A stretch of DNA of 64,000 bases from Candidatus Blastococcus massiliensis AP3. Its GTDB lineage: Bacteria; Actinomycetota; Actinomycetes; Mycobacteriales; Geodermatophilaceae. This document shows positions 1-64,000 of the stretch, in pieces. The stretch lies in NCBI RefSeq assembly GCF_000582785.1, contig NZ_HG931173.1, positions 495,282 through 559,281 on the forward strand, read 5' to 3'. The number at the start of each line of letters is the position of its first letter. Within the stretch, counting starts at the first letter, position 1. The translations under genes and the position numbers were made by a program. The notes beneath the pieces are model-generated. The model saw nothing but the letters and a program-made list of their open reading frames with translations. It made no database searches and was not told the origin of the DNA.

Positions 1-198
1 GGGGCCAACGGGGTGGTGTGTGTTTCCTGGCAGCAGGTCTCGGTGGGCAAGCACCATGCCGGCGCGCGCTGTGACGTCCAGGTCGGGGAGGAACTGCTGC
101 AGTTCTGGATCGGCAACGAACTCTGCAAGTCCGTGGCTCGCACCAGTCGAGGGGAGGTCCGCAAGAAGCGGGCATCAGTCCCGCACCAGACGACCTGA
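1..198 (+). CDS. IS481-type transposase, C-terminal part (cut by window start)
   Basis: The frame is open from base 1 to the TGA at 196-198. The peptide contains NGVVCVSWQQVSVGKHHAG, then LLQFWIGNEL, then VARTSRGEVRKK, which is the typical tail downstream of the DDE integrase core in actinobacterial IS481-family transposases. Only about 65 residues are visible. Whether the gene is intact further left cannot be seen, and no terminal inverted repeat was recognised after the stop. It marks insertion-sequence activity just left of the lipoprotein cluster. Confidence 0.75.
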   Translation, partial: GANGVVCVSWQQVSVGKHHAGARCDVQVGEELLQFWIGNELCKSVARTSRGEVRKKRASVPHQTT

Positions 199-261
199 GC
201 GTCAAGGATCAGCCGAAGACGATCCGTCAACCATCAGCCGACGCTGGACAGCCCCACCGAC

Positions 262-1416
262 TCACCGCGAGCCGATGTAGCACTGCGCTTCCGACCACGT
301 CTCCTGCTTCTGGACGCAGCCCGTGATGACGGTGGCGCTCGCGTCGAAGGTCAGGTGGATGCCCGGGCCGTAGTGCTGCACGAAGAGGTCGGCCGGCACC
401 TCGAGGACCTCTGAGCTCATCGGTCCGTCGGGTCCGGCGAACCATCGGCGGATCACCCCGGCGCTCTCCAGGACGAACAGCTGCTCCGCCGACCCGTAGG
501 CGATCGGCTCCGGGGCCGTCGCCAGGTCGGGGTACCGCAGGTAGGGCCCCCTCTCCACCCAGCCGGAGGCAGCCGACCACACCGGACCGGGAGCGGTTCC
601 TCCGCCCGCGTGGACGCCACCACCCCTGCACGTCCACCCGTAGAGCTCGTCATAGGTCAGGCCTCGACCGGCGTCCGGCACCGGCGCCCACGCGCCGTCG
701 ACCAGTCGCCGGATCTCGACGTCGTACACCGGGCCGGGACCCTCCGCGGGGATGAACAGTTCGCCTGCGAAGTAGTCCTCGTCGACCACCACGAGGGTGT
801 AGAGCCCGTCCGCCAGGGCGCACACCTGGCCGCCCGGCTCAGCCGCTTCGGCGACCGTGGTTCCTCCGGTCGTGATGTCGTAGCCGATCAGCTGCCCAGC
901 GTTGCGGACCCAGACGACGTCGTCCTGGACGCCGATCAGCTCGACCCCGGGGCCTTCGCCGCCGCTGACCAGACCGCCGAACTCGCGCGCGAACTGCCCC
1001 TCGGCGAACGTCGCTCCCCCGCGGTCCACCACGGAGACCTCGACTGCGGTCTCCTCGCAGTCCTCCGCAGCACAGGCGCGGCGCGTGACGACGACGCCGC
1101 CGCGGTAGGGCGCCAGCTCGAAGCTCTGACCGGGCAGGCGGACGACGTCTGTGGAAGCACCCGTGTGGTCGATCCGCGACAGCGCCGCGCCGGATCCATC
1201 CGGCGTCAGCACCCATGCCTGCCCGTCCCCCGCGACCAGCCCGATCAGCGACTCGACGTCGAAGGTCGACGTGAACTCGTTCGGCGCTTCGGCGACAGCC
1301 CGTTTTTCCCCGCCGCGCTCGTCTGCGGGGCTCCCACTCCCGGTGCACCCGGCGACCAGAGCGACCACGAGGGCGCCCGTTCCGAGCGCGAGCCGGCCGG
1401 CCCCACGCCGAGTCAT
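262..1416 (-). CDS. secreted lipoprotein of unknown function (paralog A)
   Basis: 384 aa. The N-terminus is a basic stretch, a hydrophobic core and the lipobox LVAGC, so it should be a lipidated extracytoplasmic protein. The remainder is acidic, with repeated short beta-like segments such as GQAWVLTPDGSGAALSRID, suggesting a beta-propeller-like or repeat fold; that is an inference. It is a clear tandem paralog of the next gene: both end with GVI-R-FAGP-GPMS, then L-VPAD, then a GC near the terminus, and both carry CEET about a third of the way in. It follows its paralog by only 10 bases, so the two are probably co-transcribed. No catalytic motif was recognised. Confidence 0.85.
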   Translation of the reverse strand: MTRRGAGRLALGTGALVVALVAGCTGSGSPADERGGEKRAVAEAPNEFTSTFDVESLIGLVAGDGQAWVLTPDGSGAALSRIDHTGASTDVVRLPGQSFELAPYRGGVVVTRRACAAEDCEETAVEVSVVDRGGATFAEGQFAREFGGLVSGGEGPGVELIGVQDDVVWVRNAGQLIGYDITTGGTTVAEAAEPGGQVCALADGLYTLVVVDEDYFAGELFIPAEGPGPVYDVEIRRLVDGAWAPVPDAGRGLTYDELYGWTCRGGGVHAGGGTAPGPVWSAASGWVERGPYLRYPDLATAPEPIAYGSAEQLFVLESAGVIRRWFAGPDGPMSSEVLEVPADLFVQHYGPGIHLTFDASATVITGCVQKQETWSEAQCYIGSR

Positions 1417-1426
1417 CGCACCGCGC

Positions 1427-2581
1427 TCACTGCGAGTTGATGGAGCACGAGGCCGGCGGCGGGGGCCATGAATCGCCGAACTTCAGGATGCATCCGACGA
1501 GGACGGTCGAACTCCTGTCGACCACCAGCCGCGGAACCGGTTCGAACTCCTGGAAGAAGATGTCGGCCGGTACGTCCAGGGTGTCCACGCTCATCGGCCC
1601 CTCGGGTCCGGCGAACACCCGGCCGATCACTCCGGGGTTCTGGAGGACGAACCGTTGGTTCCCCTGGCCCTCGGCCACTGCCTCGGGTGCCACCGCGACA
1701 TCCGGGGGCGCCGTGTAGGGCTGCGCGTCCTCCCAGCCGGAGGCCGGCGACCACGCAGGGCTCGCGGTGTCGGGCTCACCGGTGCGCAGGGCGTCGCCGA
1801 CGCATTCGCTGTTCAGGAACTGCAGCAAGGGGAAGGTTCGCTGCGTGTCGGGGACCGGGGTCCACTCGTCGTCGACCATGCGACGGATGGCGGTCTCGAA
1901 CGAAGCGTCTGCCTCCAGGTTGTTGAGGTCCTGGTCAGCGGGCGGCGGCCAGTCGGGCGACACGAGGGTGTAGAGGCCGTCGGACAGGAGACACACGACC
2001 CCCATCGGACGCTCCGCCTGGCCGGCTGTCCGCCCGGCCTCCGGGTCGTAGCCGATCAGCCCCTCGGCTGACGTATCCATCCAGATGACTCCGTCGAGGA
2101 CGCCGATCAACGTGACCGAGTCGACCGTCCCTGACTCGTTGTCGGGAGGGCCTGGTTCGCGCGTGATCTCCTCCTCGGCGACAGTCGATCCGTCGCCGTC
2201 CAGGACGAGGACCTCGGTGACCGTCTCCTCGCACTCATCGCCGTCGCAGGCGACATGCGCGACGACGACACCGTCGCCGTAGGCCGCGATGTCGTGCGAC
2301 TGTCCGGTCAGGCTGACGAGCTCGGTCACCTCGCCGGTGTGATCGACCCGGGACAGCGCCGCACCGTCCTCGTCCTCGTTACCGGTCAGGACCCACGCCT
2401 GCCCCTCGCCCGCGACCAGCTCCATCGGCAGCTCGACCTCGAAGGTCGCGTCGAAGTCCGGGGGCGCGCTGGGGCGGGCCTCGTCCTCCGCGGCGTTCCC
2501 GTCCCCACCGCACGCCGTCACCAGGGCGAGCACACAGGCAGAGAACCCCAGCGTGAGCAGGCGCGTACCTCGACGGGACAT
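1427..2581 (-). CDS. secreted lipoprotein of unknown function (paralog B)
   Basis: 384 aa from ATG at 2581. This start is chosen over the longer open frame to 2656 because GGAGGT (2585-2590 on the minus strand) lies just upstream, and because MSRRGTRLL opens a normal signal peptide ending in the lipobox LVTACG. It has the same architecture as paralog A: an acidic mature domain, GQAWVLTGNEDEDGAALSRV, CEET, and a C-terminal FAGPEGPMS segment. Pairwise similarity extends over nearly the whole mature protein, so the pair arose by tandem duplication. The substrate or binding partner is unknown; lipidation implies the outer face of the membrane. Confidence 0.85.
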   Translation of the reverse strand: MSRRGTRLLTLGFSACVLALVTACGGDGNAAEDEARPSAPPDFDATFEVELPMELVAGEGQAWVLTGNEDEDGAALSRVDHTGEVTELVSLTGQSHDIAAYGDGVVVAHVACDGDECEETVTEVLVLDGDGSTVAEEEITREPGPPDNESGTVDSVTLIGVLDGVIWMDTSAEGLIGYDPEAGRTAGQAERPMGVVCLLSDGLYTLVSPDWPPPADQDLNNLEADASFETAIRRMVDDEWTPVPDTQRTFPLLQFLNSECVGDALRTGEPDTASPAWSPASGWEDAQPYTAPPDVAVAPEAVAEGQGNQRFVLQNPGVIGRVFAGPEGPMSVDTLDVPADIFFQEFEPVPRLVVDRSSTVLVGCILKFGDSWPPPPASCSINSQ

Positions 2582-2740
2582 CGGACCTCCGCAGTCGCCG
2601 GGCACCAGTTCTACCGCGCCGCCCCACCGGAACGCCTGGACGATGCAGAACCGCAACCGGGAAAGACCAGGCCAGGGCTGCGTTCAGGGCGCCGGAGCTC
2701 TCGGGAGGCGAGGAGAGCCGACTCGGGCGAAGCTGCAGTC

Positions 2741-2869
2741 ATGATGACCACGCCTGAGAACGACACCCCGCAGCCGCGCGACATCGCCCTGGAGATGGAG
2801 ACCCCGGAACAGGCCGCCGAGTTGGAGGAGCAGAGCGAGGCCGAGGGCGACGCAGAGGGTCGCTCCTAG
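2741..2869 (+). CDS. possible 42-aa acidic peptide
   Basis: ATG at 2741 (or 2744) opens a very acidic reading frame containing EMETPEQAAELEEQSEAEGD and ending at TAG 2867-2869. A purine-rich GAGGAGAG lies farther upstream than usual. It stands alone between the minus-strand lipoproteins. Composition bias without Arg/Pro runs argues for a real small protein, but no family was recognised and an accidental frame cannot be excluded. Confidence 0.35.
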   Translation: MMTTPENDTPQPRDIALEMETPEQAAELEEQSEAEGDAEGRS

Positions 2870-2883
2870 TCGGTCCGGTCTGG

Positions 2884-3309
2884 TCAGTCCGGCCGGGGGC
2901 CGTACTTCTCCTCCAGCGGTGCCCGCTCGGACTCCTGGCCGAAGCTGACCACGCGGCTGACACCGGCCAGCGGTTCCACCGGGTCGTTCACGTACACGGC
3001 GAACGAGGTCAGCGGATCGAGGTCGCTCTCCCAGATCAGTCGCGAGCCTTCCTCCGAGAGCGCCTGCGCGTCGGCGCCGGGCGCCACGGTGATCCGCGCG
3101 GTCACCGTCGACGGATTCGAGAACTCGTCGAGGTAGTCGACCTCCGCCTCGGCGACGTCCTCGCGCGCCGCGAGCGTCTCCTCGATCTCGGCGGCGATCT
3201 CCTCGTTCGACGGCCCAGGCCGGTCCGGCTCCTCGTCCGCGCAAGCCGTCACGAGCAGCAGCGTCGCCGACAGGACGACTCCGCTCAGCAGGCGCGGGGC
3301 CACGGGCAT
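2884..3309 (-). CDS. small secreted lipoprotein
   Basis: 141 aa. A signal peptide with lipobox LVTACA is followed by an acidic segment rich in Glu and Ala (EEIAAEIEETLAAREDVAEAEVDY pattern). The spacing of DVAEAEVDY and VTARITVAPGADAQAL resembles small ferredoxin-like beta-alpha-beta folds, but this is only an impression. It lies 6 bases downstream of the alpha/beta hydrolase stop, so it is probably the last gene of the transcript that begins with the WXG100-like gene. Function unknown. Confidence 0.8.
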   Translation of the reverse strand: MPVAPRLLSGVVLSATLLLVTACADEEPDRPGPSNEEIAAEIEETLAAREDVAEAEVDYLDEFSNPSTVTARITVAPGADAQALSEEGSRLIWESDLDPLTSFAVYVNDPVEPLAGVSRVVSFGQESERAPLEEKYGPRPD

Positions 3310-3315
3310 GGTCGC

Positions 3316-4713
3316 TCACTTCCGGCCGATCGCGTAGACGTGCGCCACCACGGTGACCTCCTCGCCCGGCCGGACCAGGAACGCGTCGGCACTCGCCCGG
3401 TACGCGGCGATCGAGGGGTCCTCGCTCTGGTCCACGGCCTGGGCGCCGATCCGGTAGGCGTCGCGGATGCTGTGGTTGCGTCCGACGTCCCCGTTCTGGA
3501 GGTCGAAGGTCACCGTGGTGACGTTGGCGTCGTCGTCGTTGTCGCGCCCGTCGAGGTGCGGGACGACGTCGGTCGCGTTCTCCAGGGCCAGCACCTGCAC
3601 CGAGTCGGGGATGCCCGCACGGGCCACCGGTGAGCCGGCCGTGACCACGTTGGTCACGTTGAAGTCGAAGTCGGCGGTGCCGGCGTCGTGCGCCGCCTGC
3701 GCGGCGACCATGCCGCCCTGGCTGTGGCCGACCAGCATCACCGGGTCGGTCGACGACGCCCCCGCCCGCCGCAGCGCCTCGGCGATCGCCGCCTGCCGGG
3801 TCGTCACGTCACCCCCGAGCACCCGCACGTTGGTGCCCAGATCGTTGGTGGCCGGGTTGACGCCGCCGCCGGGCATGGTCCAGTCCTGCGTGCCGGGGAT
3901 GTCGACGATGTAGGCCCTCGTGCCGTCGGCCCGGGTGAGCACCCGCACGCCGATCTGGTCCTCCCCCGCGGTCGCTCCCTTGCCGTTGCGCGCGTCGAGG
4001 CCCCGCATCAGGTCGGCGATCCCCCGCGGCGGGGCGACGACGTCGAGGTCCGTGTCGTCCGGGAGCGTGGTGACGACGGGGCTCCCGTCGGGCCAGAGCC
4101 GCCCCAGCCGGGCGGCCGCGGCGCGGACGTCGCTGCCGCCCAGCCACGGGAGCCCGGGCACCAGCGTGCCCACCAGGCCGGCGAGGCCGGGTGCGGCGTT
4201 GGCCGCGGCGTCGACCAACCCGGGGTGCTCGGTGAGCCAGCGCTCCGGGTCGTCCAGGAAGGTCGCGACCTCGAGGGTCGCACCCACCGGGTCGTGCGCG
4301 GCGGCGCCGAGGAGTCCCAGCAGCAGGGCCGGCACGGTGACCGGCGCGAGGTAACCCGCCGCCCAGTGCAGCCCGTCTGCCAGTTCGGCCAGGGCTGCGT
4401 CGGCGGCCTCGTACGCGGCGGCCGCGGCCTCCAGCGTGACGGCCCGGGCGGTGAAGGTCAGCGCCAGGACGGTCAGCCCGCGCGGTCCGTCGAGCGCCTC
4501 GAGCAGCGCCGCCTGGAAGCGCGCCGTGCCCACCGGGTCGAGCAGCGCCGAGGCCAGGACGTCCGGGTCGACCAGCACCCCGTGGCAGCTGACGCCGGTG
4601 GAGGCGAGCAGCTCGGCCAGGTCCGCACTGCTGCGGGCCAGCGTTCGCAGGTCGGCGAGCTCCGCCTCGATGCCTCCGGCGCCGCCGCTGACCGCGAGCT
4701 CAGGACTGCTCAT
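3316..4713 (-). CDS. alpha/beta hydrolase with WXG/EspG-linked N-terminal helical region
   Basis: 465 aa. The C-terminal half is an alpha/beta hydrolase. The nucleophile elbow GHSQGG is near residue 330, preceded by the strand VMLVG and followed by NVVTAGSPVA, where lipases of this type continue. A candidate Asp (VVPHLDGRDND) and His (DVGRNHSIRDAY) come later in the usual order. The N-terminal 230 residues are Ala/Leu-rich and helical, as in actinobacterial proteins that combine a WXG-like helical region with a PGAP1/lipase-like domain. It starts within the EspG-like gene (14-base overlap, GGAGGG ribosome site), so it is translationally coupled to that gene. Substrate unknown; a role with ESX-type export is inferred from context only. 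Confidence 0.85.
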   Translation of the reverse strand: MSSPELAVSGGAGGIEAELADLRTLARSSADLAELLASTGVSCHGVLVDPDVLASALLDPVGTARFQAALLEALDGPRGLTVLALTFTARAVTLEAAAAAYEAADAALAELADGLHWAAGYLAPVTVPALLLGLLGAAAHDPVGATLEVATFLDDPERWLTEHPGLVDAAANAAPGLAGLVGTLVPGLPWLGGSDVRAAAARLGRLWPDGSPVVTTLPDDTDLDVVAPPRGIADLMRGLDARNGKGATAGEDQIGVRVLTRADGTRAYIVDIPGTQDWTMPGGGVNPATNDLGTNVRVLGGDVTTRQAAIAEALRRAGASSTDPVMLVGHSQGGMVAAQAAHDAGTADFDFNVTNVVTAGSPVARAGIPDSVQVLALENATDVVPHLDGRDNDDDANVTTVTFDLQNGDVGRNHSIRDAYRIGAQAVDQSEDPSIAAYRASADAFLVRPGEEVTVVAHVYAIGRK

Positions 4714-5524
4714 CGGAGCCCTCCAGCAGCGCGGCGAGGGTGGGCGCCAGCCAGGTGCCGAGGTCGGCGGGTTCCACGGGCACCAGGTCGACCATCCGCT
4801 GCGGCGAGCCGTCCGGGCGCGGCCGCAGTCCGACCCAGCCCGCGTCGGTCGCGAGCCAGGAGACCTGCCCCGCCCCCACCTGCTCCCCCGTGCGCCCGAG
4901 GACCAGGCAGGTCAGCGAGCCGGCCGTCCGCCGCTCCAGGTCCTGGACCAGCGCCAGGTCGTCGGCGTCGGCCGCGCGGTGCGCGTCCGGCTCGTCGGCG
5001 AGCACCACCCACGGAACGCGCCCCGCCGGTGGCCGGGATCCGGCGGACTCCTCCCCCGCGCCGGTGACCGAGGCGGCGTCGGGCACCGCCCGGGCCAGCT
5101 CCTCGCCCAGCCGCACCGCCGGAGCCACGGACAGCTCGACGCCGCCGTCGACAGCCGTCAGCACGCTGACCACGACACCGGAGCCCACGGCGATCCACGT
5201 TCGCCGGGCACCGCCACGCCCGTCCACGTCCAGTCGCACGGTCACCGCCGGCCGACGCAGCACCACCAGCTGCGCGGCCACCGCCGGCACCGGCTCCGCG
5301 TCCGGGGTGATCACTCCACGCTCGACCAGTGCGGCCACCGCGGCCCCCGCGTCCACCCGCTCGATCTCCGCCGGCCCGAAGCCGGGGGGCGCGTCGGGCA
5401 GGCGCCCGTCGGCCAGCACCGTCCACTCCGCGGCGCTCAGGACCAACCGCCGGGCAGGCCGCGCCTCCGTCGACGGGCGTCCGACGCGCAGGGACGGCAG
5501 CGGGCCTCCGGTCGGTGCGCTCAC
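4700..5524 (-). CDS. EspG-like ESX secretion-associated protein
   Basis: 274 aa from GTG 5524. That GTG overlaps the stop of the preceding gene as GTGA and has GGAGGGG 7 bases upstream, so the longer frame to 5656 is rejected. The opening LVLSAAEWTVLADG and a two-fold arrangement of beta strands around residues 70-130 (VRLDVDGRGG, IAVGSGVVVSVL) match the EspG family. EspG proteins act as cytosolic chaperones for PE/PPE-type substrates of type VII secretion in mycobacteria. There are no EccA-E core genes in the window, so this is an orphan accessory set, and the real client may be the WXG100-like neighbour. Confidence 0.75.
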   Translation of the reverse strand: MSAPTGGPLPSLRVGRPSTEARPARRLVLSAAEWTVLADGRLPDAPPGFGPAEIERVDAGAAVAALVERGVITPDAEPVPAVAAQLVVLRRPAVTVRLDVDGRGGARRTWIAVGSGVVVSVLTAVDGGVELSVAPAVRLGEELARAVPDAASVTGAGEESAGSRPPAGRVPWVVLADEPDAHRAADADDLALVQDLERRTAGSLTCLVLGRTGEQVGAGQVSWLATDAGWVGLRPRPDGSPQRMVDLVPVEPADLGTWLAPTLAALLEGSDEQS

Positions 5525-5943
5525 CACAGCCCCCTCCTGCTCAGCTGCCCGGCGAGCCCGCGCCAGGCGTCCGCGCCGGCCTCCGGCAGCGCGCCGAGCA
5601 GGTCGCCGACGTCCTCGAGCTCCTCTCCACCGCGCTGGACCTGCTCGGAGAGCCATCCACGGACGGCCTGCTCGGCGCGGGCGACCGCGGCGAGCCGCTC
5701 GCGCACATCGTCGGCGTGCCGGCGCAGCAGGTCCGCGGCCGCCTCCAGCTGGTCCGCCGCGGCGTCGACCGTCGCGCAGTCGGCTGCCAGCTGCCGCCGG
5801 TAGGCGGACGCGGCATCGGAGACCCAGCGGGCGCGATGGGCCTGGGCGCGGTGCTCCTCACCGGCCGCGCGCACCTGCCGGGCGCGCTGGTCGAGCTCGG
5901 CGGCGAGCGCGTCCAGGGCAGCGGGATCGCCGTACAGCCCCAT
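5521..5943 (-). CDS. WXG100/ESX-like helical protein
   Basis: 140 aa from ATG 5943 with GGGAGGGAG upstream, in place of the longer frame to 5997. It is almost entirely helical and Ala/Arg/Glu-rich. A central WVS turn between two long helices (HRARWVSDAASAYRRQL) resembles the WXG hairpin of the ESAT-6 superfamily, but it is longer than the usual 100 aa and carries a C-terminal extension ending GLAGQLSRRG. It is first in a probable four-gene transcript with the EspG-like protein, the hydrolase and the small lipoprotein. It could instead be a non-secreted coiled-coil protein. Confidence 0.75.
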   Translation of the reverse strand: MGLYGDPAALDALAAELDQRARQVRAAGEEHRAQAHRARWVSDAASAYRRQLAADCATVDAAADQLEAAADLLRRHADDVRERLAAVARAEQAVRGWLSEQVQRGGEELEDVGDLLGALPEAGADAWRGLAGQLSRRGLW

Positions 5944-6101
5944 CGCCACTCCCTCCCGCTCGGACGCCGGGGAGCCTATGTGGATACGGCACGGCACGCG
6001 GTCGGATCACCGCCTGCCTGGGGACGGCCGGAGCCTGTCCACAGCGCACTCGTTCGCGCCCCGCACGCGTCCTGAGCACCTGGTTCGGGTAAGGGGCCCC
6101 C

Positions 6102-7322
<1,221 letters not shown>

Positions 7323-7406
7323 TCCGGCCGTGCCCCACGTCGCCTCGGGGGCGATTCCGATCCGCACACCGAGCGGCCTGCCCCGCGGCGTCGTAGCGTC
7401 CGGCTC

Positions 7407-8588
7407 GTGAGCGAGCCGAGCACCGACTTCTACGCCCTCGACGATCTCCTCGAGCCCGAGGAGATCGAGATCCGCGACCGGGTGCGGGCCTTCTGCGCCA
7501 CCGAGGTCACCCCGCACATCAACGAGTACTGGGACCGCGCCGAGTTCCCCTTCGAGATCGTGCCCAAGCTCGCCGGGCTCGGGATCGTCGGCGGGACGAT
7601 CGAGGGCTACGGCTGTCCGGGCATGAGCGCGGTGTCGGCCGGACTCGTGGCCGCCGAGCTCGCCCGCGCCGACGGCAGCGTCGGCACGTTCAACGGGGTG
7701 CACAGCTTCCTCGCGATGCAGTCCATCGCCCTGCTCGGCGACGAGGAACAGCGCGAGCGGTGGCTGCCGGCGATGGCGCGGCTGGAGACGATCGGGGCCT
7801 TCGGGCTCACCGAGCCCCAGCACGGCTCGGACGCCGTCGGCCTGGAGACCTCCGCGCGACGGGACGGCGACTCCTACGTGCTGAACGGTCAGAAGAAGTG
7901 GATCGGCAACGGGTCGATCGCCGATCACGTCATCATCTGGGCGCGCGGCGAGGACGGCGCCGTCGGCGGGTACGTCGTCGACAAGGGGACTCCCGGCTAC
8001 GAGGCGACGGTGATGACCGGCAAGACCGCGCTGCGGGCGGTCTGGCAGGCCGAGATCACGCTGACCGACGTCCGGGTGCCGGCGGAGAACAAGCTGGCCA
8101 ACTGCCACTCGTTCAAGGACGTCTCCCAGGTGCTCGACCGCACCCGCTACACCGTGGCGTGGCGGGCGCTCGGCCTGGCGACCGCCGTGTACGAACTGGC
8201 CCTCGCGCACGCGATGCAGCGCGTCCAGTTCGGCCAGCCGATCGCCGGCTTCCAGCTGGTGCAGGACAAGCTGGCCCGCATGCTGGCCGAGATCACCTCC
8301 ATGCAGCTCATGTGCTGGCGGCTGTCGCGGCTGGCCGACGCGGGCAGGATGACCGCCGCGATGGCCTCCCTGGCGAAGATGAACCACGCGGCCAAGGCCC
8401 GGGCGATCGTCGCCGACGCGCGCGACATCCTCGGCGGCGACGGAATCCTCATCGAGCACCACGTCGCCCGCCACCACGCCGACATGGAGGCCGTGTTCAC
8501 GTTCGAGGGAACCGATTCGGTGCAGGCGCTCATCGTCGGCCGGGAGATCACCGGCCTGTCGGCGATCAGCGGCCGGAAGCCGAGCTGA
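7407..8588 (+). CDS. acyl-CoA dehydrogenase, glutaryl-CoA dehydrogenase-like
   Basis: 393 aa from GTG 7407. FAD-dependent oxidation of an acyl-CoA, feeding electrons to ETF. Recognisable features are GAFGLTEPQHGSD (FAD/substrate segment), NGQKKWIGNG, the ARQFGQPI-equivalent RVQFGQPIAGFQLVQ, and the C-terminal TFEGTDSVQALIVGREITG. The Glu of FEGT (about residue 367) occupies the catalytic-base position of glutaryl-CoA dehydrogenases and close relatives. The Arg that binds the glutaryl carboxylate was not verified, so decarboxylating activity is uncertain. It stands alone between the kinase and a minus-strand gene, without the usual lysine-degradation partners. Confidence 0.9.
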   Translation: MSEPSTDFYALDDLLEPEEIEIRDRVRAFCATEVTPHINEYWDRAEFPFEIVPKLAGLGIVGGTIEGYGCPGMSAVSAGLVAAELARADGSVGTFNGVHSFLAMQSIALLGDEEQRERWLPAMARLETIGAFGLTEPQHGSDAVGLETSARRDGDSYVLNGQKKWIGNGSIADHVIIWARGEDGAVGGYVVDKGTPGYEATVMTGKTALRAVWQAEITLTDVRVPAENKLANCHSFKDVSQVLDRTRYTVAWRALGLATAVYELALAHAMQRVQFGQPIAGFQLVQDKLARMLAEITSMQLMCWRLSRLADAGRMTAAMASLAKMNHAAKARAIVADARDILGGDGILIEHHVARHHADMEAVFTFEGTDSVQALIVGREITGLSAISGRKPS

Positions 8589-8603
8589 TCGGCGACGCCT
8601 GCG

Positions 8604-8888
8604 TCAGCGGGCGGAGGTGAGGGTCCTGCCGACGGCGGTCAGCCGCGCACACGTGGGGCAGGCGGTGCGCCCGGCGCCCACCCGCTCCCAGCGCTGGGAT
8701 CCCCAGATCTGCACGATCGCCCCGCAGATGGCCAGTTCGATCTCCCCGTCGAGCTCGGCGGGTGCGCGGTGCGCCTCCACGGCGTGCCAGGGGTGCTGTT
8801 CCTCGGCCGGCTCCCCGCCGGACCAGCGGTCCGGGCGGGCGAAGCCGACGGCGTACGTGTCCACGAAACCTTGTGTGCCCGGCTTCAC
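8604..8888 (-). CDS. hypothetical protein with C-terminal Cys pair
   Basis: 94 aa with a GTG start; the exact start is uncertain. The C-terminal half has LAICGAIVQIWG and TACPTCARL, so three cysteines, of which CPTC could form a zinc ribbon with a missing partner. It ends 15 bases after the dehydrogenase stop on the other strand. Frame and composition look coding (few Arg/Pro runs). Function unknown; small actinobacterial proteins of this type are usually annotated as hypothetical. Confidence 0.55.
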   Translation of the reverse strand: MKPGTQGFVDTYAVGFARPDRWSGGEPAEEQHPWHAVEAHRAPAELDGEIELAICGAIVQIWGSQRWERVGAGRTACPTCARLTAVGRTLTSAR

Positions 8889-9016
8889 AACTGGTCAACC
8901 CCCGTACGAGGGCGAATTCGGCTCCGGTCCGTCCGCCCCGGCGCCAGGGCAGGATCGCGGGCGCGCAGTGGCACCGCCGCGCTACCGTCGGAGCGGCCGG
9001 CGAAGGGAGTGCGCAC

Positions 9017-9322
9017 GTGGATCCGCTGACACTGCTCGTCGGTGGCGCGCTGCTCGCCTCCGGTTTCGTCGCGGGCCGGCTCGGCCGCAGACGGCCTGCC
9101 CCGCCTCCCCCGGTGGCCCCGGTGTGCGGCTGCGGCCACCCGCTCAGCCAGCACGACCGCGACACGAACACCTGCTACGCCGAGCTCAAGCGCGACAGCT
9201 ACGACAAGCGCGGCCGCTGGGCCGGGCACAGCTGGGTGCCCTGCACGTGCCGCCAGTACGTCGGCCCTCGCCCGATCGACGAGGTCTTCGCACCTCGCCT
9301 GCTCCCGCCGTCGGCCGACTGA
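9017..9322 (+). CDS. small membrane protein with Cys/His-rich domain
   Basis: 101 aa from GTG 9017, with GAAGGGAG upstream; the longer frame from 8762 is Arg/Pro-rich and is rejected. Residues 3-20 form one membrane helix (LTLLVGGALLASGFVAG), followed by a Pro-rich linker. A cytoplasmic domain then has CGCGHPLSQHD, TCYAEL and PCTCRQYVG, that is, several Cys and His spaced as in a zinc-binding module. It is closely followed by the lipase-like gene (4-base gap), so the two are probably co-transcribed. No known function. Confidence 0.7.
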   Translation: MDPLTLLVGGALLASGFVAGRLGRRRPAPPPPVAPVCGCGHPLSQHDRDTNTCYAELKRDSYDKRGRWAGHSWVPCTCRQYVGPRPIDEVFAPRLLPPSAD

Positions 9323-9326
9323 CGCC

Positions 9327-10130
9327 GTGACCGAACGCTCCGCGGTGCCGCCGCGACGACGTCGTCGTCCGGGTCTGCTGGCCGCCACCGAGCCCGTGCG
9401 GGCGCTGGCCAGCGCCGGCGCGTTCGCCGCCGGCCTCCCACTGCTCCAGCTCGCCCCGCGCGGGGAGCCGCACCCGGTCCTCGTGCTCCCCGGACTGATG
9501 GCCTCGGACACCTCGACCCGGGTGCTGCGCATCTGGCTCCGGCGGCTCGGCTACCCGGTCGTCGGGTGGGAACTGGGCCGCAACCGGGGCCCGACGCAAG
9601 AGATCGTCGACGCCCTCCCCCGCCTGCTCGACCGGCTGGCCGCGGAGCACGGGACGGCGGTCAGCATCGTCGGCCAGAGCCTCGGCGGGATCTACGCCCG
9701 CACCCTGGCGCGGCGGGTTCCGCGGCAGGTGCGCCAGGTCATCTCGCTGGGCTCACCGTTCGGCAGCGGGAACGTCGACGACACCGCCGCCGCGCGGGTG
9801 TACCGGCGCTACTCCTCCCAGCACGCGCCGAATGCACGGACGACGCAGCGCCGCTCGACCGCCCGGGGCTCCCTGGCCGGCCCCCTGCCCGTGCCCAGCA
9901 CCGCCGTCTACTCGCGGTGGGACGGCGTCGTCGACTGGCGGGCGTGCCGCCAGGAGCCCGGCCCGCGGAGCGAGAACGTGGCCGTGCACGCCAGCCACCT
10001 CGGCATGGGCCACGACCCGGCCGTGCTCTGGGTGATCGCCGACCGGCTCGCCCAGCCCCGGCACGAGTGGCAGCCGTTCCGCCGGCCCACCCGGTTCGGC
10101 CTGGGCGCGCTCTTCCCGCCGGAGGGCTGA
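9327..10130 (+). CDS. alpha/beta hydrolase, lipase/PGAP1-like
   Basis: 267 aa from GTG 9327, the first start after the preceding stop; the longer frame from 9042 is non-coding in character. The core HPVLVLPGLMASDTSTRVL leads to the nucleophile elbow GQSLGG (Ser near 117), then VISLGSPFGSGN, a putative Asp in SRWDGVVDW and His in SHLGMGHDP. That matches the bacterial triacylglycerol lipase/PGAP1-like fold with an oxyanion region VLPGL. There is no obvious signal peptide, so it is probably cytoplasmic or membrane-associated. Substrate unknown; an esterase or lipase of lipid remodelling is the best general guess. Confidence 0.8.
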   Translation: MTERSAVPPRRRRRPGLLAATEPVRALASAGAFAAGLPLLQLAPRGEPHPVLVLPGLMASDTSTRVLRIWLRRLGYPVVGWELGRNRGPTQEIVDALPRLLDRLAAEHGTAVSIVGQSLGGIYARTLARRVPRQVRQVISLGSPFGSGNVDDTAAARVYRRYSSQHAPNARTTQRRSTARGSLAGPLPVPSTAVYSRWDGVVDWRACRQEPGPRSENVAVHASHLGMGHDPAVLWVIADRLAQPRHEWQPFRRPTRFGLGALFPPEG

Positions 10131-10149
10131 CCGGCTCAGCGCACCATCG

Positions 10150-10740
10150 TCAACGACCCAGGCGCCGCGCCAGCTTCCGCACCCCGAGGACGGCCGCACC
10201 GGCACCGGCCACCCACGGCCCGGCGACGATGACCGGATCGACCAGATGGTGTCGGGCGTCCACCCGGCCCTTCCGCGAGCGCAGGCCACCGTGGGTGAAC
10301 TCCGCTCGCACGCCGGTCTCGGTGATCGGGTTGTCCGGCCTGGTGGTGGCGAAGGAACGCAGGTGCTCCTCCATCGCGTCCACCCGGTCGCCGAGGACGA
10401 GCAGCAGCCAGTGCGCCAGGCGCCCCTCGCTGAACCGCGCGTAGGAGAGCCTCCGGATCGCCCCGGAGAGGCCCTTCGGGGGCTGCCCCGTCCCGAACAC
10501 CGGGGTGACGAACGCGTGCTCGATCGACCGTTCCCGCGGCCACTTCTCCGGCTGCCGCTCGGGGAAGTCCCAGTGGGCGCCGGTCGTCTCCGGTGCGTAG
10601 TGCAGCTTCGGGTGCGAGGGGCGGTCCGCCGGGTCGAGGTCGACGCCCCATCCGGGGATGCGGGCCCGTAGTTGCTCTGGGGTCTCGCGGGTCGTCCGCT
10701 TGTCCCTGACGTACGCGCTCGGGATGCCGGGCTCGGTCAT
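10150..10740 (-). CDS. conserved hypothetical protein
   Basis: 196 aa from ATG 10740 with GAGGGAG upstream. The N-terminal third is hydrophilic and Pro/Arg-rich (TPEQLRARIPGWGVDLDP, then HWDFPERQPEKWPRE). A helical middle holds LAHWLLLVLGDRVDAMEEHL, and the C-terminal end has an Ala/Gly-rich hydrophobic stretch near residues 170-190 (VIVAGPWVAGAGAAVLGV) that could be a membrane or glycine-zipper segment. It follows the alcohol dehydrogenase by 10 bases and is probably in the same transcript. Similar proteins occur widely in actinobacteria without known function. Confidence 0.8.
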   Translation of the reverse strand: MTEPGIPSAYVRDKRTTRETPEQLRARIPGWGVDLDPADRPSHPKLHYAPETTGAHWDFPERQPEKWPRERSIEHAFVTPVFGTGQPPKGLSGAIRRLSYARFSEGRLAHWLLLVLGDRVDAMEEHLRSFATTRPDNPITETGVRAEFTHGGLRSRKGRVDARHHLVDPVIVAGPWVAGAGAAVLGVRKLARRLGR

Positions 10741-10750
10741 CGTCGCTCCC

Positions 10751-11899
10751 TCAGGCCGCGCTGGGCAGGATCAGCGGCTTGATGCAGCCGTCGAGCTTGT
10801 TGGAGAACACGTGGTAGGCGTCGGCGATCTCCTCGAGCGGGAACCGGTGCGTGACCATGTCGGCGGGCTTGAGGTAGCCGTTGCGCACGTGCTCGAACAG
10901 CCGGGGCCACTGCCGCTTCACCGGGCACTGGTTCATGCGCAGCGTGAGCCCCTTGTTCAGTGCGTCACCGAACTTGACCGCGTTCGGGATCGGCCCGTAG
11001 GCGCCCATCACCGAGACGGTCCCGCCCTTGCGCACCCCGTCGATCGCCCAGTTCAGCGCGACCGCCGAGCCACCCTGCAGCTTCAGCTTGGCGCCGGTCA
11101 CGTGCTGCAACAGGTTGCCGTCCGCCTCGGCGCCCACGCACTCGATGGCGACGTCGGCGCCCAGGAAGTCGGTCTGCTTCTTCAGTTCGACGACGATGTC
11201 GTCGTATTCGGCGAAGTTCAGCGTCTCGGCGTGGGCGAACTCGCGCGCCTTCTCCAGCCGGTAGTCCAGGTGGTCGACGACGAGAACCCGGCCGGCGCCC
11301 ATCAGCCAGGAGGACTGCGCCGCGACCAGCCCCACCGGGCCGGCCCCGAACACGACCACGGTGTCGCCCTCGGCGATGTCGCCGAGCTGGGCGCCGAAGT
11401 AGCCGGTCGCCGTCGCGTCGGTGAGCAGGACGGCGTCCTCGTCGCTCATCCACTCGGGGATCTTCACCGGGCCGACGTCCGCGAAGGGCACCCGCACGAA
11501 CTCCGCCTGCCCGCCGTCGTAGCCACCGGTGGTGTGCGAGTAGCCGTAGATGGCGCCGACCGCCGTGGCGTTGGGGTTCACGTTGTGGCAGTTGGAGTAC
11601 AGACCCCGGGCGCAGAACCAGCACGAGCCGCAGAAGATGTTGAACGGCACCATGACGCGGTCCCCGACCTGCAGGTTCTGCACGGAGGAGCCCACCTGCT
11701 CGACGACGCCGATGAACTCGTGGCCGAAGGTGTGCCCGACCCGGGTGTCCGGCATGAGGCCGTGGTAGAGGTGCAGGTCCGAGCCGCAGATCGCCGCCAG
11801 CGTGACCCGGACGACGGCGTCGTTCGGGTGCTCGATGACCGGCATCGGCTTGTCCTCGACCCGGATCTTGTACGGGCCGCGGTACGTCATCGCTCGCAT
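10751..11899 (-). CDS. zinc-dependent alcohol/formaldehyde dehydrogenase family (MDR)
   Basis: 382 aa. NAD(P)-linked medium-chain dehydrogenase: catalytic zinc ligands in ICGSDLH and GHEF; the four-cysteine structural zinc lobe CGSCWFC with two further Cys; the Rossmann motif GAGPVGL; and VDHLDYRLEKA after the second strand. The sequence is close to the glutathione-independent formaldehyde-dehydrogenase-like group (NCHNVNP, YGYSHTTGGYDGGQAE). The start is ambiguous among ATG 11899, ATG 11890 and GTG 11923; 11899 is chosen as the first ATG after a GGGGGA box. The true substrate could be another short alcohol or aldehyde. Confidence 0.88.
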   Translation of the reverse strand: MRAMTYRGPYKIRVEDKPMPVIEHPNDAVVRVTLAAICGSDLHLYHGLMPDTRVGHTFGHEFIGVVEQVGSSVQNLQVGDRVMVPFNIFCGSCWFCARGLYSNCHNVNPNATAVGAIYGYSHTTGGYDGGQAEFVRVPFADVGPVKIPEWMSDEDAVLLTDATATGYFGAQLGDIAEGDTVVVFGAGPVGLVAAQSSWLMGAGRVLVVDHLDYRLEKAREFAHAETLNFAEYDDIVVELKKQTDFLGADVAIECVGAEADGNLLQHVTGAKLKLQGGSAVALNWAIDGVRKGGTVSVMGAYGPIPNAVKFGDALNKGLTLRMNQCPVKRQWPRLFEHVRNGYLKPADMVTHRFPLEEIADAYHVFSNKLDGCIKPLILPSAA

Positions 11900-11967
11900 G
11901 CAGCGGTGACTGTCCCCCGACACCGCGCGCTAACCCTGCTCCGGGAGGGAACCTCCGGCAGGGCCGG

Positions 11968-12513
11968 TCAGCGCAGCCGCTGCGGCAGCCCCGCGGTGAC
12001 CAGCCACACCCGCTGCGAGTGCGCCGCGACGCGGGTGTTGAGGACGCCGAGCTCGTCGCGGAACCGCCGTCCCGAGGGGGTGGCCGGCACGATGCCGCTG
12101 CCCACCTCGTTGCTGACCGCCACCACCCGGCGGCGAGTGCCGGACCACGCGGTCACCAGCCCGTCGACAGCAGCGGCCAGCCGCCCGTCGGCGCCCGGCG
12201 TCTCCGCCCACACCCCGCACTCGTCCATCGTCCCGGCCAGCCACGTGGTCAGGCAGTCGACGAGGACCGGCGGGCCGGAGCGGTCCAGGACGTCGGGCAG
12301 GTCGAGCGTCTCGACCGTGCGCCAGGACGCCGGCCGGCGCTCCCGGTGCAGCGCGACGCGATCGGCCCACTCGGGATCGTCGTCGTCCGGCCGTGCTCCG
12401 CAGGCGACGTAGTCGACGGTCCGCTCCCCCGTCAACAGTTGCTCGGCGTACGAGGACTTGCCCGAGCGCGCCCCACCGAGCACGAAGACGCGGCGTGGAC
12501 GGCGGAGCAGCAC
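11968..12513 (-). CDS. cobU: adenosylcobinamide kinase / guanylyltransferase
   Basis: 181 aa from GTG 12513; a longer frame runs to 12558, so the start is tentative. Bifunctional CobU/CobP phosphorylates adenosylcobinamide and transfers GMP to it in the nucleotide-loop stage of cobalamin synthesis. Seen: RVFVLGGARSGKSSYAE (P-loop), the conserved RRP-SW-T-E segment, VLVDCLTTWL, and SNEVGSGIVP near residue 135, with a C-terminal VAAHSQRVWLVTAGLPQ. Length fits the family. No other cobalamin genes or riboswitch are adjacent. It is transcribed divergently from the SMP-30 gene with about 70 bases between them. Confidence 0.9.
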   Translation of the reverse strand: MLLRRPRRVFVLGGARSGKSSYAEQLLTGERTVDYVACGARPDDDDPEWADRVALHRERRPASWRTVETLDLPDVLDRSGPPVLVDCLTTWLAGTMDECGVWAETPGADGRLAAAVDGLVTAWSGTRRRVVAVSNEVGSGIVPATPSGRRFRDELGVLNTRVAAHSQRVWLVTAGLPQRLR

Positions 12514-12584
12514 ATGCGGAAGTCTGCCGCACGCGTCACCGGGACCTCGTTTGCCCACGACGACGGCGAGGGCATGGAGCCGGG

Positions 12585-13430
12585 ATGCATGCGGAGCAGG
12601 TGACCGACCCGGTGGCGTACCACGGGGAGGGACCGGTGTGGTCGCCCTCCTGGGGCGGGCTGCGCTGGGTGGACATGCTGGCGGGCGACGTGCTGTCCCT
12701 GGCCGAGGACGGCTCGGTGGACCGCAGGCACGTCAGCGACGTCGTCGCCGCGATCCGGCCCCGCCGGGCAGGTGGCGCGGTCCTCGGGATCGAGCGGGGC
12801 TTCGCCCTGGAGGACGCCGACGGCGAGCTCACCCTGCTCTCTCCGGTCTGGGACGACGAGCGGATCCGGATGAACGACGGGGGCTGCGATCCCGACGGCC
12901 GCTTCTACTGCGGCTCGATGGCCTACGACCAGCGTCCGGGCGCCGCCACGCTCCACCGGCTGGACCCCGACGGCACCACGACCGCCGTCGTCGGGGGCGT
13001 CACCGTGTCGAACGGGCTGGACTGGAGCCCGGACGGCTCCCGCGCCTACTACGTCGACACCGCGACCCATCGGATCGACGTCTTCGACTACGACCGCGAC
13101 CGCGGGCTGCACGGCCGGCGGACGTTCGCGGAGGTCCCCGATGGCGGCCTGCCCGACGGACTCACCGTGGACGAGCACGGCGGGATCTGGGTGGCCCTCG
13201 CCGACCGCGGCGAGGTGTGGCACTTCTCCGCCGCGGGCGTGCACGACGAGGTGGTGGAGGTGCCCGTCGGCATGGTCACCGCCTGCACGTTCGGCGGCGC
13301 CGACCTCGACCAGTTGTTCATCACCACGTCCCGGGAGAACCTGCCTCCCGGCGCCGATCCACTGGCCGGCTCGCTGTTCCGGGCGGCGGTCGGGGTCCGG
13401 GGACTTCCCGTGCGCGAGTTCGGCGGCTGA
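12585..13430 (+). CDS. SMP-30/gluconolactonase family lactonase
   Basis: 281 aa from ATG 12585 with GGAG 5 bases upstream; the longer frame overlapping cobU is rejected. A six-bladed propeller metal hydrolase: GEGPVWS at the start supplies the metal Glu, NDGGCDPDGRFYCGSM the substrate/metal Asn region, SNGLDWSPDG the next Asn, and DGLTVDEHGGIWVAL the catalytic Asp. Members hydrolyse sugar lactones; here the specific lactone is unknown. The order of blades is complete and length is normal. It is followed by the pirin gene after 40 bases. Confidence 0.9.
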   Translation: MHAEQVTDPVAYHGEGPVWSPSWGGLRWVDMLAGDVLSLAEDGSVDRRHVSDVVAAIRPRRAGGAVLGIERGFALEDADGELTLLSPVWDDERIRMNDGGCDPDGRFYCGSMAYDQRPGAATLHRLDPDGTTTAVVGGVTVSNGLDWSPDGSRAYYVDTATHRIDVFDYDRDRGLHGRRTFAEVPDGGLPDGLTVDEHGGIWVALADRGEVWHFSAAGVHDEVVEVPVGMVTACTFGGADLDQLFITTSRENLPPGADPLAGSLFRAAVGVRGLPVREFGG

Positions 13431-13470
13431 TGCCCGCCCCGGCCCGGCCCGATGTGCCAGGCTGCTCCGG

Positions 13471-14415
13471 GTGAGCGACGTCCAGGTGATCACCAGTCGT
13501 GATGTTCCGCTGGGTGGGCCGCGCGCCATGACCGTGCGCCGCACCCTGCCGCAGCGGGCGCGGTCGCTCATCGGTGCCTGGTGCTTCGCCGATCACTACG
13601 GCCCGGACGACGTCGCGCACACCGGCGGGATGGACGTGCCCCCGCATCCGCACACCGGCCTGCAGACGGTCAGCTGGTTGTTCAGCGGCGAGATCGAGCA
13701 CCGCGACACCACCGGCGCCCACGAGATCGTGCGCCCCGGCGAGCTCAACCTGATGACCGGCGGCTCCGGCGTCGCGCACTCGGAGGTGTCCACGCCGGAC
13801 TGCGGCACGCTGCACGGTGTCCAGCTCTGGACGGCGCTGCCCGAGTCGGCCCGGCACGCCCCGCGGTCGTTCGTCCACCACGTGCCGGAGGTGCTGCAGC
13901 TCGACGGCGCCACCGCCCGGGTGCTGCTGGGGACGCTGGCCGGACACACCTCGCCGGTGCCCACCCACAGCCCGCTGCTCGGGGCGGAACTGGTGCTCGA
14001 GCCCTCGGCGACGGTCGTCCTCGACGTCTCCCCCGACTTCGAGCACGGGGTGCTCGTGGACGAGGGTCCCGTCGTCTTCGGCGACGTCGAGCTGGCCCGG
14101 GCGGAGCTCGGCTACCTGCCCCCGGGTTCCGCGCAGCTGAGCACCCGCAACCCCGGGGACCGGCCGGCGCGGGTGATGCTGCTCGGCGGCGAACCGTTCC
14201 GCGAGCCGGTGGTGATGTGGTGGAACTTCATCGGCCGCACCCACGAGGAGATCGCCGGCTACCGCGCGGAGTGGGAGGCCGGCTCCGCCCGGTTCGGGCA
14301 GGTCGAGGGGTACGGCGGCGAGGTGCAGCACCTGCCGGCTCCGCCGCTGCCCACCGTGCGGATGAAGGCCCGGATGAACCCTCCGGCGCCCGGTGACCCC
14401 AGCGCCTGGGGCTGA
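13471..14415 (+). CDS. pirin family protein
   Basis: 314 aa from GTG 13471. Bicupin: the N-terminal cupin carries PPHPHTGLQTVSWLF and then HRDTTG, giving the His/His/His/Glu iron site of pirins, with the GGSGVAHSE strand following. The C-terminal cupin has FEHGVLVDEG and the family tail EPVVMWWNFIGRTHEEI. Pirins bind iron, and several oxidise quercetin; others act as redox-dependent regulators, so the cellular role is open. Expected to be cytoplasmic. It converges with the minus-strand SDR. Confidence 0.9.
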   Translation: MSDVQVITSRDVPLGGPRAMTVRRTLPQRARSLIGAWCFADHYGPDDVAHTGGMDVPPHPHTGLQTVSWLFSGEIEHRDTTGAHEIVRPGELNLMTGGSGVAHSEVSTPDCGTLHGVQLWTALPESARHAPRSFVHHVPEVLQLDGATARVLLGTLAGHTSPVPTHSPLLGAELVLEPSATVVLDVSPDFEHGVLVDEGPVVFGDVELARAELGYLPPGSAQLSTRNPGDRPARVMLLGGEPFREPVVMWWNFIGRTHEEIAGYRAEWEAGSARFGQVEGYGGEVQHLPAPPLPTVRMKARMNPPAPGDPSAWG

Positions 14416-14440
14416 CCTTCCGCCGGGTGCGCCGCGCCGG

Positions 14441-15364
14441 CTACTTCGGGACCTGGCGCATGAAGATCGACGGGTGCAGCCCCTCGGCCAGGGGGCGGAA
14501 CTCCTTCTCCATCTGCTGCCCGAGGTCCTCGAGATCCCACGGCCCGTCGGAGGAGATCGAGGCCCGGACCTCGGGGTTGTTCCACAGCGTCACGCCGTAG
14601 CCGGCCGCGCCGAGAGTGCGCCCGGAGATCCAGTCCGAGGCCTCGCTCGCCAGGTAGCTGACGAGCGGCGCGATGTTGTCCGGCGACCTGGAATCGTCCT
14701 CTGCCGGCCGGTCCCCGCTGAGCCGCTTCTCCTGCGGGATGGTCGCGGTCAGGCGGGTGGCCGCCCCGGGCGCGATGGCGTTTGCGGTCACGCCGTACCG
14801 CCCCAGCGCGTTGGCCACCGAGGCGGTCAGGCCGATGATGCCCATCTTCGCCGCCGCGTAGTTGGGCTGACCCGGTGAGCCCTGCAGGGCCGAGTCCGAG
14901 GTGAAGTTGATGATCCGGAAGTGCCCGTCCGGGTTGCGCTGCTGACGCCAGTAGGCGGCGGCCGGCTTGATGGTGCTGAAGTGCCCGCGCAGGTGGACGC
15001 GGATCACCGCGTCCCAGTCCTCGTCGTCCAGGTTGAAAATCATCTTGTCGCGGAGGATCCCGGCCACGTTGACGACGACGTCGAGCTTGCCGTAGGTGTC
15101 GAGCGCCAGGTCGACCAGTCGCTTGCCGGTCGCGGTGTCGGCGATGTCGCCGCCGTCGCTGACGGCCTCTGCCCCGCCCCGCACGATCTCGTCGGCGATG
15201 TCGCGTGCCGGGCCGTCGTCGCCCCCCGTGCCGTCGGGGCCGGCGCCGAGGTCGTTGACGACCAGCTTCGCGCCCTGCTGCGCGAACAGCCGGCTGATGG
15301 AGGCACCGATGCCCCGACCGGCCCCGGTGACGATGACGACCCTGCCGTCGAGTGTGCGGCTCAT
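14441..15364 (-). CDS. short-chain dehydrogenase, 17beta-HSD type 4 (Hsd4A)-like
   Basis: 307 aa from ATG 15364. NAD-dependent oxidoreductase: TGAGRGIG cofactor motif near residue 13, NVAG at about 90, and the active-site Tyr/Lys in PNYAAAKMG, after a Ser in FTSDSALQG. The long substrate loop (TIPQEKRLSGD) and a C-terminal extension to residue 307 match the peroxisomal-multifunctional-enzyme/Hsd4A type that oxidises 3-hydroxyacyl-CoA or 17beta-hydroxysteroids. The ATG directly abuts a KstR-like box (15365-15378). It diverges from the DUF35/thiolase genes, as hsd4A diverges from neighbouring side-chain genes in mycobacteria. The longer frame to 15856 is a shadow of the DUF35 gene. Confidence 0.88.
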   Translation of the reverse strand: MSRTLDGRVVIVTGAGRGIGASISRLFAQQGAKLVVNDLGAGPDGTGGDDGPARDIADEIVRGGAEAVSDGGDIADTATGKRLVDLALDTYGKLDVVVNVAGILRDKMIFNLDDEDWDAVIRVHLRGHFSTIKPAAAYWRQQRNPDGHFRIINFTSDSALQGSPGQPNYAAAKMGIIGLTASVANALGRYGVTANAIAPGAATRLTATIPQEKRLSGDRPAEDDSRSPDNIAPLVSYLASEASDWISGRTLGAAGYGVTLWNNPEVRASISSDGPWDLEDLGQQMEKEFRPLAEGLHPSIFMRQVPK

Positions 15365-15378
15365 GAGAACACGTTCTA
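15365..15378. promoter_or_regulatory. KstR-like operator box 1
   Basis: GAGAACACGTTCTA; read on the minus strand it is TAGAACGTGTTCTC. It fits the mycobacterial KstR consensus TNNAACNNGTTNNA at every fixed position except the last. It sits immediately upstream of the SDR start codon, so a bound repressor would block initiation of that transcript. Assignment to KstR is inferred from the motif and the KstR-like gene at 17046. Confidence 0.6.
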
Positions 15379-15451
15379 CTACTTCGTGACGGCGGCCACA
15401 AGGGTGCCTCCGGGCGATTGACAGCCCGCGACACGAGCCCGGATGCTTCGG

Positions 15452-15465
15452 CAGAACTTGTTCTC
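15452..15465. promoter_or_regulatory. KstR-like operator box 2
   Basis: CAGAACTTGTTCTC has the AAC-NN-GTT core and symmetrical AGAAC/GTTCT arms. The flanking T and A of the KstR consensus are missing. It lies 26 bases before the ATG of the DUF35 gene, in the promoter region of the plus-strand operon. Confidence 0.5.
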
Positions 15466-15490
15466 TTTGCGCTCGTCGAAAGGACGGCCG

Positions 15491-15895
15491 ATGCCCGGGC
15501 CGACACCCGTTCCCACGCCCGACACCGCCCCGTACTGGGACGGTGCGGCGGCCGGCGAGCTCCGCATCCAGCAGTGCACCGGCTGCACCGAGCACTACTT
15601 CTACCCGCGGCCGTTCTGCCCGCGGTGCGGCTCGGCGGACGTCGAGTGGAGGACCACCAGCGGCCGGGCCACCCTCGTCTCCTACGTCATCAACCACCGG
15701 CCGCTGCCGCCGTCGGAGGGGCCGCTGGTCATCGCCCTCGTCCAGCTCGAGGAGGGCCCCCGGATGATGTCCAACGTCGTCGGGGTCGAGCCGGAGCCTG
15801 CGAACCTGCCGCTCGGGATGCCCTTGCGCGTGACGTTCGAGCAACGCGGCGAGCACGCCATCCCCGTGTTCACCCCGGCGGAGGCGGCCCGATGA
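15491..15895 (+). CDS. Zn-ribbon OB-fold protein (DUF35), partner of the thiolase-like protein
   Basis: 134 aa from ATG 15491, with AAAGGA 7 bases upstream. The N-terminal rubredoxin-like zinc ribbon has CTGC and, 14 residues on, CPRC, followed by the OB fold (TLVSYVINHRPLPPSEGP, then VIALVQLEEGPRMMSNVVG). DUF35 proteins form complexes with SCP2-thiolase-like proteins and bind acyl-CoA; in mycobacterial steroid side-chain degradation such a pair performs retro-aldol cleavage. The stop overlaps the thiolase start as ATGA, consistent with stoichiometric synthesis of a complex. Confidence 0.88.
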   Translation: MPGPTPVPTPDTAPYWDGAAAGELRIQQCTGCTEHYFYPRPFCPRCGSADVEWRTTSGRATLVSYVINHRPLPPSEGPLVIALVQLEEGPRMMSNVVGVEPEPANLPLGMPLRVTFEQRGEHAIPVFTPAEAAR

Positions 15896-17049
15896 CCTCG
15901 ATGCACGGCGGTGACATCGCGATCGTCGGCGCGGCCGAGACCACGGAGATCGGCAGCCTGCCCGGCGTCTCGATGCTCAACCTGCACGCCGACGCCGCCC
16001 GGAACGCCCTCGCCGACGCCGGGCTCACGGCCAAGGACGTCGACGGGATCGCGACCGCCGGCCCGCTGGCGATGGAGGTCTCCCACCACCTCGGCATCAC
16101 CCCGCGCTGGCTGGACGGCACGATGGTCGGCGGCTGCAGCTTCATGCTGCACGTCCGCCACGCCGCCGCGGCCATCGCAGCGGGGGCTGCCGACGTCGTC
16201 CTGGTGACGCACGGGGAGTCGGGGCGGTCACGCGTCGGCGTGGGGCCCCGCGGCCCGAACCCGTCGTCGGCACAGGGTCAGTTCGAGGCCGTCTACGGCG
16301 CGCAGACCCCGTACTCGACCTTCACGGTGCCGGCGCTGGCCTTCCTGCAGGAGCGGGGCCTCGAACGGGAGGCGCTGGCGCAGGTCGTCGTCGCCCAGCG
16401 CGCGTGGGCGGTGAACAACCCGCGGGCGTCCCGCCGGACGCCGACCACGGTGGAGGCGGTCCTCGACCAGCCGCCGATCGCCTGGCCGTTCACCAAGGAC
16501 ATGTGCTGCGTGGTCACCGACGGCGGTGGCGCGCTCGTGCTCATGAGCGCCGAGCGGGCGGCGGACCTGCCGGCCGCCGACCGGGCCGTGTACCTGCTCG
16601 GCTCGGGTGAGTCCGCCGAGGCCCCGATGGTCTCGCAGATGGCCGATCCCGGGTCCTTCGAGGCGTTCCGTCGTGCGAGCGCCGAGGCCTTCGCGACGGC
16701 GGGCATCACGCACGCCGACGTCGACCACCTCATGGCCTACGACGCCTTCGCGCACCTCCCCCTCTACATGCTCGAGGACCTCGGCTTCGTCGGGCGGGGC
16801 GAGTCGCGCGACTTCATCGCCGACGGGCACACCGGCAAGGGCGGCAGCCTGCCCATGAACACCAACGGCGGCGGGCTCTCCTACACCCACACCGGCATGT
16901 ACGGCATGTTCGCCATCCAGGAGGCGGTCCGTCAGCTCCGGGGCGAGGCCGTCGAGCAGGTGCCCGGGGTCGGGATCAGCTTCGTGCAGGGCGTCGGCAT
17001 GTTCTTCGCCGCCGCCGGCAGCCTCGTCCTCGGCAACCGCCGGCCATGA
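15892..17049 (+). CDS. SCP2-thiolase-like lipid-transfer protein (Ltp family)
   Basis: 385 aa from ATG 15892. Thiolase fold: IAIVGAAETTEIG at the start, a VGGCSFMLH stretch at the place of the active-site helix, CCVVTDGGGALVLMS in the middle, and MNTNGGGLSYTHTGMYG in the C-terminal half holding the catalytic His region. The usual Cys context of degradative thiolases is absent, and most relatives have GGSSF rather than GGCSF here, so thiolysis is doubtful. An Ltp2-like aldolase or accessory role with the DUF35 partner is more likely. Its stop overlaps the TetR start. Confidence 0.82.
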   Translation: MTSMHGGDIAIVGAAETTEIGSLPGVSMLNLHADAARNALADAGLTAKDVDGIATAGPLAMEVSHHLGITPRWLDGTMVGGCSFMLHVRHAAAAIAAGAADVVLVTHGESGRSRVGVGPRGPNPSSAQGQFEAVYGAQTPYSTFTVPALAFLQERGLEREALAQVVVAQRAWAVNNPRASRRTPTTVEAVLDQPPIAWPFTKDMCCVVTDGGGALVLMSAERAADLPAADRAVYLLGSGESAEAPMVSQMADPGSFEAFRRASAEAFATAGITHADVDHLMAYDAFAHLPLYMLEDLGFVGRGESRDFIADGHTGKGGSLPMNTNGGGLSYTHTGMYGMFAIQEAVRQLRGEAVEQVPGVGISFVQGVGMFFAAAGSLVLGNRRP

Positions 17050-17660
17050 CCGAGCAGGTGGAGGAGCGTCTGTCCGGGCGCACGTCGGAGGCCCAGGCGG
17101 CCCGCACCGACCGCATGATCCGGGCGGCGATCGAGCTCGCCGGGCAGGGCGGGTACGAGGCGGTCCAGATGCGCGAGGTGGCGCGGATAGCCGGCGTCGC
17201 CCTGGCGACGCTCTACCGCTACTACCCGTCCAAGAACGAGCTGCTGCTCGCGGCCGTGCGGTACGAGATGGGCAAGCTCAGCGACGACGTCCACACCCGC
17301 CCGCCCCGGGCCGCGACGCCGGAGCGGCGGGCGGGTGAGGTCTTCGCCCGCGCTTTCCAGGCGATGCGCAACGACCCCGGCTTCGCCCACGCCGCCCTGT
17401 CCGTCCGCCAGTCGCCGGCCCCGTTCGGCGCCCACGAGGCGACGCAACCGGCGCCGACCGGCACCGAGTACACGTTCGTCGACATGGCCGCCCGTGCCGC
17501 GTGGGGCCGCGGCCACCGGGTGACGGCGGCGCAGCGCCTCGCCCTCCAGATGGTCGAGTCGCTGTGGATCAGCGGCACGATCGACTGGCTCAACGGCCGG
17601 CTGACCGCCGACGCTGCGGTCCAGCGCATCCGACTCGCCGCCGAGAAGCTCCTCACCTGA
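17046..17660 (+). CDS. TetR-family regulator, KstR-like
   Basis: 204 aa, ATGA-overlapped with the thiolase gene. The N-terminal HTH contains GGYEAVQMREVARIAG and TLYRYYPSKNELL, which closely follow mycobacterial KstR (GGYEAVQMR, TLYRYFPSK). The C-terminal ligand domain is helical, with VESLWISGTIDWLNGRLTADAAVQRI at the end, again as in KstR. KstR represses sterol catabolism genes and is released by a 3-oxo-cholestenoyl-CoA-type ligand. Three KstR-like boxes within 2.4 kb make a local autoregulated circuit likely. The ligand for this protein is unknown. Confidence 0.85.
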   Translation: MTEQVEERLSGRTSEAQAARTDRMIRAAIELAGQGGYEAVQMREVARIAGVALATLYRYYPSKNELLLAAVRYEMGKLSDDVHTRPPRAATPERRAGEVFARAFQAMRNDPGFAHAALSVRQSPAPFGAHEATQPAPTGTEYTFVDMAARAAWGRGHRVTAAQRLALQMVESLWISGTIDWLNGRLTADAAVQRIRLAAEKLLT

Positions 17661-17723
17661 CCTCCACCGCGGGCTCCTTGACAGCCCTCGGAGCCGGTAT
17701 GACGATGACCACAACCCCGCAGG

Positions 17724-17737
17724 TAGAACGCGTTCTA
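17724..17737. promoter_or_regulatory. KstR-like operator box 3 (perfect palindrome)
   Basis: TAGAACGCGTTCTA is a perfect 14-bp palindrome matching TNNAACNNGTTNNA at every fixed base. It lies 27 bases before the ATG of the first acyl-CoA dehydrogenase and should control the fadE-fadE-fadD transcript. Confidence 0.7.
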
Positions 17738-17764
17738 TCAATCCCGCAGGAAGGCGCCACCAGC

Positions 17765-18949
17765 ATGTCGACCGAAGAGTTCCGGGCCAAGGCCCTGGCC
17801 TGGCTCCAGCAGAACGCCAAGCCGTTCGACGAGAACGAACCGGGCGGCGGTGGCGCGACGCTCGAGGAGTCCAAGGCCTTCCAGAAGGGCCTGTGGGAGG
17901 CCGGCCTCGCGGGCATTACCTGGCCGAAGGAGTACGGCGGCCAGGGACTCGGCACCGCGGAGCAGCTGGCGTTCAACGAGGTGGCCGCCGACTTCCGGCT
18001 GCCGGTCGGCCCGTTCGTCATCGGGCTCGGCATGCCCGCGCCGGTGCTGCTCGAGTTCGGCACCGAGGCGCAGAAGAAGCGCCACATCGAGCCGATGCTC
18101 AAGGGCGACGAGATCTGGAGCCAGCTGTTCTCCGAGCCCAGCGGCGGGTCGGACGTCGCCAGCCTGCAGACCTCCGCGACGAAGGTCGAGGACGGCTGGC
18201 TGATCAACGGCCAGAAGGTGTGGACGTCGGGCGCGCAGTACAGCGACTTCGGCGCCGTGCTGGTCCGCACCGACCCGACGCGGCCCAAGCACCAGGGCAT
18301 CACGATGTTCATCGTCGACCTGCACCACCCCGGTGTCACCGTGCGCCCGCTGGTCGTGGCCACCGGCGACGCGCCGTTCAACGAGGTCTTCTTCGATGAC
18401 GTGCACGTCCCCGACGACGCGGTCATCGGCGAGGTGAACAACGGCTGGGCCGTGGCCGTGGCGATGCTGCGCTACGAGCGGGTCACGATCGGCACCGGTG
18501 TGCGCGGGCGCTCCAACCCGCTGGGCTACGACGCGCTGGTCGAGCTGGTCCGCGCACGGGGTCTGGACTCGGACCCGTCGGTGCGCCGGACCCTGGCCCA
18601 GGTGTACGCGAGGGAGAGCGCCATGCGCACGTACGCCTCGGTGCTGCACCAGGAAGCGAAGGCCGGCGTGCCGATCGGCGCGCGCGGATCGGCGGCCAAG
18701 CTCGCCGGCGCCACCTTCCCGCTGTGGGTCTCCGACCTCGTGCAGGACATCTTCGCCGAGGAGCTCGCGCTGCAGACCCCGGACACGCTGCCCCTGACCC
18801 GGGCGATCCTGGCCGCTCCGGGCTACGCGGTGGCCGGTGGCTCCAACGAGATCCAGCGCAACATCATCGCCGAGCGCGTCCTGGGCCTGCCCAAGGACGC
18901 CGGCGTCGACAAGAACATCCCTTTCAACCAGCTGAAGCTGTCCAAGTGA
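17765..18949 (+). CDS. acyl-CoA dehydrogenase, FadE26/ChsE4-like subunit
   Basis: 394 aa from ATG 17765, with AGGAAGG upstream; the longer frame from 17501 runs into the TetR gene and is rejected. FAD-binding features are QLFSEPSGGSDVASLQT, NGQKVWTSGAQ and the C-terminal GYAVAGGSNEIQRNIIAERVLGLP. Steroid side-chain dehydrogenases work as alpha2beta2 complexes of two different FadE subunits, and this gene is followed at once by a second, divergent FadE. The FadE-FadE-FadD order equals mycobacterial fadE26-fadE27-fadD17. The substrate would be a steroid or related branched acyl-CoA. Confidence 0.88.
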   Translation: MSTEEFRAKALAWLQQNAKPFDENEPGGGGATLEESKAFQKGLWEAGLAGITWPKEYGGQGLGTAEQLAFNEVAADFRLPVGPFVIGLGMPAPVLLEFGTEAQKKRHIEPMLKGDEIWSQLFSEPSGGSDVASLQTSATKVEDGWLINGQKVWTSGAQYSDFGAVLVRTDPTRPKHQGITMFIVDLHHPGVTVRPLVVATGDAPFNEVFFDDVHVPDDAVIGEVNNGWAVAVAMLRYERVTIGTGVRGRSNPLGYDALVELVRARGLDSDPSVRRTLAQVYARESAMRTYASVLHQEAKAGVPIGARGSAAKLAGATFPLWVSDLVQDIFAEELALQTPDTLPLTRAILAAPGYAVAGGSNEIQRNIIAERVLGLPKDAGVDKNIPFNQLKLSK

Positions 18950-18978
18950 CCGCCGCGCCCGCCCGAGGAGCAAGCGAC

Positions 18979-20064
18979 GTGACCCTCATCGACACCGACG
19001 ACCAGCGCGACCTGGCGAGCAGCGTCTCGCGCTTCGTCTCCGGCCAGGCGCCGATGTCCGCCGTCCGGGAGACGCTCACGTCGGGGGCCTCCTTCGACCC
19101 GGCCATCTGGCGCCGGCTCAGCCAGGAGCTCGGCGTCGCCGGCCTGGCCATCCCCGAGGAGTACGGCGGCGCCGGAGCGTCGTGGTCCGACCTCGTGGTC
19201 GCCGTGCGCGCGCTCGGCGCGGGGCTCGTGCCGACGCCGCTGCTGGCGACCAGCGTCCTGGCCGCCGGCACGCTGCTGACCCTCGACGACGAGGACGCCC
19301 GGCGCGAGTGGCTGCCCCGCTTCGCCGAGGGCACCGCGATCGGCACGCTCGCCGTCAGCGAGGGCGGCCGGGGCTGGACGCCCGCCCGCTCGTCCGTCGT
19401 CGTGTCCGACGGGGCGCTCACCGGCACCAAGACCGGCGTGCTCAACGCGGCGGAGGCCGACGTCCTGCTGGTCAGCGCGGCCGACGGGATCTACCTGGTG
19501 GAGAAGGACGCTCCGGGTCTCACCGTGGCGCCGGTCGAGGGCCTGGACCTGACCCAGGGCCTCGCGACCGTCACCCTGGAGAAGACGCCGGGACGACTGC
19601 TCGCCGGGGACGCTCCGGCCGCCCTGGACTCGGTGCTCGACGTGGCCAACCTGGTGCTTGCCAGCGAGCAGGCCGCCGCCACCAAGGCCTGCCTGGACAT
19701 GACGACCGAGTTCGCCAAGATCCGCTACAGCTTCGGCCAGCCGATCGGCATCTACCAGGGCGTCAAGCACCCGCTGGCCAACATCTACACCGACTGGGCG
19801 CTGACCGATGCCGCCGTCCGGAAGGCGTCGGAGTCGCTCGCCGCGCGCAGTGAGAAGGCCTCGCTCGACGCGGCCGTCGCCCGGCACCTGGCCTCCACCG
19901 GATACGTCGAGGCGGCCAAGCAGACGATGCTGCTGCACGGCGGCATCGGCTTCACCTGGGAGCACGACGCGCACCTCTTCTACCGCAATGCGATCACCGG
20001 CAACGTGCTGCTCGGCGGACCGACGTCCCAGCAGGACCGCATCGCCGAGAAGCTGGGGGTCTGA
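18979..20064 (+). CDS. acyl-CoA dehydrogenase, FadE27/ChsE5-like subunit
   Basis: 361 aa from GTG 18979, chosen because GAGGAG lies 8 bases upstream; GTG 18946 overlapping the previous stop is the alternative. It is shorter and more divergent than its neighbour: GLAIPEEYGGAGASW, a reduced middle domain (AVSEGGRGWTPARS), and a C-terminal part with RYSFGQPIGIYQGVKH and LLHGGIGFTWEHDAHLFYR. This fits the partner subunit of a heterotetrameric dehydrogenase such as ChsE4-ChsE5, where only one subunit supplies the complete active site. Co-transcribed with the flanking genes. Confidence 0.87.
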   Translation: MTLIDTDDQRDLASSVSRFVSGQAPMSAVRETLTSGASFDPAIWRRLSQELGVAGLAIPEEYGGAGASWSDLVVAVRALGAGLVPTPLLATSVLAAGTLLTLDDEDARREWLPRFAEGTAIGTLAVSEGGRGWTPARSSVVVSDGALTGTKTGVLNAAEADVLLVSAADGIYLVEKDAPGLTVAPVEGLDLTQGLATVTLEKTPGRLLAGDAPAALDSVLDVANLVLASEQAAATKACLDMTTEFAKIRYSFGQPIGIYQGVKHPLANIYTDWALTDAAVRKASESLAARSEKASLDAAVARHLASTGYVEAAKQTMLLHGGIGFTWEHDAHLFYRNAITGNVLLGGPTSQQDRIAEKLGV

Positions 20065-20069
20065 CACCC

Positions 20070-21614
20070 ATGTATCCCGGAGCCTGGGCGCAGAAGACGC
20101 CGGAGAAGACCGCGATCGTGATGACCGGCTCGGGCCGGTCGCTCACCTATCGCCAGCTCGACGACAACAGCCGACGGACGGCGCACTTCCTGCGCGACAC
20201 CGTCGGCCTGCAGACCGGCGACGCCGTCGTGGTGCTCAGCGACAACGTCCCCGAGGCGCTGGAGCTGTACTGGGCCGGCGTGCGCATCGGTCTGTACGTG
20301 ACGTTCGCGAACAGCCACCTCACCGCGGCCGAGGCCGACTACATCATCGAGAACTCCGGTGCGCGGGTGCTCTTCGTGTCGGCGAACCTGGCCGACCTCG
20401 CGTCGCGGCTGCAGGCCCCGGGCGTGCAGCACCGGCTCGCCTTCGGCGGCGAACTGGCGGGCTTCGAGAGCTACGAGTCGGTGCGGGACGCCTCCTCCGA
20501 CGCGCCGATCGAGGACCAGCCCCGCGGCGACACGATGCTCTACTCGTCCGGCACCACCGGGCGGCCGAAGGGGATCAAGCGCCCCCTGAGCGGTCAGCAG
20601 GTGGACGAGATGAGCAACATGTCGGCGGTCCTGCAGCTGCTCTACGGGATGACCGAGGAGACGGTCTACCTGTCGCCGGCGCCGGCGTACCACGCGGCGC
20701 CGATGGCGTTCATGGCCGCGGTCCAGTCGCTCGGCGGGACCGTCGTCATGATGGAGAAGTTCGACCCCGAGGGTGTGCTCGAGGCGGTCCAGCGGTTCGG
20801 CATCACCGAGACGCAGATGGTGCCGACGCACTTCGTCCGGATGCTCAAGCTGCCGGAGGAGGTCCGCACCAGCTACGACCTGTCGTCGCTGAAGATGGTC
20901 ATCCACGCGGCCGCGCCGTGCCCGCCGGACGTCAAGCGGGCGATGATCGACTGGCTCGGGCCGATCATCATGGAGTACTACTCCTCCACCGAGGCGGCCG
21001 GATCGACGTTCATCGACTCCGCCACCTGGCTGGAGCACCCGGGCTCGGTGGGCCGCCCCACCACCGAGGGCTCGCTGCACATCTGCGGTCCGGACGGCAG
21101 CGAGCTCGGCCCGGGCGAGGTCGGGATCGTCTACTTCGCGTCCGCGACCGGTGAGCGGCCGTTCAGCTACCACGGGGACGAGGAGAAGTCCGTCAGCGCT
21201 CAGCACCCCGAGCACCCGGGCTGGACCACGGTGGGCGACCTCGGCTACGTGGACGAGGACGGGTTCCTCTACCTGACCGACCGCTCGACGTTCATGATCA
21301 TCTCGGGTGGGGTCAACATCTACCCGCAGGAGATCGAGAACGTCTTCACCCTGCACCCCAAGGTGTCCGACATCGGCGTCATCGGCGTACCCGACGACGA
21401 GATGGGCGAGCGCGTGGTGGCCTTCGTGGAGCCTGCTGCCGGTGTCGTGGGCGATCCGGAGCTGGCCGCCGAGCTCGCCGCGTTCGCGCGCGAGCACCTG
21501 TCCGGCTTCAAGGTCCCGCGGGAGTTCCACTTCCGCGACGCCCTGCCGCGGACGCCCACCGGCAAGATGGTGAAGGGCAAGCTCCGGGACGAGTACGCCA
21601 CCACGGTGGTCTGA
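20070..21614 (+). CDS. acyl-CoA synthetase, FadD17-like
   Basis: 514 aa, 5 bases after the FadE27-like gene. ANL superfamily ligase that adenylates an acid and transfers it to CoA. Motifs: A3 loop MLYSSGTTGRPKGIKRP, A5 EYYSSTEAAGSTF, A7/A8 TVGDLGYVDEDGFLYLTDRSTFMIISGGVNIYPQEIE region, and the A10 lysine segment TPTGKMVKGKLRDEY. The context (paired FadEs, KstR-like operators) suggests a steroid-derived or branched carboxylic acid as substrate. A terminator-like hairpin follows at 21626. Confidence 0.88.
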   Translation: MYPGAWAQKTPEKTAIVMTGSGRSLTYRQLDDNSRRTAHFLRDTVGLQTGDAVVVLSDNVPEALELYWAGVRIGLYVTFANSHLTAAEADYIIENSGARVLFVSANLADLASRLQAPGVQHRLAFGGELAGFESYESVRDASSDAPIEDQPRGDTMLYSSGTTGRPKGIKRPLSGQQVDEMSNMSAVLQLLYGMTEETVYLSPAPAYHAAPMAFMAAVQSLGGTVVMMEKFDPEGVLEAVQRFGITETQMVPTHFVRMLKLPEEVRTSYDLSSLKMVIHAAAPCPPDVKRAMIDWLGPIIMEYYSSTEAAGSTFIDSATWLEHPGSVGRPTTEGSLHICGPDGSELGPGEVGIVYFASATGERPFSYHGDEEKSVSAQHPEHPGWTTVGDLGYVDEDGFLYLTDRSTFMIISGGVNIYPQEIENVFTLHPKVSDIGVIGVPDDEMGERVVAFVEPAAGVVGDPELAAELAAFAREHLSGFKVPREFHFRDALPRTPTGKMVKGKLRDEYATTVV

Positions 21615-21625
21615 CCCCCGTCACC

Positions 21626-21664
21626 GGCCTGCTGGCCGCGGCCCTGCGCCGCGGCCAGCAGGCC
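21626..21664 (+). terminator. hairpin terminator after the fadE-fadE-fadD operon
   Basis: A perfect 15-bp stem, GGCCTGCTGGCCGCG with its complement CGCGGCCAGCAGGCC, around a 9-base loop, starting 11 bases after the FadD stop. No T run follows, as is common in high-GC actinobacteria. Confidence 0.7.
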
Positions 21665-21799
21665 GAGGGTGAGGACAGCGGTCAGGCGCTGCGGACCATG
21701 TCGGTCTCGTGACGATGCCGCGGAGCCCGGACGTGCACAACCGATGTTCGGTAGGTTCGCGATCCAGGTCACAGCTCGCGCCGCCGATCGGAGACGCTC

Positions 21800-23590
21800 G
21801 TGCAGGAGTACTCCAGCCCCGCCACGTTCGACGTCCCGCCCACCGCCGCACTGCCGGACGCGGTCACCGAGCACGCCGCTCGGACGCCCGAGCGGGTCGC
21901 CCTCAGCCGCAAGGTCGGCGACCGTTGGGCGCCGGTGACCAGCGCAGAGTTCGCGAGCCAGGTCACCGACCTGGCTCGCGGGATGATCGCCGCGGGCGTC
22001 CAGGCCGGCGACCGGGTCGGCATCCTGAGCAGAACCCGCTACGAGTGGACCCTGAGCGACTACGCGGTCTGGACCGCCGGCGGCGTCCCGGTACCCATCT
22101 ACGAGACGTCGTCGGCCGAGCAGGCGCAGTGGATCCTCTCCGACTCCGGTGCGGTGGCGGTCGTCGTCGAGAACGCGGCCCACCAGGCGCTCGTCGAGTC
22201 GGTGCGCGCGGAGCTGCCCGGCCTCCGCGAGGTCTGGCAGATCGAGGCCGGGGACCTCGACGCCGTGTCGGCCCGCGGTGACGGCGTCGGACCGGAACAG
22301 CTGGCCGAGCGGCGGGCGACGCTGTCCGTCGACTCGCTCGCCACGATCATCTACACCTCCGGGACGACGGGGCGGCCCAAGGGCTGCGCGCTCACGCACG
22401 GCAACCTGCTCTACGTCGCCGAGTTGGCACCCACCGTCATCCCGTCGATGACCGACACGGACGCGAGCTCGCTGCTGTTCCTTCCCTTGGCGCACGTCTT
22501 CGCGCGGATCATCGAGATCAGCTGCGTCCAGAACGGCGCCCGCCTCGGCCACACCAGCGATCTCGCCGACTTGCTCACGGACCTGGACACCTTCAAGCCG
22601 ACGTTCCTCGTCGCGGTCCCGCGAGTCTTCGAGAAGGTCTACAACGGCGCGCGCCAGAAGGCGCACGCCGGCGGCAAGGGCGCGATCTTCGACCGGGCCG
22701 AGCGGGTCGCGGTGTCCTGGTCGAAGGCACAGGACGCCGGGGGCCCCGGCCTGCTCCTGAACCTGCAGCACAAGCTGTTCGACGCCCTCGTCTACGGCAA
22801 ACTGCGGGCGGCCATGGGCGGTGAGGTCCGGTACGCGCTGTCCGGTGGGGCCCCGCTCGGCGAGCGGCTCGGCCACTTCTTCCGAGGCATCGGCGTGACC
22901 ATCCTCGAGGGATACGGGCTCACCGAGACCAGCGGCCCGGCCACCGTCAGCGGACCCGACGCCCTCAAGGTCGGGACGGTCGGCCGCCCGGCACCGGATT
23001 CGGCGGTCCGCATCGCCGAGCACGGGGAGATCCTGGTGCGCGGCCCCCAGGTGTTCCCCGGCTACTGGAACAACGAGAAGGCCACCGCCGAGACGATGCG
23101 CGATGGCTGGTTCGCCACCGGCGACGTCGGCGAGATCGATGCCGACGGCTACGTGAGGATCACCGGCCGGATCAAGGAACTGATCGTCACCGCGGGCGGC
23201 AAGAACGTCTCCCCCGCGGTCCTCGAGGATGCGATCCGTGCGCACCCCCTCGTCAGCCAGTGCATGGTCGTGGGCGACAACCGGCCGTTCATCGGTGCGC
23301 TGATCACCCTCGACGTCGAAGCGCTCCCCGGCTGGCTGGAGAGCAAGGGGCGCCCGGCGGGCACGGCACTGACCGAACTGGCACACGACCCGGAGGTCGT
23401 CGCGGAGATCCAGGCCGCCGTCGAGACCGCCAATGGCCGGGTGTCGAAGGCCGAATCCATCCGCTCCTTCGAGATCCTGCCCACCGAGTGGACGGTGGAA
23501 GGCGGTCAGCTGACGCCGTCGTTGAAGCTGAAGCGCTCGGTCGTCATGAAGGAATTCGCCGACGAGGTCGAGAAGATCTACGCCGGCTGA
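21800..23590 (+). CDS. long-chain fatty-acid-CoA ligase, FadD15-like
   Basis: 596 aa from GTG 21800 with GGAG upstream. ANL ligase with IIYTSGTTGRPKGCALTHGN, LPLAHVFARI, EGYGLTETSGPATVS, the FATGDVGEIDADGYVRITGR segment, KELIVTAGGKNVSP and a C-terminal LTPSLKLKRSVV lysine. Length near 600 and the LAHVFAR and KLFDALVYGKLR helices are typical of the AMP-forming long-chain group (FadD15, FAA1-like), unlike the shorter neighbour at 20070. It has its own upstream region without a KstR box, so it is probably constitutive or separately controlled. Confidence 0.92.
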   Translation: MQEYSSPATFDVPPTAALPDAVTEHAARTPERVALSRKVGDRWAPVTSAEFASQVTDLARGMIAAGVQAGDRVGILSRTRYEWTLSDYAVWTAGGVPVPIYETSSAEQAQWILSDSGAVAVVVENAAHQALVESVRAELPGLREVWQIEAGDLDAVSARGDGVGPEQLAERRATLSVDSLATIIYTSGTTGRPKGCALTHGNLLYVAELAPTVIPSMTDTDASSLLFLPLAHVFARIIEISCVQNGARLGHTSDLADLLTDLDTFKPTFLVAVPRVFEKVYNGARQKAHAGGKGAIFDRAERVAVSWSKAQDAGGPGLLLNLQHKLFDALVYGKLRAAMGGEVRYALSGGAPLGERLGHFFRGIGVTILEGYGLTETSGPATVSGPDALKVGTVGRPAPDSAVRIAEHGEILVRGPQVFPGYWNNEKATAETMRDGWFATGDVGEIDADGYVRITGRIKELIVTAGGKNVSPAVLEDAIRAHPLVSQCMVVGDNRPFIGALITLDVEALPGWLESKGRPAGTALTELAHDPEVVAEIQAAVETANGRVSKAESIRSFEILPTEWTVEGGQLTPSLKLKRSVVMKEFADEVEKIYAG

Positions 23591-23734
23591 CAGCGCCCTC
23601 GGCGGGAGAGGACCGACGCTGGACCGGGGTCGTGGCACCTTCCCGCGTCCGCCAGGGCATCCGCACGCCCTGGCCGTCGGTAGGGAGGTCGTCCCGGCGA
23701 GCGTGGATCTCCCGGGGTGCGGCACGATCGCGAG

Positions 23735-24310
23735 ATGTCACCTGACCCAGAGACTTCGTCGCTGCCGTTGCCGGAGTTCGTGAAGTGGTCGATCTTCCCG
23801 TTCGAGGGTGAGCTCCGGGTGCGACAGCCCAAGCCGCTGTACCCGACGGACCGGCCACGCACGGGCGAGCCGGGCGGGGGACCCTGTACCGCCTGTACCG
23901 CTGCCGATGACGAGTACATCTGGGTCGATCAGCACTGGCGGGTCAGCGCAGCCAGGCCCTCAGGGGTGCCGGTGCAGGTGTTCCTCGAGACCCGTGAGCA
24001 CCTCGACATGGACGACCTCGACGACGAGCGGGCCGGCGAAATGGGGCAGATGATCGTCCGGCTCGACCGGGCGATCCAGGCCATCGGTGGCATCGGCCGG
24101 GTCCATGTCGCCCGCTGGGGCGACGGTGGCTCGCACTTCCACATGTGGTTCTACGGCCGACCCCGCGGCGCCGGACAGATGCTCGGCTTCTGCCTGCCGA
24201 TGTGGGCGGAGATCCTGCCGCCGACCCCGGAGGAGCTGTGGCAGGCCAACATGGCGGTCGTCGCCGCCGAGCTCGCCACGGTGAGCGGCACGGCGATCGC
24301 CAGGCCGTAG
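23735..24310 (+). CDS. HIT-like protein with modified histidine triad
   Basis: 191 aa from ATG 23735. The middle carries a Cys pair CTACTAADDEYIWVD, and the C-terminal half contains GDGGSHFHMWFYGRP, which resembles the HIT signature but has Trp in place of the last His of the triad. The family includes nucleotide hydrolases and transferases and GalT-like folds. The change and the extra CxxC suggest a variant activity or a non-catalytic protein. It is the last gene before the tRNA fragment, so it marks the chromosomal side of the junction. Confidence 0.65.
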   Translation: MSPDPETSSLPLPEFVKWSIFPFEGELRVRQPKPLYPTDRPRTGEPGGGPCTACTAADDEYIWVDQHWRVSAARPSGVPVQVFLETREHLDMDDLDDERAGEMGQMIVRLDRAIQAIGGIGRVHVARWGDGGSHFHMWFYGRPRGAGQMLGFCLPMWAEILPPTPEELWQANMAVVAAELATVSGTAIARP

Positions 24311-24360
24311 CGGCGGCGCTCCAGTGCCCCCACGGGGCCTGCCAGGTGACGGGACTGCGG

Positions 24361-24398
24361 AAAAAGCCCCTGATCGGCGTCTCCGCCGGCCAGAGGCT
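24361..24398 (-). terminator. intrinsic terminator of the former tRNA gene
   Basis: On the minus strand, AGCCTCTGGCCGGCG, a GAGA-type loop, CGCCGATCAGGGGCT and then TTTTT (complement of 24361-24365). Arms AGCC-CTG and CAG-GGCT pair with few mismatches. It directly follows the tRNA 3' fragment, as tRNA terminators do. Confidence 0.7.
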
Positions 24399-24402
24399 TG
24401 CC

Positions 24403-24441
24403 TGCTCCCCCGACTGGACTTGAACCAGTAACCCTGCGATT
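24403..24441 (-). pseudogene. tRNA 3' fragment, putative attachment site (left junction)
   Basis: On the minus strand the T arm ACTGG-TTCAAGT-CCAGT pairs perfectly and is followed by acceptor strand CGGGGGA, then GCA. No matching 5' acceptor TCCCCCG, D arm or anticodon arm is found to the right, so this is not a complete gene. U1-A72 pairing and G73 implied by the acceptor point to tRNA-Gln. Tyrosine integrases of actinobacterial elements recombine within tRNA 3' halves. Here the chromosomal 3' flank and terminator lie on the left, so the inserted element lies on the right and the intact tRNA should be at its far end. Confidence 0.7.
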
Positions 24442-24909
24442 TGATCTTGAGGCGTTTGCTCGCGTTGACCCGCGCTGAACGCGCAGGTCAGAAGCGGTTG
24501 GGAGCGTTGGCTGCGACGGTTACGCGCGGCTGCTTGCGGGAGTATTGGGTGCCTAAAGAGTGCCTGTGGCAGGCCCCCGATGCCAGTGACGATCACCGGC
24601 CCGGTGCCTTGGTGAGCCGCCGTGGCTCCACTCATCACCACTGACTCCACCCCTTCCTCGACGGGCTCCTGCGGGACGCAGCGTGATACCAGCGACTGAC
24701 GTCCCGTCGTTGCGACCGAGACGGATCCGGAGCCCGCGCCGGCGCTCCGCTCACGGACCTCGAAGGCCTGACGTCAACCACCCCGACCGCAGCTTCGACA
24801 CACATCTGGTTGAGCGCCTGCCGCATTCAATTCTCCGCGGGGTGTCACCAAACGGCTCCGAATAACGCCTTCTCCCGGTGAGAGCGATCACTCACCAGCG
24901 GGAGCAGGG
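24442..24909. other. non-coding junction region with helical-phase direct repeats
   Basis: No convincing gene is seen in these 468 bases. GTGCCT occurs at 24549 and again at 24560, exactly 11 bases apart in the same orientation, the spacing of integrase arm-type sites. Two short inverted segments flank it (GCGCTGAACGCGC near 24471; GGCCCGGTGCC near 24598). It probably contains the arm sites of the element integrase and promoter DNA for the following genes. Confidence 0.35.
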
Positions 24910-25299
24910 ATGTGCGGTCAGCCGGGACGACGGACAGGGGCAGGCCTTGCGTCGGCACCGTCCCACGTCTCCTCTGCTTGCTGCGGCGTGCTGCAGAGCC
25001 TCGTCGACAGCTACGGCGGCGACACCCACCGGCTGCTCACCGACCTGGCCGACGCAATCGGCGCCAGCATCGCCTACGTCGACCGGCCCACCGTCGAGGC
25101 CCACCTCGAGCGGCCCCTGTCGGACCGGGAGTGGGCCGCCACCGCTCAACGGTTCACGGCCATGGCCTTCGACGACCACGTCGGAGACGCCGGCTGCCTC
25201 CGCACCGACTGGATCGAGGACGTCCTCGCCCGGGCCGGCGTACCCGGTTGTGGCCACATCGGTCAGTCGGTCGCCGCATCTCCATTGGGCGGGGCATGA
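24910..25299 (+). CDS. hypothetical protein, first gene inside the element
   Basis: 129 aa from ATG 24910, preceded by GGAGCAGGG. The C-terminal two thirds look like a folded acidic-helical domain (LLTDLADAIGASIAYVDRP, then WAATAQRFTAMAFDDHVGD), ending DWIEDVLARAGVPGCG. The N-terminal 30 residues are less convincing, and an internal GTG near 24987 is an alternative start. Its stop overlaps the next start as ATGA. The position beside the attachment site suits a small accessory or regulatory protein, but no family was recognised. Confidence 0.6.
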   Translation: MCGQPGRRTGAGLASAPSHVSSACCGVLQSLVDSYGGDTHRLLTDLADAIGASIAYVDRPTVEAHLERPLSDREWAATAQRFTAMAFDDHVGDAGCLRTDWIEDVLARAGVPGCGHIGQSVAASPLGGA

Positions 25300-26360
25300 G
25301 CGCCACCCGGGCCTGCCCGGCCTGCGGCTACAGCGGCACGTACGCCAGCGACGCCCTCGCCGACGTCCACCACGCGCGCCATTCCTGTGCGAAGCACCGG
25401 CAGGCCATCGAGCGAGCACGTCGCCGCGTCCAGCGCACCCAGGGTCGGGTAAGACGGGACTGCACTCATCCGCGTGCTCGGCACGTGCACGGAACCCGTG
25501 CCGCCTATGTGAAGGACCGCTGCCGATGCACCGACTGCACTGCCGCCAACACCGCGGCCGGCCGTGCCGTGCAACGCGCGCAGACCTTCGGCCGATGGCG
25601 GCCGTTCGTAAACGCCGCCCCGGTGCGCGAGCACATCCGCGCGCTACGCGCAGCCGGCATCGGCGTCGAGCAGATAGCCGTGCTCGCAGGCATCTCTACC
25701 AGCCACGTCCGCGAGCTGGCCGACCCCGGGCGCAACGGCAACCCACGCATCCGGCGGGTCCGGCCCGAGACCGCCCACCAGGTCTTGCGCATCCGAGTCG
25801 ACCAGGCCAACCGGGCGCCGCGCAGTCACGTCATCGCCACGGGCACTCGTCGCCGGCTGCAGTCCCTGATCGCCGTCGGCTGGCCTCCCGACGAGCTGGC
25901 CGCCAGGCTCGGCCGAAGCTCTGCCGGCCTCCGACGCAGCATGCTCAGCCGCTCCGTCACCGCGCAGACCGCGCAGGAGGTCAGCGCCCTCTACGAGCAG
26001 CTATGGAACCTGCGCCCACCGCAGTCCACCGACCATCAGCGCGCCGTCGTTGACGCCGCCCGAGCCTTCGCCGCGGAACACGGCTGGCTCCCACCTCTGG
26101 CCTGGGACGACATCGACACCGACCCAGACCCCCGACACCACACCGAGCACGCTGAGACGGACGACGGCCTCGACGAGATCGCGATCGAGCGCGCCCTCGC
26201 TGGCGACGGCGTCCGCCTCGAGCACCTGACCCCGGCTGAGCAGGACGAGGTCGTCCGGCGCCTCACCGAACGCGGCAAGTCCATCCAGGACATCGCCCAA
26301 CAGCTCGCCACGACCAAGCGCACGATCTCTCGCCGGCGTGCCTCCATCAAGGCCGCATGA
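25296..26360 (+). CDS. DNA-binding protein with Cys-rich N-terminus and three HTH-like segments
   Basis: 354 aa from ATG 25296, coupled to the upstream gene. The N-terminus has CPACGYSGTY with further Cys/His, and CRCTDCTAAN near residue 75, suggesting zinc binding. Three helix-turn-helix-like stretches follow: about 105-135 (GIGVEQIAVLAGISTSHVRE), about 190-215 (GWPPDELAARLGRSSAGLR) and the C-terminal GKSIQDIAQQLATTKRTISR. Such proteins are common on actinobacterial plasmids and islands and are thought to regulate them. A direct role in excision or transfer control is inferred from its place near the junction. Confidence 0.75.
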   Translation: MSATRACPACGYSGTYASDALADVHHARHSCAKHRQAIERARRRVQRTQGRVRRDCTHPRARHVHGTRAAYVKDRCRCTDCTAANTAAGRAVQRAQTFGRWRPFVNAAPVREHIRALRAAGIGVEQIAVLAGISTSHVRELADPGRNGNPRIRRVRPETAHQVLRIRVDQANRAPRSHVIATGTRRRLQSLIAVGWPPDELAARLGRSSAGLRRSMLSRSVTAQTAQEVSALYEQLWNLRPPQSTDHQRAVVDAARAFAAEHGWLPPLAWDDIDTDPDPRHHTEHAETDDGLDEIAIERALAGDGVRLEHLTPAEQDEVVRRLTERGKSIQDIAQQLATTKRTISRRRASIKAA

Positions 26361-26403
26361 CAATGTCCCGACCAGGTCGCCTTGGGATGCCGGTAGCACG
26401 GTG

Positions 26404-26499
26404 CTAAGCGCGTGCTCGCACTGGCTCTGCCCGGAGTTCTCGGAACCGCTCGAGCAGCCAGGCGGCAGCGACTCTGGCGGACTGTTCGACGTCAGGCAT
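26404..26499 (-). CDS. possible small ORF or gene remnant downstream of the mercury genes
   Basis: On the minus strand ATG 26499 opens a 31-aa frame, MPDVEQSARVAAAWLLERFR and a short Arg/Ala tail, ending at TAG 26404. The same frame is open farther upstream (LDWKYAADGVRYADMPD), so it may be the end of a longer decayed gene. The composition is protein-like and helical. There is no recognisable family. The rest of 26361-26574 shows nothing else. Confidence 0.25.
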   Translation of the reverse strand: MPDVEQSARVAAAWLLERFRELRAEPVRARA

Positions 26500-26574
26500 G
26501 TCGGCGTACCGAACCCCATCGGCGGCGTACTTCCAATCCAGAGACAGGGACGGTAACGGCCACCGACGCCACCT

Positions 26575-26751
26575 CTAGCCCGGCCGGGCGGCCAGCAGCA
26601 CCCGGTGCAGGAGCTGGGCGTCGGCGGGCGCGGCGGCCAGCCACTGGTCGAAGGTGCACTCGGGCAGGCCTGCGGCCCGTTGCGCGGCCGCCAGGTGGGC
26701 GGTCAGCGCCGCGCCGGCCGGCCCGCAGCAGGGGTCGGGGTCGCCGCTCAT
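26575..26751 (-). CDS. 58-aa protein coupled to merA, Cys-containing
   Basis: ATG at 26751 overlaps the merA stop as ATGA, and the frame ends at TAG 26575. The protein begins MSGDPDPCCGPAGAALTAHL and has a third Cys in LPECTFDQWLAAAP, ending LLHRVLLAARPG. A vicinal Cys pair at residues 8-9, right after MerA's own C-terminal Cys pair, suggests metal handling, although that is inference. Too short for automatic detection in many pipelines. Translational coupling and a clean protein-like composition support it. Confidence 0.6.
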   Translation of the reverse strand: MSGDPDPCCGPAGAALTAHLAAAQRAAGLPECTFDQWLAAAPADAQLLHRVLLAARPG

Positions 26752-28118
26752 GCGCAGCAGCTGGTCGGCTTGTCGCCGCGGTAGAGCCCGGCGGCGATGC
26801 GCAGCGCCTCGCTCATCGTCAGATACGGCGCCCAGGTGTCGGCGATGTCGTCGATCGTCATGCCTGCCTTGATCGCGTAGGTGGCGGCGAGCATCACGTC
26901 ACCGGCGCCCTCCAGGGCGGCGTGCACGCCCAGCACCCGCCCGGTGTCGGCGTCGGCGACGATCTTCAGCGCCCCCAGGGTGTCCTGGTTGGTCAGCGAC
27001 CGCGGGATGTCCTGCCCGCCGAGCACCCGGCAGTCGCAGGCATGCCCGGCGGCCAGCGCCTGCGCCTCGGTCAGCCCGGCGCTGGCCAGCTGCGGGCGGG
27101 TGAAGATGACCGCCGGCAGGCCGGTGTAGTCGACCTCGTGCTTGCCGCCGAGGGCGTTGACCGCGGCGGCGCGGCCGGTCGCGGCGGCGACGTACACGAA
27201 CTGGGGTGCGCCGGTCACGTCGCCGGCCGCCCACACCTTCGGGTTGCTGGTCTGCTGCCGGGCGTCCACGGCGATGAACCCACGCTCGTCGACCGCGACG
27301 CCCGCCGCGGCCAGGTTCAGCCGGTCGGTCTGTGCCCGGCGTCCGGTGGCCACCAGCAGCCGCCGGCCGGTCACCGTCTGCCCGGCGTCGGTGACCACCT
27401 GCACCCCGCCCGCGGCCGCGGCCACCCGCACCGCGTGCTGCTCGAGCACGGTGATGCCGGCCCGGGCGAACGCCTGCCGCATCAGCTCCACCAGCTCCGG
27501 CTCGGCGCGCGGCGCGAGTCGGCCGACCAGGGTCACCCGGGTGCCCAGCCCGGCGAACAGCTGCGCCTGCTCCATGCCGACGTAGCCACCGCCGATGACG
27601 ATCAGGCTGTCGGGCAGCTCGGCCAGCTCCATCGCGGTGGTGGAGGTGAGCGGGTCCGTCTCGGCGATGCCGGGCAGGTCCGGGTTCGCCGGCGCGGCGC
27701 CGGCGGCCAGCACGTAGGCGGCGGCCGGCAGCGGCCGCCCGTCGACCAGCAGCGTGTCCGGATCGGCGAACCGGGCCTCGCCGCGGCGGATCTTGAAGCC
27801 GTGCGCGGCCGCCACGTCCACGTACTTCTCCGCGCGCATCCCGGCGATCAGCGCGTCCTTCTGCGCCACCACCGCGGCCAGGTCGACCGGCCCGGCGCTG
27901 GTCGGCACGCCGCGGAACGGGTTGTGCAAGGCGTGCGCGCGCTGCCCGCCGGCGGCCAGCAGCGTCTTGCTCGGGACACACCCGATGTTGACGCAGGTGC
28001 CGCCGACCACGGCCCGCTCCACCAGCACGACCGACCGCCCCGCCCGGCGGGCGTGGATGCCGGCGGCCATCGCCGCGCCGCCGCTGCCGACCACCACCAG
28101 GTCCAGTTCCTCGCTCAT
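26748..28118 (-). CDS. merA: mercuric reductase
   Basis: 456 aa. FAD/NADPH disulfide oxidoreductase that reduces Hg(II) to Hg(0) in the cytoplasm. Seen: VVVGSGGAAMAAGIHARRAG (FAD), the redox pair C42/C47 in GGTCVNIGCVPSK, IVIGGGYVGMEQAQ (NADPH), VWAAGDVTG, and the C-terminal vicinal pair C454-C455 in TSCCA that separates MerA from lipoamide dehydrogenases. The N-terminal HMA (NmerA) domain is absent, as in many actinobacteria. It diverges from merR with a MerR-type promoter between. No merT/merP transporter is present nearby. Confidence 0.93.
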   Translation of the reverse strand: MSEELDLVVVGSGGAAMAAGIHARRAGRSVVLVERAVVGGTCVNIGCVPSKTLLAAGGQRAHALHNPFRGVPTSAGPVDLAAVVAQKDALIAGMRAEKYVDVAAAHGFKIRRGEARFADPDTLLVDGRPLPAAAYVLAAGAAPANPDLPGIAETDPLTSTTAMELAELPDSLIVIGGGYVGMEQAQLFAGLGTRVTLVGRLAPRAEPELVELMRQAFARAGITVLEQHAVRVAAAAGGVQVVTDAGQTVTGRRLLVATGRRAQTDRLNLAAAGVAVDERGFIAVDARQQTSNPKVWAAGDVTGAPQFVYVAAATGRAAAVNALGGKHEVDYTGLPAVIFTRPQLASAGLTEAQALAAGHACDCRVLGGQDIPRSLTNQDTLGALKIVADADTGRVLGVHAALEGAGDVMLAATYAIKAGMTIDDIADTWAPYLTMSEALRIAAGLYRGDKPTSCCA

Positions 28119-28125
28119 GCCCGGA

Positions 28126-28156
28126 CGCTAAACCCTCCCCTGCGCTAGAGGGTCAA
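28126..28156 (-). promoter_or_regulatory. MerR-type promoter and operator for merA
   Basis: Minus strand: -35 TTGACC (28151-28156) and -10 TTTAGC or TTAGCG (28126-28132) separated by 18-19 bases, longer than the usual 17. In the spacer lies the dyad ACCCTC-10-GAGGGT (28132-28153), as for MerR-family sites. A start about 7 bases past the -10 would fall at or within a few bases of the merA ATG (28118), so the merA mRNA is probably leaderless. Confidence 0.65.
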
Positions 28157-28172
28157 GCCGTAGTCTGGGCGC

Positions 28173-28574
28173 ATGCGCATCGGTGAGCTCGCCACCAGGA
28201 CCGGGCTGACGGTCAAGGCGCTGCGGTTCTACGAGGCCGCCGGCGTGCTGCCCGCGCCGGAGCGCCGGCCCTCGGGATACCGCGACTACGACGAGGCCGC
28301 GCTGACCCGGCTGCGGTTCGTCAGGGCCGCCCAAGCCGCCGGCCTCACCCTCGCCGAGATCCGGCAGATCGTCACCGTCCGCGAGCACCACGGGCCGCCG
28401 TGCCGCCACGTCACCGCCCTGCTCGAGGACCACGCCGTCGACCTCGACCGGCGCATCGCCGAGCTGACCGCGCTACGCGAGGAGGTCCGGCGGCTCCGCG
28501 ACCGCGCCGACCGCCTCGACCCGGCCGACTGCGACACCACCGCCGTCTGCCACGTCATCCCGACCGACGGGTGA
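28173..28574 (+). CDS. merR: MerR-family metal-responsive regulator
   Basis: 133 aa. Winged HTH MRIGELATRTGLTVKALRFYE with the following RR-SGYRDYDE, then a long coiled-coil dimer helix. Cysteines at 77 (GPPCRH), 120 and 126 (DPADCDTTAVC) are arranged as in mercury- and metal-sensing MerR proteins, which use one Cys near the dimer helix start and two near its end across the dimer. It acts as repressor/activator by untwisting a long-spacer promoter. It is divergent from merA and probably controls both directions. Hg(II) specificity is inferred from the neighbour; a soft-metal sensor of the ZntR type is the alternative. Confidence 0.85.
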   Translation: MRIGELATRTGLTVKALRFYEAAGVLPAPERRPSGYRDYDEAALTRLRFVRAAQAAGLTLAEIRQIVTVREHHGPPCRHVTALLEDHAVDLDRRIAELTALREEVRRLRDRADRLDPADCDTTAVCHVIPTDG

Positions 28575-28582
28575 ACGGGCGG

Positions 28583-28610
28583 GGCGCCCGGCACATCCCG
28601 TGCGGGCGCC
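28583..28610 (+). terminator. hairpin after merR
   Basis: GGCGCCC-G-GCAC, loop ATCCC, GTGC-GGGCGCC: an 11-bp stem with one bulged G, beginning 8 bases after the merR stop, between two converging genes. Confidence 0.55.
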
Positions 28611-28622
28611 GTCGGCGAGCGG

Positions 28623-29087
28623 TCATCGACCGCTACGGAGGGACAGCTGGCGGCGGTGGTGCTCGAAGTGCCGGGTCGGGTAGCGGTACACCTCCGCCAG
28701 CGTCAGGTACCCGAAGTACGGATCCCAGCCGGCCGGGAACGGCATCCCGCGGCGTAGTGCGGCCTCCGGCTCCCGCGCCAGGTGCCGCTGCAGCGCGGCG
28801 ATGGTGCGGTCGGCGAGCGGCCCCATCCGGACATAGTTGAACACCCGAGCCGCGCCGACCGACCCCCAGAAGTTGACGACGTGGAACGGCCGGGTGGCGG
28901 AGTTCAGCAGCGCCGCCCAGCCGCGGCCGCCACGATCAAGGCAGCCATCGAAAGCAGCGCAACCACGTCGCCCTCCTCGCCTTCCGACGGGATCAGCAGG
29001 GACTGGGCCGCGAGCGGCACAGCATCCGCACGAACGTCCGGGTGTGGCCGACTGTAGGGGTGGCAGAGGACGTTCGCGCGGCGACAA
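28623..29087 (-). CDS. DinB-like/hypothetical protein, N-terminus uncertain
   Basis: The open frame gives up to 154 aa, but only the last 95 look protein-like: WAALLNSATRPFHVVNFWGS, then GPLADRTIAALQRHL, and the terminal TRHFEHHRRQLSL. The HxxH helix at the end recalls DinB-superfamily four-helix proteins, which often end this way. The first 55 residues are Arg/Gly-rich and probably untranslated, or are what is left of a truncated front half; no good start codon with ribosome site was found. It converges with merR. Possibly a degraded gene. Confidence 0.4.
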   Translation of the reverse strand: MSPRERPLPPLQSATPGRSCGCCAARGPVPADPVGRRGGRRGCAAFDGCLDRGGRGWAALLNSATRPFHVVNFWGSVGAARVFNYVRMGPLADRTIAALQRHLAREPEAALRRGMPFPAGWDPYFGYLTLAEVYRYPTRHFEHHRRQLSLRSGR

Positions 29088-29130
29088 CCGCCCCCGCCTG
29101 GCAACTGCGCCGGACCCGACACGCCAACTG

Positions 29131-29508
29131 TCAGTCGTCGTCCGGCGCCGCTTCCGAGAGAACGACCAACTGACGCAGGCAGTGCTCTCGCAGTGGCTCG
29201 GGGAACCCCTCTGCCAAGCGGTAGTACACGACGCGCCCCTGCTTCCGGTTGGTCACCAGTCCCGCCGTGCGCAACAACCGGAGCGCGTACCCCACGGCGT
29301 CCTCGTTGGCCTCCAGGGCCAGCGCGAGATCGCCGACGCAGAGCTCTTCGACCATGTCGAGGGCGAACAGGACCCGGGCCCGGGTGGGGTCGGCCATCAG
29401 GCTCAGCACGCTGGTCAGCTGGGCGGCTTCCTCTCGGCTAGGCAGCCGGGCTCGGGCATGCGCGACACGCTCCGGGTCGACCGGATGGGCGTGGCCAGGT
29501 TCAGTCAT
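29131..29508 (-). CDS. ArsR/SmtB-family metalloregulator, CmtR-like
   Basis: 125 aa from ATG 29508 with GGAGGTG upstream; the longer frame to 30372 is rejected. Winged HTH: LTSVLSLMADPTRARVLFAL, then ELCVGDLALALEANEDAVGYALRLLRTAGLV, and GRVVYYRLAEG in the wing. The Cys in ELCVGDL is at the alpha-3 metal-site position (ELCVCDL in CadC/CmtR), but the second Cys is Gly, so sensing must use other ligands such as the His-rich N-terminus (GHAHP) or C-terminal residues. It diverges from the Csp-like copper protein and probably represses it. Confidence 0.85.
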   Translation of the reverse strand: MTEPGHAHPVDPERVAHARARLPSREEAAQLTSVLSLMADPTRARVLFALDMVEELCVGDLALALEANEDAVGYALRLLRTAGLVTNRKQGRVVYYRLAEGFPEPLREHCLRQLVVLSEAAPDDD

Positions 29509-29534
29509 TCGAGAAACACCTCCGGACCATTCAT

Positions 29535-29546
29535 ACCCGTACGGGT
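29535..29546. promoter_or_regulatory. 12-bp palindrome, candidate ArsR operator
   Basis: ACCCGTACGGGT is a perfect palindrome in the divergent region between the ArsR gene and the Csp-like gene, followed by a further half-site GCGGGTACG. A closely related dyad occurs at 30903. Probably the ArsR binding site; not proven. Confidence 0.5.
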
Positions 29547-29625
29547 CTGCGGGTACGCCGAGTTCGTCGGCGACAGTCCCGAACGGCATCCGAGCCGTTC
29601 GGCGCCGGGAACCCGAGGAGTAGCC

Positions 29626-30033
29626 ATGACCGTGGCAGCCCAGATGCTCGACACCTACCCCAAGGACCTCGGCGGGGTGGACAAGCAGAAGCTGCTGGTC
29701 TGCATCGAGGCCTGCTTCGAGTGCGCCCAGGCCTGCACCGCCTGCGCCGACGCCTGTCTCAGCGAGGACATGGTCGCCGAGCTGACGAAGTGCATCCGCA
29801 CCAACACCGACTGCGCCGACATCTGCGACACGACCGGCCGCGTGCTCTCCCGGCACACCGGCTACGACGCCAACCTCACCCGCGCCGTCCTCGAGGCCTG
29901 CGTCGCCGCCTGCAAGGCGTGTGGTGACGAGTGCGAGAGCCACGCCTCGATGCACGAGCACTGCCGGGTGTGCGCCGAGGCCTGTCGGCGCTGCGAGCAG
30001 GCCTGCCGGGATCTCATCACTTCGCTGGGCTGA
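29626..30033 (+). CDS. Csp-like four-helix copper-binding protein (DUF326)
   Basis: 135 aa from ATG 29626 with GAGGAG 5 bases upstream. It contains 18 cysteines, mostly CxxxC and CxxC steps along helices: residues 26, 30, 33, 37, 40, 44, then 56, 63, 67, then 92, 96, 99, 103, and finally 113 to 127. This matches the copper storage protein (Csp) family, where Cys line the core of a four-helix bundle and bind many Cu(I). There is no signal peptide, so it is a cytosolic Csp3-type store. It fits the copper-resistance content of the region. Confidence 0.9.
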   Translation: MTVAAQMLDTYPKDLGGVDKQKLLVCIEACFECAQACTACADACLSEDMVAELTKCIRTNTDCADICDTTGRVLSRHTGYDANLTRAVLEACVAACKACGDECESHASMHEHCRVCAEACRRCEQACRDLITSLG

Positions 30034-30196
30034 CCCACCACGGGCCGACGGGGCGCCCGACAGCACGCTGTGCGGGTTCGGGCGCTCTGAAACGCTTACG
30101 CCCCCGGCCGTGACTGCTTTGGCCGGTGAACCTCCTGGACTCGACGAGGGGCGATTACGAACGCCGAGATTAGCGGTGCGGTCTGGCAGCCGGCCG

Positions 30197-30714
30197 CTAC
30201 TGGAACTGGCTCCGGCCGGTCGTCTCGTCGCGAGGCCGCGGCAGCGGAGGCGCCAGATCGGGCGCGCTACGGGGCGCGTAGTCGAGCCGTGCCCACACGT
30301 GCTTGCGGTCGTCCTGAACCATCCAGCCGTGCGCGGCACTGAGCCGGGCGACGAGGTAGAGACCCAACCCACCCTGGGCAGCGTCCCGGCCGACCGCCAG
30401 CGTGGGCGGGCGGTCGGCCGCGGCGTCGCTCACGTCGATCAGCCGCCCGGTTTGGATGGTGGTGACCACGACCCGCACCGACGTTTGCCCGTGCCGCAGC
30501 CCGTTGGAGGTCAGTTCCTCGAAGACCAGCAGCAGTCTCTCGATGTCCGCGTCGTCGGCGTCACCACGGCGGGCGGCATCAGCGAGCCCTCGCGCAGGTG
30601 CAGGCGCAACTCTGTGACGTCGGCGAGAGTGCCGGGTTGCCCGTCCCAGACACCGAGGGAGTCCACGGGGCCGGCAGGCAACGGCCGCCGCTGGCTCCAC
30701 ATCGCTTCGTTCAT
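30197..30714 (-). pseudogene. RsbW-like ATP-binding regulator, apparently frameshifted
   Basis: ATG 30714, with GGGAGAGG upstream, opens MNEAMWSQRRPLPAGPVDSL to LRLHLRE in one frame. The GHKL ATPase continues in another frame (LADAARRGDADDADIERLLL, VFEELTSNGLRHG N box, then GGLGLYLV G box) to 30197. Joining them near 30585-30600 restores an ordinary anti-sigma/HATPase protein of about 170 aa, so one indel has broken it, or the sequence has an error there. RsbW-like kinases control sigma factors through partner proteins. Confidence 0.6.
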
Positions 30715-30902
30715 GGACCTCTCCCGGGTCGAGCTCACCCCACCTGGGCCTCTATCTCTACTGACCGGCGACGACCGTGACAGGAAATCCTCCGGCACCT
30801 GAGCAGTGTGTCCGATCCACCGCTCGGTTGTCCCGAACCCAGAGCGACTGGGCGGCGGACGGCCGCGCCCGGGCCGACGGCCGAACTGGCTCACTGCGTT
30901 TA

Positions 30903-30920
30903 CCCGTACGACCGTACGGG
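30903..30920. promoter_or_regulatory. CCCGTACG inverted repeat, candidate operator
   Basis: CCCGTACG-AC-CGTACGGG, a perfect 8-bp inverted repeat with a 2-base centre, in the 383-base gene-free stretch before the DUF305 membrane protein. It shares CCCGTACGG with the 29535 palindrome, suggesting one regulator for both. Nothing else was recognised between 30715 and 31097. Confidence 0.5.
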
Positions 30921-31097
30921 CATGCGGACGGCCCGGCATGACCAACACCGCGCACGGGGCCCGACGTCCGCATTGAACGTCGCCAAGGCAACCAGGCGCA
31001 TGCGCCTTCACCGGGCGCGGCGAACGGCTCTCGTGGCGATGAAGTGACTGACCTGCGAATTCCTCGCCAACCGACATCAAGGACGGAGATTCGATCC

Positions 31098-31694
31098 ATG
31101 GCGACGAAGAAGAACGACGAGGCAAACGAGCACGGTGACGGCGGCAAGATGTCGCCCGACATCAAGATGTACTTGCGCTTTGGGGCCATGATCTTGACGG
31201 CCATGGTCGTGATGTACGGGGTCATGTTCGTCAGCTCTTATGAGTGGAGCCACATCCGCTTCAGTCAGAGCCGCATGTTCATGGCGATCACCATGGGCGG
31301 AACCATGGGGCTGGTCATGCTCGGCTGGATGCTCAACATGTACAAGAACATGAAGGGCAACATCGCCATCGTGGCGGCGAGCCTCGTGCTGCTGGGAGCG
31401 GGAGTGTTCCTCGACCGCAGTCAGACGACCGTCCAGGACGGCTCGTGGATGAGTGCGATGATCCCTCATCACTCGATGGCCATCACCCGGTCCGAGCGAG
31501 CCGAACTGTCCGACATTCGCGTATGCCAACTGGCCGTTGAGATCAGCGAGGCGCAGCGGCGGGAAATCGACGAGATGGACTGGCTGATCGAGGACATCGA
31601 GCGCAACGGAATCGCCAGTACGCCCGAGGAAGCCGAGGCTCGACCTGTCCCTGACTTCCAGGCGTCCGCAGAGCGGAACTGCCCCCCAGAGTGA
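31098..31694 (+). CDS. DUF305 membrane protein
   Basis: 198 aa from ATG 31098 with AAGGACGGAG upstream. Three membrane helices lie at about residues 27-48 (FGAMILTAMVVMYGVMFVSS), 60-78 (rich in Met) and 88-105. A C-terminal DUF305 segment has MIPHHSMAITRSERA and EIDEMDWLIEDIERNG. The PHHxxAI motif and many Met residues are typical of DUF305 proteins in copper- and silver-resistance loci, possibly binding metal on the outer face. Another DUF305 lipoprotein is at 37490. Confidence 0.85.
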   Translation: MATKKNDEANEHGDGGKMSPDIKMYLRFGAMILTAMVVMYGVMFVSSYEWSHIRFSQSRMFMAITMGGTMGLVMLGWMLNMYKNMKGNIAIVAASLVLLGAGVFLDRSQTTVQDGSWMSAMIPHHSMAITRSERAELSDIRVCQLAVEISEAQRREIDEMDWLIEDIERNGIASTPEEAEARPVPDFQASAERNCPPE

Positions 31695-31710
31695 CCGCGG
31701 CGGAACCAGA

Positions 31711-34017
31711 TCAGCGACGTCCGAGCGTGGCCGGCTCTTTGGCAGACGTCTTCTGGCGCGGCGACCCATCCGTCCCGGCTGCGGCGACGCTGGCCTCGGG
31801 GCTCAGGTCGAGGCGCCGCAGCAGCTGGGCGTTGAGGGCGACGACGACGGTGGACAGCGACATAAGGATCGCGCCGACCTCCATCGGGAGAATGAAACCG
31901 ATCGGGGCGAGCACGCCCGCGGCCAGCGGAACCGCAGCGAGGTTGTAGCCGGCGGCCCACCAGAGGTTCTGCTGCATCTTGCGGTAGCCGGCCCGAGAGA
32001 GCTGGATGACCGAGAGCACCGAACGGGGGTCGTCGGAGGCAAGGATGACTCCGGCCGAGGCGATCGCGACGTCGGTGCCCGCGCCGATCGCGATGCCGAC
32101 GTCGGCCTGCGCCAAGGCCGGGGCATCGTTGACCCCGTCGCCGACCATCGCCACCGCACGACCCTGGTGCTGCAGCGCGGCGACCTTTTCGCTCTTGTTC
32201 TCCGGTCGTACGCCGGCGAAGACCTGGGCGATGCCCAGCTCGGCGGCCACGGACCGGGCGACCGGCTCAGCATCCCCGGTGATCATCACGACCTCGACGC
32301 CGAGGCGGTGCAGGGCGTCGACCGCCTCCCGGGACTCCTCGCGGATCTCGTCGGCCAGCGCCAGCGCCCCGACGACGGCGCCGTCGACGAGGACGTGCAG
32401 CACCGTGGCCCCGGCCTCGACCCAGGGCTGCGCGGTGGGCAGCGGCGGCAGGTCGTGTTCGGTCAGCAGGTGCGGGCCTCCGACGGCCACGGTGCGACCG
32501 TCGACGGTGGCGGTCACCCCGACGGCGGCCGATGCCCGGAAGTCGGTGGCCGGCTGGATGCTCAGCCCGCGGTGCCGGGCTGCGGCGACGATGGCCCGGG
32601 CGAGCGGGTGCTCGCTATCGGCCTCCGCCGCTGCGGCCAGCGCGAGGACCTCATCGTCGGGGGCGCCGGTGGTGGCGACGTGGTTCAGCGCCGGCTCACC
32701 CTTGGTCAGCGTCCCGGTCTTGTCGAACAGAACGGTGTCGATCGTGCGCATCCGCTCCAGCGCAGCGCGATCCTTGACCAGCACGCCGCCCCTGGCTGCG
32801 CGCTCGGTCGAGATGGAGACGACCAGGGGGATCGCAAGGCCCAACGCGTGCGGGCAGGCGATGACCAGCACCGTGATGACCCGGACCAACGCGCTCTCCG
32901 GAGCCCCGAAGGCCGACCAGACGACCGCGGTGATCACCGCCGCCACCACGGCGTACCAGAACAGCCACCCGGCGGCCTTATCCGCCAGCAGTTGCGCGCG
33001 GGTGGAGGAGGACTGGGCCTCGGCGACCAGCCGCTGGATCCCCGCCAGCGCGGTGTCCTCTCCCACCGCGGTGACCCGCACCCGGATGGCAGTGTCGGTG
33101 GCCACCGTGCCGGCCACCACCGAGTCGCCCGGTGCCCGACGGACCGGCTTCGACTCGCCGGTGATCATCGACTCGTCCACGTCGGCGGTGCCCTCTACGA
33201 CCTCGCCGTCGGCGGGCACGCGCCCGCCCGGCCGGACGACGACCACGTCGCCGGTGACCAACTCGGCAGGGGCCACGCTCACGACGCGGTCGCCCTCGAC
33301 CTTCTCCGCCTCGTCGGGTAGGAGCGCAGCCAGCGAGTCCAGCGCGGAGGAGGTCTGCGCCAACGAGCGCATCTCGAGCCAGTGCCCGAGCAGCATGATC
33401 ACGATCAGCAGGGCGAGTTCCCACCAGAAGTCCAGCTCATGGGAGAGCACACCCAGGCTGGCACCCAAGGACGCGACGAAGGCCACCGTGATGGCCATGC
33501 CGATCAGCAGCATCATCCCGGGCTTGCGGGCCCGGATCTCCCCAACGGCGCCGGTCAGGAACGGGCGCCCGCCCCAGACGTACATCACCGTGCCCAGCAG
33601 CGGGGCAACCCACGTCAGGCCGGGGACGTCTGGCAGGGAGTAGCCGACGATCGAGGCGAACATCTCGCTGAGCAGCACCGTCGGCACCGAGAGCGCCAGC
33701 ATGATCCAGAACAACCGCCGGAACATCGCCACGTGGTCGTGGGCGCCGCCGTGTCCACCGTGCCCGCCGTGCCCGCCACCGCCTGTGTCGCCGTGGTCCC
33801 CGTGACCGCCTTCGTGCGCGGCGGGCATATCGCCGTGAGCGTCGCCGGTGTGCCCGGCCGCTGCGTTCAGTGGATCCTCGACTTCCGAACCGACAACGGC
33901 CGCGTCGGCCGTGTCCGGCATGCCCTGCCCGTGGGTGGATCCGTGATCGCCTCCCGGCGTGGCTTCATCCCCGTGCCCCGAGTGCTGGTGACCAGAACGG
34001 CTCGTGCGTTCAGACAT
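31711..34017 (-). CDS. copB: copper-translocating P1B-type ATPase, CopB group
   Basis: 768 aa. Exports copper across the membrane at the cost of ATP. The first 95 residues hold 15 His (HGGHGGHGG runs) in place of HMA domains. Membrane helices follow, then TGESKPV (actuator), the transmembrane metal motif ACPHALGLAIP near residue 388, phosphorylation motif DKTGTLTKGEP near 429, SEHPLARAI (N domain) and MVGDGVNDAPAL. CPH rather than CPC assigns it to the P1B-3/CopB group, reported to carry Cu(II)/Ag(I) or Cu(I). Third gene of the csoR-copZ-copB transcript. Confidence 0.95.
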   Translation of the reverse strand: MSERTSRSGHQHSGHGDEATPGGDHGSTHGQGMPDTADAAVVGSEVEDPLNAAAGHTGDAHGDMPAAHEGGHGDHGDTGGGGHGGHGGHGGAHDHVAMFRRLFWIMLALSVPTVLLSEMFASIVGYSLPDVPGLTWVAPLLGTVMYVWGGRPFLTGAVGEIRARKPGMMLLIGMAITVAFVASLGASLGVLSHELDFWWELALLIVIMLLGHWLEMRSLAQTSSALDSLAALLPDEAEKVEGDRVVSVAPAELVTGDVVVVRPGGRVPADGEVVEGTADVDESMITGESKPVRRAPGDSVVAGTVATDTAIRVRVTAVGEDTALAGIQRLVAEAQSSSTRAQLLADKAAGWLFWYAVVAAVITAVVWSAFGAPESALVRVITVLVIACPHALGLAIPLVVSISTERAARGGVLVKDRAALERMRTIDTVLFDKTGTLTKGEPALNHVATTGAPDDEVLALAAAAEADSEHPLARAIVAAARHRGLSIQPATDFRASAAVGVTATVDGRTVAVGGPHLLTEHDLPPLPTAQPWVEAGATVLHVLVDGAVVGALALADEIREESREAVDALHRLGVEVVMITGDAEPVARSVAAELGIAQVFAGVRPENKSEKVAALQHQGRAVAMVGDGVNDAPALAQADVGIAIGAGTDVAIASAGVILASDDPRSVLSVIQLSRAGYRKMQQNLWWAAGYNLAAVPLAAGVLAPIGFILPMEVGAILMSLSTVVVALNAQLLRRLDLSPEASVAAAGTDGSPRQKTSAKEPATLGRR

Positions 34018-34174
34018 GACCGTGCAACCTTCGCGTTGAGAGTCTTCGATCCGATGAGCTCCCCGTGCCGACGATCCGGCTAGGGGTGCTGCCGAGGTTT
34101 TAGGGGCGTCGACCGGTCATCGTTCCGCCTTCAACCCTGGCGGTGCCCCGTGACCGGCTTCCGGGCGCAGACTG

Positions 34175-34441
34175 TCAGCTGCAGCCGCAGCCACACCCGG
34201 ACGTCTGGCCGCCAGCCTCTGCGAGCAGGTTGGCGGGCTCGGCTACCTGATAGCCGGCCTCTTCAACGGCGGCGCGCACGGCACCGTCGTCCACATCGGC
34301 CACCGTGCTGACGGTGAGTCCACCGGTGGCGAGGTCGACGTTGACGTCGGTGACGCCGGGAACCTGGCTGACCTCTTCGGTCACGGAGTTGACGCAGTGG
34401 CCGCAGGTCATGCCGACGACCTTGTACGTGGCGGTGCTCAT
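34175..34441 (-). CDS. copZ: copper chaperone, HMA domain
   Basis: 88 aa from ATG 34441 with AAAGGA upstream; the frame to 34477 is longer but lacks a site. A beta-alpha-beta-beta-alpha-beta HMA domain with VVGMTCGHCVNSVTEEV gives the Cu(I)-binding CxxC at about residues 12-15. A short extra C-terminal tail GCGCGCS adds three more Cys, unusual for CopZ, and may hold another copper ion. It delivers Cu(I) to CopB and perhaps to CsoR, and is co-transcribed with both. Confidence 0.92.
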   Translation of the reverse strand: MSTATYKVVGMTCGHCVNSVTEEVSQVPGVTDVNVDLATGGLTVSTVADVDDGAVRAAVEEAGYQVAEPANLLAEAGGQTSGCGCGCS

Positions 34442-34508
34442 CTCGGATGGTCCTTTCGATTCCTTGTGGGCGTGCATTGCCGTGGGTGTTGGTTCGGGTG
34501 GTTCCGTC

Positions 34509-34814
34509 TCAGGAGCGGACCAGGCGGGCGATGGCCTCGGTCGCCTCGCGGATCTTCACGTCGGCTTCGGCGCCGCCGACTGCGGCCGCCCGCACAACGC
34601 AATGAGTCATGTGCTCCTCGATCAGTCCGAGCGCGACTGATTGGAGAGCCTTCGTGGTTGCCGACACCTGCGTGAGGATGTCGATGCAGTACTGCTCCTC
34701 TTCGACCATGCGCTGGAGGCCTCGAACCTGCCCTTCGATCCGGCGAAGGCGCTTGAGGTAGTCGTCCCTGCGCTGGATGTAGCCGTGAGCACTGCCCGCC
34801 CCTGCGTGGTCCAT
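34509..34814 (-). CDS. csoR: CsoR-family copper-sensing repressor
   Basis: 101 aa. All-helical DUF156 protein: YLKRLRRIEGQVRGLQRMVEEE, the Cys in EEQYCIDILTQ (about residue 43), then GLIEEHMTHCV giving the His and Cys ligands (about 68 and 72) of the C-H-C copper site. Apo-CsoR binds GC-rich dyads and releases on Cu(I). Such dyads lie directly upstream at 34837 and 34871, so it represses its own csoR-copZ-copB operon. An N-terminal HAGAGSAHGY could add ligands. Confidence 0.93.
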   Translation of the reverse strand: MDHAGAGSAHGYIQRRDDYLKRLRRIEGQVRGLQRMVEEEQYCIDILTQVSATTKALQSVALGLIEEHMTHCVVRAAAVGGAEADVKIREATEAIARLVRS

Positions 34815-34836
34815 CTCATCCTCCTGCGCCGGTTCG

Positions 34837-34855
34837 GATACCCCCCACCGGTATC
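34837..34855. promoter_or_regulatory. csoR operator candidate 1
   Basis: GATACC-CCCCACC-GGTATC: a 6-bp inverted repeat around a C-rich centre, starting 23 bases upstream of the csoR ATG. GATACC/GGTATC arms with a run of C recall CsoR sites. Confidence 0.5.
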
Positions 34856-34870
34856 GGCAAGGCGAACGTT

Positions 34871-34888
34871 ATACCCCCGGGGGGTTAA
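34871..34888. promoter_or_regulatory. csoR operator candidate 2
   Basis: ATACCCCCGGGGGGTTA: abutting C5 and G6 tracts flanked by TA-rich ends, closely resembling published actinobacterial CsoR operators of the form TACCCC-GGGGTA. It lies about 60 bases before csoR, a plausible position over the promoter. Confidence 0.65.
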
Positions 34889-34953
34889 AGCGCAAGACAC
34901 TCTCAGCGCTCCCCGAGGAGGACCCGTGCGGCACGGTCCCGGAGGGCTTGCGC

Positions 34954-34973
34954 GGGCGCCCTGCAAGGCGCCC
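34954..34973 (-). terminator. hairpin between the sortilin-like gene and csoR
   Basis: GGGCGCC, loop CTGCAA, GGCGCCC: a perfect 7-bp stem 16 bases past the stop at 34990. It separates the upstream thioredoxin/CcdA transcript from the csoR operon. Confidence 0.55.
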
Positions 34974-34989
34974 GGCGCCCCGCCATGCC

Positions 34990-35883
34990 TCAGTTCTGCA
35001 GGACGACATCGAAGGTCAGTCCGCCGTCGTCCGACTCCATCAGCGCCGTGGTCGTGACGACGGCGATCCGCAGCGAGCCCCCCGCCGAGGAGGTCGCCGC
35101 CACTGCCTGAGGGGGTGATTCCAGATCGGGCCCCGCCTGCCAGGTCACGGCTCCGTCGGCGCTCGTCCACACCAAACCGGAGGGGTCCACCCCCGCGACG
35201 TTCATGCCGTCGTCAGCCCAGTCGACCACCTGGAGGAGCGGCGCACCGTCGTTCCGGACCCACGAGCCCCCGCCGTCGAGGGAGCTGAAGAGACCTCGTT
35301 CAGTGGTGGCGAGGACCGTCCGACCGTCCGGTGCGGCGGCGAGTGTCGCCGGAGCTGCCGGAATCCGTAGTTGCTCCCACTCGTCGCCGTCAGAGCTACG
35401 CACGAGTGAGCCGTCGTAACCGAGGACCCCCGCGTCGCTGACCGTCAGCGCATGAAAGTCGGACTCGCCCTGCCGGGATCGCGGTTCCCACGTCCGGCCA
35501 CCGTCCGTCGACTCGATCAGCCCGACCGGCTCTGGCAGGTCCACGTCCGGTCCGGGATGCCCGGAGGCGAGGAAGTGCCCCGGTCCGCGGACTGCGAAGC
35601 CCATCAGGTCGATGACCGGCCCGATATGGGTCGACTCTCCGTCATCGCCCACTTCGAAAAGCCCGTCGTGCGTGGCCAGGAGCAGTCGCCCGTCAGCTGG
35701 GTCGATCGCGACACCGTGGATGTGGCTGGACGGCAGCATGCCGGCCGCCGCTCCAGTTGCCTCGGCTTCCGACTGCGCGGACGAGGAGGTGCAACCAGCG
35801 ACGAGCAGCGCGGTGGCGGCCGCTGCTGCCGTCACCGCCAAGGGGCGCCGCAACATCCCCGCCAGCGAGTACTTGTCGGTCAC
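34990..35883 (-). CDS. F510_1955-type glycosyl-hydrolase-like (sortilin/BNR repeat) lipoprotein
   Basis: 297 aa from GTG 35883, which overlaps the CcdA-like stop as GTGA with GGGGAGAG upstream; the frame to 36360 is rejected. Signal peptide with lipobox LVAGC, then repeated BNR/Asp-box elements: ESTDGGRTWEPRS, RSSDGDEWEQL, SSLDGGGSWVRN, TSADGAVTWQAG and ESDDGGLTFDVV. These make a propeller as in sortilin/photosystem-assembly-like proteins. The HIHGVAIDP segment near its start is typical of members found in copper clusters. Outer-face location; function unknown, possibly metal binding. Confidence 0.82.
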   Translation of the reverse strand: MTDKYSLAGMLRRPLAVTAAAAATALLVAGCTSSSAQSEAEATGAAAGMLPSSHIHGVAIDPADGRLLLATHDGLFEVGDDGESTHIGPVIDLMGFAVRGPGHFLASGHPGPDVDLPEPVGLIESTDGGRTWEPRSRQGESDFHALTVSDAGVLGYDGSLVRSSDGDEWEQLRIPAAPATLAAAPDGRTVLATTERGLFSSLDGGGSWVRNDGAPLLQVVDWADDGMNVAGVDPSGLVWTSADGAVTWQAGPDLESPPQAVAATSSAGGSLRIAVVTTTALMESDDGGLTFDVVLQN

Positions 35884-36749
35884 AGAAATGACTCTCCCCA
35901 TCCCGTGGCCGCGAGCCATGCCCGAAGCCAGAACATCAATCCATCCCAGTACCCGCTGACGAGCAGTAGGCCGAGCACGATCAACAGGCCGCCGCCGATC
36001 CGTGTCACGGTGCGAGCATGTCGACGCGCCCAGGCCGACACGCCCACGACGCGGCGGGCACCGAGCGCCATCGCCACGAAAGGGATTCCCAAGCCGAGGC
36101 AGTAGGCCAACCCGAGCACTGCACCGCGAAGCGCGGAGGCCTCTGCGTAGGCGAGGGTGTTGACTGCGGCGAGCGTGGGCCCCAGGCACGGCGTCCACCC
36201 CAGCCCGAAGACGACGCCGAGCACCGGCGCGCCAGCCAGGCCGCCGGAGGGCCGGTGGTGCAGACGGCGTTCCCGCTGCAGCCAGGGAAGCGCGCCGAGG
36301 AATGCCAGCCCCATGCCGATGGTCACGACACCGGCCACCCGGGTCAGCACCGGTGCCCACTCCAGCAGGAGCCGACCCAGGCCACCGAACAGGGCGCCGA
36401 AAGAGATGAACACTGCGCTGAAGCCGGAGACGAAGAGCAGGGATCCGATCAGCATCCTTCGTCTGCCGGGGCTGCGGACCGCCGTCCTGACGGCGCCCGT
36501 ACCGGCCTCAGCAGCTGCGGCTACCGGTGTTCCTGTCCCGGGAGCGGGTCCGGCCCTCCTCCCCCCCGGTTCTTCCGCTTCGACGGCCGTTCCGGCAAGC
36601 CCCGCGATGTAGCCGACGTACCCCGGGACCAGGGGCAGACAGCAGGGGGAGGCGAAGCTGATCAGTCCGACCAGCGCCGCCACGGCGAAGGCCACCAGCA
36701 ACGACCCATCGGTGACGATGCCGGCGAACATGTTTCCGAGCTCGGTCAT
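35880..36749 (-). CDS. CcdA/DsbD-family transmembrane electron carrier
   Basis: 289 aa, ATGA-coupled to the thioredoxin-like lipoprotein. Six or so membrane helices: LVAFAVAALVGLISFASPCCLPLVPGY holds the first Cys pair in PCC form, and GWTPCLGPTLAAV the second conserved Cys. Between helices 1 and 2 there is an unusual 45-residue Pro/Gly/Ala-rich insert (GPAPGTGTPVAAAAE). It passes electrons from cytosolic thioredoxin outward, here to the TlpA-like protein, keeping extracytoplasmic thiols or copper ligands reduced. Confidence 0.9.
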   Translation of the reverse strand: MTELGNMFAGIVTDGSLLVAFAVAALVGLISFASPCCLPLVPGYVGYIAGLAGTAVEAEEPGGRRAGPAPGTGTPVAAAAEAGTGAVRTAVRSPGRRRMLIGSLLFVSGFSAVFISFGALFGGLGRLLLEWAPVLTRVAGVVTIGMGLAFLGALPWLQRERRLHHRPSGGLAGAPVLGVVFGLGWTPCLGPTLAAVNTLAYAEASALRGAVLGLAYCLGLGIPFVAMALGARRVVGVSAWARRHARTVTRIGGGLLIVLGLLLVSGYWDGLMFWLRAWLAATGWGESFL

Positions 36750-37366
36750 CCTCCGGTCTCCTGCAGGAGGCTCGACAGCACCGACTGAAGGTCTTCTCGT
36801 GCCACGGCCCCGGTATAGACACCAGCCACTCGTCCCTCCGTGTCGAGCACGATGGTCGACGGGACGACGTTGGCCGGGAAGCCACGGAAGGCCATGGCGA
36901 CCTCGCCCCGCGGGTCGAACATCGACGGATACTCCGCGCCCACCTTGGTCATGAAGGCGCTGGCCATCTGCCGGTCGTCTTTCACGTCTACGCCGAGGAA
37001 CTGCACGCCTTCGTCACGGCGCTCGGCGTAGACGTCCTGGAATTCGGGAGTCTCGACGCGGCAGGGCGCGCACCACGATCCCCAGAAGTTGATCACGGCG
37101 ATATCCCCAGCCAGGTCGGCCGAGTCGAACGGGGTGCCATCGAGAAGTTCGCCACTGAAGGAAGGCGCGACCGCGCGACTGGTGGCTTCGATCGCCTGGC
37201 CAGCAGGGGTAGCGCCGTTGAACTCGTACCGAGTCCCGGGCGTCGTCTGGTCTACGTCGCTGGACGAGCAGCCGGTGAGGGTGACGAACAGGGCCGAGAC
37301 GGCCACGAGTGCGAGACGGCGAGACGCACGAACAGATCCAGCTGGGCGACGCATGTCAGCGCGCAT
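36746..37366 (-). CDS. TlpA/ResA-like thioredoxin lipoprotein
   Basis: 206 aa from ATG 37366 with GAAGGAC upstream. Lipobox LTGCS after a basic signal peptide, then an AhpC/TSA-type thioredoxin fold: APSFSGELLDGTPFDSADLAG, VINFWGSWCAPCRVETPEF with the WCAPC redox site (about residue 98), and VPSTIVLDTEGRVAGVYTG with the cis-Pro. Reduces disulfides on the outer membrane face and receives electrons from the coupled CcdA-like protein. In this copper cluster it probably repairs or metallates copper-exposed proteins. Confidence 0.9.
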   Translation of the reverse strand: MRADMRRPAGSVRASRRLALVAVSALFVTLTGCSSSDVDQTTPGTRYEFNGATPAGQAIEATSRAVAPSFSGELLDGTPFDSADLAGDIAVINFWGSWCAPCRVETPEFQDVYAERRDEGVQFLGVDVKDDRQMASAFMTKVGAEYPSMFDPRGEVAMAFRGFPANVVPSTIVLDTEGRVAGVYTGAVAREDLQSVLSSLLQETGG

Positions 37367-37489
37367 GGGTAGTCCTTCGAGACGGAGAGGCCGACGTTGA
37401 GGGAGCGCTCCGGCTCTTCGGCCGAAGCGCGCGAAGCTGTCGACGGGTGGCGCTGTCCCGAATCCGGAACAGCGCCCCCCGTCGCGGCG

Positions 37490-38125
37490 TCAGCCGCCCA
37501 ACTCGGTCAGCAGCGTCTGCATCTCCTCGATCTCAGCGGTCTGGGACTCGACGATCTCCCGGGCCATATCGACGGCGTCCGGATTGGAACCGTCGGCGAT
37601 CTCGGTCTCGGCCATGTCCACGGCGCCCTGGTGGTGCGGAATCATCATCTCGAGGAACATGCGATCGAACTCAGCGCCGGAGGTGGAATCCAGCGCTGTC
37701 ATGTCCTCCTCGGTCATGCCTTCCATGTCCATGCCGCCGGAGCCGTGGTCCATGCCGCCCATGTCCTCCTCGGGCAGCGGCTCGCCCCACTCCTCGAGCC
37801 ACCCGGTCATCGTCTCGATCTCCGGCCCCTGCGCGGCCTCGATGCGATTGGCCAGGTCGATCACCCTCGGGTCGTAGGCCCGGCCATCGGCGAGCTGAGC
37901 CATGCGGAGGGCCCCCTCGTGGTGCGGGAGCATGCCCTGGACGAAGGCCACGTCGGCGTCGTTGTGGGCGGTGGCGTCGTCGGCCGAGGTGTCGGCGGCG
38001 GCGCTGCTCTCGGAGCTACTCCCGGTGCTGGAGCCTTCGCCGTCGTTGGAGCAGCCCGCCAGCACGATGGCGCCTGCCATGAGGCCGCCGGCAAGGCGGA
38101 CAAGTCGAGCGGTGGTGCGCGTCAT
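37490..38125 (-). CDS. DUF305 lipoprotein, Met/His-rich
   Basis: 211 aa with AGGAG upstream. Lipobox LAGCS, a Ser/Ala/Asp linker, then DUF305: FVQGMLPHHEGALRMAQL in the first half and MFLEMMIPHHQGAVDMAETE in the second, showing an internal two-fold repeat. Between them is a Met/His/Gly stretch (MGGMDHGSGGMDMEGMTEEDM) suited to Cu(I)/Cu(II) binding. Lipid-anchored outside the cell. Such proteins recur in actinobacterial copper islands, presumably sequestering metal. Confidence 0.9.
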   Translation of the reverse strand: MTRTTARLVRLAGGLMAGAIVLAGCSNDGEGSSTGSSSESSAAADTSADDATAHNDADVAFVQGMLPHHEGALRMAQLADGRAYDPRVIDLANRIEAAQGPEIETMTGWLEEWGEPLPEEDMGGMDHGSGGMDMEGMTEEDMTALDSTSGAEFDRMFLEMMIPHHQGAVDMAETEIADGSNPDAVDMAREIVESQTAEIEEMQTLLTELGG

Positions 38126-38206
38126 TGCAAGTCTCCTGGGTTGGTGTCATAGGCGTGCAGAACGGACCCGACCGAGCACATGGGCTGGCGGGTCTGGGCA
38201 CTCGGC

Positions 38207-38656
38207 CTAGATCCGGAGGAGACAGAGAGCGGAGAGATCCGGTGGCCGCGGGAGCCTGGACCACCAGGTGTGCCACAGCGCAGAAGGCGCCCTGGCGCGG
38301 ACGATGGACACTGGCGCTCGTCGGACCAGCGCAGCCACGCCGAGCAGGACCACGCCGGTCAACAGCACCGCGAGACAGACCGCCCCGACGGCGGCACCGG
38401 GCATCAGCGGATTTTCGTGCGGCAGACCGGACATGGCGGCGACGGAGACCCCGCCCGGGACGACGCCGGACAACTGATGCCCCACGACCGCGGACGCCGG
38501 CCAGAACGGCTCTGCCAACGCGGCGCCGTGGACCACGGTCATCGCGGATGCCGCCGTCCCGTGGCCGGCGTCCATGTCGGCCGCCATGCACTGAACACCG
38601 TGCATGGAGAAGACAGCAGCGAGCAGCAGCAGCACCCACATATGTCGCGCCGACAT
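38207..38656 (-). CDS. small His/Met-containing membrane protein (DUF6153-like)
   Basis: 149 aa from ATG 38656 with GGAGG 5 bases upstream. The N-terminal hydrophobic segment WVLLLLAAVFSMHGVQC is followed by an external stretch with His and Met (MAADMDAGHGT, GLPHENPLMPG). A second membrane helix (AVGAVCLAVLLTGVVLLGVAAL) leads to a basic tail. Such small proteins occur beside DUF305 and copper genes in actinobacteria. No enzymatic motif. A dyad at 38680 lies in its promoter. Confidence 0.75.
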   Translation of the reverse strand: MSARHMWVLLLLAAVFSMHGVQCMAADMDAGHGTAASAMTVVHGAALAEPFWPASAVVGHQLSGVVPGGVSVAAMSGLPHENPLMPGAAVGAVCLAVLLTGVVLLGVAALVRRAPVSIVRARAPSALWHTWWSRLPRPPDLSALCLLRI

Positions 38657-38679
38657 GCCACCTCCCAAGACCGCCCCAG

Positions 38680-38697
38680 ACTACTAGGCCGCGTAGT
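38680..38697. promoter_or_regulatory. ACTAC-8-GTAGT dyad, candidate BlaI/CopY-type operator
   Basis: ACTAC-TAGGCCGC-GTAGT, followed by TACTTAC, just upstream of the small membrane protein gene. ACTAC/GTAGT arms are reminiscent of operators of the BlaI/MecI/CopY family, and such a regulator is encoded at 40270. The connection is only a suggestion. Confidence 0.4.
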
Positions 38698-38764
38698 ACT
38701 TACATCGCCAGGAGGCGGGCCGGCGAGGCGGTCCGTCGTATGGCGACTGTTCTCGGCCCGGCCC

Positions 38765-39814
38765 TCAGACGATGCGTCGCGCCCCCGCGTAACCCGACAT
38801 GTCGACGGAGCCGACCTTGACGGGTTCACCGAACGTAGATGCGTGGACCATCTGTCCACCGCCGATGTAGATGCCGATGTGGCTCACCGGGCTGTAGAAG
38901 TAGACGAGGTCCCCCGCCTGCAGCTCGGCCCTCGAGACCGCCTGACCCATGGTGGCCTGCATCCTGCTGGAGTGCGGCAGCGAGATCCCCGCTGCGGCGA
39001 AGGCGTATTGGGTCAGCCCGGAGCAGTCGAAAGAGTCGGGTCCCGCTGCGGCCCAAACGTAGGGGTCCCCGAGCTGGGCCATCGCGGTGTCGACGGCAGT
39101 TTGCGCCGCAGCGCTGTTGGCCACCACTTCACTCGGCGGCGGTGCCGCCAGCGTCCGTCCGCCGTGCGCGGCGTCGGCCTCTTCCTGCTGAGCGGCTGTC
39201 AGCGCCGTGTACCGGGCCTGGTACTCGGCGATCTCGGCCTGGAGGTCCGCCTGCTTCGCGGTCACCTCGTCAACGTGCCGCTGAGCCTCGGCTGCGGCCC
39301 GCTCGGCCGAAAGCTGCGCTTTCTCGGCCACAGCCTGGGCGCTGGCAACCCGGTCGACCACATCGTTGTGGTGACCCGCCACTGACTCCAGGAGGGCGAC
39401 TCGATCGAGGAACTCCTCGGGGGATCCGCTGGTCATAAACGCCCGGAGGGCGCCGAATCCGTCCCCGGTGTATGCGGTCTGTGCGACGCCTGCCAGTTGC
39501 TCACCGAGCACGACTAGCTCCGCCTCCGCCGCGGCGACTTCGTCCTCGGCCGCCGCCGCGGCGGCCTGCTGGGACTCGAGGTTCTCCCGCGCCTCGTTGA
39601 ACTGCTCGGTGAGGACTTCCAGCTGATGGCCGCGCTCGGCGACGAGAGAAGCTGCATCCTCGGCTGTGACGGGGTCACCCGGGGCCGCTGCGGCGGCAGG
39701 GGCGGAAGCGAGATCGATCCCGACGACGGCGATGACAGCAAGCAGCAGGCTGCGCTTCCGCCAGTGTCGGGTGGATCGGAGAGAAGGCGTGCAGGGGCGG
39801 TGGGCAGTCGCCAC
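38765..39814 (-). CDS. NlpC/P60 peptidoglycan hydrolase with coiled coil (RipA/CwlO-like)
   Basis: 349 aa from GTG 39814 with AGGAGAG upstream. Cleavable signal peptide (LLLAVIAVVGIDLASAPAAAAAP), two coiled-coil stretches between about residues 50 and 215 with a TAYTGDGFGALRAFM hinge, and the C-terminal NlpC/P60 domain. In that domain are Cys in DSFDCSGLTQYAF, His in SPVSHIGIYIGGGQMV and a later His in MVHAS. Cleaves D-Glu-mDAP-type stem peptides in the wall; the coiled coil normally keeps it inhibited until an FtsEX-type partner acts. On an element it may also open the wall for transfer. Confidence 0.92.
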   Translation of the reverse strand: MATAHRPCTPSLRSTRHWRKRSLLLAVIAVVGIDLASAPAAAAAPGDPVTAEDAASLVAERGHQLEVLTEQFNEARENLESQQAAAAAAEDEVAAAEAELVVLGEQLAGVAQTAYTGDGFGALRAFMTSGSPEEFLDRVALLESVAGHHNDVVDRVASAQAVAEKAQLSAERAAAEAQRHVDEVTAKQADLQAEIAEYQARYTALTAAQQEEADAAHGGRTLAAPPPSEVVANSAAAQTAVDTAMAQLGDPYVWAAAGPDSFDCSGLTQYAFAAAGISLPHSSRMQATMGQAVSRAELQAGDLVYFYSPVSHIGIYIGGGQMVHASTFGEPVKVGSVDMSGYAGARRIV

Positions 39815-40051
39815 GATGGGCGGCTCTCCTGTCTTCCAGTGCCGCCTACCGAGTTAGCTGACGGATTCGGGCTGGAAGACGCCCTACCTGCGGCCGGCAG
39901 TTCGGCGCGCAGGATTCACCCCAGTACTGCGATGGGTCCCCGGTCCCGGACGGTCGCCCATCCTGGGTTCGGCGGCGCCCGGACGGGCCTCCATGTGCGG
40001 AGGACGACTGCCGAACCGGGCTTGGCCAACATAGGTCCGTGACCGTTCCGT

Positions 40052-40078
40052 GACAACTATGCGGGGCAAATAGTTGTC
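40052..40078. promoter_or_regulatory. 9-bp inverted repeat in the 39815-40269 gap
   Basis: GACAACTAT-GCGGGGCAA-ATAGTTGTC, perfect arms with a 9-base centre, near the middle of the 455-base divergent gap between the NlpC/P60 gene and the BlaI-like gene. A dimeric regulator site is likely; the BlaI-like protein is the nearest candidate. Nothing else was recognised in this gap. Confidence 0.5.
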
Positions 40079-40269
40079 GCTCAGTTCGCCCGAGTTTCGC
40101 GACCGCCCTGTGCGTCCCGCCGAGGCCCTCTTGGGATGAGGTCCTCTCTCACTGACTGCCAGTAGGGTGCGACGACCGATGAACCGCCGGGCGCACACGC
40201 CCGATCCGGACACGACTCCACCGCTCCATCGCATGGAGAGCGTGCTCGGGCACTCACGAAGGAGCACCG

Positions 40270-40632
40270 GTGCCACCGCTCGGCAAGCTGGAGGCGGCCG
40301 TCATGGGCGTCCTATGGTCGGCCGACGGCGCACTGACTGTGCGGGAGGTTCTCGAACGGCTGCCCGTGAAGCGGAACCTGGCCTACACGACGGTCATGAC
40401 GGTGTTGAGCACGCTGCACCGCAAGGGGATGGTGGATCGCGAAGCGGTCGGCCGCGCGTACAGCTACCTCCCGGCACGGAGCCGGGAAGCAGCGGCTGCG
40501 GCGTCACTGCGAGAAATTCTCGAGGCGTCGGAGGATCCCCGGTCGGTCCTCCTGCACTTCGCCGAAACCGCGACCGACGAGGAATCCGAAGTCCTGCGTG
40601 ACGGCCTCGCCAAGCGGAGCTCCGAACTGTGA
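40270..40632 (+). CDS. BlaI/MecI/CopY-family repressor
   Basis: 120 aa from GTG 40270 with GAAGGAG upstream. Winged HTH: LGKLEAAVMGVLWSADGALT, VREVLERL, YTTVMTVLSTLHRKGMV and the wing GRAYSYLPARSREA, with a short C-terminal dimer helix. These repressors are inactivated by cleavage through a membrane M56 protease in beta-lactam-sensing systems, or by copper in CopY. No Cys pair typical of CopY is present. The GTGA overlap with the M56 gene supports the protease-sensor pairing. Confidence 0.9.
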   Translation: MPPLGKLEAAVMGVLWSADGALTVREVLERLPVKRNLAYTTVMTVLSTLHRKGMVDREAVGRAYSYLPARSREAAAAASLREILEASEDPRSVLLHFAETATDEESEVLRDGLAKRSSEL

Positions 40633-41564
40633 CCGGGCTCGTTGCTCTCGTCGCCGGCACTCTGCTGTTCGGCTGGCACGGCCACCGCGTGCTGATGTGG
40701 CTCGCGGATCGGCGCCTGGATCCAACGATCCTGCTCACCGGCTGGGTTCTGTCGACGCTGGGCTTCGTCGCCTCGCTGTTCGTCATGCTCAGCCTGGTGG
40801 CCCTGCCCGTCGACGAGCATCATGCCGGCGCCTTCGGTCTGGCCGGAAACTGCTGGATGGCCCTCTCCTCCGGAGTCCTGCCGGGGACCGCGGAGGCTGT
40901 CGCCGCCGCGGGCGTGGTGACTGCCACGTTCGTCCTCGTCAGAGTCGGCCTCGTCATCCACGGGAGACTTCAGCGTCGGCGACGCAACGCCCCATACATG
41001 CAGCAGCTTCGCCTGCTGGCCGCCGGCTGCCGGGCGCATGACCCACTCTGGATCGAGGACGAGCGCCCCATGGCACTCTCCATCGGCGGACGCTCCGGTC
41101 TGATCGTCATGAGCCGGGGATTGCGGGATCAACTGACGCCCGCGGCCGTGCACGCCACCCTCGAGCACGAGCGCGCCCACCTCAGGGGCCGACACCACCT
41201 CATCCTGGCCATCGTCGAGACGCTCGCCCTGGCTCTGCCGTGGTGCCCTCTGCTGCGTGCAGCGCCCGAAGCGGCGCGGGACCTCGTCGAACTGGCCGCG
41301 GACAGCCGGGCCGCCCGCACCTGCGGGCCGTCCGCGGTCCGCGAGGCCCTGTCTCGTCTGACTGGTCAGCCGCTGCCCGTCGGAGCTCTCGCCATGGCCG
41401 GGCGCCTGACTGCGGCGCGACTCCAGCGGCTCGCCACAGGCAGCATCGGGGGAAGCGGCCTCAGCCGTCTGGCTGGCTGCTCCGCGGTCGCGGCCGGCGC
41501 ACTCCTGTTGCCCACCGCCGCGGCAACGCTCGCCGTGAGCGCCGTGCAGTGTGCCTTCGCCTGA
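40629..41564 (+). CDS. M56-family membrane metalloprotease (BlaR1-like)
   Basis: 311 aa, coupled to the BlaI-like gene by a GTGA overlap. Several membrane helices with the protease motif HERAH (LEHERAHLRGRHH) near residue 180, and a downstream ELAADSRAAR supplying the third zinc-ligand region. The C-terminal sensor domain of true BlaR1 (penicillin-binding) is absent; the protein ends after a final helix. It should cleave or trigger loss of the BlaI-like repressor on a membrane signal. No beta-lactamase is nearby, so the controlled genes are unknown. Confidence 0.88.
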   Translation: MTGLVALVAGTLLFGWHGHRVLMWLADRRLDPTILLTGWVLSTLGFVASLFVMLSLVALPVDEHHAGAFGLAGNCWMALSSGVLPGTAEAVAAAGVVTATFVLVRVGLVIHGRLQRRRRNAPYMQQLRLLAAGCRAHDPLWIEDERPMALSIGGRSGLIVMSRGLRDQLTPAAVHATLEHERAHLRGRHHLILAIVETLALALPWCPLLRAAPEAARDLVELAADSRAARTCGPSAVREALSRLTGQPLPVGALAMAGRLTAARLQRLATGSIGGSGLSRLAGCSAVAAGALLLPTAAATLAVSAVQCAFA

Positions 41565-41665
41565 CCCACCCCGCGCTCCATTCGACCGGAACGGCCTGAA
41601 CCGACACTCGAGTCACCTCAGCAGCCCGTGCGCCACTCGGGCGGCTCGGGCTCCGGCTGCGGCCG

Positions 41666-42004
41666 TCAGGAAGTCAGCGTCGCGACCGGCTGTGCGGCAG
41701 CGGGCGATGGTCGGTCGGCGGCCTTCACCAGCCGCCGAACCTCGGCGGTGTCCAGCTCCAGTAGGGCGGCTGCCCGCTCTGCGGGCACGTCCTCAGCGAG
41801 CAAGGAGCTCAGCGTCTCGCCGAGCGCCGCCGTCGCCGTCGCCAAGGCCCGCTCGGCCTCGTTTCGCGCCTCCAGGGCCACCAACGCCTCCGCCGTTGCC
41901 TCCTCGACCCGACGGTCGTGCTCATCGCGGGCGGCGTCCAACGCCCGTCGTCGCTCCCGCGCCTTCGTCAGCGCCGCCGCCTGCCGACTCACCGTTCTGG
42001 CCAC
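41666..42004 (-). CDS. small coiled-coil protein of the transfer region
   Basis: 112 aa with a GTG start. Residues 5-70 form one long Ala/Glu/Arg-rich helix with a heptad-like pattern (ARERRRALDAARDEHDRRV), followed by LLAEDVPAERAAALLELDTAEVRRLVKAA, which looks like a small HTH. Proteins of this kind accompany relaxase genes on actinobacterial conjugative elements and may be nicking accessory or DNA-binding proteins. That role is inferred from position only. Confidence 0.65.
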   Translation of the reverse strand: MARTVSRQAAALTKARERRRALDAARDEHDRRVEEATAEALVALEARNEAERALATATAALGETLSSLLAEDVPAERAAALLELDTAEVRRLVKAADRPSPAAAQPVATLTS

Positions 42005-42159
42005 CGCTTCCTCCGCTCGTCCAGCTGACCGACCGCCGGATCGTCACACGGCCTCATGACACGGCTGCCGACCCGAGCGTCACCCCCAACAGCCCGCCGA
42101 CCGGAGCAGACGTCACCCCACCCCCTCCGACCTGACACACCTCATGCATCTCAGGTAAG

Positions 42160-42378
42160 GATGGCCCTCGCCCCGGCGCGGTCGGGGTCCGCGCCGCCGT
42201 CGGGAAGGCTCTACCTTTTGCTGCCCGGCTTCGGCCGAGGCTCTCTTGAATGGGTGCCTCCCGGCGGCGGTTCAGTCCGGGCAGGTGACGCTCGATAGAG
42301 GCGTGGGGGCGCCAACCGTGACCCCTTGAGATGCCTGCGCTCTGCCCGGCAGCGGTTCTTCCGAGCAGTGGAGGTTCG
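42160..42378 (+). ncRNA. IS110 5' non-coding end, candidate bridge RNA region
   Basis: No protein is seen in this stretch (part of the 374-base gap 42005-42378). IS110-group elements place a structured guide (bridge) RNA in the non-coding end upstream of the transposase. The segment has pairing parts such as GGCTTCGGCC near 42225 and CCTCCCGGCGGCGG near 42258. Exact RNA ends and the target- and donor-binding loops cannot be set by eye. Confidence 0.4.
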
Positions 42379-43422
42379 GTGTTCGCAGGGATCGATAGCC
42401 ACAAGGACACGCTGGCGGTCGCGGTGATCGACACCGCCGGGCGGGTGGTCACCGCGCGGCAGATAGCTAACGAGCCCGACGGCTTCACCGTCCTGGCCCA
42501 CCTGGTCGCCGAGCACGCGGTGGTGCGGGTCGGGATCGAGGGGTCGACCAACTTCGGCTGGGCCGCCGCCATGCACCTGGTCGCCGCCGGCGCGACGGTG
42601 GTGGAGGTGCCGCCGCTGATGACCTCCCGGGAACGACTCTCCCGCCCCGGCCAGGGCAAGACCGACCCGGTCGACGCCGTCGCGATCGCGCGCATCACCG
42701 CCCGGGAGCCGTTCCTGCCGCCGGTGCGGCCGATGGACGGGCTGCCCGCCGACCTTCGGGTGCTGATGGACTACCGCGAGCAGCTCATCAACGAGCGCAC
42801 CGCGCTGGCCAACCGGATCCACGCCGACCTGGGCTGGCTGCGCCCGGGCTACCAGCACAAACTCCCCCGGCTCACCCAGCCCGCGCATCTGCAGTCCGGG
42901 CTGGCGCTCCTGGAGAACGACTCGAGCATCCGGGCTGCGGTGACCCGCCGCCGGCTACAGCGGATGGTGGAGATCAACGCCGAGCTGGCCGGCCTGCGCA
43001 GCCAGATCGCCGAGCTGGTGCAGCAGTCGGGCACGACGCTGACCGGCATCTACGGCGTCGGCGTGTTCGTCGCCGCCCGCTTTCTGGCCGAGGTCGTCGA
43101 CGTTCGCCGCTATCCGACCCGGCACGCCTTCGCCGCGGCCAACGGCTCCGCCCCCATCCCGGCCTCCTCCGGGCGGACCGTCCGCCACCGCCTGAACCGC
43201 GGCGGCAACCGGCAGCTCAACCGGGCGCTCTACACGATCGCGATCACCGAGATCCGCGCCGACACCGAAGGCCGCTCCTACTACGAGCGCAAACGCGCCG
43301 AAGGCAAGACCAGCCGCGAGGCGCTGCGCTGCCTCAAGCGCCGGCTCTCCGACGTCGTCTACCGCACCCTCCGCGCCGACCAGGCGGCCGACAGACCGCT
43401 TCCGCTGGCCGCTGCCGCCTGA
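42379..43422 (+). CDS. IS110-family transposase (DEDD)
   Basis: 347 aa from GTG 42379 with GGAGG 4 bases upstream. The N-terminal RuvC-like DEDD domain starts VFAGIDSHKDTLAVAVID, continues IEGSTNFGWAAAMHL and has KTDPVDAVAIARI. The C-terminal Transposase_20 domain holds TGIYGVGVFVAARFLAEV, PASSGRTVRHRLNRGGNRQL with the catalytic Ser, and LRCLKRRLSDVVYRTL. Both domains look intact, so the element may be active. IS110 elements lack true terminal inverted repeats, and none was found. It sits between the M56 gene and the relaxase. Confidence 0.93.
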   Translation: MFAGIDSHKDTLAVAVIDTAGRVVTARQIANEPDGFTVLAHLVAEHAVVRVGIEGSTNFGWAAAMHLVAAGATVVEVPPLMTSRERLSRPGQGKTDPVDAVAIARITAREPFLPPVRPMDGLPADLRVLMDYREQLINERTALANRIHADLGWLRPGYQHKLPRLTQPAHLQSGLALLENDSSIRAAVTRRRLQRMVEINAELAGLRSQIAELVQQSGTTLTGIYGVGVFVAARFLAEVVDVRRYPTRHAFAAANGSAPIPASSGRTVRHRLNRGGNRQLNRALYTIAITEIRADTEGRSYYERKRAEGKTSREALRCLKRRLSDVVYRTLRADQAADRPLPLAAAA

Positions 43423-43660
43423 CCTCTGGGGCGGTGGACGCGAGGTCGGCAACGGGACGCGACTAACGGCCAAGGCCAGCTGCGCGACAGGACTTGCAGT
43501 CCCGATCCTGCTCTTCGCTCAAGCCAGACACCCGCGCCCACCGCGGTTTCAACCTAGACCGGAACGGCGCTAGACATAGAGGCCCATCACGGCCCGATCC
43601 GCCCCTTATCGATGCGCCGCGGCGCCGGAGCGTGGCAGAGGTGCTCGCGAATGTCGGGTC

Positions 43661-46600
43661 GTGATGACGCTGCACAAGCTCACCGCGGGGGACGGATACA
43701 CGTATCTGACCCGCCAGGTTGCTGCGCACGACGCCACGACCCGCGGGTTCGACAACCTGGGCGACTACTACAGCGAGAAGGGCGAGGCTCCGGGCCTCTG
43801 GATGGGACGCGGGCTTGCCACCGTGCCTGATTATCCGGTCGGTGACAGGGTCACCGAGGCCCAGATGGTCGCGCTGTTCGGGGAGGGGCGGCACCCGAAC
43901 GCCGATCAGATCGAGCGCGACGCGCAGCTGGCCGGCAGGGACCCCCAGCAAGTCGATCGGGCGAGCCGCCTGGGCGCGCCCTACCGCATCCACGAGCAGG
44001 CCAACGCGTTCCACCGCCGCTCGGCCGGGGCGTTCCGCGACCACAACACCGCGCTCGGCCTGCCCGCCGACACTCCCGTGGCGGCCGAGGAACGAGCCCG
44101 CATCCGCACCGAGCTGGCGTCGACGATGTTCGTCGAGACCTACGGGCGTCCGCCGGCCGACGCCCGCGAACTCTCCGGTCATCTGGCCCGCATCTCCCGG
44201 CAGGCGACCACCGCGGTCGCCGGGTACGACCTGACATTCAGCCCGGTCAAGAGCGTCTCCACGCTGTGGGCGATCGCCCCGCCAGAGGTCGCAGCCGTCA
44301 TCGAGCAGGCGCACGCCGACGCGGTGGCAGACGCCCTGACCTGGTTGGAGGACCACGCCGCCTACACCCGCACAGGCCGCAACGGAGTGGCGCAGGTGGA
44401 GGTACGCGGGCTGATCGCGGCGGCGTTCACCCACCGCGACTCACGCGCCGGCGACCCGGATCTGCACACCCACGTGGCCGTCAGCAACAAGGTGCAGACT
44501 CGCGACGGGCGGTGGCTGGCTTTGGACGGTCGACTGCTCTACAAGAACAACGTCACAGCCTCCGAGCGGTACAACACCCGCCTGCAGGCCCTGCTCACCG
44601 AGCGGCTCGGCGTCTGCTTCGCCGACCGGCCCGGTGCGGATCCGAACAAGCGGCCGGTGCGAGAAATCGTCGGCGTCGACGGTGAGCTCCCCCGCCTCTG
44701 GTCGTCGCGGCGGGCCTCGATCGCTAACCGCCGCGCGGTGCTGTCGGCACAGTTCCAGGCCGACCACGGGCGACCGGCGACGCCGAAAGAGGCCGTATTC
44801 CTGGCGCAGCGGGCCAACCTCGAGACCCGGCAGCGCAAGCACCAGCCCCGCTCCTACGCCGAGCAGCGCGCCGCCTGGCGCAACGAGGCGCTGGCGGTGC
44901 TGGGCGGGGAGACCGGCCTGAGCGACTACCTCCGCGGTGCACTCAGCCCCCGCCGCGGACCCCAGGCGAAGCGCCCGACGCGTAGATGGGTCGACCAGAC
45001 CGCCGAGCACGTGCTCTCGACGGTGCAGAGCTCGCGCGCGACCTGGCAGGTGAACAACGTGCGCGCCGAGGCCGAGCGGCAGGCCCGCGCCGCCGCGATC
45101 CGGCTGACCGACCTCGACCGAGCCATCGACGCCGTCGTCGACAGGGCGCTGTCCCTGTCCACGCCGTTGGGCAGCCGCGAACCGGTGACCGAGCCCGCGG
45201 CGCTGCGCCGCTCGGACGGCAGCTCCGTCTACACCGTGGCCGGCTCGACGCTGTACACCTCGACCACGATCCTCGCCGCAGAGCGGGCCATCCTCGCCGC
45301 GGCCGGACGCCGCGACGGACGGGTGGTGCCGGCCGCGACCGTCGACGTCGCGCTGCTGGAAGCCACCGCCAACCAGGTCGAGCTCAATCCCGGCCAGGTG
45401 CAGCTCGTCCGCGAGCTGGCCACCTCCGGCGCCCGTGTGCAACTGGCACTGGCCCCGGCAGGCACCGGCAAGACCACCGCCCTTCGCGCGCTCGCTGCGG
45501 CGTGGCGGGCCGACGGCGGGAACGTGGTCGGCCTTGCTCCCTCGGCAGCTGCGGCGGCGGTGCTGGGTGAGCAAGTCGGCGGCGACACCGACACCCTCGC
45601 CAAGCTGATCCACGCACTGGCTACCGGCAACGCCGTCCCGCCCTGGTTCGAGCGCATCGGCCCGGACAGCCTCGTGGTCATCGACGAAGCCGGCATGGCC
45701 AGCACTCCCGACCTGGCCCGGGCGATCGCGTTCGTCAACGAGGCAGGCGGGTCGATCCGGCTGATCGGTGACGACCAGCAGCTGGCCGCGATCGGCGCCG
45801 GCGGAGTGCTGCGCGACATCGCCGTCACCCACGGTGCCGTCACCCTCTCGCAGGTCCTGCGCTTCACGGACCCCGACACCGGCGCCCCCGACCACGCCGA
45901 AGGCGCCGCGTCCCTGGCACTACGCGACGGTGACCCGGCCGCCCTCGCCTACTACATCGACCATGGACGGGTACACGTCGGCGACCTGGCCACGGCCACC
46001 GACGACGCCTACACCGCCTGGTCGACCGACCGAGCCGCCGGCCGCGACGCCATCATGCTGGCGCCCACCCGCGAGCTGGTCGCCGAACTGAACAGCCGCG
46101 CCCAACGTGACCGCCTCGCCCTGCAGGACGGCCCGGCCGGATCCCAGGTCACCCTCGCCGACTCGTCGCAAGCCTCCGCCGGCGATGCGGTCATCACCCG
46201 CCGCAACGAGCGCACCATTGCCATCAGCGCCACCGACTGGGTCAAGAACGGCGACCGGTTCACGGTCACCGACGTCCGCGACACCGGCGCCCTCGACGTC
46301 GTCCACCAGCGCACCGGACGGCGCGTCACCCTGCCTGCCGACTACGTCACCGACCACGTGAGCCTCGGCTACGCCACCACCGTGCACGGCGCACAAGGCC
46401 TCACCGCCGACACCTGCTACACCGTCGCCACCGGCGAGGAGTCCCGCCAGCTGCTCTACGTCGCCCTGACCCGAGGCCGGCACGCCAACCACCTCTTCCT
46501 CACCACCGCCGGCGATGGCGACCCGCACAGCGTGATCACCCGCGACGCGCTGCTGCCGCCCACCGCCGTCGACGTCTTGACTCGCGTGCTGGCTCGCGAC

Positions 46601-49270
46601 GGCGCCCCGACCTCGGCCACCAGCCAGGCTCGCGAACTGACCGATCCCGCCGCTCTGCTCGCTTGCGCCGCAGATCGGTACTACGACTCGCTCAATACCG
46701 CCGCGAAGGACCGCCTCGGGCGGAAGGCGCTCGAAGCCATCGACGCCGCCGCCGACGCTGCGATACCGGGCCTGACGACGCAGGCGGCCTACCCCGTCCT
46801 GCGCGCACACCTGGCGCTGTGCGCCGTCTCCGGTCGTGACCCCTCCGACGTCCTCCGGCAGGCCCTGGCCTCGGATCGACGTCTGGACGACGCCCGCGAT
46901 GTGGCCGCGGTCCTGGACTGGCGTATCGACCCCACCGGGCGACACTCACCCGCGACCGGCCCCCTGCCGTGGCTGCCTGGCCTTCCAAAGACGCTCGGCG
47001 ACGACCTCGAGTGGGGCCCCTACCTCGCCGACTCCGCCGACCAGGTCAGCTCACCGGCCGTCGATGTCGCCGCCCGTGCACGCGCCTGGACCCCCACCAG
47101 CGCTCCCGCGTGGGCGCTTCCGCTCATCGACCGCGATCCCCAGCTAGTCGCCGATCTCGCCGTCTGGCGCATCGCCCACGGCGTTGACGACGCCGACCGC
47201 CGTCGCACCGGCCCGGCGGTGCCGCGCGCCACTGACGCCCGCGCCCAGCGGGCGCTTGACGACCGCGCCACGCGGCTGCTCGGCGACGGGCGCGCGCTCA
47301 CCGCGCGCTGGGCGCCGCTCGTCGACAGCATCGACCCACGCATCGCCGGCGACCCCTACTGGCCGGTCCTCGCCGAGCGGCTCGCCGCCGCCGACCGCGC
47401 CGGCATCGACATCACCGCGCTCACCCGGGGCGTCGCCGCCGAACGTCCCCTGCCGGACGAGCAGCCCGCCGCCGCGCTGTGGTGGCGACTGTGCGGGCAC
47501 CTCTCCCCTGCCGCGATGACCGCCACCGACTGCTCCGTCTCCGAGGCGCTGCGCCCGGACTGGATCCCGGTTCTGGCCGACGTCGTCGGCCCCGCAGCCG
47601 CCGAGCGGGTGGTCGCCGACCCAGCCTGGCCCGCGCTGGTCGCCGCCGTCACCTCTGCCGGCGACGCCGGCTGGCAGCCCGACCAGGTGCTGTCCACAGC
47701 ACATGACCTGCTGCCCGCCGGTCATCCCGACGACGACCAACTGCGCCCGGACGAGCTGGCCACCGCCCTGGTGTGGCGCGTCGGCGTGCTCATCGACCCG
47801 GCATCCGCCGCACGCCCTCACGCGCCGACGCCGCCGGCCGACCTCGACCAGCTGCCCTCTGCAGATGGAGTTGCCGACGACGACTGGCTGGCCAGTCTTG
47901 TCGAACCCGACGACATCGAACTGCTCCACGAGGAGCTCGACGGCGACGACCCAGCCACTGCCGAGCATCCCGTCTCGACAGAACTCAACGATCGAACTGT
48001 CGACGCCAGTCGCCCACCCGCAGCCGACAGGGCGGACGAAGAGGGCATCGGATTTGGCAGGGAGCGCCTCCTGCAGCTCAACCATCAAGCAGCCGACTTC
48101 TTCACCGCCCGCTACCGCGGTTCCTGGGCACCGGCCTACCTCACCGACCGGCTCGGCACCGATCTGTCGGGAGACGACCGGTTCACCGTCGGCTACGCAC
48201 CCGATCGCTGGACCGCACTGACCAGCCACCTGCGCCGCCTCGGCGCCACCGACGCCGAGATCGTCGCCGCCGGCCTGGGTAGCTACGCCTCCACCGGACG
48301 GGTCATCGACCGCTTCCGCGACCGGCTCGTCTTCGCCATCCGCGACGGCGACGAGGTCCACGGCTGGATCGGCCGCCGCAACCCCGACCACGACCAGGAC
48401 GGGGACCGCGCCGTCCCCAAGTACCTCAACACCGCTGAGACCGAGCTGTTCACCAAGGGCCACAAGCTGTACGGCCTGACCGAGGGCGCAGCGGCGCTAA
48501 CCGCCGGCGCCATTCCTGTCCTGGTTGAGGGCCCCTTCGACGCGCTGGCAGTCACCCTGGCCGGCGACAGCGACTACGTCGGCATCGCCCCACTGGGCAC
48601 CGCCTTCACAGACGCGCAGGCCGAGGCGCTACGCGCATTTCTCGGCGACGGAAAGCCTGGCGTCATCGTCGCCACAGACGCCGACCGGGCCGGACAGCAG
48701 GCCGCACAGCGCATCTTCTGGCAGCTCGCCGCCCGTGGCGACGATCCCCGCTCCCTCGACATCCCGACCGGCAAGGACCCCGCCGAGCTGCTGCAGACGA
48801 CCGGCGCCACCGCTCTGCGTCAGGCCCTCGCGGCCTCCCCCAGCCTGGCCAGCGCGCTCATCGACGGCCACATCGACGCCTACGCCGACCGGCTGGACAC
48901 CGTCGAAGGCCAGGTGCACGCCGTCCGTCGCGCCGCCGAGGTCATCGCCGTCGTTCCGTCCACCAGTTGGCCGGCGCACCTCACCCACGTGGTGGCCCGC
49001 ACCGGCATCGCGCCCGACATCGCGCTGTCAGAAGTCTTCGACGCAGCCCGGGGTCGGACGAAGGATGTTCACGCGCCGGCGCGCACAGCGCTGCGCGGCG
49101 GAACGCCCACACCTTCTACTGACCCGGGGACGGAGCTCTCCACCTCTGTGACATCTGCAGCGGAGCTAGGGCGAGGGACGCTGACCGACAGCCAGCAGGC
49201 GGCCCGGCGTGCTGCTGCCGCAGCACGCCGTTCGCGCGTCTCAGCCCCGCCGAGGCCACCCCGACATTAG
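43661..49270 (+). CDS. MobF relaxase-helicase-primase fusion (TraA-like)
   Basis: 1869 aa; GTG 43661 or ATG 43664. Residues 1-330 are a TrwC/TraI-type relaxase: early Tyr residues (GDGYTYLTRQV, GDYYSEKG), AGYDLTFSPVKSVSTLW, and the metal site DPDLHTHVAVSN near 268. About 570-960 form a RecD-like helicase: APAGTGKTTALRAL, LVVIDEAGMAS, LIGDDQQLAAIG, VHGAQGLTADTCYTV. A low-complexity bridge leads to a DnaG-like primase part: GRERLLQLNHQAADFF near 1465, then Toprim with VLVEGPFDALAVTLA near 1620 and VIVATDADRAGQQAA near 1668. It nicks at oriT, unwinds, and could prime complementary strand synthesis. The usual DnaG zinc finger is missing. Confidence 0.93.
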   Translation: MMTLHKLTAGDGYTYLTRQVAAHDATTRGFDNLGDYYSEKGEAPGLWMGRGLATVPDYPVGDRVTEAQMVALFGEGRHPNADQIERDAQLAGRDPQQVDRASRLGAPYRIHEQANAFHRRSAGAFRDHNTALGLPADTPVAAEERARIRTELASTMFVETYGRPPADARELSGHLARISRQATTAVAGYDLTFSPVKSVSTLWAIAPPEVAAVIEQAHADAVADALTWLEDHAAYTRTGRNGVAQVEVRGLIAAAFTHRDSRAGDPDLHTHVAVSNKVQTRDGRWLALDGRLLYKNNVTASERYNTRLQALLTERLGVCFADRPGADPNKRPVREIVGVDGELPRLWSSRRASIANRRAVLSAQFQADHGRPATPKEAVFLAQRANLETRQRKHQPRSYAEQRAAWRNEALAVLGGETGLSDYLRGALSPRRGPQAKRPTRRWVDQTAEHVLSTVQSSRATWQVNNVRAEAERQARAAAIRLTDLDRAIDAVVDRALSLSTPLGSREPVTEPAALRRSDGSSVYTVAGSTLYTSTTILAAERAILAAAGRRDGRVVPAATVDVALLEATANQVELNPGQVQLVRELATSGARVQLALAPAGTGKTTALRALAAAWRADGGNVVGLAPSAAAAAVLGEQVGGDTDTLAKLIHALATGNAVPPWFERIGPDSLVVIDEAGMASTPDLARAIAFVNEAGGSIRLIGDDQQLAAIGAGGVLRDIAVTHGAVTLSQVLRFTDPDTGAPDHAEGAASLALRDGDPAALAYYIDHGRVHVGDLATATDDAYTAWSTDRAAGRDAIMLAPTRELVAELNSRAQRDRLALQDGPAGSQVTLADSSQASAGDAVITRRNERTIAISATDWVKNGDRFTVTDVRDTGALDVVHQRTGRRVTLPADYVTDHVSLGYATTVHGAQGLTADTCYTVATGEESRQLLYVALTRGRHANHLFLTTAGDGDPHSVITRDALLPPTAVDVLTRVLARDGAPTSATSQARELTDPAALLACAADRYYDSLNTAAKDRLGRKALEAIDAAADAAIPGLTTQAAYPVLRAHLALCAVSGRDPSDVLRQALASDRRLDDARDVAAVLDWRIDPTGRHSPATGPLPWLPGLPKTLGDDLEWGPYLADSADQVSSPAVDVAARARAWTPTSAPAWALPLIDRDPQLVADLAVWRIAHGVDDADRRRTGPAVPRATDARAQRALDDRATRLLGDGRALTARWAPLVDSIDPRIAGDPYWPVLAERLAAADRAGIDITALTRGVAAERPLPDEQPAAALWWRLCGHLSPAAMTATDCSVSEALRPDWIPVLADVVGPAAAERVVADPAWPALVAAVTSAGDAGWQPDQVLSTAHDLLPAGHPDDDQLRPDELATALVWRVGVLIDPASAARPHAPTPPADLDQLPSADGVADDDWLASLVEPDDIELLHEELDGDDPATAEHPVSTELNDRTVDASRPPAADRADEEGIGFGRERLLQLNHQAADFFTARYRGSWAPAYLTDRLGTDLSGDDRFTVGYAPDRWTALTSHLRRLGATDAEIVAAGLGSYASTGRVIDRFRDRLVFAIRDGDEVHGWIGRRNPDHDQDGDRAVPKYLNTAETELFTKGHKLYGLTEGAAALTAGAIPVLVEGPFDALAVTLAGDSDYVGIAPLGTAFTDAQAEALRAFLGDGKPGVIVATDADRAGQQAAQRIFWQLAARGDDPRSLDIPTGKDPAELLQTTGATALRQALAASPSLASALIDGHIDAYADRLDTVEGQVHAVRRAAEVIAVVPSTSWPAHLTHVVARTGIAPDIALSEVFDAARGRTKDVHAPARTALRGGTPTPSTDPGTELSTSVTSAAELGRGTLTDSQQAARRAAAAARRSRVSAPPRPPRH

Positions 49271-49380
49271 AGGGATCGGCTCAGAGCATCAGTCTGCTGT
49301 GAGTCGCCTCGGGTAGGAATGTCGGCCCCGCCTGGTACGACTGCAGCCGTGCCACGTCCTCCGCTCACTGACCGCCCGGC

Positions 49381-49965
49381 ATGAGGTTCCTGCGCCGTCG
49401 TCCTCACGGCCGCCCTGCTCCGGAGCCGATCCCCGACGACGTCCCGGTCGAGGTTGATCCCGCCCGCCCGTGGGAGGTGCTCAGCTTGGTCAACGAGTGG
49501 GTCCGCCATGCAGAGGCCAAGGCGGGCACGATTCTCGCGGCGGCCGGCGTCGTGGCTGGCGTGCTCTACAGCTTGCTCGACAAGCAATCCCAGCCGCCGT
49601 GGACCTTGACTGTTCCGGCCGCAGCCTGCGGGCTACTGGCAGCTCTGGCCGGATTCATGTCGATCATCGCGCTGTGGCCTCAGCTGCGGGCACGGGAGGC
49701 GCCGACGAGCCTGTTGTATTTCGATCACATCGCGCGGGCTTACAACACCCCGGAGGCGTACGGGCGAGCCTTGCGGGGATTGGTCACCTCCGGCGAAACC
49801 GAGTTGCAGCAGGTGGCTCAGCAGGTGTGGGTCAACGCAACGGTCGCTCGACGCAAGTACCTCTGGGCTGGCCGCGCTCTCGTCTTACTCATCGCATCGA
49901 TCGTCGCCTGCAGCTGGACAGGGACATATCTTGCTCTCAATTCGATTGGACTGATCGGTGGATAG
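49381..49965 (+). CDS. Pycsar-type two-TM effector (PycTM, DUF5706-like)
   Basis: 194 aa. The hydrophilic front is followed by the diagnostic NEWVRHAEAKAGTILAAAGV, the start of helix 1 in DUF5706/PycTM proteins. Two adjacent membrane helices (about 55-70 and 80-100, GLLAALAGFMSIIALWP) follow, then a helical cytoplasmic part (YFDHIARAYNTPEAYGRALR) and a last membrane helix (ALVLLIASIVACSWTG). In Pycsar defence the effector senses cCMP or cUMP and damages the inner membrane, aborting infection. The cyclase gene overlaps its end by 8 bases. No strong ribosome site precedes the ATG. Confidence 0.8.
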   Translation: MRFLRRRPHGRPAPEPIPDDVPVEVDPARPWEVLSLVNEWVRHAEAKAGTILAAAGVVAGVLYSLLDKQSQPPWTLTVPAAACGLLAALAGFMSIIALWPQLRAREAPTSLLYFDHIARAYNTPEAYGRALRGLVTSGETELQQVAQQVWVNATVARRKYLWAGRALVLLIASIVACSWTGTYLALNSIGLIGG

Positions 49966-50683
49966 CAACTACAAGACCTACAGCTACACCAACTCGTTCA
50001 ACCGACTGGACCAGTACCTCGATGCACCGGCAGGCAACTACGAGGAAACCGACTCCCTCCCGAGTCGGGACAAGCTGACGTACGGCAACGGCTACTACGC
50101 CAATTGCGCGGCAATGTTCGTCGATCTCCGTGATTCATCGAGCCTGCCGGCTAGCTATAAGAGACCCGTCCTGGCCAAGATTTATCGATCGTTCATCTCT
50201 GAGGTCGTCGCAATCATGAACAGCGACCTCGATGCGCGAGAAATCAACATCGTTGGAGACTGCGTCTGGGGGGTCTTCGATACGACCTTGAAGACCGACG
50301 TCGACGACCTCTTCTCAAGGGCGGCCGAAGTCAATTCGATGATGAAGGTGCTGCGCTACAAGATGGAGAAGAAGGATTACAAGACTCCAGTCAAGGCGGG
50401 CATCGGGCTCTCATACGGCCGCGCGCTCATGATCAAGGCCGGCTACAACGGCAGCGGCATCTCCGATGTCGTCTACATGGGGGACGTGGTCAACCAGGCA
50501 GCCAAGCTGGCGGCCCAAGGCTCCAAGGGCTGGAACCAGCCCATTTACGCCGATGGCGTCTTCTACCAGAACCTTAACGAGTACAACCAGGGCTTGCTGA
50601 AGCAGATCACCTGGGGCGGCCCCTACTCGGGATGGGTCGTGAATATCGCGATGGAAAACTGGTACACCGAGAACTGCAAGTAG
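49958..50683 (+). CDS. Pycsar-type class III pyrimidine nucleotide cyclase (PycC)
   Basis: 241 aa from GTG 49958. Class III cyclase fold: AAMFVDLRDSSSL with metal Asp at about 56, NIVGDCVWGVFD with the second Asp at about 101, then VKAGIGLSYGRALMIKAGYN and YMGDVVNQAAKLAAQG. The catalytic part stands alone without a sensor domain, as in PycC, which makes cCMP or cUMP upon phage infection. It shows more A/T-rich codons (aag, tac, att) than nearby genes, suggesting separate origin. Base specificity (C versus U, or a plain adenylate cyclase) cannot be told from sequence alone. Confidence 0.82.
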   Translation: MDSNYKTYSYTNSFNRLDQYLDAPAGNYEETDSLPSRDKLTYGNGYYANCAAMFVDLRDSSSLPASYKRPVLAKIYRSFISEVVAIMNSDLDAREINIVGDCVWGVFDTTLKTDVDDLFSRAAEVNSMMKVLRYKMEKKDYKTPVKAGIGLSYGRALMIKAGYNGSGISDVVYMGDVVNQAAKLAAQGSKGWNQPIYADGVFYQNLNEYNQGLLKQITWGGPYSGWVVNIAMENWYTENCK

Positions 50684-50934
50684 CGCCTAACTACGAGGCG
50701 GAGTGGGGATGGCCACACGAGCGAACTCGCGGCAGCTGCGATGGTCCCGTAGTAGAATACCGTGGGTACACGCTGTCGATGTGGATGCGATCAGCCAGAG
50801 CAGTCGATAGTCGTACCGTCACAAGCGCCATGGATGGATGGTCCTGGGGTCAGGATGCTTAGGGAGGACCATGCTCCCTCGAGCCAGCTCACGGTGTGAG
50901 ACGAGTACAGCTGGTACGCCCTGGCGCGCAGCCC

Positions 50935-51627
50935 CTACGGCCGGCTGGTCAGCAGGTTGGCCACCGTGCTGGTCGCCTGAAGGTGCTGGCCCAGTTGGGC
51001 ATCGAGACGGGCGGCGAGGCCGAGCATGTCGGCCAGCCGACCAGCGACGTCGGTGGACAGCAGGGGTTCGTGGTGGGCCACGCGGTTGCGCAGTTCGTGC
51101 AGGCGGCCCACCGGGCCATCGACATGAAGGGCACGGTCGGTGCCCGGCGGGAAGGCGCGGTGCAGCGCGGGCACCCACAGCGTCTTCTCGTGCGCCGCGG
51201 AGCTGAGGTAGCGCCAGAAGCCGAACATGAGCTCGGCGACGATCTTCCCTGGCGGGGCGCCCGTACCGCCCGCGTTGGCGATGGCGTGGCGCAAGCTTTC
51301 CCGCGGCCTTTCGTTGACGTCGACGCGGCGTCGTCCGCGCCTGCGATAGACCGGAGCGAAGACGGCGTCTGCAGCCAGCGCCCAGTGCGGAGGCCCGGGC
51401 CAGTGAGCGGACAGTGCACCGTCGTAGGCGTTGCGCAGCCCGACCTCCACGTGCGCCAGGTCGTGCATCAGCGCGGCGCTGAGCTGGGCGTTCCACTCAT
51501 ACAGGGCCAGCGCCCGGTCTCGGTCCACGCCTGTGGCGGCAAGGTAGACCGAGAATCGCGGGCTGCTCAGCCAGGCCTCCACCCAGGGACCGGCTGGTGG
51601 GAGGCCCGGTGGCGTCGGCATTGTCAT
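50935..51627 (-). CDS. Abi_2/HEPN abortive-infection protein
   Basis: 230 aa from ATG 51627 (ATG 51621 also possible). All helical: VEAWLSSPRFSVYLAATGVD, a central ELMFGFWRYLSSAAHEKTLW (the FW-x-L segment usual in Abi_2), and LHELRNRVAHHEPLL near residue 185, the HEPN RNxxxH-type ribonuclease motif. Abi_2 proteins (AbiD/AbiF) stop growth or RNA metabolism on phage infection. A nested hairpin lies 33 bases upstream in its likely leader. Immediately beside the Pycsar-like pair on the opposite strand. The 250-base gap 50684-50934 shows no gene. Confidence 0.82.
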   Translation of the reverse strand: MTMPTPPGLPPAGPWVEAWLSSPRFSVYLAATGVDRDRALALYEWNAQLSAALMHDLAHVEVGLRNAYDGALSAHWPGPPHWALAADAVFAPVYRRRGRRRVDVNERPRESLRHAIANAGGTGAPPGKIVAELMFGFWRYLSSAAHEKTLWVPALHRAFPPGTDRALHVDGPVGRLHELRNRVAHHEPLLSTDVAGRLADMLGLAARLDAQLGQHLQATSTVANLLTSRP

Positions 51628-51654
51628 CCCGCCCCATCCTGGCGTAGAGTGGCC

Positions 51655-51710
51655 GTGAAAGCCCCGGTGGACCGCTGACCTTTGGTCATGTCGCCGGGGC
51701 TACGTCTTTT
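51655..51710 (-). ncRNA. nested-hairpin RNA upstream of the Abi gene (abiF-RNA-like candidate)
   Basis: Outer arms AGCCCCGG (51660-51667) and CCGGGGCT (51694-51701) pair perfectly and enclose a second hairpin TGACC-TTT-GGTCA (51676-51688). On the minus strand the RNA precedes the Abi_2-like gene. Structured RNAs (abiF motif) are known upstream of Abi_2-family genes. It could also serve simply as a terminator for the secretion operon. Confidence 0.5.
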
Positions 51711-51739
51711 CCTGGGCTCCGTCCGCCCTCGCCCTCGCG

Positions 51740-52246
51740 TTAAGCCGTTGGCGCCTGCGCTGATCGTCCAGGGGAGGCGTCGAGGAAGGCGGTGTAGCGG
51801 CTTTCGGCGGGCCAGTCCTGGTGCCGGCCGGTGCGGCAGGTGCTCTCCCCGAGTCGTTGGGCCATGCGGTCACAGAACATCGGGAAGGCGTAGCGGTTCC
51901 ACTCCTCCATCAGCTGAGGACCCGCGGCGTTCTCTGCTTCCCACCGCAGCACCGCCAGAACGGGCAGCTCCCGGGCGATGTGGGCGTGATGGGACCAGCA
52001 GGCCGGGACCATCTGCGCGGGCCGCCACGCGTACTCGTGATTGATCCATGCGACGACGTCGCGACACCAACTCCAGACCGCTGCGCTGAGCTCGCCGCTG
52101 CAGCTGGCCGGCTCCCAGGGGCGCTCGAGGTCAGCCACGCCGCCAGCCTCTGCCACTCCCCCGCGAATACTTTGACGCGCGCTTTCCAGGAGCTCCAGCG
52201 CACGCAGCAACGCGAAGGGTGGCGCCGGGAACGGCAGGACGATCAC
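51740..52246 (-). CDS. DUF4913-like hypothetical protein, end of the secretion operon
   Basis: 168 aa from GTG 52246, overlapping the coupling-protein stop as GTGA. Tryptophan-rich: SAAVWSWCRDVVAWINHEYAW, then VPACWSHHAHIARELPVLA, with RWEAENAAG. The W-x-CW-H arrangement recalls DUF4913 proteins that accompany actinobacterial transfer genes, where the acidic/Trp surface may bind a partner. No enzymatic motif. As last gene of the T4SS transcript it is followed by the nested hairpin at 51660-51701. Confidence 0.7.
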   Translation of the reverse strand: MIVLPFPAPPFALLRALELLESARQSIRGGVAEAGGVADLERPWEPASCSGELSAAVWSWCRDVVAWINHEYAWRPAQMVPACWSHHAHIARELPVLAVLRWEAENAAGPQLMEEWNRYAFPMFCDRMAQRLGESTCRTGRHQDWPAESRYTAFLDASPGRSAQAPTA

Positions 52247-53763
52247 CAGGACCGCGTCCCGGAGTGCGGTGCGGCCGGCGGGTCGGCCGGATCGACGTGT
52301 CGGCTCGGGACGAGCCGGTGGTCGCGGGCGTAGGCCAGCGCAGCAGCCGTGCGCTGCTCGACGTCGACATCGTCGGCACGGGCACCGTCGACCCGGGCGC
52401 GGGCGGCGTCGAGCTCGGTGGCGAGCTGCTGACCGGCCTTGCCGTCGAGGCAGCGCCTCAGCCGGGCGATGATCGGCGGCGCGGTGCCTGCGACGACGAG
52501 AGCGTGCCGCTCAGGGATGCGACGGATGTCGCCGGGGCGCAGCACCCGCACGTCTTCACCCGAGCGGGACGTGCCGATGCCGCCGGGCCCGTCGGTGACG
52601 GTCCGCCGGCTGATCCGCACATCGTCGAGCAGGTCGGACAGTTCCCGGTAGAAGTGGACGTCCTTGCCGCCGCCGAAGATGACGAGGTTGTTGGTGAGCC
52701 CGAACAGCGAGCGGGCCTCGTCCTCGCCGTAGGAGACGACCATCTGTTTCCAGGTCTGGGCGGCGTAGATGAACGACAGACCGAGCGCGCGCTCGTTCGC
52801 CATCCGCACCCGCAAGGTCGGCAGCGGCGTGGTGGACGGCAGTTCGTCGAGACACGCCAGGAAGGACGGCGTCAGCCGCCCGTGCGGCGAGGTGGTGGCG
52901 ACGTGCAGGGCGGTGTCGAGGACGTGCTCGGCGACCGCGGTCATCAGCGGTGCCGCCGAGGCGTAGGGGTCCTCCCGGCCGAGTAGGTACACCGTTCCCT
53001 GCCGGGCGATCAGGTCGGCCAGATCGGTCGTCGGCCGCCCGCGCGAAGGCACACAGCGAGCCCTGATGTCCGGCTGGAAGAACAGCGCCATCGCTTGCTG
53101 GACCGTGGTCACCGTGTTGCCAACGGTGTCCGGGCTGCCGTGTAGGGCGCCGATCAGCAGCCCGTCCCAGAACCGAGCTGCGTGCGGATGCTGCTGCAGG
53201 ATCTCAGCGGGCTGCTCGGCGGCGACCGGGTTGGCGACCCACTCCAGGACGTGCTCCAGGGTGCGGCCGGTGAGTGCCGCCGCGTGCAGGAATCCCTGCA
53301 GAACCTTGGCTGTCTCCGCGGCGTAGAACCGGGCGGCGTTGTCCTGCCGGCCTCCGGTGACCGCGCCGGCGACGGTGCCGGCGGCGAACGCCTTGGCTCG
53401 TCGCTCGGCGATCCGAGGATCGACGCAGCCGGCGACCGGATCCCACACCAGCTCCGGCAGCCCCGGGGCAGCGCCGAAAGGATCCAGGACCGCGACCGGG
53501 CGCGACGGCTCGTGGGGGCCAGAAGGCCGCTGCCGCCGCCCGGCGGTCAGCAGCAGGTCGTCGACCTTGGTCAGCGTCGCCAGCCCGGCGCCGCGGTGGG
53601 CCAGGAGGGCGGGAGCGAGCAGGTCAAGGGTCTTGCCGGAACCCTGCTCGCCGTAGACGCCGGTGGTGCGGTCGAACCGGCACCACAGTTCCACCCCGTG
53701 CGGCTGGACGGAGCGGCCCAGCCGCCAGCCGACGTCGTTCGGGTCGAACCCTGATCTGAGCAT
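52243..53763 (-). CDS. type IV coupling protein ATPase (VirD4/TraG-like), without membrane part
   Basis: 506 aa, ATG 53763 with AAGGGGAG upstream. Walker A is in YGEQGSGKTLDLLAPAL near residue 40 and Walker B in FLACLDELPSTTPLP near 310, with an arginine/TraM-recognition part LIFAAQTWKQ-like (SFIYAAQTWKQMV) after it. It couples the relaxase-DNA complex to the secretion channel. The P-loop is only 40 residues from the start, so the N-terminal membrane domain of ordinary VirD4 is absent and may be supplied by the gene at 55396. Confidence 0.9.
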   Translation of the reverse strand: MLRSGFDPNDVGWRLGRSVQPHGVELWCRFDRTTGVYGEQGSGKTLDLLAPALLAHRGAGLATLTKVDDLLLTAGRRQRPSGPHEPSRPVAVLDPFGAAPGLPELVWDPVAGCVDPRIAERRAKAFAAGTVAGAVTGGRQDNAARFYAAETAKVLQGFLHAAALTGRTLEHVLEWVANPVAAEQPAEILQQHPHAARFWDGLLIGALHGSPDTVGNTVTTVQQAMALFFQPDIRARCVPSRGRPTTDLADLIARQGTVYLLGREDPYASAAPLMTAVAEHVLDTALHVATTSPHGRLTPSFLACLDELPSTTPLPTLRVRMANERALGLSFIYAAQTWKQMVVSYGEDEARSLFGLTNNLVIFGGGKDVHFYRELSDLLDDVRISRRTVTDGPGGIGTSRSGEDVRVLRPGDIRRIPERHALVVAGTAPPIIARLRRCLDGKAGQQLATELDAARARVDGARADDVDVEQRTAAALAYARDHRLVPSRHVDPADPPAAPHSGTRSW

Positions 53764-53775
53764 CCGACTCCCCTT

Positions 53776-55074
53776 TCAGCGTCCCCGGCTGGGCCCGGGC
53801 CGCTGGGCTCGCGCCGCCTGCAGCTGCTGGTGGGCCTGCTGAATGGCCACGCCGAGCGCGACCGGCGTCTGCGGGTCGTCCAGCAGCGCTCGATTTGCAG
53901 CCCAGGCCCGGCGCGGGAAGCCGGCCGTCGTGCGGGCGTCCGGACCGGCTGCCCGGTCGGCGACGGCGAGGGAGAGCAGTCGGGCGTTGTGCAGAGCGCC
54001 GGCGACCGGTTGCAGGTCGGTGGCGTTGACGCGGACCAGCCCGCCGGGCTGATATCCGCGCAGGTAAGCGGCCACCCGCTCGTCCCGCGGAGGTACGTCG
54101 CGGGCGTAGGCAATCAGGGATCCGTTGTCGGCCCAGGATCGGACGGTGCGGTACAGCAGCTGCGTGGCGAGAGTGGGCAGGTGCTGGGCTGCGGACGTGA
54201 CCGATGCGCGCAGGGACGCCGTCCAGGTGGCCGGGTCAGGTTCGGCAGAGCGGAGAGCGGCATGGAGTCGACCGGCTGCGGTGACGCCGGATGGTGCGTG
54301 CTGGTGGAAGTGGCGGCTGCCGTCGTCGTACGGACGCAGGGATGCTCGGACGGCACGCCAGGCGTCGGCCGCCGTCGTCTGACCTGCGAGTGGTGGCGCG
54401 TCGGTGGAGCCGAGGCGCTCCGCGGCTGAGCTGAGTGTCTGGGCGGCGATTGTGTAGGCCAGGACCTCGGTGACCGACGGCGGATCATTGGCGCGGGCCG
54501 TGGCCTGGAGAAGGACGCCGATGGCGTCGGGGACCACGCGTGCCGGATCCGCGGACGTAACGACCGCGGGTCCTGGAACGGGGCGGTCGAGGATGGCGAC
54601 GTCGGCACGCGTCGGCGGTTGCAGCGCGGCTGACTGCTGGACCAGAGCCGCCTGGCGCTCAACCTCGGCGTGCCACTGCGTCGCCGGACCGGCAGGCAGG
54701 CGGTGGGCGACCACCTCGGCCAGCGGCGTCACTGTCTCGGCCACGGCGGTGGCGACGGCCCACCGGCTGGTCACGGAGGTGTGGTCGTACAGGACGCCGA
54801 CGGTGTCGGCGGCGGCCGCCGCTAACCGGGTCAACGCCGACTCGGTCGCTGGAGCACGGACGCCGAGCTCGGTGCAGGCGACAGCCAGGGCGGCGACCTG
54901 CTGTTCCCGGCGGTCGCCGGCGAATGGGGAGACGCCGTCGTGGCGCAGGTGAGCCAACGCCCGGCCCAAGTGGCCCAACGCGGTGCCTGCATCGGCGCGC
55001 GCGGCTGCGCTGTCGTCCGTGGTCCGCGCTGTGTCGGCGAGGGCGTCGAGCAGCTGCCCGAGCGAGGTAGCCAT
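53776..55074 (-). CDS. hypothetical protein of the transfer operon
   Basis: 432 aa. Entirely Ala/Leu/Arg-rich helical with no signal peptide or membrane segment: LGQLLDALADTARTTDD at the start, repeated AA-T-L-LATQL elements, and RSWADNGSLIAYARDVPPR-type loops in the second half. It ends in a basic tail (QQLQAARAQRPGPSRGR). It starts one base into the stop of the small upstream gene and lies between the two halves of the coupling protein, suggesting a role with them. No family was recognised. Confidence 0.75.
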   Translation of the reverse strand: MATSLGQLLDALADTARTTDDSAAARADAGTALGHLGRALAHLRHDGVSPFAGDRREQQVAALAVACTELGVRAPATESALTRLAAAAADTVGVLYDHTSVTSRWAVATAVAETVTPLAEVVAHRLPAGPATQWHAEVERQAALVQQSAALQPPTRADVAILDRPVPGPAVVTSADPARVVPDAIGVLLQATARANDPPSVTEVLAYTIAAQTLSSAAERLGSTDAPPLAGQTTAADAWRAVRASLRPYDDGSRHFHQHAPSGVTAAGRLHAALRSAEPDPATWTASLRASVTSAAQHLPTLATQLLYRTVRSWADNGSLIAYARDVPPRDERVAAYLRGYQPGGLVRVNATDLQPVAGALHNARLLSLAVADRAAGPDARTTAGFPRRAWAANRALLDDPQTPVALGVAIQQAHQQLQAARAQRPGPSRGR

Positions 55075-55382
55075 CAGCGTGGCGCACGCAGCGCTCGGTG
55101 GCCGTGCTGAGCGGCGGCGAGGACGTCGGGGTGCGCGAAATCAGCGGCAGGCAAATTGCCGAGGATGCGCAGCGCCTGCTCGACGAGCCGGTCGGGGTCG
55201 ATGGCGTCGTCCGTCGCGGGCACGGGGGCGCTGGGCGCGCGGAGGGCGGTGGCGGCGGCAAGGCAGTGCAGCTGCGCCGTCGGCCCTGCCTGGTCGTTGC
55301 GGGAAGCGGCGGCGAACAGTGCCGCAGCCTCGGCGCGGGCGGCCAGTAGGTCGGAGTTCTGGCTGTCGTCGGTCGAGCTCAT
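55074..55382 (-). CDS. small hypothetical protein of the transfer operon
   Basis: 102 aa. Starts MSSTDDSQNSDLLAARAEAA, an Ala-rich helical body (LHCLAAATALRAPSA), then acidic DDAIDPDRLVEQALRILGNL and a His-containing end (AAAQHGHRALR). The stop shares one base with the next start (TGATG), so translation is coupled. Soluble, no motif. Probably a partner of the 432-aa protein downstream. Confidence 0.7.
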   Translation of the reverse strand: MSSTDDSQNSDLLAARAEAAALFAAASRNDQAGPTAQLHCLAAATALRAPSAPVPATDDAIDPDRLVEQALRILGNLPAADFAHPDVLAAAQHGHRALRAPR

Positions 55383-55395
55383 CGCGGGTTCTCCT

Positions 55396-55998
55396 TCACG
55401 GTGCGGACGGGTGATGCCTGGGTCGACGGTGCTGGGAGGTCGGTCGGGAACTGGGGCTCTGGGCGGATCTGTGGGTACGACCGCGGATCGCGCCGCCGCC
55501 TGTGGACAGGAATCGATGAAGGCGTCCTTGTCTGCCTCTCGACGGGTAGCGGTCCGGGCGGATGACCGCTCGCCCGGCGCGAAGCTGGCGCAACCCCAGG
55601 GCTTGCTCGGCCTCCCTGCGGGTGGCCATGCCGCCGCGGGCGTCGCCCGGGCGTCGGTAGCGGGTGACCAGGGCAGCGGTGATGACCGCGGCGGTCAGCA
55701 GGACGAGCTCGGCGGCGGCAACGCACGCGTACACCGGGATGGGCGCCGCGACCTGACCCAGTTGGTCGGGCGGCAGGCCGCGGCCCGGTTTCCCCTCCAG
55801 CAGTCCGCCGAGGACGCGGGTGATCGTCTCGGTGCCCCGCGGCCACACCCAGCCACCGCCCCACAACGCCGAGGCGAGCCCGAGGCCGAGCAGGGCCGTC
55901 AGCGCGACAGCGATCAGGGCGCCGCCGGCCGCGGCGACGGCCAGTTCCCATCCCCGGGCGATCGGCTGCGGATCGCGACGCCGGAAGGGCGTGGTCAC
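55396..55998 (-). CDS. membrane protein resembling the N-terminal part of a VirD4-type coupling protein
   Basis: 200 aa from GTG 55998. Two membrane helices, about residues 18-45 (ELAVAAAGGALIAVALTALL) and 90-112 (YACVAAAELVLLTAAVITAALV), flank an external loop with GLLEGKPGRGLPP. A cytoplasmic GGMATRREAEQALGLRQLRAG follows: in whole actinobacterial VirD4-like proteins such an A-W/A-x-R-x-E-L segment directly precedes the ATPase. The ATPase itself is found 2.2 kb downstream, so the coupling protein looks split. The tail beyond 150 is Arg/Ser/Pro-rich and may be disordered. Confidence 0.7.
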   Translation of the reverse strand: MTTPFRRRDPQPIARGWELAVAAAGGALIAVALTALLGLGLASALWGGGWVWPRGTETITRVLGGLLEGKPGRGLPPDQLGQVAAPIPVYACVAAAELVLLTAAVITAALVTRYRRPGDARGGMATRREAEQALGLRQLRAGRAVIRPDRYPSRGRQGRLHRFLSTGGGAIRGRTHRSAQSPSSRPTSQHRRPRHHPSAP

Positions 55999-56052
55999 GC
56001 GGCGACCCTGGGTCGGTGATGGATGTCCACGTCTTGATTCCCTCTCTGCCGG

Positions 56053-57225
56053 TCAGCCCGCGACGGTGGCGGCGTGCAGGTCGACGCCGCGGTCGGCCAG
56101 CCACGGCACGGGATCGACGGACGCGCCGTCGAGGCGGACCTCGAGGTGCAGGTGGACGCCCGTGCTGTTGCCGGTGGACCCCTGGAAACCGAGCAGCGCC
56201 CCGGCGCTGACGCGCTGCCCGGCCGTAGCGGTGTAGGCCGATAGGTGCGCGTAGCGGGTGGTCACCCCGCCGCCGTGGTCGAGTTCGACGAGGTTCCCGT
56301 AGCCGGCCAGGCTCAGGCTTCCGTCGCGGTCGCAGTAGGCGCTGGTGCACGCGGCGGTGACGACGGTGCCGTCGGCTGCGGCGTAGACCGGGGTGTCGCG
56401 GGGTCCGGCGATGTCGACCCCGGCGTGCAGGGCGCCGCCACGGGGCCCGTAGCCGGAGGTGACGCTGCCGGCGGTGGGGCGGATCCACGACCCGGCAGGC
56501 ACCGGCAGGTCCGGGCAGACGCCGGCCACCGTGCCGCCCGGGTCGGCCGCGGTGGCCTGGGCGGCCGGCCACAGCATGGCGGTCAGCTCGCGGGCGAGCT
56601 GCGCCCAGCGAGCGTAGGCGTCGCCGGCAGCCGAGATCTGCACGGCCTGTGCGGCCTGAGTGAGCGGGACGGTCTGCCAGTCGGGCACCTCGACCAGCCG
56701 ACGGTAGAAGGCCTCGGCGGCGTAGACGGGGTCCATCAGCTCGGCGACGGTGCCCCAGCCGGCGAGCCACCGCTGCTGAAAGGTGTTGACGCTGTCGTGG
56801 TCGGAGCCGAGCCCGTCGTGCGGGTACTGCAGGCTGGTGGCGGTCACCGCGGCCTGCTCGCCGGTGAGTTCGTGGCTGCTGCCGTCGTTGGCCAGCATCC
56901 GGATGCGGGACTCCTGGTAGGCCGTGGCCAGCGCCACCGTGGCCGCGTAGGCATCGAGCCCGCGGGCCGCAGCGACGTCCGCGATGGTTCGCGCGTGGCC
57001 CATCTGGACGGCGTCCAACTCGATGCCGGCGACGGTGGCGCCGGTGCCGCCGATCGAGCAGGCCGCCGACGCCGCCGCCGTCGACGCCGCCGGAGCGGCG
57101 AGAACCGCGAGAGGGATCAGCAGCAGCGTCAGTACGCAGAACATCGGGACGGCGACGGGAGCGGCGGCCTTCCACAGCCACCGCTTCGCGTACGCCCGCG
57201 CCAGTCCTGCCGCCGTCCCGCTCAT
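56053..57225 (-). CDS. cell-wall hydrolase of the conjugation system (LytM/M23 with lytic-transglycosylase-like part)
   Basis: 390 aa from ATG 57225, overlapping the VirB4 stop as ATGA; the frame to 57627 is rejected. An N-terminal membrane helix (VPMFCVLTLLLIPLAVLAAP) is followed by a helical segment with ALATAYQESRIRMLAN, as in goose-lysozyme/transglycosylase-like domains. The C-terminal M23 peptidase has HAGVDIAGPRDTPVYAAADG, YGNLVELDHGGGV, YAHLS and HLHLEVRLDG with the zinc ligands. It opens peptidoglycan for the transfer channel, like VirB1/TcpG-type hydrolases. Confidence 0.88.
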   Translation of the reverse strand: MSGTAAGLARAYAKRWLWKAAAPVAVPMFCVLTLLLIPLAVLAAPAASTAAASAACSIGGTGATVAGIELDAVQMGHARTIADVAAARGLDAYAATVALATAYQESRIRMLANDGSSHELTGEQAAVTATSLQYPHDGLGSDHDSVNTFQQRWLAGWGTVAELMDPVYAAEAFYRRLVEVPDWQTVPLTQAAQAVQISAAGDAYARWAQLARELTAMLWPAAQATAADPGGTVAGVCPDLPVPAGSWIRPTAGSVTSGYGPRGGALHAGVDIAGPRDTPVYAAADGTVVTAACTSAYCDRDGSLSLAGYGNLVELDHGGGVTTRYAHLSAYTATAGQRVSAGALLGFQGSTGNSTGVHLHLEVRLDGASVDPVPWLADRGVDLHAATVAG

Positions 57226-58727
57226 GCCGGAGGTCCTGTGAGGGCGTCGTTGGTGTCGGTCAGGGCCAGCTCGGGCGCCGTGAGGACGGTCTGCACCTTG
57301 AAGGCCCGGTCGCCGACCAGCCACAGGGCACGGCCCTTGCCGGCGATCGCCCAGCCGGTGACCACCCGCTGGGCGATCGGGGCCAGCCCGAGCATGCTGC
57401 CGAGCTCGTCGGCGACGGCCTGGTCCTGGCCGTGCAGCACCTTGACGTCGCACAGGTGCAGCAGGTCGCGGGCGATGGCCACCGCCTGGGAGGAGGCGTC
57501 GCCGGCGGTGAGCATGTCCGAGGGCTTGTGCGCCAGCAGGATCTGCACGTCGGCGTCGCGGCGGGACAGCCGCAGGTTGGCGTCCAGGCTCTTCATCGCC
57601 TCGGCGCCCAGGCGCATCTGCCGCCACGTCTCGTCGCGGACGACGATGCGCAGGTCACCTGGGTCGGCGATCTCCCGCATCGCCTGTCCCCAGGAGTTCA
57701 GGCAGGTCAACGCGATGCCGACGGCCTGGTCACCGAGCGGCTCCAGGCGGGACAGCGACAGCGACTGGATCGGCGCGCGCCAGTCGACCTGGATCGACGT
57801 GTGGTCGTCGAACAACCCGGTCAACGAGCCCTTGACGAGGGAGCCGAGAGCATCGCGCAGGGTTCGCGTGGCGTCGAGAAAATGCCGCCGGTCGGCGTAG
57901 CGGCAGCAGACGACGAGTTCGTCCGTGGGCTCGTCCAGGGCTTGCCACAACTGCGGGATGGTGGGCTCGGTCAGCCGGGTGGCTCCGCTGCGGTAGCCGG
58001 TGAGCAGTCGCAGCGCCTCGCCGACGTCGGTCTCCTCCACGGGGCCGAAAGGGACGTTCTGCGAGCCGACGAGGCCGCGGATCAGCACCAGCCAGCGGGC
58101 GAACATGATGGCCTCGCGGCGGCGGGCCTCGGCGGCGCCGAGATGCTCCCAGCCGTGGCCGAGCGGGCCGAAGGCCAGTGGGTTGACCCGGGCGGAGAGT
58201 CCGTGACCGATGACGAACGGCTCCACGCCCAGCGCGCGGCACAGCGGCTCGTACTCGTCCTTGGTGTCGCCGAGGACGAGGGTGCGGTAGCCGTAGGCCA
58301 GCATGCGCAACGCGAAGGCCTTGACGGTGGCGGACTTGCCGCGGCCGGGCTTACCGAAGACCACGACGTTCGGGTTGGTGACCGGGATGTCGTCGTCGGT
58401 GACCCAGCCGACCGGATCGCAGTAGAACGCCCCGCCCGACAGCAGGTCGATGCCCATCTGGGCGCCCGTAGGCGGTAGCCCGCTGCTGGCGATCAACGGC
58501 CACACCACCGGCGTCTGCTCCGACGTCATTCGCCACACCGACAGCGGCGCCGGTGTCGCCGCCCGGCCGCGGCCCCGCCCACGCGGCCCACGGCGGGGCA
58601 CCAACTCGATGAACGGCCCGCGCTCTCGTCGCCCCGCCTCCACGGCGGGGACGACGGGGAGCCGGTGACCGAAGTCGTCGAGCAGGACGGCGACGTCCCG
58701 GCCCCGGCGAGAGCCGCGGCGGTTCAT
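57222..58727 (-). CDS. VirB4-like conjugative transfer ATPase
   Basis: 501 aa from ATG 58727, which overlaps the SCO6880-family stop as ATGA; the 806-aa open frame extends into that gene and is rejected. The basic N-terminus (RRGSRRGRDVAVLLDD) precedes the ATPase: VVVFGKPGRGKSATVKAF (Walker A) near residue 125, LVLGDTKDEYEPL after it, LRIVVRDETWRQM (Walker B) near 355, and ILLAHKPSDML. It powers assembly and substrate movement in the type IV channel. It is shorter than VirB4 of Gram-negative systems because the N-terminal half is lacking. Confidence 0.88.
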   Translation of the reverse strand: MNRRGSRRGRDVAVLLDDFGHRLPVVPAVEAGRRERGPFIELVPRRGPRGRGRGRAATPAPLSVWRMTSEQTPVVWPLIASSGLPPTGAQMGIDLLSGGAFYCDPVGWVTDDDIPVTNPNVVVFGKPGRGKSATVKAFALRMLAYGYRTLVLGDTKDEYEPLCRALGVEPFVIGHGLSARVNPLAFGPLGHGWEHLGAAEARRREAIMFARWLVLIRGLVGSQNVPFGPVEETDVGEALRLLTGYRSGATRLTEPTIPQLWQALDEPTDELVVCCRYADRRHFLDATRTLRDALGSLVKGSLTGLFDDHTSIQVDWRAPIQSLSLSRLEPLGDQAVGIALTCLNSWGQAMREIADPGDLRIVVRDETWRQMRLGAEAMKSLDANLRLSRRDADVQILLAHKPSDMLTAGDASSQAVAIARDLLHLCDVKVLHGQDQAVADELGSMLGLAPIAQRVVTGWAIAGKGRALWLVGDRAFKVQTVLTAPELALTDTNDALTGPPA

Positions 58728-60238
58728 CGTCGTCCCCTGCGATCGGGCAGCCCGACGCCGAGGGGAATGGCGGCGGCGGCGAAGCCGGAGTCCTGCGCCA
58801 GGTCCAGCCGCAACGGCACGAAGCCGGCGGCACGGATGGACGCGGCGAGCCGGCGGCCGTGCTCGTCCACCGGCCAGGACGCCGGGACGGTGACACAGGC
58901 TGCGACGGCCGGGCGGACCAGCGCACGCCCGGCGGCCAGCTTCTCGTCGGCGGCACCGATGCGCTCGGTGTCGCGCCGCTGTCGGGCCCGCTGCCGAAAG
59001 CCCATGCGGGCGCGCAGCTCGTTGCCGGTGGTGGCACTCATGTCCTCCCGCCCGACCAGCCGGGTGGCCCGGTCCAGCGGCAGCGGGGCGAGGAACACCG
59101 TCAGACAGCGCCGCTCCCCCGCCGTCGTCGGCACCAGCACCGGGGCCAGTGCGCCGAGCACCGCGCCGGAGTCGGGCAGCAGGATCGTGTCGGTGACCGA
59201 CGCCCACGCGTCGTGCACGTAGTGCCGCACCTCGGCGCGAGCCTGGGTGGGTCCGGCGGCGGCCATCGGCACCCCGGTCGCCATGTCCGGGTTCTGAGCT
59301 GCGGCGAGGTCTGCGGCGATCATCTGGCCCCGGTCGCCGGGGGCGAAGCCGGTGCGGACCGCGCCAGCGAGTGCTGCTGAGTCCAGCCAGGTCACCGCGG
59401 TGCAGCCGACCGGGCCACGCAACGCACTCTCGACCTCGGCCATCACCCCGTGCAGCACCCGGGCGCGGCCGTCCACCCCGCCGCCGGACTCCTTCGCGGC
59501 ACGGCCGATCCGTCCCTCGCCGACGACGACGGTCACGAAGGCCTCGGTACGCACCGCGGCCGCGGTGAGCGTGGCACCAAGCAGCGCATTCACCCGGACG
59601 GCCAGAGGGGCGGCGTCGGACCGGGTGCGGGCTCGTTCCCACGCGGCGCGCTCGGCCCCGTCGTCAGGCACCGTGCGCACCTGCAGGGCCAGCACGTCGA
59701 TCAGTTCGGTGCGCGCGGCGATCTCGCACAGCTCGGCCAGGCCGGCGCCCATCCGGTCCCGCTCGCCCGGCTCGGCCAGGCCGATGCCGGGATGGTCGAT
59801 CCGCGCCACGGCCGCCCACGTGCGCGCCGCGGAGTTCTGCACGATGACTGGACGGGTGAACAGCTGCCCGTAGGGCGGTCCGTCGTGAGTGCGGATGCCG
59901 GCGAGCACTCCGGGCAGGTCCGCCTCGGACAGGTCCTCGGCCGTCCCGGACGCGGCCCGGGAGCCGAACAACGTCCAGCCCGTCGCACCTCCGATCGCGT
60001 GCAGGCAGAGATCGGCAACCCAACGGCCCGCGGCCCGTCCTCGGATGGAAACCAGCAGCACGGTGGCCAGCAGCGCCCACACCGGCAGCCAGATGGCGAA
60101 CAGCACCCATGCCTGCCCATTCAGGGCCAGCAGCGCCGGTACGCCCGCGAGCGTGACGAGGGCCAGCTGGGCACCGGTCATCCCGAGGAACCAGCCTGAG
60201 ACGTCGCGGGAGTAGTCGCCGTAGCGAACGGCGTTCAT
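58724..60238 (-). CDS. SCO6880-family conjugation protein (PrgI/VirB3-like N-terminus)
   Basis: 504 aa. Opens NAVRYGDYSRDVSGWFLGMT and two membrane helices (LALVTLAGVPALLALNG, FAIWLPVWALLATVLLVSI), as in SCO6880 proteins, where a PrgI/VirB3-like membrane part is fused to a domain resembling the N-terminal part of VirB4. The soluble domain has repeated beta-rich segments (GQLFTRPVIVQNSAARTWAA, CLTVFLAPLPLDRATRL). Since the following VirB4 lacks its N-terminal half, this protein probably supplies it. Overlaps both neighbours as ATGA. Confidence 0.88.
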   Translation of the reverse strand: MNAVRYGDYSRDVSGWFLGMTGAQLALVTLAGVPALLALNGQAWVLFAIWLPVWALLATVLLVSIRGRAAGRWVADLCLHAIGGATGWTLFGSRAASGTAEDLSEADLPGVLAGIRTHDGPPYGQLFTRPVIVQNSAARTWAAVARIDHPGIGLAEPGERDRMGAGLAELCEIAARTELIDVLALQVRTVPDDGAERAAWERARTRSDAAPLAVRVNALLGATLTAAAVRTEAFVTVVVGEGRIGRAAKESGGGVDGRARVLHGVMAEVESALRGPVGCTAVTWLDSAALAGAVRTGFAPGDRGQMIAADLAAAQNPDMATGVPMAAAGPTQARAEVRHYVHDAWASVTDTILLPDSGAVLGALAPVLVPTTAGERRCLTVFLAPLPLDRATRLVGREDMSATTGNELRARMGFRQRARQRRDTERIGAADEKLAAGRALVRPAVAACVTVPASWPVDEHGRRLAASIRAAGFVPLRLDLAQDSGFAAAAIPLGVGLPDRRGRR

Positions 60239-61842
60239 CGGGCGTCGTCCTGGTGAGGACCGCTCGGACCATCCTCGCCGGGCCGGTCTGGTGCCATGCC
60301 ATCGAGGCGTTCGACGGGCCAGCTCGCCGGAGGGCCGTCCTCGAGGTGCTGGCCCCGCCCGTTCTCGGTCCGTCTCGTCGGCATTGTTCCGCCGTCGTCA
60401 GGACGATGGCCACTGCCCTGCCCGCCGCCGGTCGCCGCCCCTCCGGCGGCGCCGTTGGCGCGCGCCGCCACCCGGGCGGGCAGCGGCTGCCCGTAGTAGG
60501 GGTGGGTGTGCCCGACTCCGGCGCCCGACAGCACGTCGGACGCCGAGGCGGCCACCCCCGCGGCCAGTCGGCCGGCCGTGGAGGTGCCGGTGGTCAGCGC
60601 ACGCAGCGCGCCTGCGAAGCGGCCGCTGGTCGCCGCGTCTGCGGTCGACTCGCCCTGCGCGCGGTCACCGGCCTGCTGCGCCGCGGCGCCTGAGGCAGCC
60701 ACCCCACCGGATGCGGCACCCGCCGCCGCGGTGGCCACGGCCGCTTGCCCGCCACCAGCCTTCTGCAGCGCGCCCATCACTCCGCCGGACGCGGCCAGCG
60801 AGGAGCGCAGCGCCGCACCACTCGACGTGCCCGGGTCGACGAAGGCCAGCAGCCGGAACAGCGCCAGCGGACAGATGGCGCCGAGCAGGATCAGCAGGCA
60901 GCCCACCACCGCCATCCCGACCGCGGCCTCGGTGCTGGTCTCCTCGGCCCCGGTGACGATGCCCTCCGTAATGGTCACTCCCACGCCGAGCACGAGCACG
61001 GCCACCGGGGCGACCAGCAGCGCGGCCAGGAACCAGCGCAGGCTGCGCCAGAACCAGGTGCTCGAGGACTGCGCGAGCAGGCCGCCGGCCGAGATGGCCG
61101 AGGTCGCCGCCAGCACGATCAGCGCCGCCTCGCGGACCAGCATCACCAGCAGGTAGCCGACGCTGGCGGGCACCAGCAGGAAGATCGAACTGACCCCGAG
61201 CACCGTGGCGACCGTCCCGTCGACCAGGTCGCGGCTCACGCTGATCGACGGGTCGAAGGCGGCCATCGTGTCGATGTCCAGCAAGCTGCGCAGCAGGGCG
61301 GTGGTCAGTCCGGAGACGCCGGTGACCAGCAGCGCCGCCACGCCGACATAGCCGGCCCAGACCAGCCCGAACTGCACCAGCCCGATCAGCAGCCGGCCCA
61401 GGGTCTGCCCGTCCCGGCGCACCGCTGCCGCGCCCAGCTGCACCATGGCCATCAGCGCGGCCACGGTCGCGCCGATGCCGAAGGTCACCGGGTATACCGC
61501 GGCAAGCGGACCGCCGGCGGACAGATCCGGAGTGGCCAGAGCGTCGATGACCGAAAAGGCCAGTCCGAGCAGCCAGAGCCCCGCCTCCCACAGCGACAAC
61601 ATGGCGTTGACCCAGACGTCCTCGACCACCGCGCCGGCTGCTTCACCGACCGCGCAGAACGGATTGATCGGCAGGCACGGCAGCGAGCCGCCCACCCCTG
61701 GAACCGCTGGGAAGGCCATCACCGTCTGGTCCGCGGCCGCCGCCGGACCTGTGGACATCAAGCAGATCGCCAGCGCCGAAAGAAGCACCGCTCCCACTCG
61801 GGGACACCAGCTGCTACGCCCTCCGCGTCGCTGCTCAGACAT
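60235..61842 (-). CDS. VirB6/TrbL-like polytopic conjugation protein
   Basis: 535 aa from ATG 61842; the longer frame to 62016 is rejected. A signal-like first helix (VGAVLLSALAICLMSTGPAAAA), then about six membrane helices up to residue 360 (ALMAMVQLGAAAV, LVQFGLVWAGYVGVAALLVTG, AVLVLGVGVTITEG, CLLILLGAICPLALFRLLAF). A long Ala/Gly-rich soluble C-terminus with low complexity ends acidic/Pro-rich. Positioned between VirB8-like and SCO6880 genes. It forms the inner membrane pore of the channel; the tail may be in the cytoplasm. Confidence 0.85.
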   Translation of the reverse strand: MSEQRRGGRSSWCPRVGAVLLSALAICLMSTGPAAAADQTVMAFPAVPGVGGSLPCLPINPFCAVGEAAGAVVEDVWVNAMLSLWEAGLWLLGLAFSVIDALATPDLSAGGPLAAVYPVTFGIGATVAALMAMVQLGAAAVRRDGQTLGRLLIGLVQFGLVWAGYVGVAALLVTGVSGLTTALLRSLLDIDTMAAFDPSISVSRDLVDGTVATVLGVSSIFLLVPASVGYLLVMLVREAALIVLAATSAISAGGLLAQSSSTWFWRSLRWFLAALLVAPVAVLVLGVGVTITEGIVTGAEETSTEAAVGMAVVGCLLILLGAICPLALFRLLAFVDPGTSSGAALRSSLAASGGVMGALQKAGGGQAAVATAAAGAASGGVAASGAAAQQAGDRAQGESTADAATSGRFAGALRALTTGTSTAGRLAAGVAASASDVLSGAGVGHTHPYYGQPLPARVAARANGAAGGAATGGGQGSGHRPDDGGTMPTRRTENGRGQHLEDGPPASWPVERLDGMAPDRPGEDGPSGPHQDDAR

Positions 61843-62641
61843 GGCGCAGGTCCCGATAGCCGGCTGCGATGGCCGCGTCGGTGCCTGGCCAGACCGAGGG
61901 GGCCGGCGCTGGCTCCTCCCCCGGGCCGATGAGCCACCGGTCCCCGACCCAGGCCATGCGCTGGCAGTCGGCGATCGCGATCCGAGACGTCTGCTCAACG
62001 GTGACGGTGAACTCAAAGTTCACGCACACCACCGCGAAGTCTTCGCCCACTGTGCCCTTGATCAGCCCCATCACCGGACGGACGACGATCGCCAGCTGCG
62101 GCGACCCCGCACTCGACAGGCCGGCTGCAGACAACAGGTTGGCCATTCCGTCCGCCCCGGACCACGTCTCTGAGGTCGGCCCGCCAGGAGCGGCCCACTC
62201 GGCGATCACCCGCCGCACGCCGTCCATCGAGCCGCTCTGCATCGCCGTCACGTCGATCGCCGCCAACTGCGCCAGCGCACCCTCCGGAGTTCGCGGAAAG
62301 CCGGTGGGCACGTCCGCGGGGCCTACGCCGGTGGCGCGCGGCAGCTCGAGAACGCCCGCAGCCTGCCTGGATACGGGGCCAGGCAGCGCCTCATCAGGGT
62401 CGGCGGTCGGCATCGGCGCCGCGGCCAGCGCATCCTGCCGCGACATGTCCGGTGAAGGAGCCGCAGCCTGTCGTGCGGCGTTCCTCTCATCGGGCGCCTC
62501 GATCAAGCCTCCGATAACTGCCAACACCAGGCCGGCCAGCACCGCCAGCGCCACCACCGCGCTGACCACGAGCACCACCAGGAGACGCGCCGGGCTCCAC
62601 TCCGGCGCACCGCTCCCCCGGACGTCGGGACGGCGGCGCAT
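61835..62641 (-). CDS. VirB8-like bitopic conjugation protein
   Basis: 268 aa from ATG 62641, overlapping the preceding stop (TGATG). A short basic cytoplasmic part, one membrane helix (LLVVLVVSAVVALAVLAGLVLAVIGG at about 18-43), a Pro/Ala-rich spacer, then a globular outside domain (VRRVIAEWAAPGGPTSETWS to VGEDFAVVCVNFEFTVTVEQ and MAWVGDRWLIGPG). The NTF2-like order of strands is as expected for VirB8/TcpC. It ends 8 bases inside the next gene. Probably links the VirB6-like pore with the wall-side complex. Confidence 0.78.
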   Translation of the reverse strand: MRRRPDVRGSGAPEWSPARLLVVLVVSAVVALAVLAGLVLAVIGGLIEAPDERNAARQAAAPSPDMSRQDALAAAPMPTADPDEALPGPVSRQAAGVLELPRATGVGPADVPTGFPRTPEGALAQLAAIDVTAMQSGSMDGVRRVIAEWAAPGGPTSETWSGADGMANLLSAAGLSSAGSPQLAIVVRPVMGLIKGTVGEDFAVVCVNFEFTVTVEQTSRIAIADCQRMAWVGDRWLIGPGEEPAPAPSVWPGTDAAIAAGYRDLRHV

Positions 62642-63015
62642 CAGGTGCACCCACTGCCGGTAATGGAGTCGAGGATGACCAGGATGACCGTGTAGGTGAT
62701 CGCCACCATCACGACCACCGCGACGCCCATCGCCCCAAAGCGGGAAGCATGCGGATGGGAGAACATCCGGCCAACCAGGACCGAGCCCAGCGACACGACC
62801 GCGGCGATTCCGATCAGCGCCAGCACGCCCCACTTCACCCACGCCGTCACTTGATCGGCGAACGCCTGCACTCCCGGCGGTGCCTCCGGGCAGACCGCCG
62901 CAGTGAGCTCGACCGGCGCGGCGGTGGCGGGCCCCGCCGTCAGCACGACCAGACCCACAGCGACGAGCGGGACGGTCGAGACCGCCCGTACCGCTGCTTT
63001 CCTGTAGGGGCTCAC
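62641..63015 (-). CDS. small membrane protein of the secretion operon (VirB2-like)
   Basis: 124 aa from GTG 63015, overlapping the previous stop as GTGA; the frame to 63537 is rejected. Signal peptide (VPLVAVGLVVLTAGPATAAP), an external stretch with Cys, then two membrane helices (VKWGVLALIGIAAVVSLGSVL and FGAMGVAVVVMVAITYTVILVIL) joined by GRMFSHPHASR. A cleavable leader followed by two hydrophobic helices is the layout of VirB2/TrbC pilins. The C-terminus GSGCT adds another Cys. Confidence 0.75.
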   Translation of the reverse strand: MSPYRKAAVRAVSTVPLVAVGLVVLTAGPATAAPVELTAAVCPEAPPGVQAFADQVTAWVKWGVLALIGIAAVVSLGSVLVGRMFSHPHASRFGAMGVAVVVMVAITYTVILVILDSITGSGCT

Positions 63016-63971
63016 TGGGTCTCCCCCGCCGCGCCCGGCTGGACCGCTGCCGCCCGATGCCGATGCCGATGCCGCGGTGGCACGGCCGGCATCAACAGCG
63101 CGGCCAGCGACCGGCCCGCGGCCTCCACTCCTCTGGGCAGCCGGTCCCCCGTCAGACCGGCGGTCTGCAGTCGTCGGTCGATCGGAACTCGGACCACGCG
63201 CCCCTGCGACCGCAACTCGCGAAGCCGCGGACCGCAGTTGGCGTGCACCGCCGGGGGCCAGCGCGCCGGGCCCACGACGGCCACCACCACCGGCTGCTCG
63301 GCGAGCTGGCTCAGAGCGTGCTCGGTCAGTCGCATCCCGGGCACGGTCGGCCGACAGACGACGACGGTGCGCGTGCGGGCGGCGGCCAGTTGGGCCAGGT
63401 TCTCCGGAGCAGGCAGCCCGAGATCGAGGACAGTGACCGTCGGCTCCTCGCTGATCGGGAGGGCCGGCCAGCCGCCAGGCTCCACGTCCGCGACGCAGCG
63501 GTCGATCGTGACGCGGCCGCGGGAGCCACGTCGCCACGCGCCGGCGGCGTCGGTGCCCAGCTCCGCCGACGCCGCGGCAATCAACCCCGACCGGCGGGGA
63601 TGCGCGGTCTCCACCAGGTGCACCCGCCGGTCGGTGGTCGCGGCAGCGTCGCTGATGGCCAGCGCCACCGTGGAGGCGCCGGCACCGGCGTGTGCCGCTA
63701 TGACCGTGATCCAGCCGGCCGCCAGCACGTCGATGTCACCCCTGCGTAGACCAGCCGCGGGTGCGCTGTCACCCCTGCTCACGCCTCGCTGCAGCGCTCT
63801 GTCACCGCTGCCAGTCCACAGCTCTTGGAGACGCGTCGGCGCGGCCGGCCTGCTTGCGGCAGGTCGCGGACGATGGGCACGCAGCTCGCGGAAGGCCTGC
63901 TGGATCTCCGCAATCGACAGCAGTCGCTCCTCTGGGTCGACGTCGCCGCCATTGGCAACACCGCCCGTCAC
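63012..63971 (-). CDS. MinD/ParA-like protein with degenerate P-loop, first visible gene of the secretion operon
   Basis: 319 aa from GTG 63971 (an upstream extension in frame cannot be excluded near the window end). After a helical front (SIAEIQQAFRELRAHRP) the core has WITVIAAHAGAGASTVALAIS at the P-loop position, where the KGGxGKT lysines are both absent. VTVLDLGLPAPEN gives the Walker B Asp, and TRTVVVCRPTVPGMRL follows as in SIMIBI ATPases. It may position the transfer machinery without hydrolysing ATP normally, or use a different nucleotide mode. The rest of the operon continues outside the window. Confidence 0.78.
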   Translation of the reverse strand: MTGGVANGGDVDPEERLLSIAEIQQAFRELRAHRPRPAASRPAAPTRLQELWTGSGDRALQRGVSRGDSAPAAGLRRGDIDVLAAGWITVIAAHAGAGASTVALAISDAAATTDRRVHLVETAHPRRSGLIAAASAELGTDAAGAWRRGSRGRVTIDRCVADVEPGGWPALPISEEPTVTVLDLGLPAPENLAQLAAARTRTVVVCRPTVPGMRLTEHALSQLAEQPVVVAVVGPARWPPAVHANCGPRLRELRSQGRVVRVPIDRRLQTAGLTGDRLPRGVEAAGRSLAALLMPAVPPRHRHRHRAAAVQPGAAGETQ

Positions 63972-64000
63972 GGCGTAGGCCTCATCGACGTCCTGCAGCA

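Follow-up and report, generated by a model that had tools for sequence, protein, structure and literature searches.

A covarying RNA upstream of an AbiF-like HEPN gene of Blastococcus, a candidate RNA antitoxin on a mobile element

The gene investigated here encodes a 230-aa HEPN protein on the minus strand of the window (the whole 64-kb stretch of Blastococcus DNA that was analysed), where it lies together with a small RNA hairpin in the cargo slot of a mobile element. The features of the region, in window coordinates, are the following:

43661 to 49270, plus strand: TrwC-type relaxase/helicase of the element (Pfam profile)
49381 to 49965, plus strand: PycTM, a Pycsar effector, neighbouring separate cargo (profile, 1.4e-26)
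49958 to 50683, plus strand: PycC, a Pycsar cyclase, neighbouring separate cargo (profile, 3.3e-96)
50935 to 51627, minus strand: Abi_2-like HEPN gene, putative toxin, 230 aa (ORF, profile and fold evidence)
51070 to 51090, minus strand: HEPN RNase motif RNRVAHH, residues 180-186 (sequence; invariance of R180, N181 and H185)
51657 to 51702, minus strand: structured RNA, here called A-type, candidate RNA antitoxin, UAGCCCCGGCGACAUGACCAAAGGUCAGCGGUCCACCGGGGCUUUC (covariation; match to positions 1-46 of 46 of model R1, whose training set includes this row)
51660 to 51667, minus strand: 3' strand of P1, CCGGGGCU, pairing with 51694-51701
51670 to 51672, minus strand: 3' strand of P2, GUC (fold, landmark register)
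51676 to 51680, minus strand: 3' strand of P3, GGUCA, followed by the conserved strand G-n-GRYC (landmark register)
51684 to 51688, minus strand: 5' strand of P3, UGACC, pairing with 51676-51680 (fold, landmark register)
51690 to 51692, minus strand: 5' strand of P2, GAC, pairing with 51670-51672 (fold, landmark register)
51694 to 51701, minus strand: 5' strand of P1, AGCCCCGG, pairing with 51660-51667 (sequence)
51740 to 52246, minus strand: 168-aa gene of the element backbone, after whose end the cargo slot starts (element comparison)
52243 to 53763, minus strand: TraG/TraD-like coupling protein of the element (Pfam profile)

The original prediction had placed the protein in the Abi_2 HEPN group on account of its RNRVAHH motif and FW segment (residues 137-138), and this assignment was upheld. 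Its match to Pfam Abi_2 (PF07751) falls just under the cut-off of 25.6 bits (24.9 bits, E 2.9e-5), and Abi_2 is matched at E ≤0.01 by 57 of the 63 aligned proteins (best 6.7e-10); among the PADLOC profiles, PD-T4-5 and AbiD match it at E 1.5e-5 and E 0.003, respectively. In 89 distinct relatives (105 past the length filter, minus repeats), R180, N181 and H185 of the motif (RNxxxH, R-polar-xxx-H) are invariant, and R24, E61, R65-N66, W82, W138 and W151 are invariant or nearly so; the loss of HEPN residues that had been named as grounds for doubt was not observed. An AlphaFold2 model of the protein (pLDDT 96.0, pTM 0.88) has as its best Foldseek match in the PDB the structure 8vz6, PbAbiF with ncRNA (E 2.2e-3, probability 1.00, TMq 0.53). 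In the VIA comparison the model and 8vz6 align over 198 residues with Z 12.1 and rmsd 2.9, the next match being Csm6 (Z 6.5), values to be read with the tool's warning that helical bundles readily score high, up to a Z of ~13. Taken alone, this predicted fold match is no proof of RNA binding. By sequence profile 8vz6 is reached at E 0.081 only, and an actinobacterial AbiF-type protein found behind an RF03085 RNA (L111) scores 23 bits with the protein profile A4, with which the near-full-length subfamily members in 112 family genomes score 195-300 bits. Judged from sequence and model, the protein represents a distinct Abi_2 subfamily with the PbAbiF fold, distant from the AbiF-type protein of L111. 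Its catalytic motif and its fold suggest that it is likely to act as an RNase and to arrest growth.

The Pycsar-like pair that had been read beside the gene is borne out by both profile matches, PycC and PycTM standing side by side with overlapping reading frames. The further suggestion of a small defence island between relaxase and secretion genes fared unevenly: the cargo does lie between the TrwC relaxase and the TraG-type gene, but the notion of an island is weak, as the Pycsar pair adjoins the HEPN gene in only one (L008) of the ten near relatives with enough flanking sequence beyond it (L001-L009 and L013), and Pycsar and Abi as one conserved island was set aside. In that one locus, from B. 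aggregatus (met again as L244), the pair is 98% identical to window positions 49381-50683 and occupies the same element slot. The 168-aa, TraG-like and 432-aa genes of the backbone are common to many Geodermatophilaceae loci. Relatives of the HEPN gene, all below 60% identity, were also found on 390 of 72,556 plasmid records, on 3 of 50,697 phage-collection records and at 12 viral-contig loci.

At the RNA itself, the nested hairpin described upstream of the HEPN gene and in its orientation was confirmed: P1 is an exact 8-bp stem enclosing the exact 5-bp stem P3, with the 3-bp P2 in between, so that a GC-rich outer stem leads into an internal loop with conserved bases at its edges, and this into a short inner hairpin. 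The distance from P1 to the HEPN start codon is 32 nt, and the spacer between RNA and gene is 29 nt. By pattern alone this arrangement is not beyond chance, since the GC-rich 64-kb window has ~8 separate places, this one included, at which an exact stem of 8 bp encloses an exact stem of 5 bp (15 overlapping instances). The fold of the minus strand over 96 nt has a z of -1.05, with 31 of 200 shuffles folding equally well; over 126 nt z is -1.41, and for the plus strand of the hairpin stretch it is -2.48. Thermodynamic stability was dropped as evidence for the RNA because of the weak z-score and because similar nested stems are common in the window. The RNA is taken as real because of the comparison of loci (covariation and position), not because of the single sequence. 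At 51703-51712 of the window, and in many A and B loci, P1 is preceded by a purine-rich GGAAAAGA-like stretch, perhaps the 5' tail of the RNA or promoter-proximal sequence.

In a pattern search of the homologue loci, 68 places were found, with 39 distinct RNAs among them; the count of places includes redundant loci from single genomes. On rechecking, 67 of the 68 were found to lie 33-125 nt before a homologue on the same strand; the remaining one (L103) precedes a broken toxin piece which the profile missed and which was recorded separately. With the register of the 39 RNAs set by landmarks, not by energy, paired positions are seen to change together: in P1 one pair is G-C in 32 and A-U in 7 and another G-C in 37 and A-U in 2, in P2 a pair is C-G in 35 and U-A in 4, and in P3 one pair is A-U in 22, G-C in 10 and C-G in 4, and the next C-G in 33, U-A in 2 and A-U in 3. 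Against this, the middle pair of P2 is A-C in 6 of the 39, and the loop-side pair of P3 is unpaired in 7. In the wider alignment A6 (65 sequences, three antisense rows being excluded by a tighter cut-off and L064 not having passed), two-sided changes occur in 9 of 16 pairs (78 cells), and covariation is 0.220, as compared to 0.104 (sd 0.007) in shuffled and at most 0.052 in slid versions, in what is a covariance-model alignment and leans toward its own structure. The count of further pair types was not above that of the shuffles in A6, nor above the control in the 29-sequence seed; covariation in the seed was 0.073, against 0.044 in shuffled and 0.055 in the best slid version. Taken together, the aligned sequences indicate that the helices carry compensatory changes and that this is a structured RNA; the absence of covariation among homologous loci, raised beforehand as a possible outcome, was not what was found.

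Conservation extends to single bases. G9, G11, A12, U15, C26, A27, G30 and C33 are invariant across the 39 distinct RNAs and are located at the end of P1, in P2, in the outer pairs of P3 and at the unpaired G30; among the wider 65 RNAs some of them vary, e.g. GA to AG in G170. Single positions aside, the freely variable part inside the hairpin is the P3 loop of 2-9 nt. Compared with nine near relatives, the window is 89-98% identical in the RNA, 78-92% in the toxin gene and 62-90% in the 29-nt spacer.

The original prediction had suggested one of the known structured abiF RNAs, and this was not borne out. RF03085, the abiF RNA and to our knowledge the only Rfam family for RNA partners of Abi_2 HEPN toxins, gave no match in the 64-kb window at the gathering score, no match at the locus even at E ≤10, as the proposed covariance-model search with the abiF motif revealed, and no match at 17 homologue loci at the gathering score; RF03085 RNAs are present in 3 of 148 class genomes. 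The only Rfam match of the window at the gathering score is a c-di-AMP riboswitch (ydaO/yuaA) at 39828-39984 on the minus strand. Both the A-type RNA and RF03085 have an outer stem, an asymmetric internal loop and an inner hairpin within ~40 nt upstream of an Abi_2 gene, but the AAGCCUCUC..GAUGCUCAAAU core of RF03085 is missing here and A-type RNAs have GAyrU..CAkn-GRYC instead. The missing matches and the different core rule out an identity with the known abiF RNA and point to a different family.

The link between this RNA and the HEPN gene was then followed through several samples. A search of 100 sources (774 kb) with the covariance model R1, which had been trained on 29 sequences, gave 64 matches at E ≤0.01. 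Of these, 63 lie upstream of a homologue (some of them broken) on the same strand, and the remaining one is located at such a place but in antisense orientation. Loci outside the training set are matched as well (e.g. L053, L054, L058, L062, L063, L065, L066, L068, L069, L071, L072, L074, L079 and L080). When 112 family genomes were searched twice and separately, R2 found the RNA at 31 places and A4 found 24 toxins of near-full length, which cover ≥180 of the 214 profile positions without a stop. All of these toxins (24/24) have the RNA on their own strand, 66-102 nt ahead of the aligned part of the protein. A toxin adjoins 28 of the 31 RNA places, 24 times intact and four times broken (G370, G029, G023, G007); three RNAs have no toxin (G008 at 1692297, and two in G385), and three toxin remnants have no RNA (G031, G357, G387).

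A class sample of 296 genomes, in which the RNA was searched by R1 under stricter filters, contained the protein in 37 genomes (E ≤1e-8) and an R1 match in 16 (E ≤0.01). At E <0.001, 11 of 14 RNA places precede a toxin hit (one of them broken); the other three comprise two orphans in G265 and one place in G119 (L190; no toxin, 66-nt span) which was taken as a chance match. Five weaker R1 matches of E 0.0036-0.0078 (G270, G236, G263, G173, G127) were also taken as chance. Among 30 toxin loci taken from this sample (L152-L181), an A or B RNA was matched in 24 at E ≤0.01, and six have no RNA match at this threshold (L161, L165, L170, L174, L180, L181). Finally, the best 80 of 310 tblastn-confirmed relatives were taken as homologue loci and searched by R1 (all, E ≤0.01), R2 (the remaining 29, E ≤0.05) and R3 (all, E <1e-8); an A or B RNA is located upstream in 73. 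In the seven with no RNA detected upstream, the gene is truncated in three (L048, L055, L076), weak hairpins are present in two (L051, L078), none is evident in L077, and the last is L070. The claim that the structured RNA belongs to the HEPN gene was supported, in 24/24 near-full-length family toxins and 73/80 homologue loci. In L025 the RNA occupies the expected position of the toxin's N-terminal third and the homologue starts at residue 74, so that the gene looks truncated behind an intact RNA. Among 274 genomes of the class of a Rubrivivax MAG, R2 at E ≤0.001 (stricter filters) matched only the known place of that MAG and one place in G705 (L269; terminator-like, no toxin), which was taken as chance; from these two places the RNA looks rare outside Actinomycetota.

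Could the hairpin simply terminate the upstream type IV secretion operon and be unrelated to the HEPN gene? It does lie between the 168-aa gene on the tra side and the HEPN gene, and has a GC-rich stem of a pattern that is not rare in the window. In G010, G015 and G001, however, which carry the element without the toxin, backbone identity (84-93%) breaks off at 51745-51760, before the RNA is reached, and neither RNA nor toxin is present; in L248 (G012) element homology extends to 51679, half of the RNA being gone along with the toxin. The three toxin-less copies first named are also devoid of the RNA, which argues that it is not the terminator of the transfer operon. Relatives from other families have RNA and toxin with no tra neighbours in the 4 kb examined, apart from a distant, 39%-identical relaxase stretch in L014, and the invariant bases of the 39 RNAs include some that play no part in termination. 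A terminator-only role, the outcome that had been named as contradicting the proposed unit, can on these grounds be given almost no weight. As the sequences have it, the mobile unit is the RNA plus the toxin.

A second explanation is that the RNA is a cis-acting leader only, an attenuator or a protein-binding site in the 5' UTR through which the HEPN protein would repress its own gene, with no free antitoxin RNA. The constant placement of the RNA 5' of the gene and in its orientation in all near-full-length family toxins is compatible with this, and so is the short U-rich UUUC that follows the P1 stem, which could also serve as a terminator or leader; in C. difficile, the RNA RCd22 also terminates transcription in cis (PMC12373285). 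On the other hand, the U-run after P1 differs among groups, two tandem A-type RNAs stand 65-66 nt apart before single toxin genes in G170 (L201/L203 and L198/L205, on contig C2), the A-type RNA of L070 (918-961) is situated 3' of the toxin gene and not 5', and orphan RNAs with no toxin homologue found within ~1.5 kb (L132, L216 and L219, each at 1501-1545, and L183 and L197) also occur, of which L132, L183 and L197 keep the fold, although locus decay could explain orphans. The orphan and tandem RNAs, together with the RNAs that persist next to some broken toxins, speak for an RNA that acts freely and against a mere leader, though they are no proof, and we regard the leader-only explanation as unlikely. 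As side observations, G170 also carries an RF03085 match elsewhere, and L132 shares its context with L216/L219, which are one region with two RNAs; an opposite-strand ORF common to these contexts appears PIN-domain-like by eye.

Two architectures of the RNA were distinguished. The B-type RNA has an extra 5' hairpin, CCGGGUC[stem]GAAUACCGG, which is present in Cryobacterium, Mycobacterium, Brevibacterium, Arthrobacter and others, and in several of these a diverged A-like hairpin follows. In 12 sequences of the B hairpin, two-sided changes were seen in 8 of 14 pairs, and covariation was 0.455 vs. 0.186; the B hairpin of L042 had no Rfam match up to E 1. Within the 80 loci an A RNA is found in 60, a B RNA in 20 and both in 7, and A-type RNAs also occur in a betaproteobacterial group (L067, L079, L080). 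When 67 distinct protein rows were placed in a midpoint-rooted tree, the 20 rows with B or AB all grouped in a single clade (support 99/97). This agrees with the B hairpin having been gained once and with an RNA architecture that follows the clade of the protein. Weak R3 matches (E ≥0.006) at A-type places were attributed to the A hairpin, which has the CCGG outline as well. Other hairpins were noticed by eye: upstream of distant Abi_2 genes on viral contigs (L140-L143, L138) stands a double hairpin of another kind, CACCAGGU...ACCUGGUG and then a second, which R2 and R3 did not match, and in L161 and L165 another hairpin and then a terminator-like stem precede toxin homologues. These loci, as well as L180 and L151, have a by-eye hairpin and no model match at the thresholds used and were not counted as RNA-bearing.

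The locus is probably a type III-like module in which a HEPN ribonuclease toxin resembling AbiF is paired with an RNA antitoxin of its own, and in Blastococcus it is cargo of an integrative conjugative element. A conserved structured RNA gene stands directly upstream of the putative toxin, its linkage to the toxin is near-constant, the putative toxin has the catalytic motif and a predicted PbAbiF-like fold, RNA and toxin are mobile as a unit, and the architecture of the RNA follows the clade of the toxin. With the near-constant linkage, the covariation, the catalytic motif and the fold to speak for it, the RNA-protein toxin-antitoxin unit first proposed is still the best model, and its workings may be pictured as follows. 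The 46-nt RNA would be transcribed as the cognate partner of the HEPN toxin, to which it would bind, by analogy with PbAbiF as a dimer, and would neutralise it by blocking the RNase site; by the same analogy, the conserved bases of the internal loop and its borders would point towards the HEPN site. Loss or titration of the RNA, e.g. upon phage takeover or loss of the element, would be the trigger that frees the toxin, which would then cut RNA and arrest growth, and so would contribute to phage defence, to maintenance of the element, or to both. Phage protection by abortive infection is suggested here by the protein family and the mobile location.

Experimental precedents exist for a module of this kind, which was described in 2025. 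AbiFCd of C. difficile is toxic and requires R202 and H207, and RCd22 binds AbiFCd and neutralises it in cis and in trans (PMC12373285); in PbAbiF, as a review relates (PMC12737573), one AbiFr is bound per monomer and single-stranded bulge bases inhibit the RNase. The precedent of RCd22 and AbiFCd applies by analogy, as no similarity between the present RNA and the abiF RNA could be detected. Like AbiF/AbiFr (8vz6; AbiFCd-RCd22), the Blastococcus pair combines a HEPN Abi_2 protein with RNxxxH, the (predicted) fold and a mobile-element location with a small structured RNA directly upstream on the same strand, and a double RNA motif is occasional in both; unlike it, the protein is of a distant subfamily and has 230 aa vs. 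~300, the core of the RNA is dissimilar to RF03085, and there is usually one RNA hairpin. In the type III systems ToxIN and kin, the RNA antitoxin gene lies 5' of the gene of an RNase toxin with the ToxN fold. The order of the genes is the same here and tandem RNAs occur in a few loci, whereas the toxin is a HEPN protein, repeats are the exception, and neutralisation by the RNA is the presumed step. PD-T4-5, an E. coli plasmid defence gene called a 'distant relative of AbiF/D' (PMC9519451), resembles the HEPN protein through the PADLOC profile match given above, a weak and distant one; it differs in that passages on it in that source mention no RNA partner.

AbiF-like HEPN proteins with RNA partners have been put forward as the ancestors of Cas13 (PMC12165695, PMC12737573), and this proposal is what would lend appeal to a further reading, in which the RNA is a sensor or guide that, on recognising a ligand or phage RNA, switches the HEPN nuclease on. 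The A-type RNA, however, has no spacer-like segment, its variable part being the short P3 loop and single positions, and we consider a guide function very unlikely.

The A and B RNAs were unrecognised by Rfam 15 where tested, and no description of them was found in the literature searched, Zilberzwige-Tal 2025 (Cell) and Weinberg 2017 aside; the covariance models of Zilberzwige-Tal 2025 may include the A-type RNA. PMC12373285 presents the AbiF family as largely of Bacillota and Pseudomonadota, and its main text contains no Actinomyc- or Actinobact- words. A distinct Abi_2 subfamily with a distinct RNA is likely, and likely extends the recently described RNA-guarded toxins to a large bacterial group. 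More speculatively, and with clearly less confidence, it is possible that this is an undescribed RNA antitoxin family, its core not recognisably homologous to abiF, which guards its own HEPN subfamily across Actinomycetota and beyond and whose architecture changes along with that of its toxin lineage; HEPN toxins of the line proposed to have led to Cas13 would then have swapped their RNA partner more than once, and orphan copies could protect their hosts from incoming modules as anti-addiction RNAs.

Experimental cases include AbiFCd of C. difficile and PbAbiF of Prevotellaceae. A second class of RNA, with covariation, conserved bases and two architectures, would offer an independent system in which to ask how an RNA restrains a HEPN RNase and how such a partner can change, which bears on the proposed step from an RNA antitoxin to the guide RNA of Cas13. 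In actinobacteria, plasmids and mobile elements, the models R1-R3 could serve to annotate many genes now called 'Abi family' or 'hypothetical' as RNA-guarded toxins.
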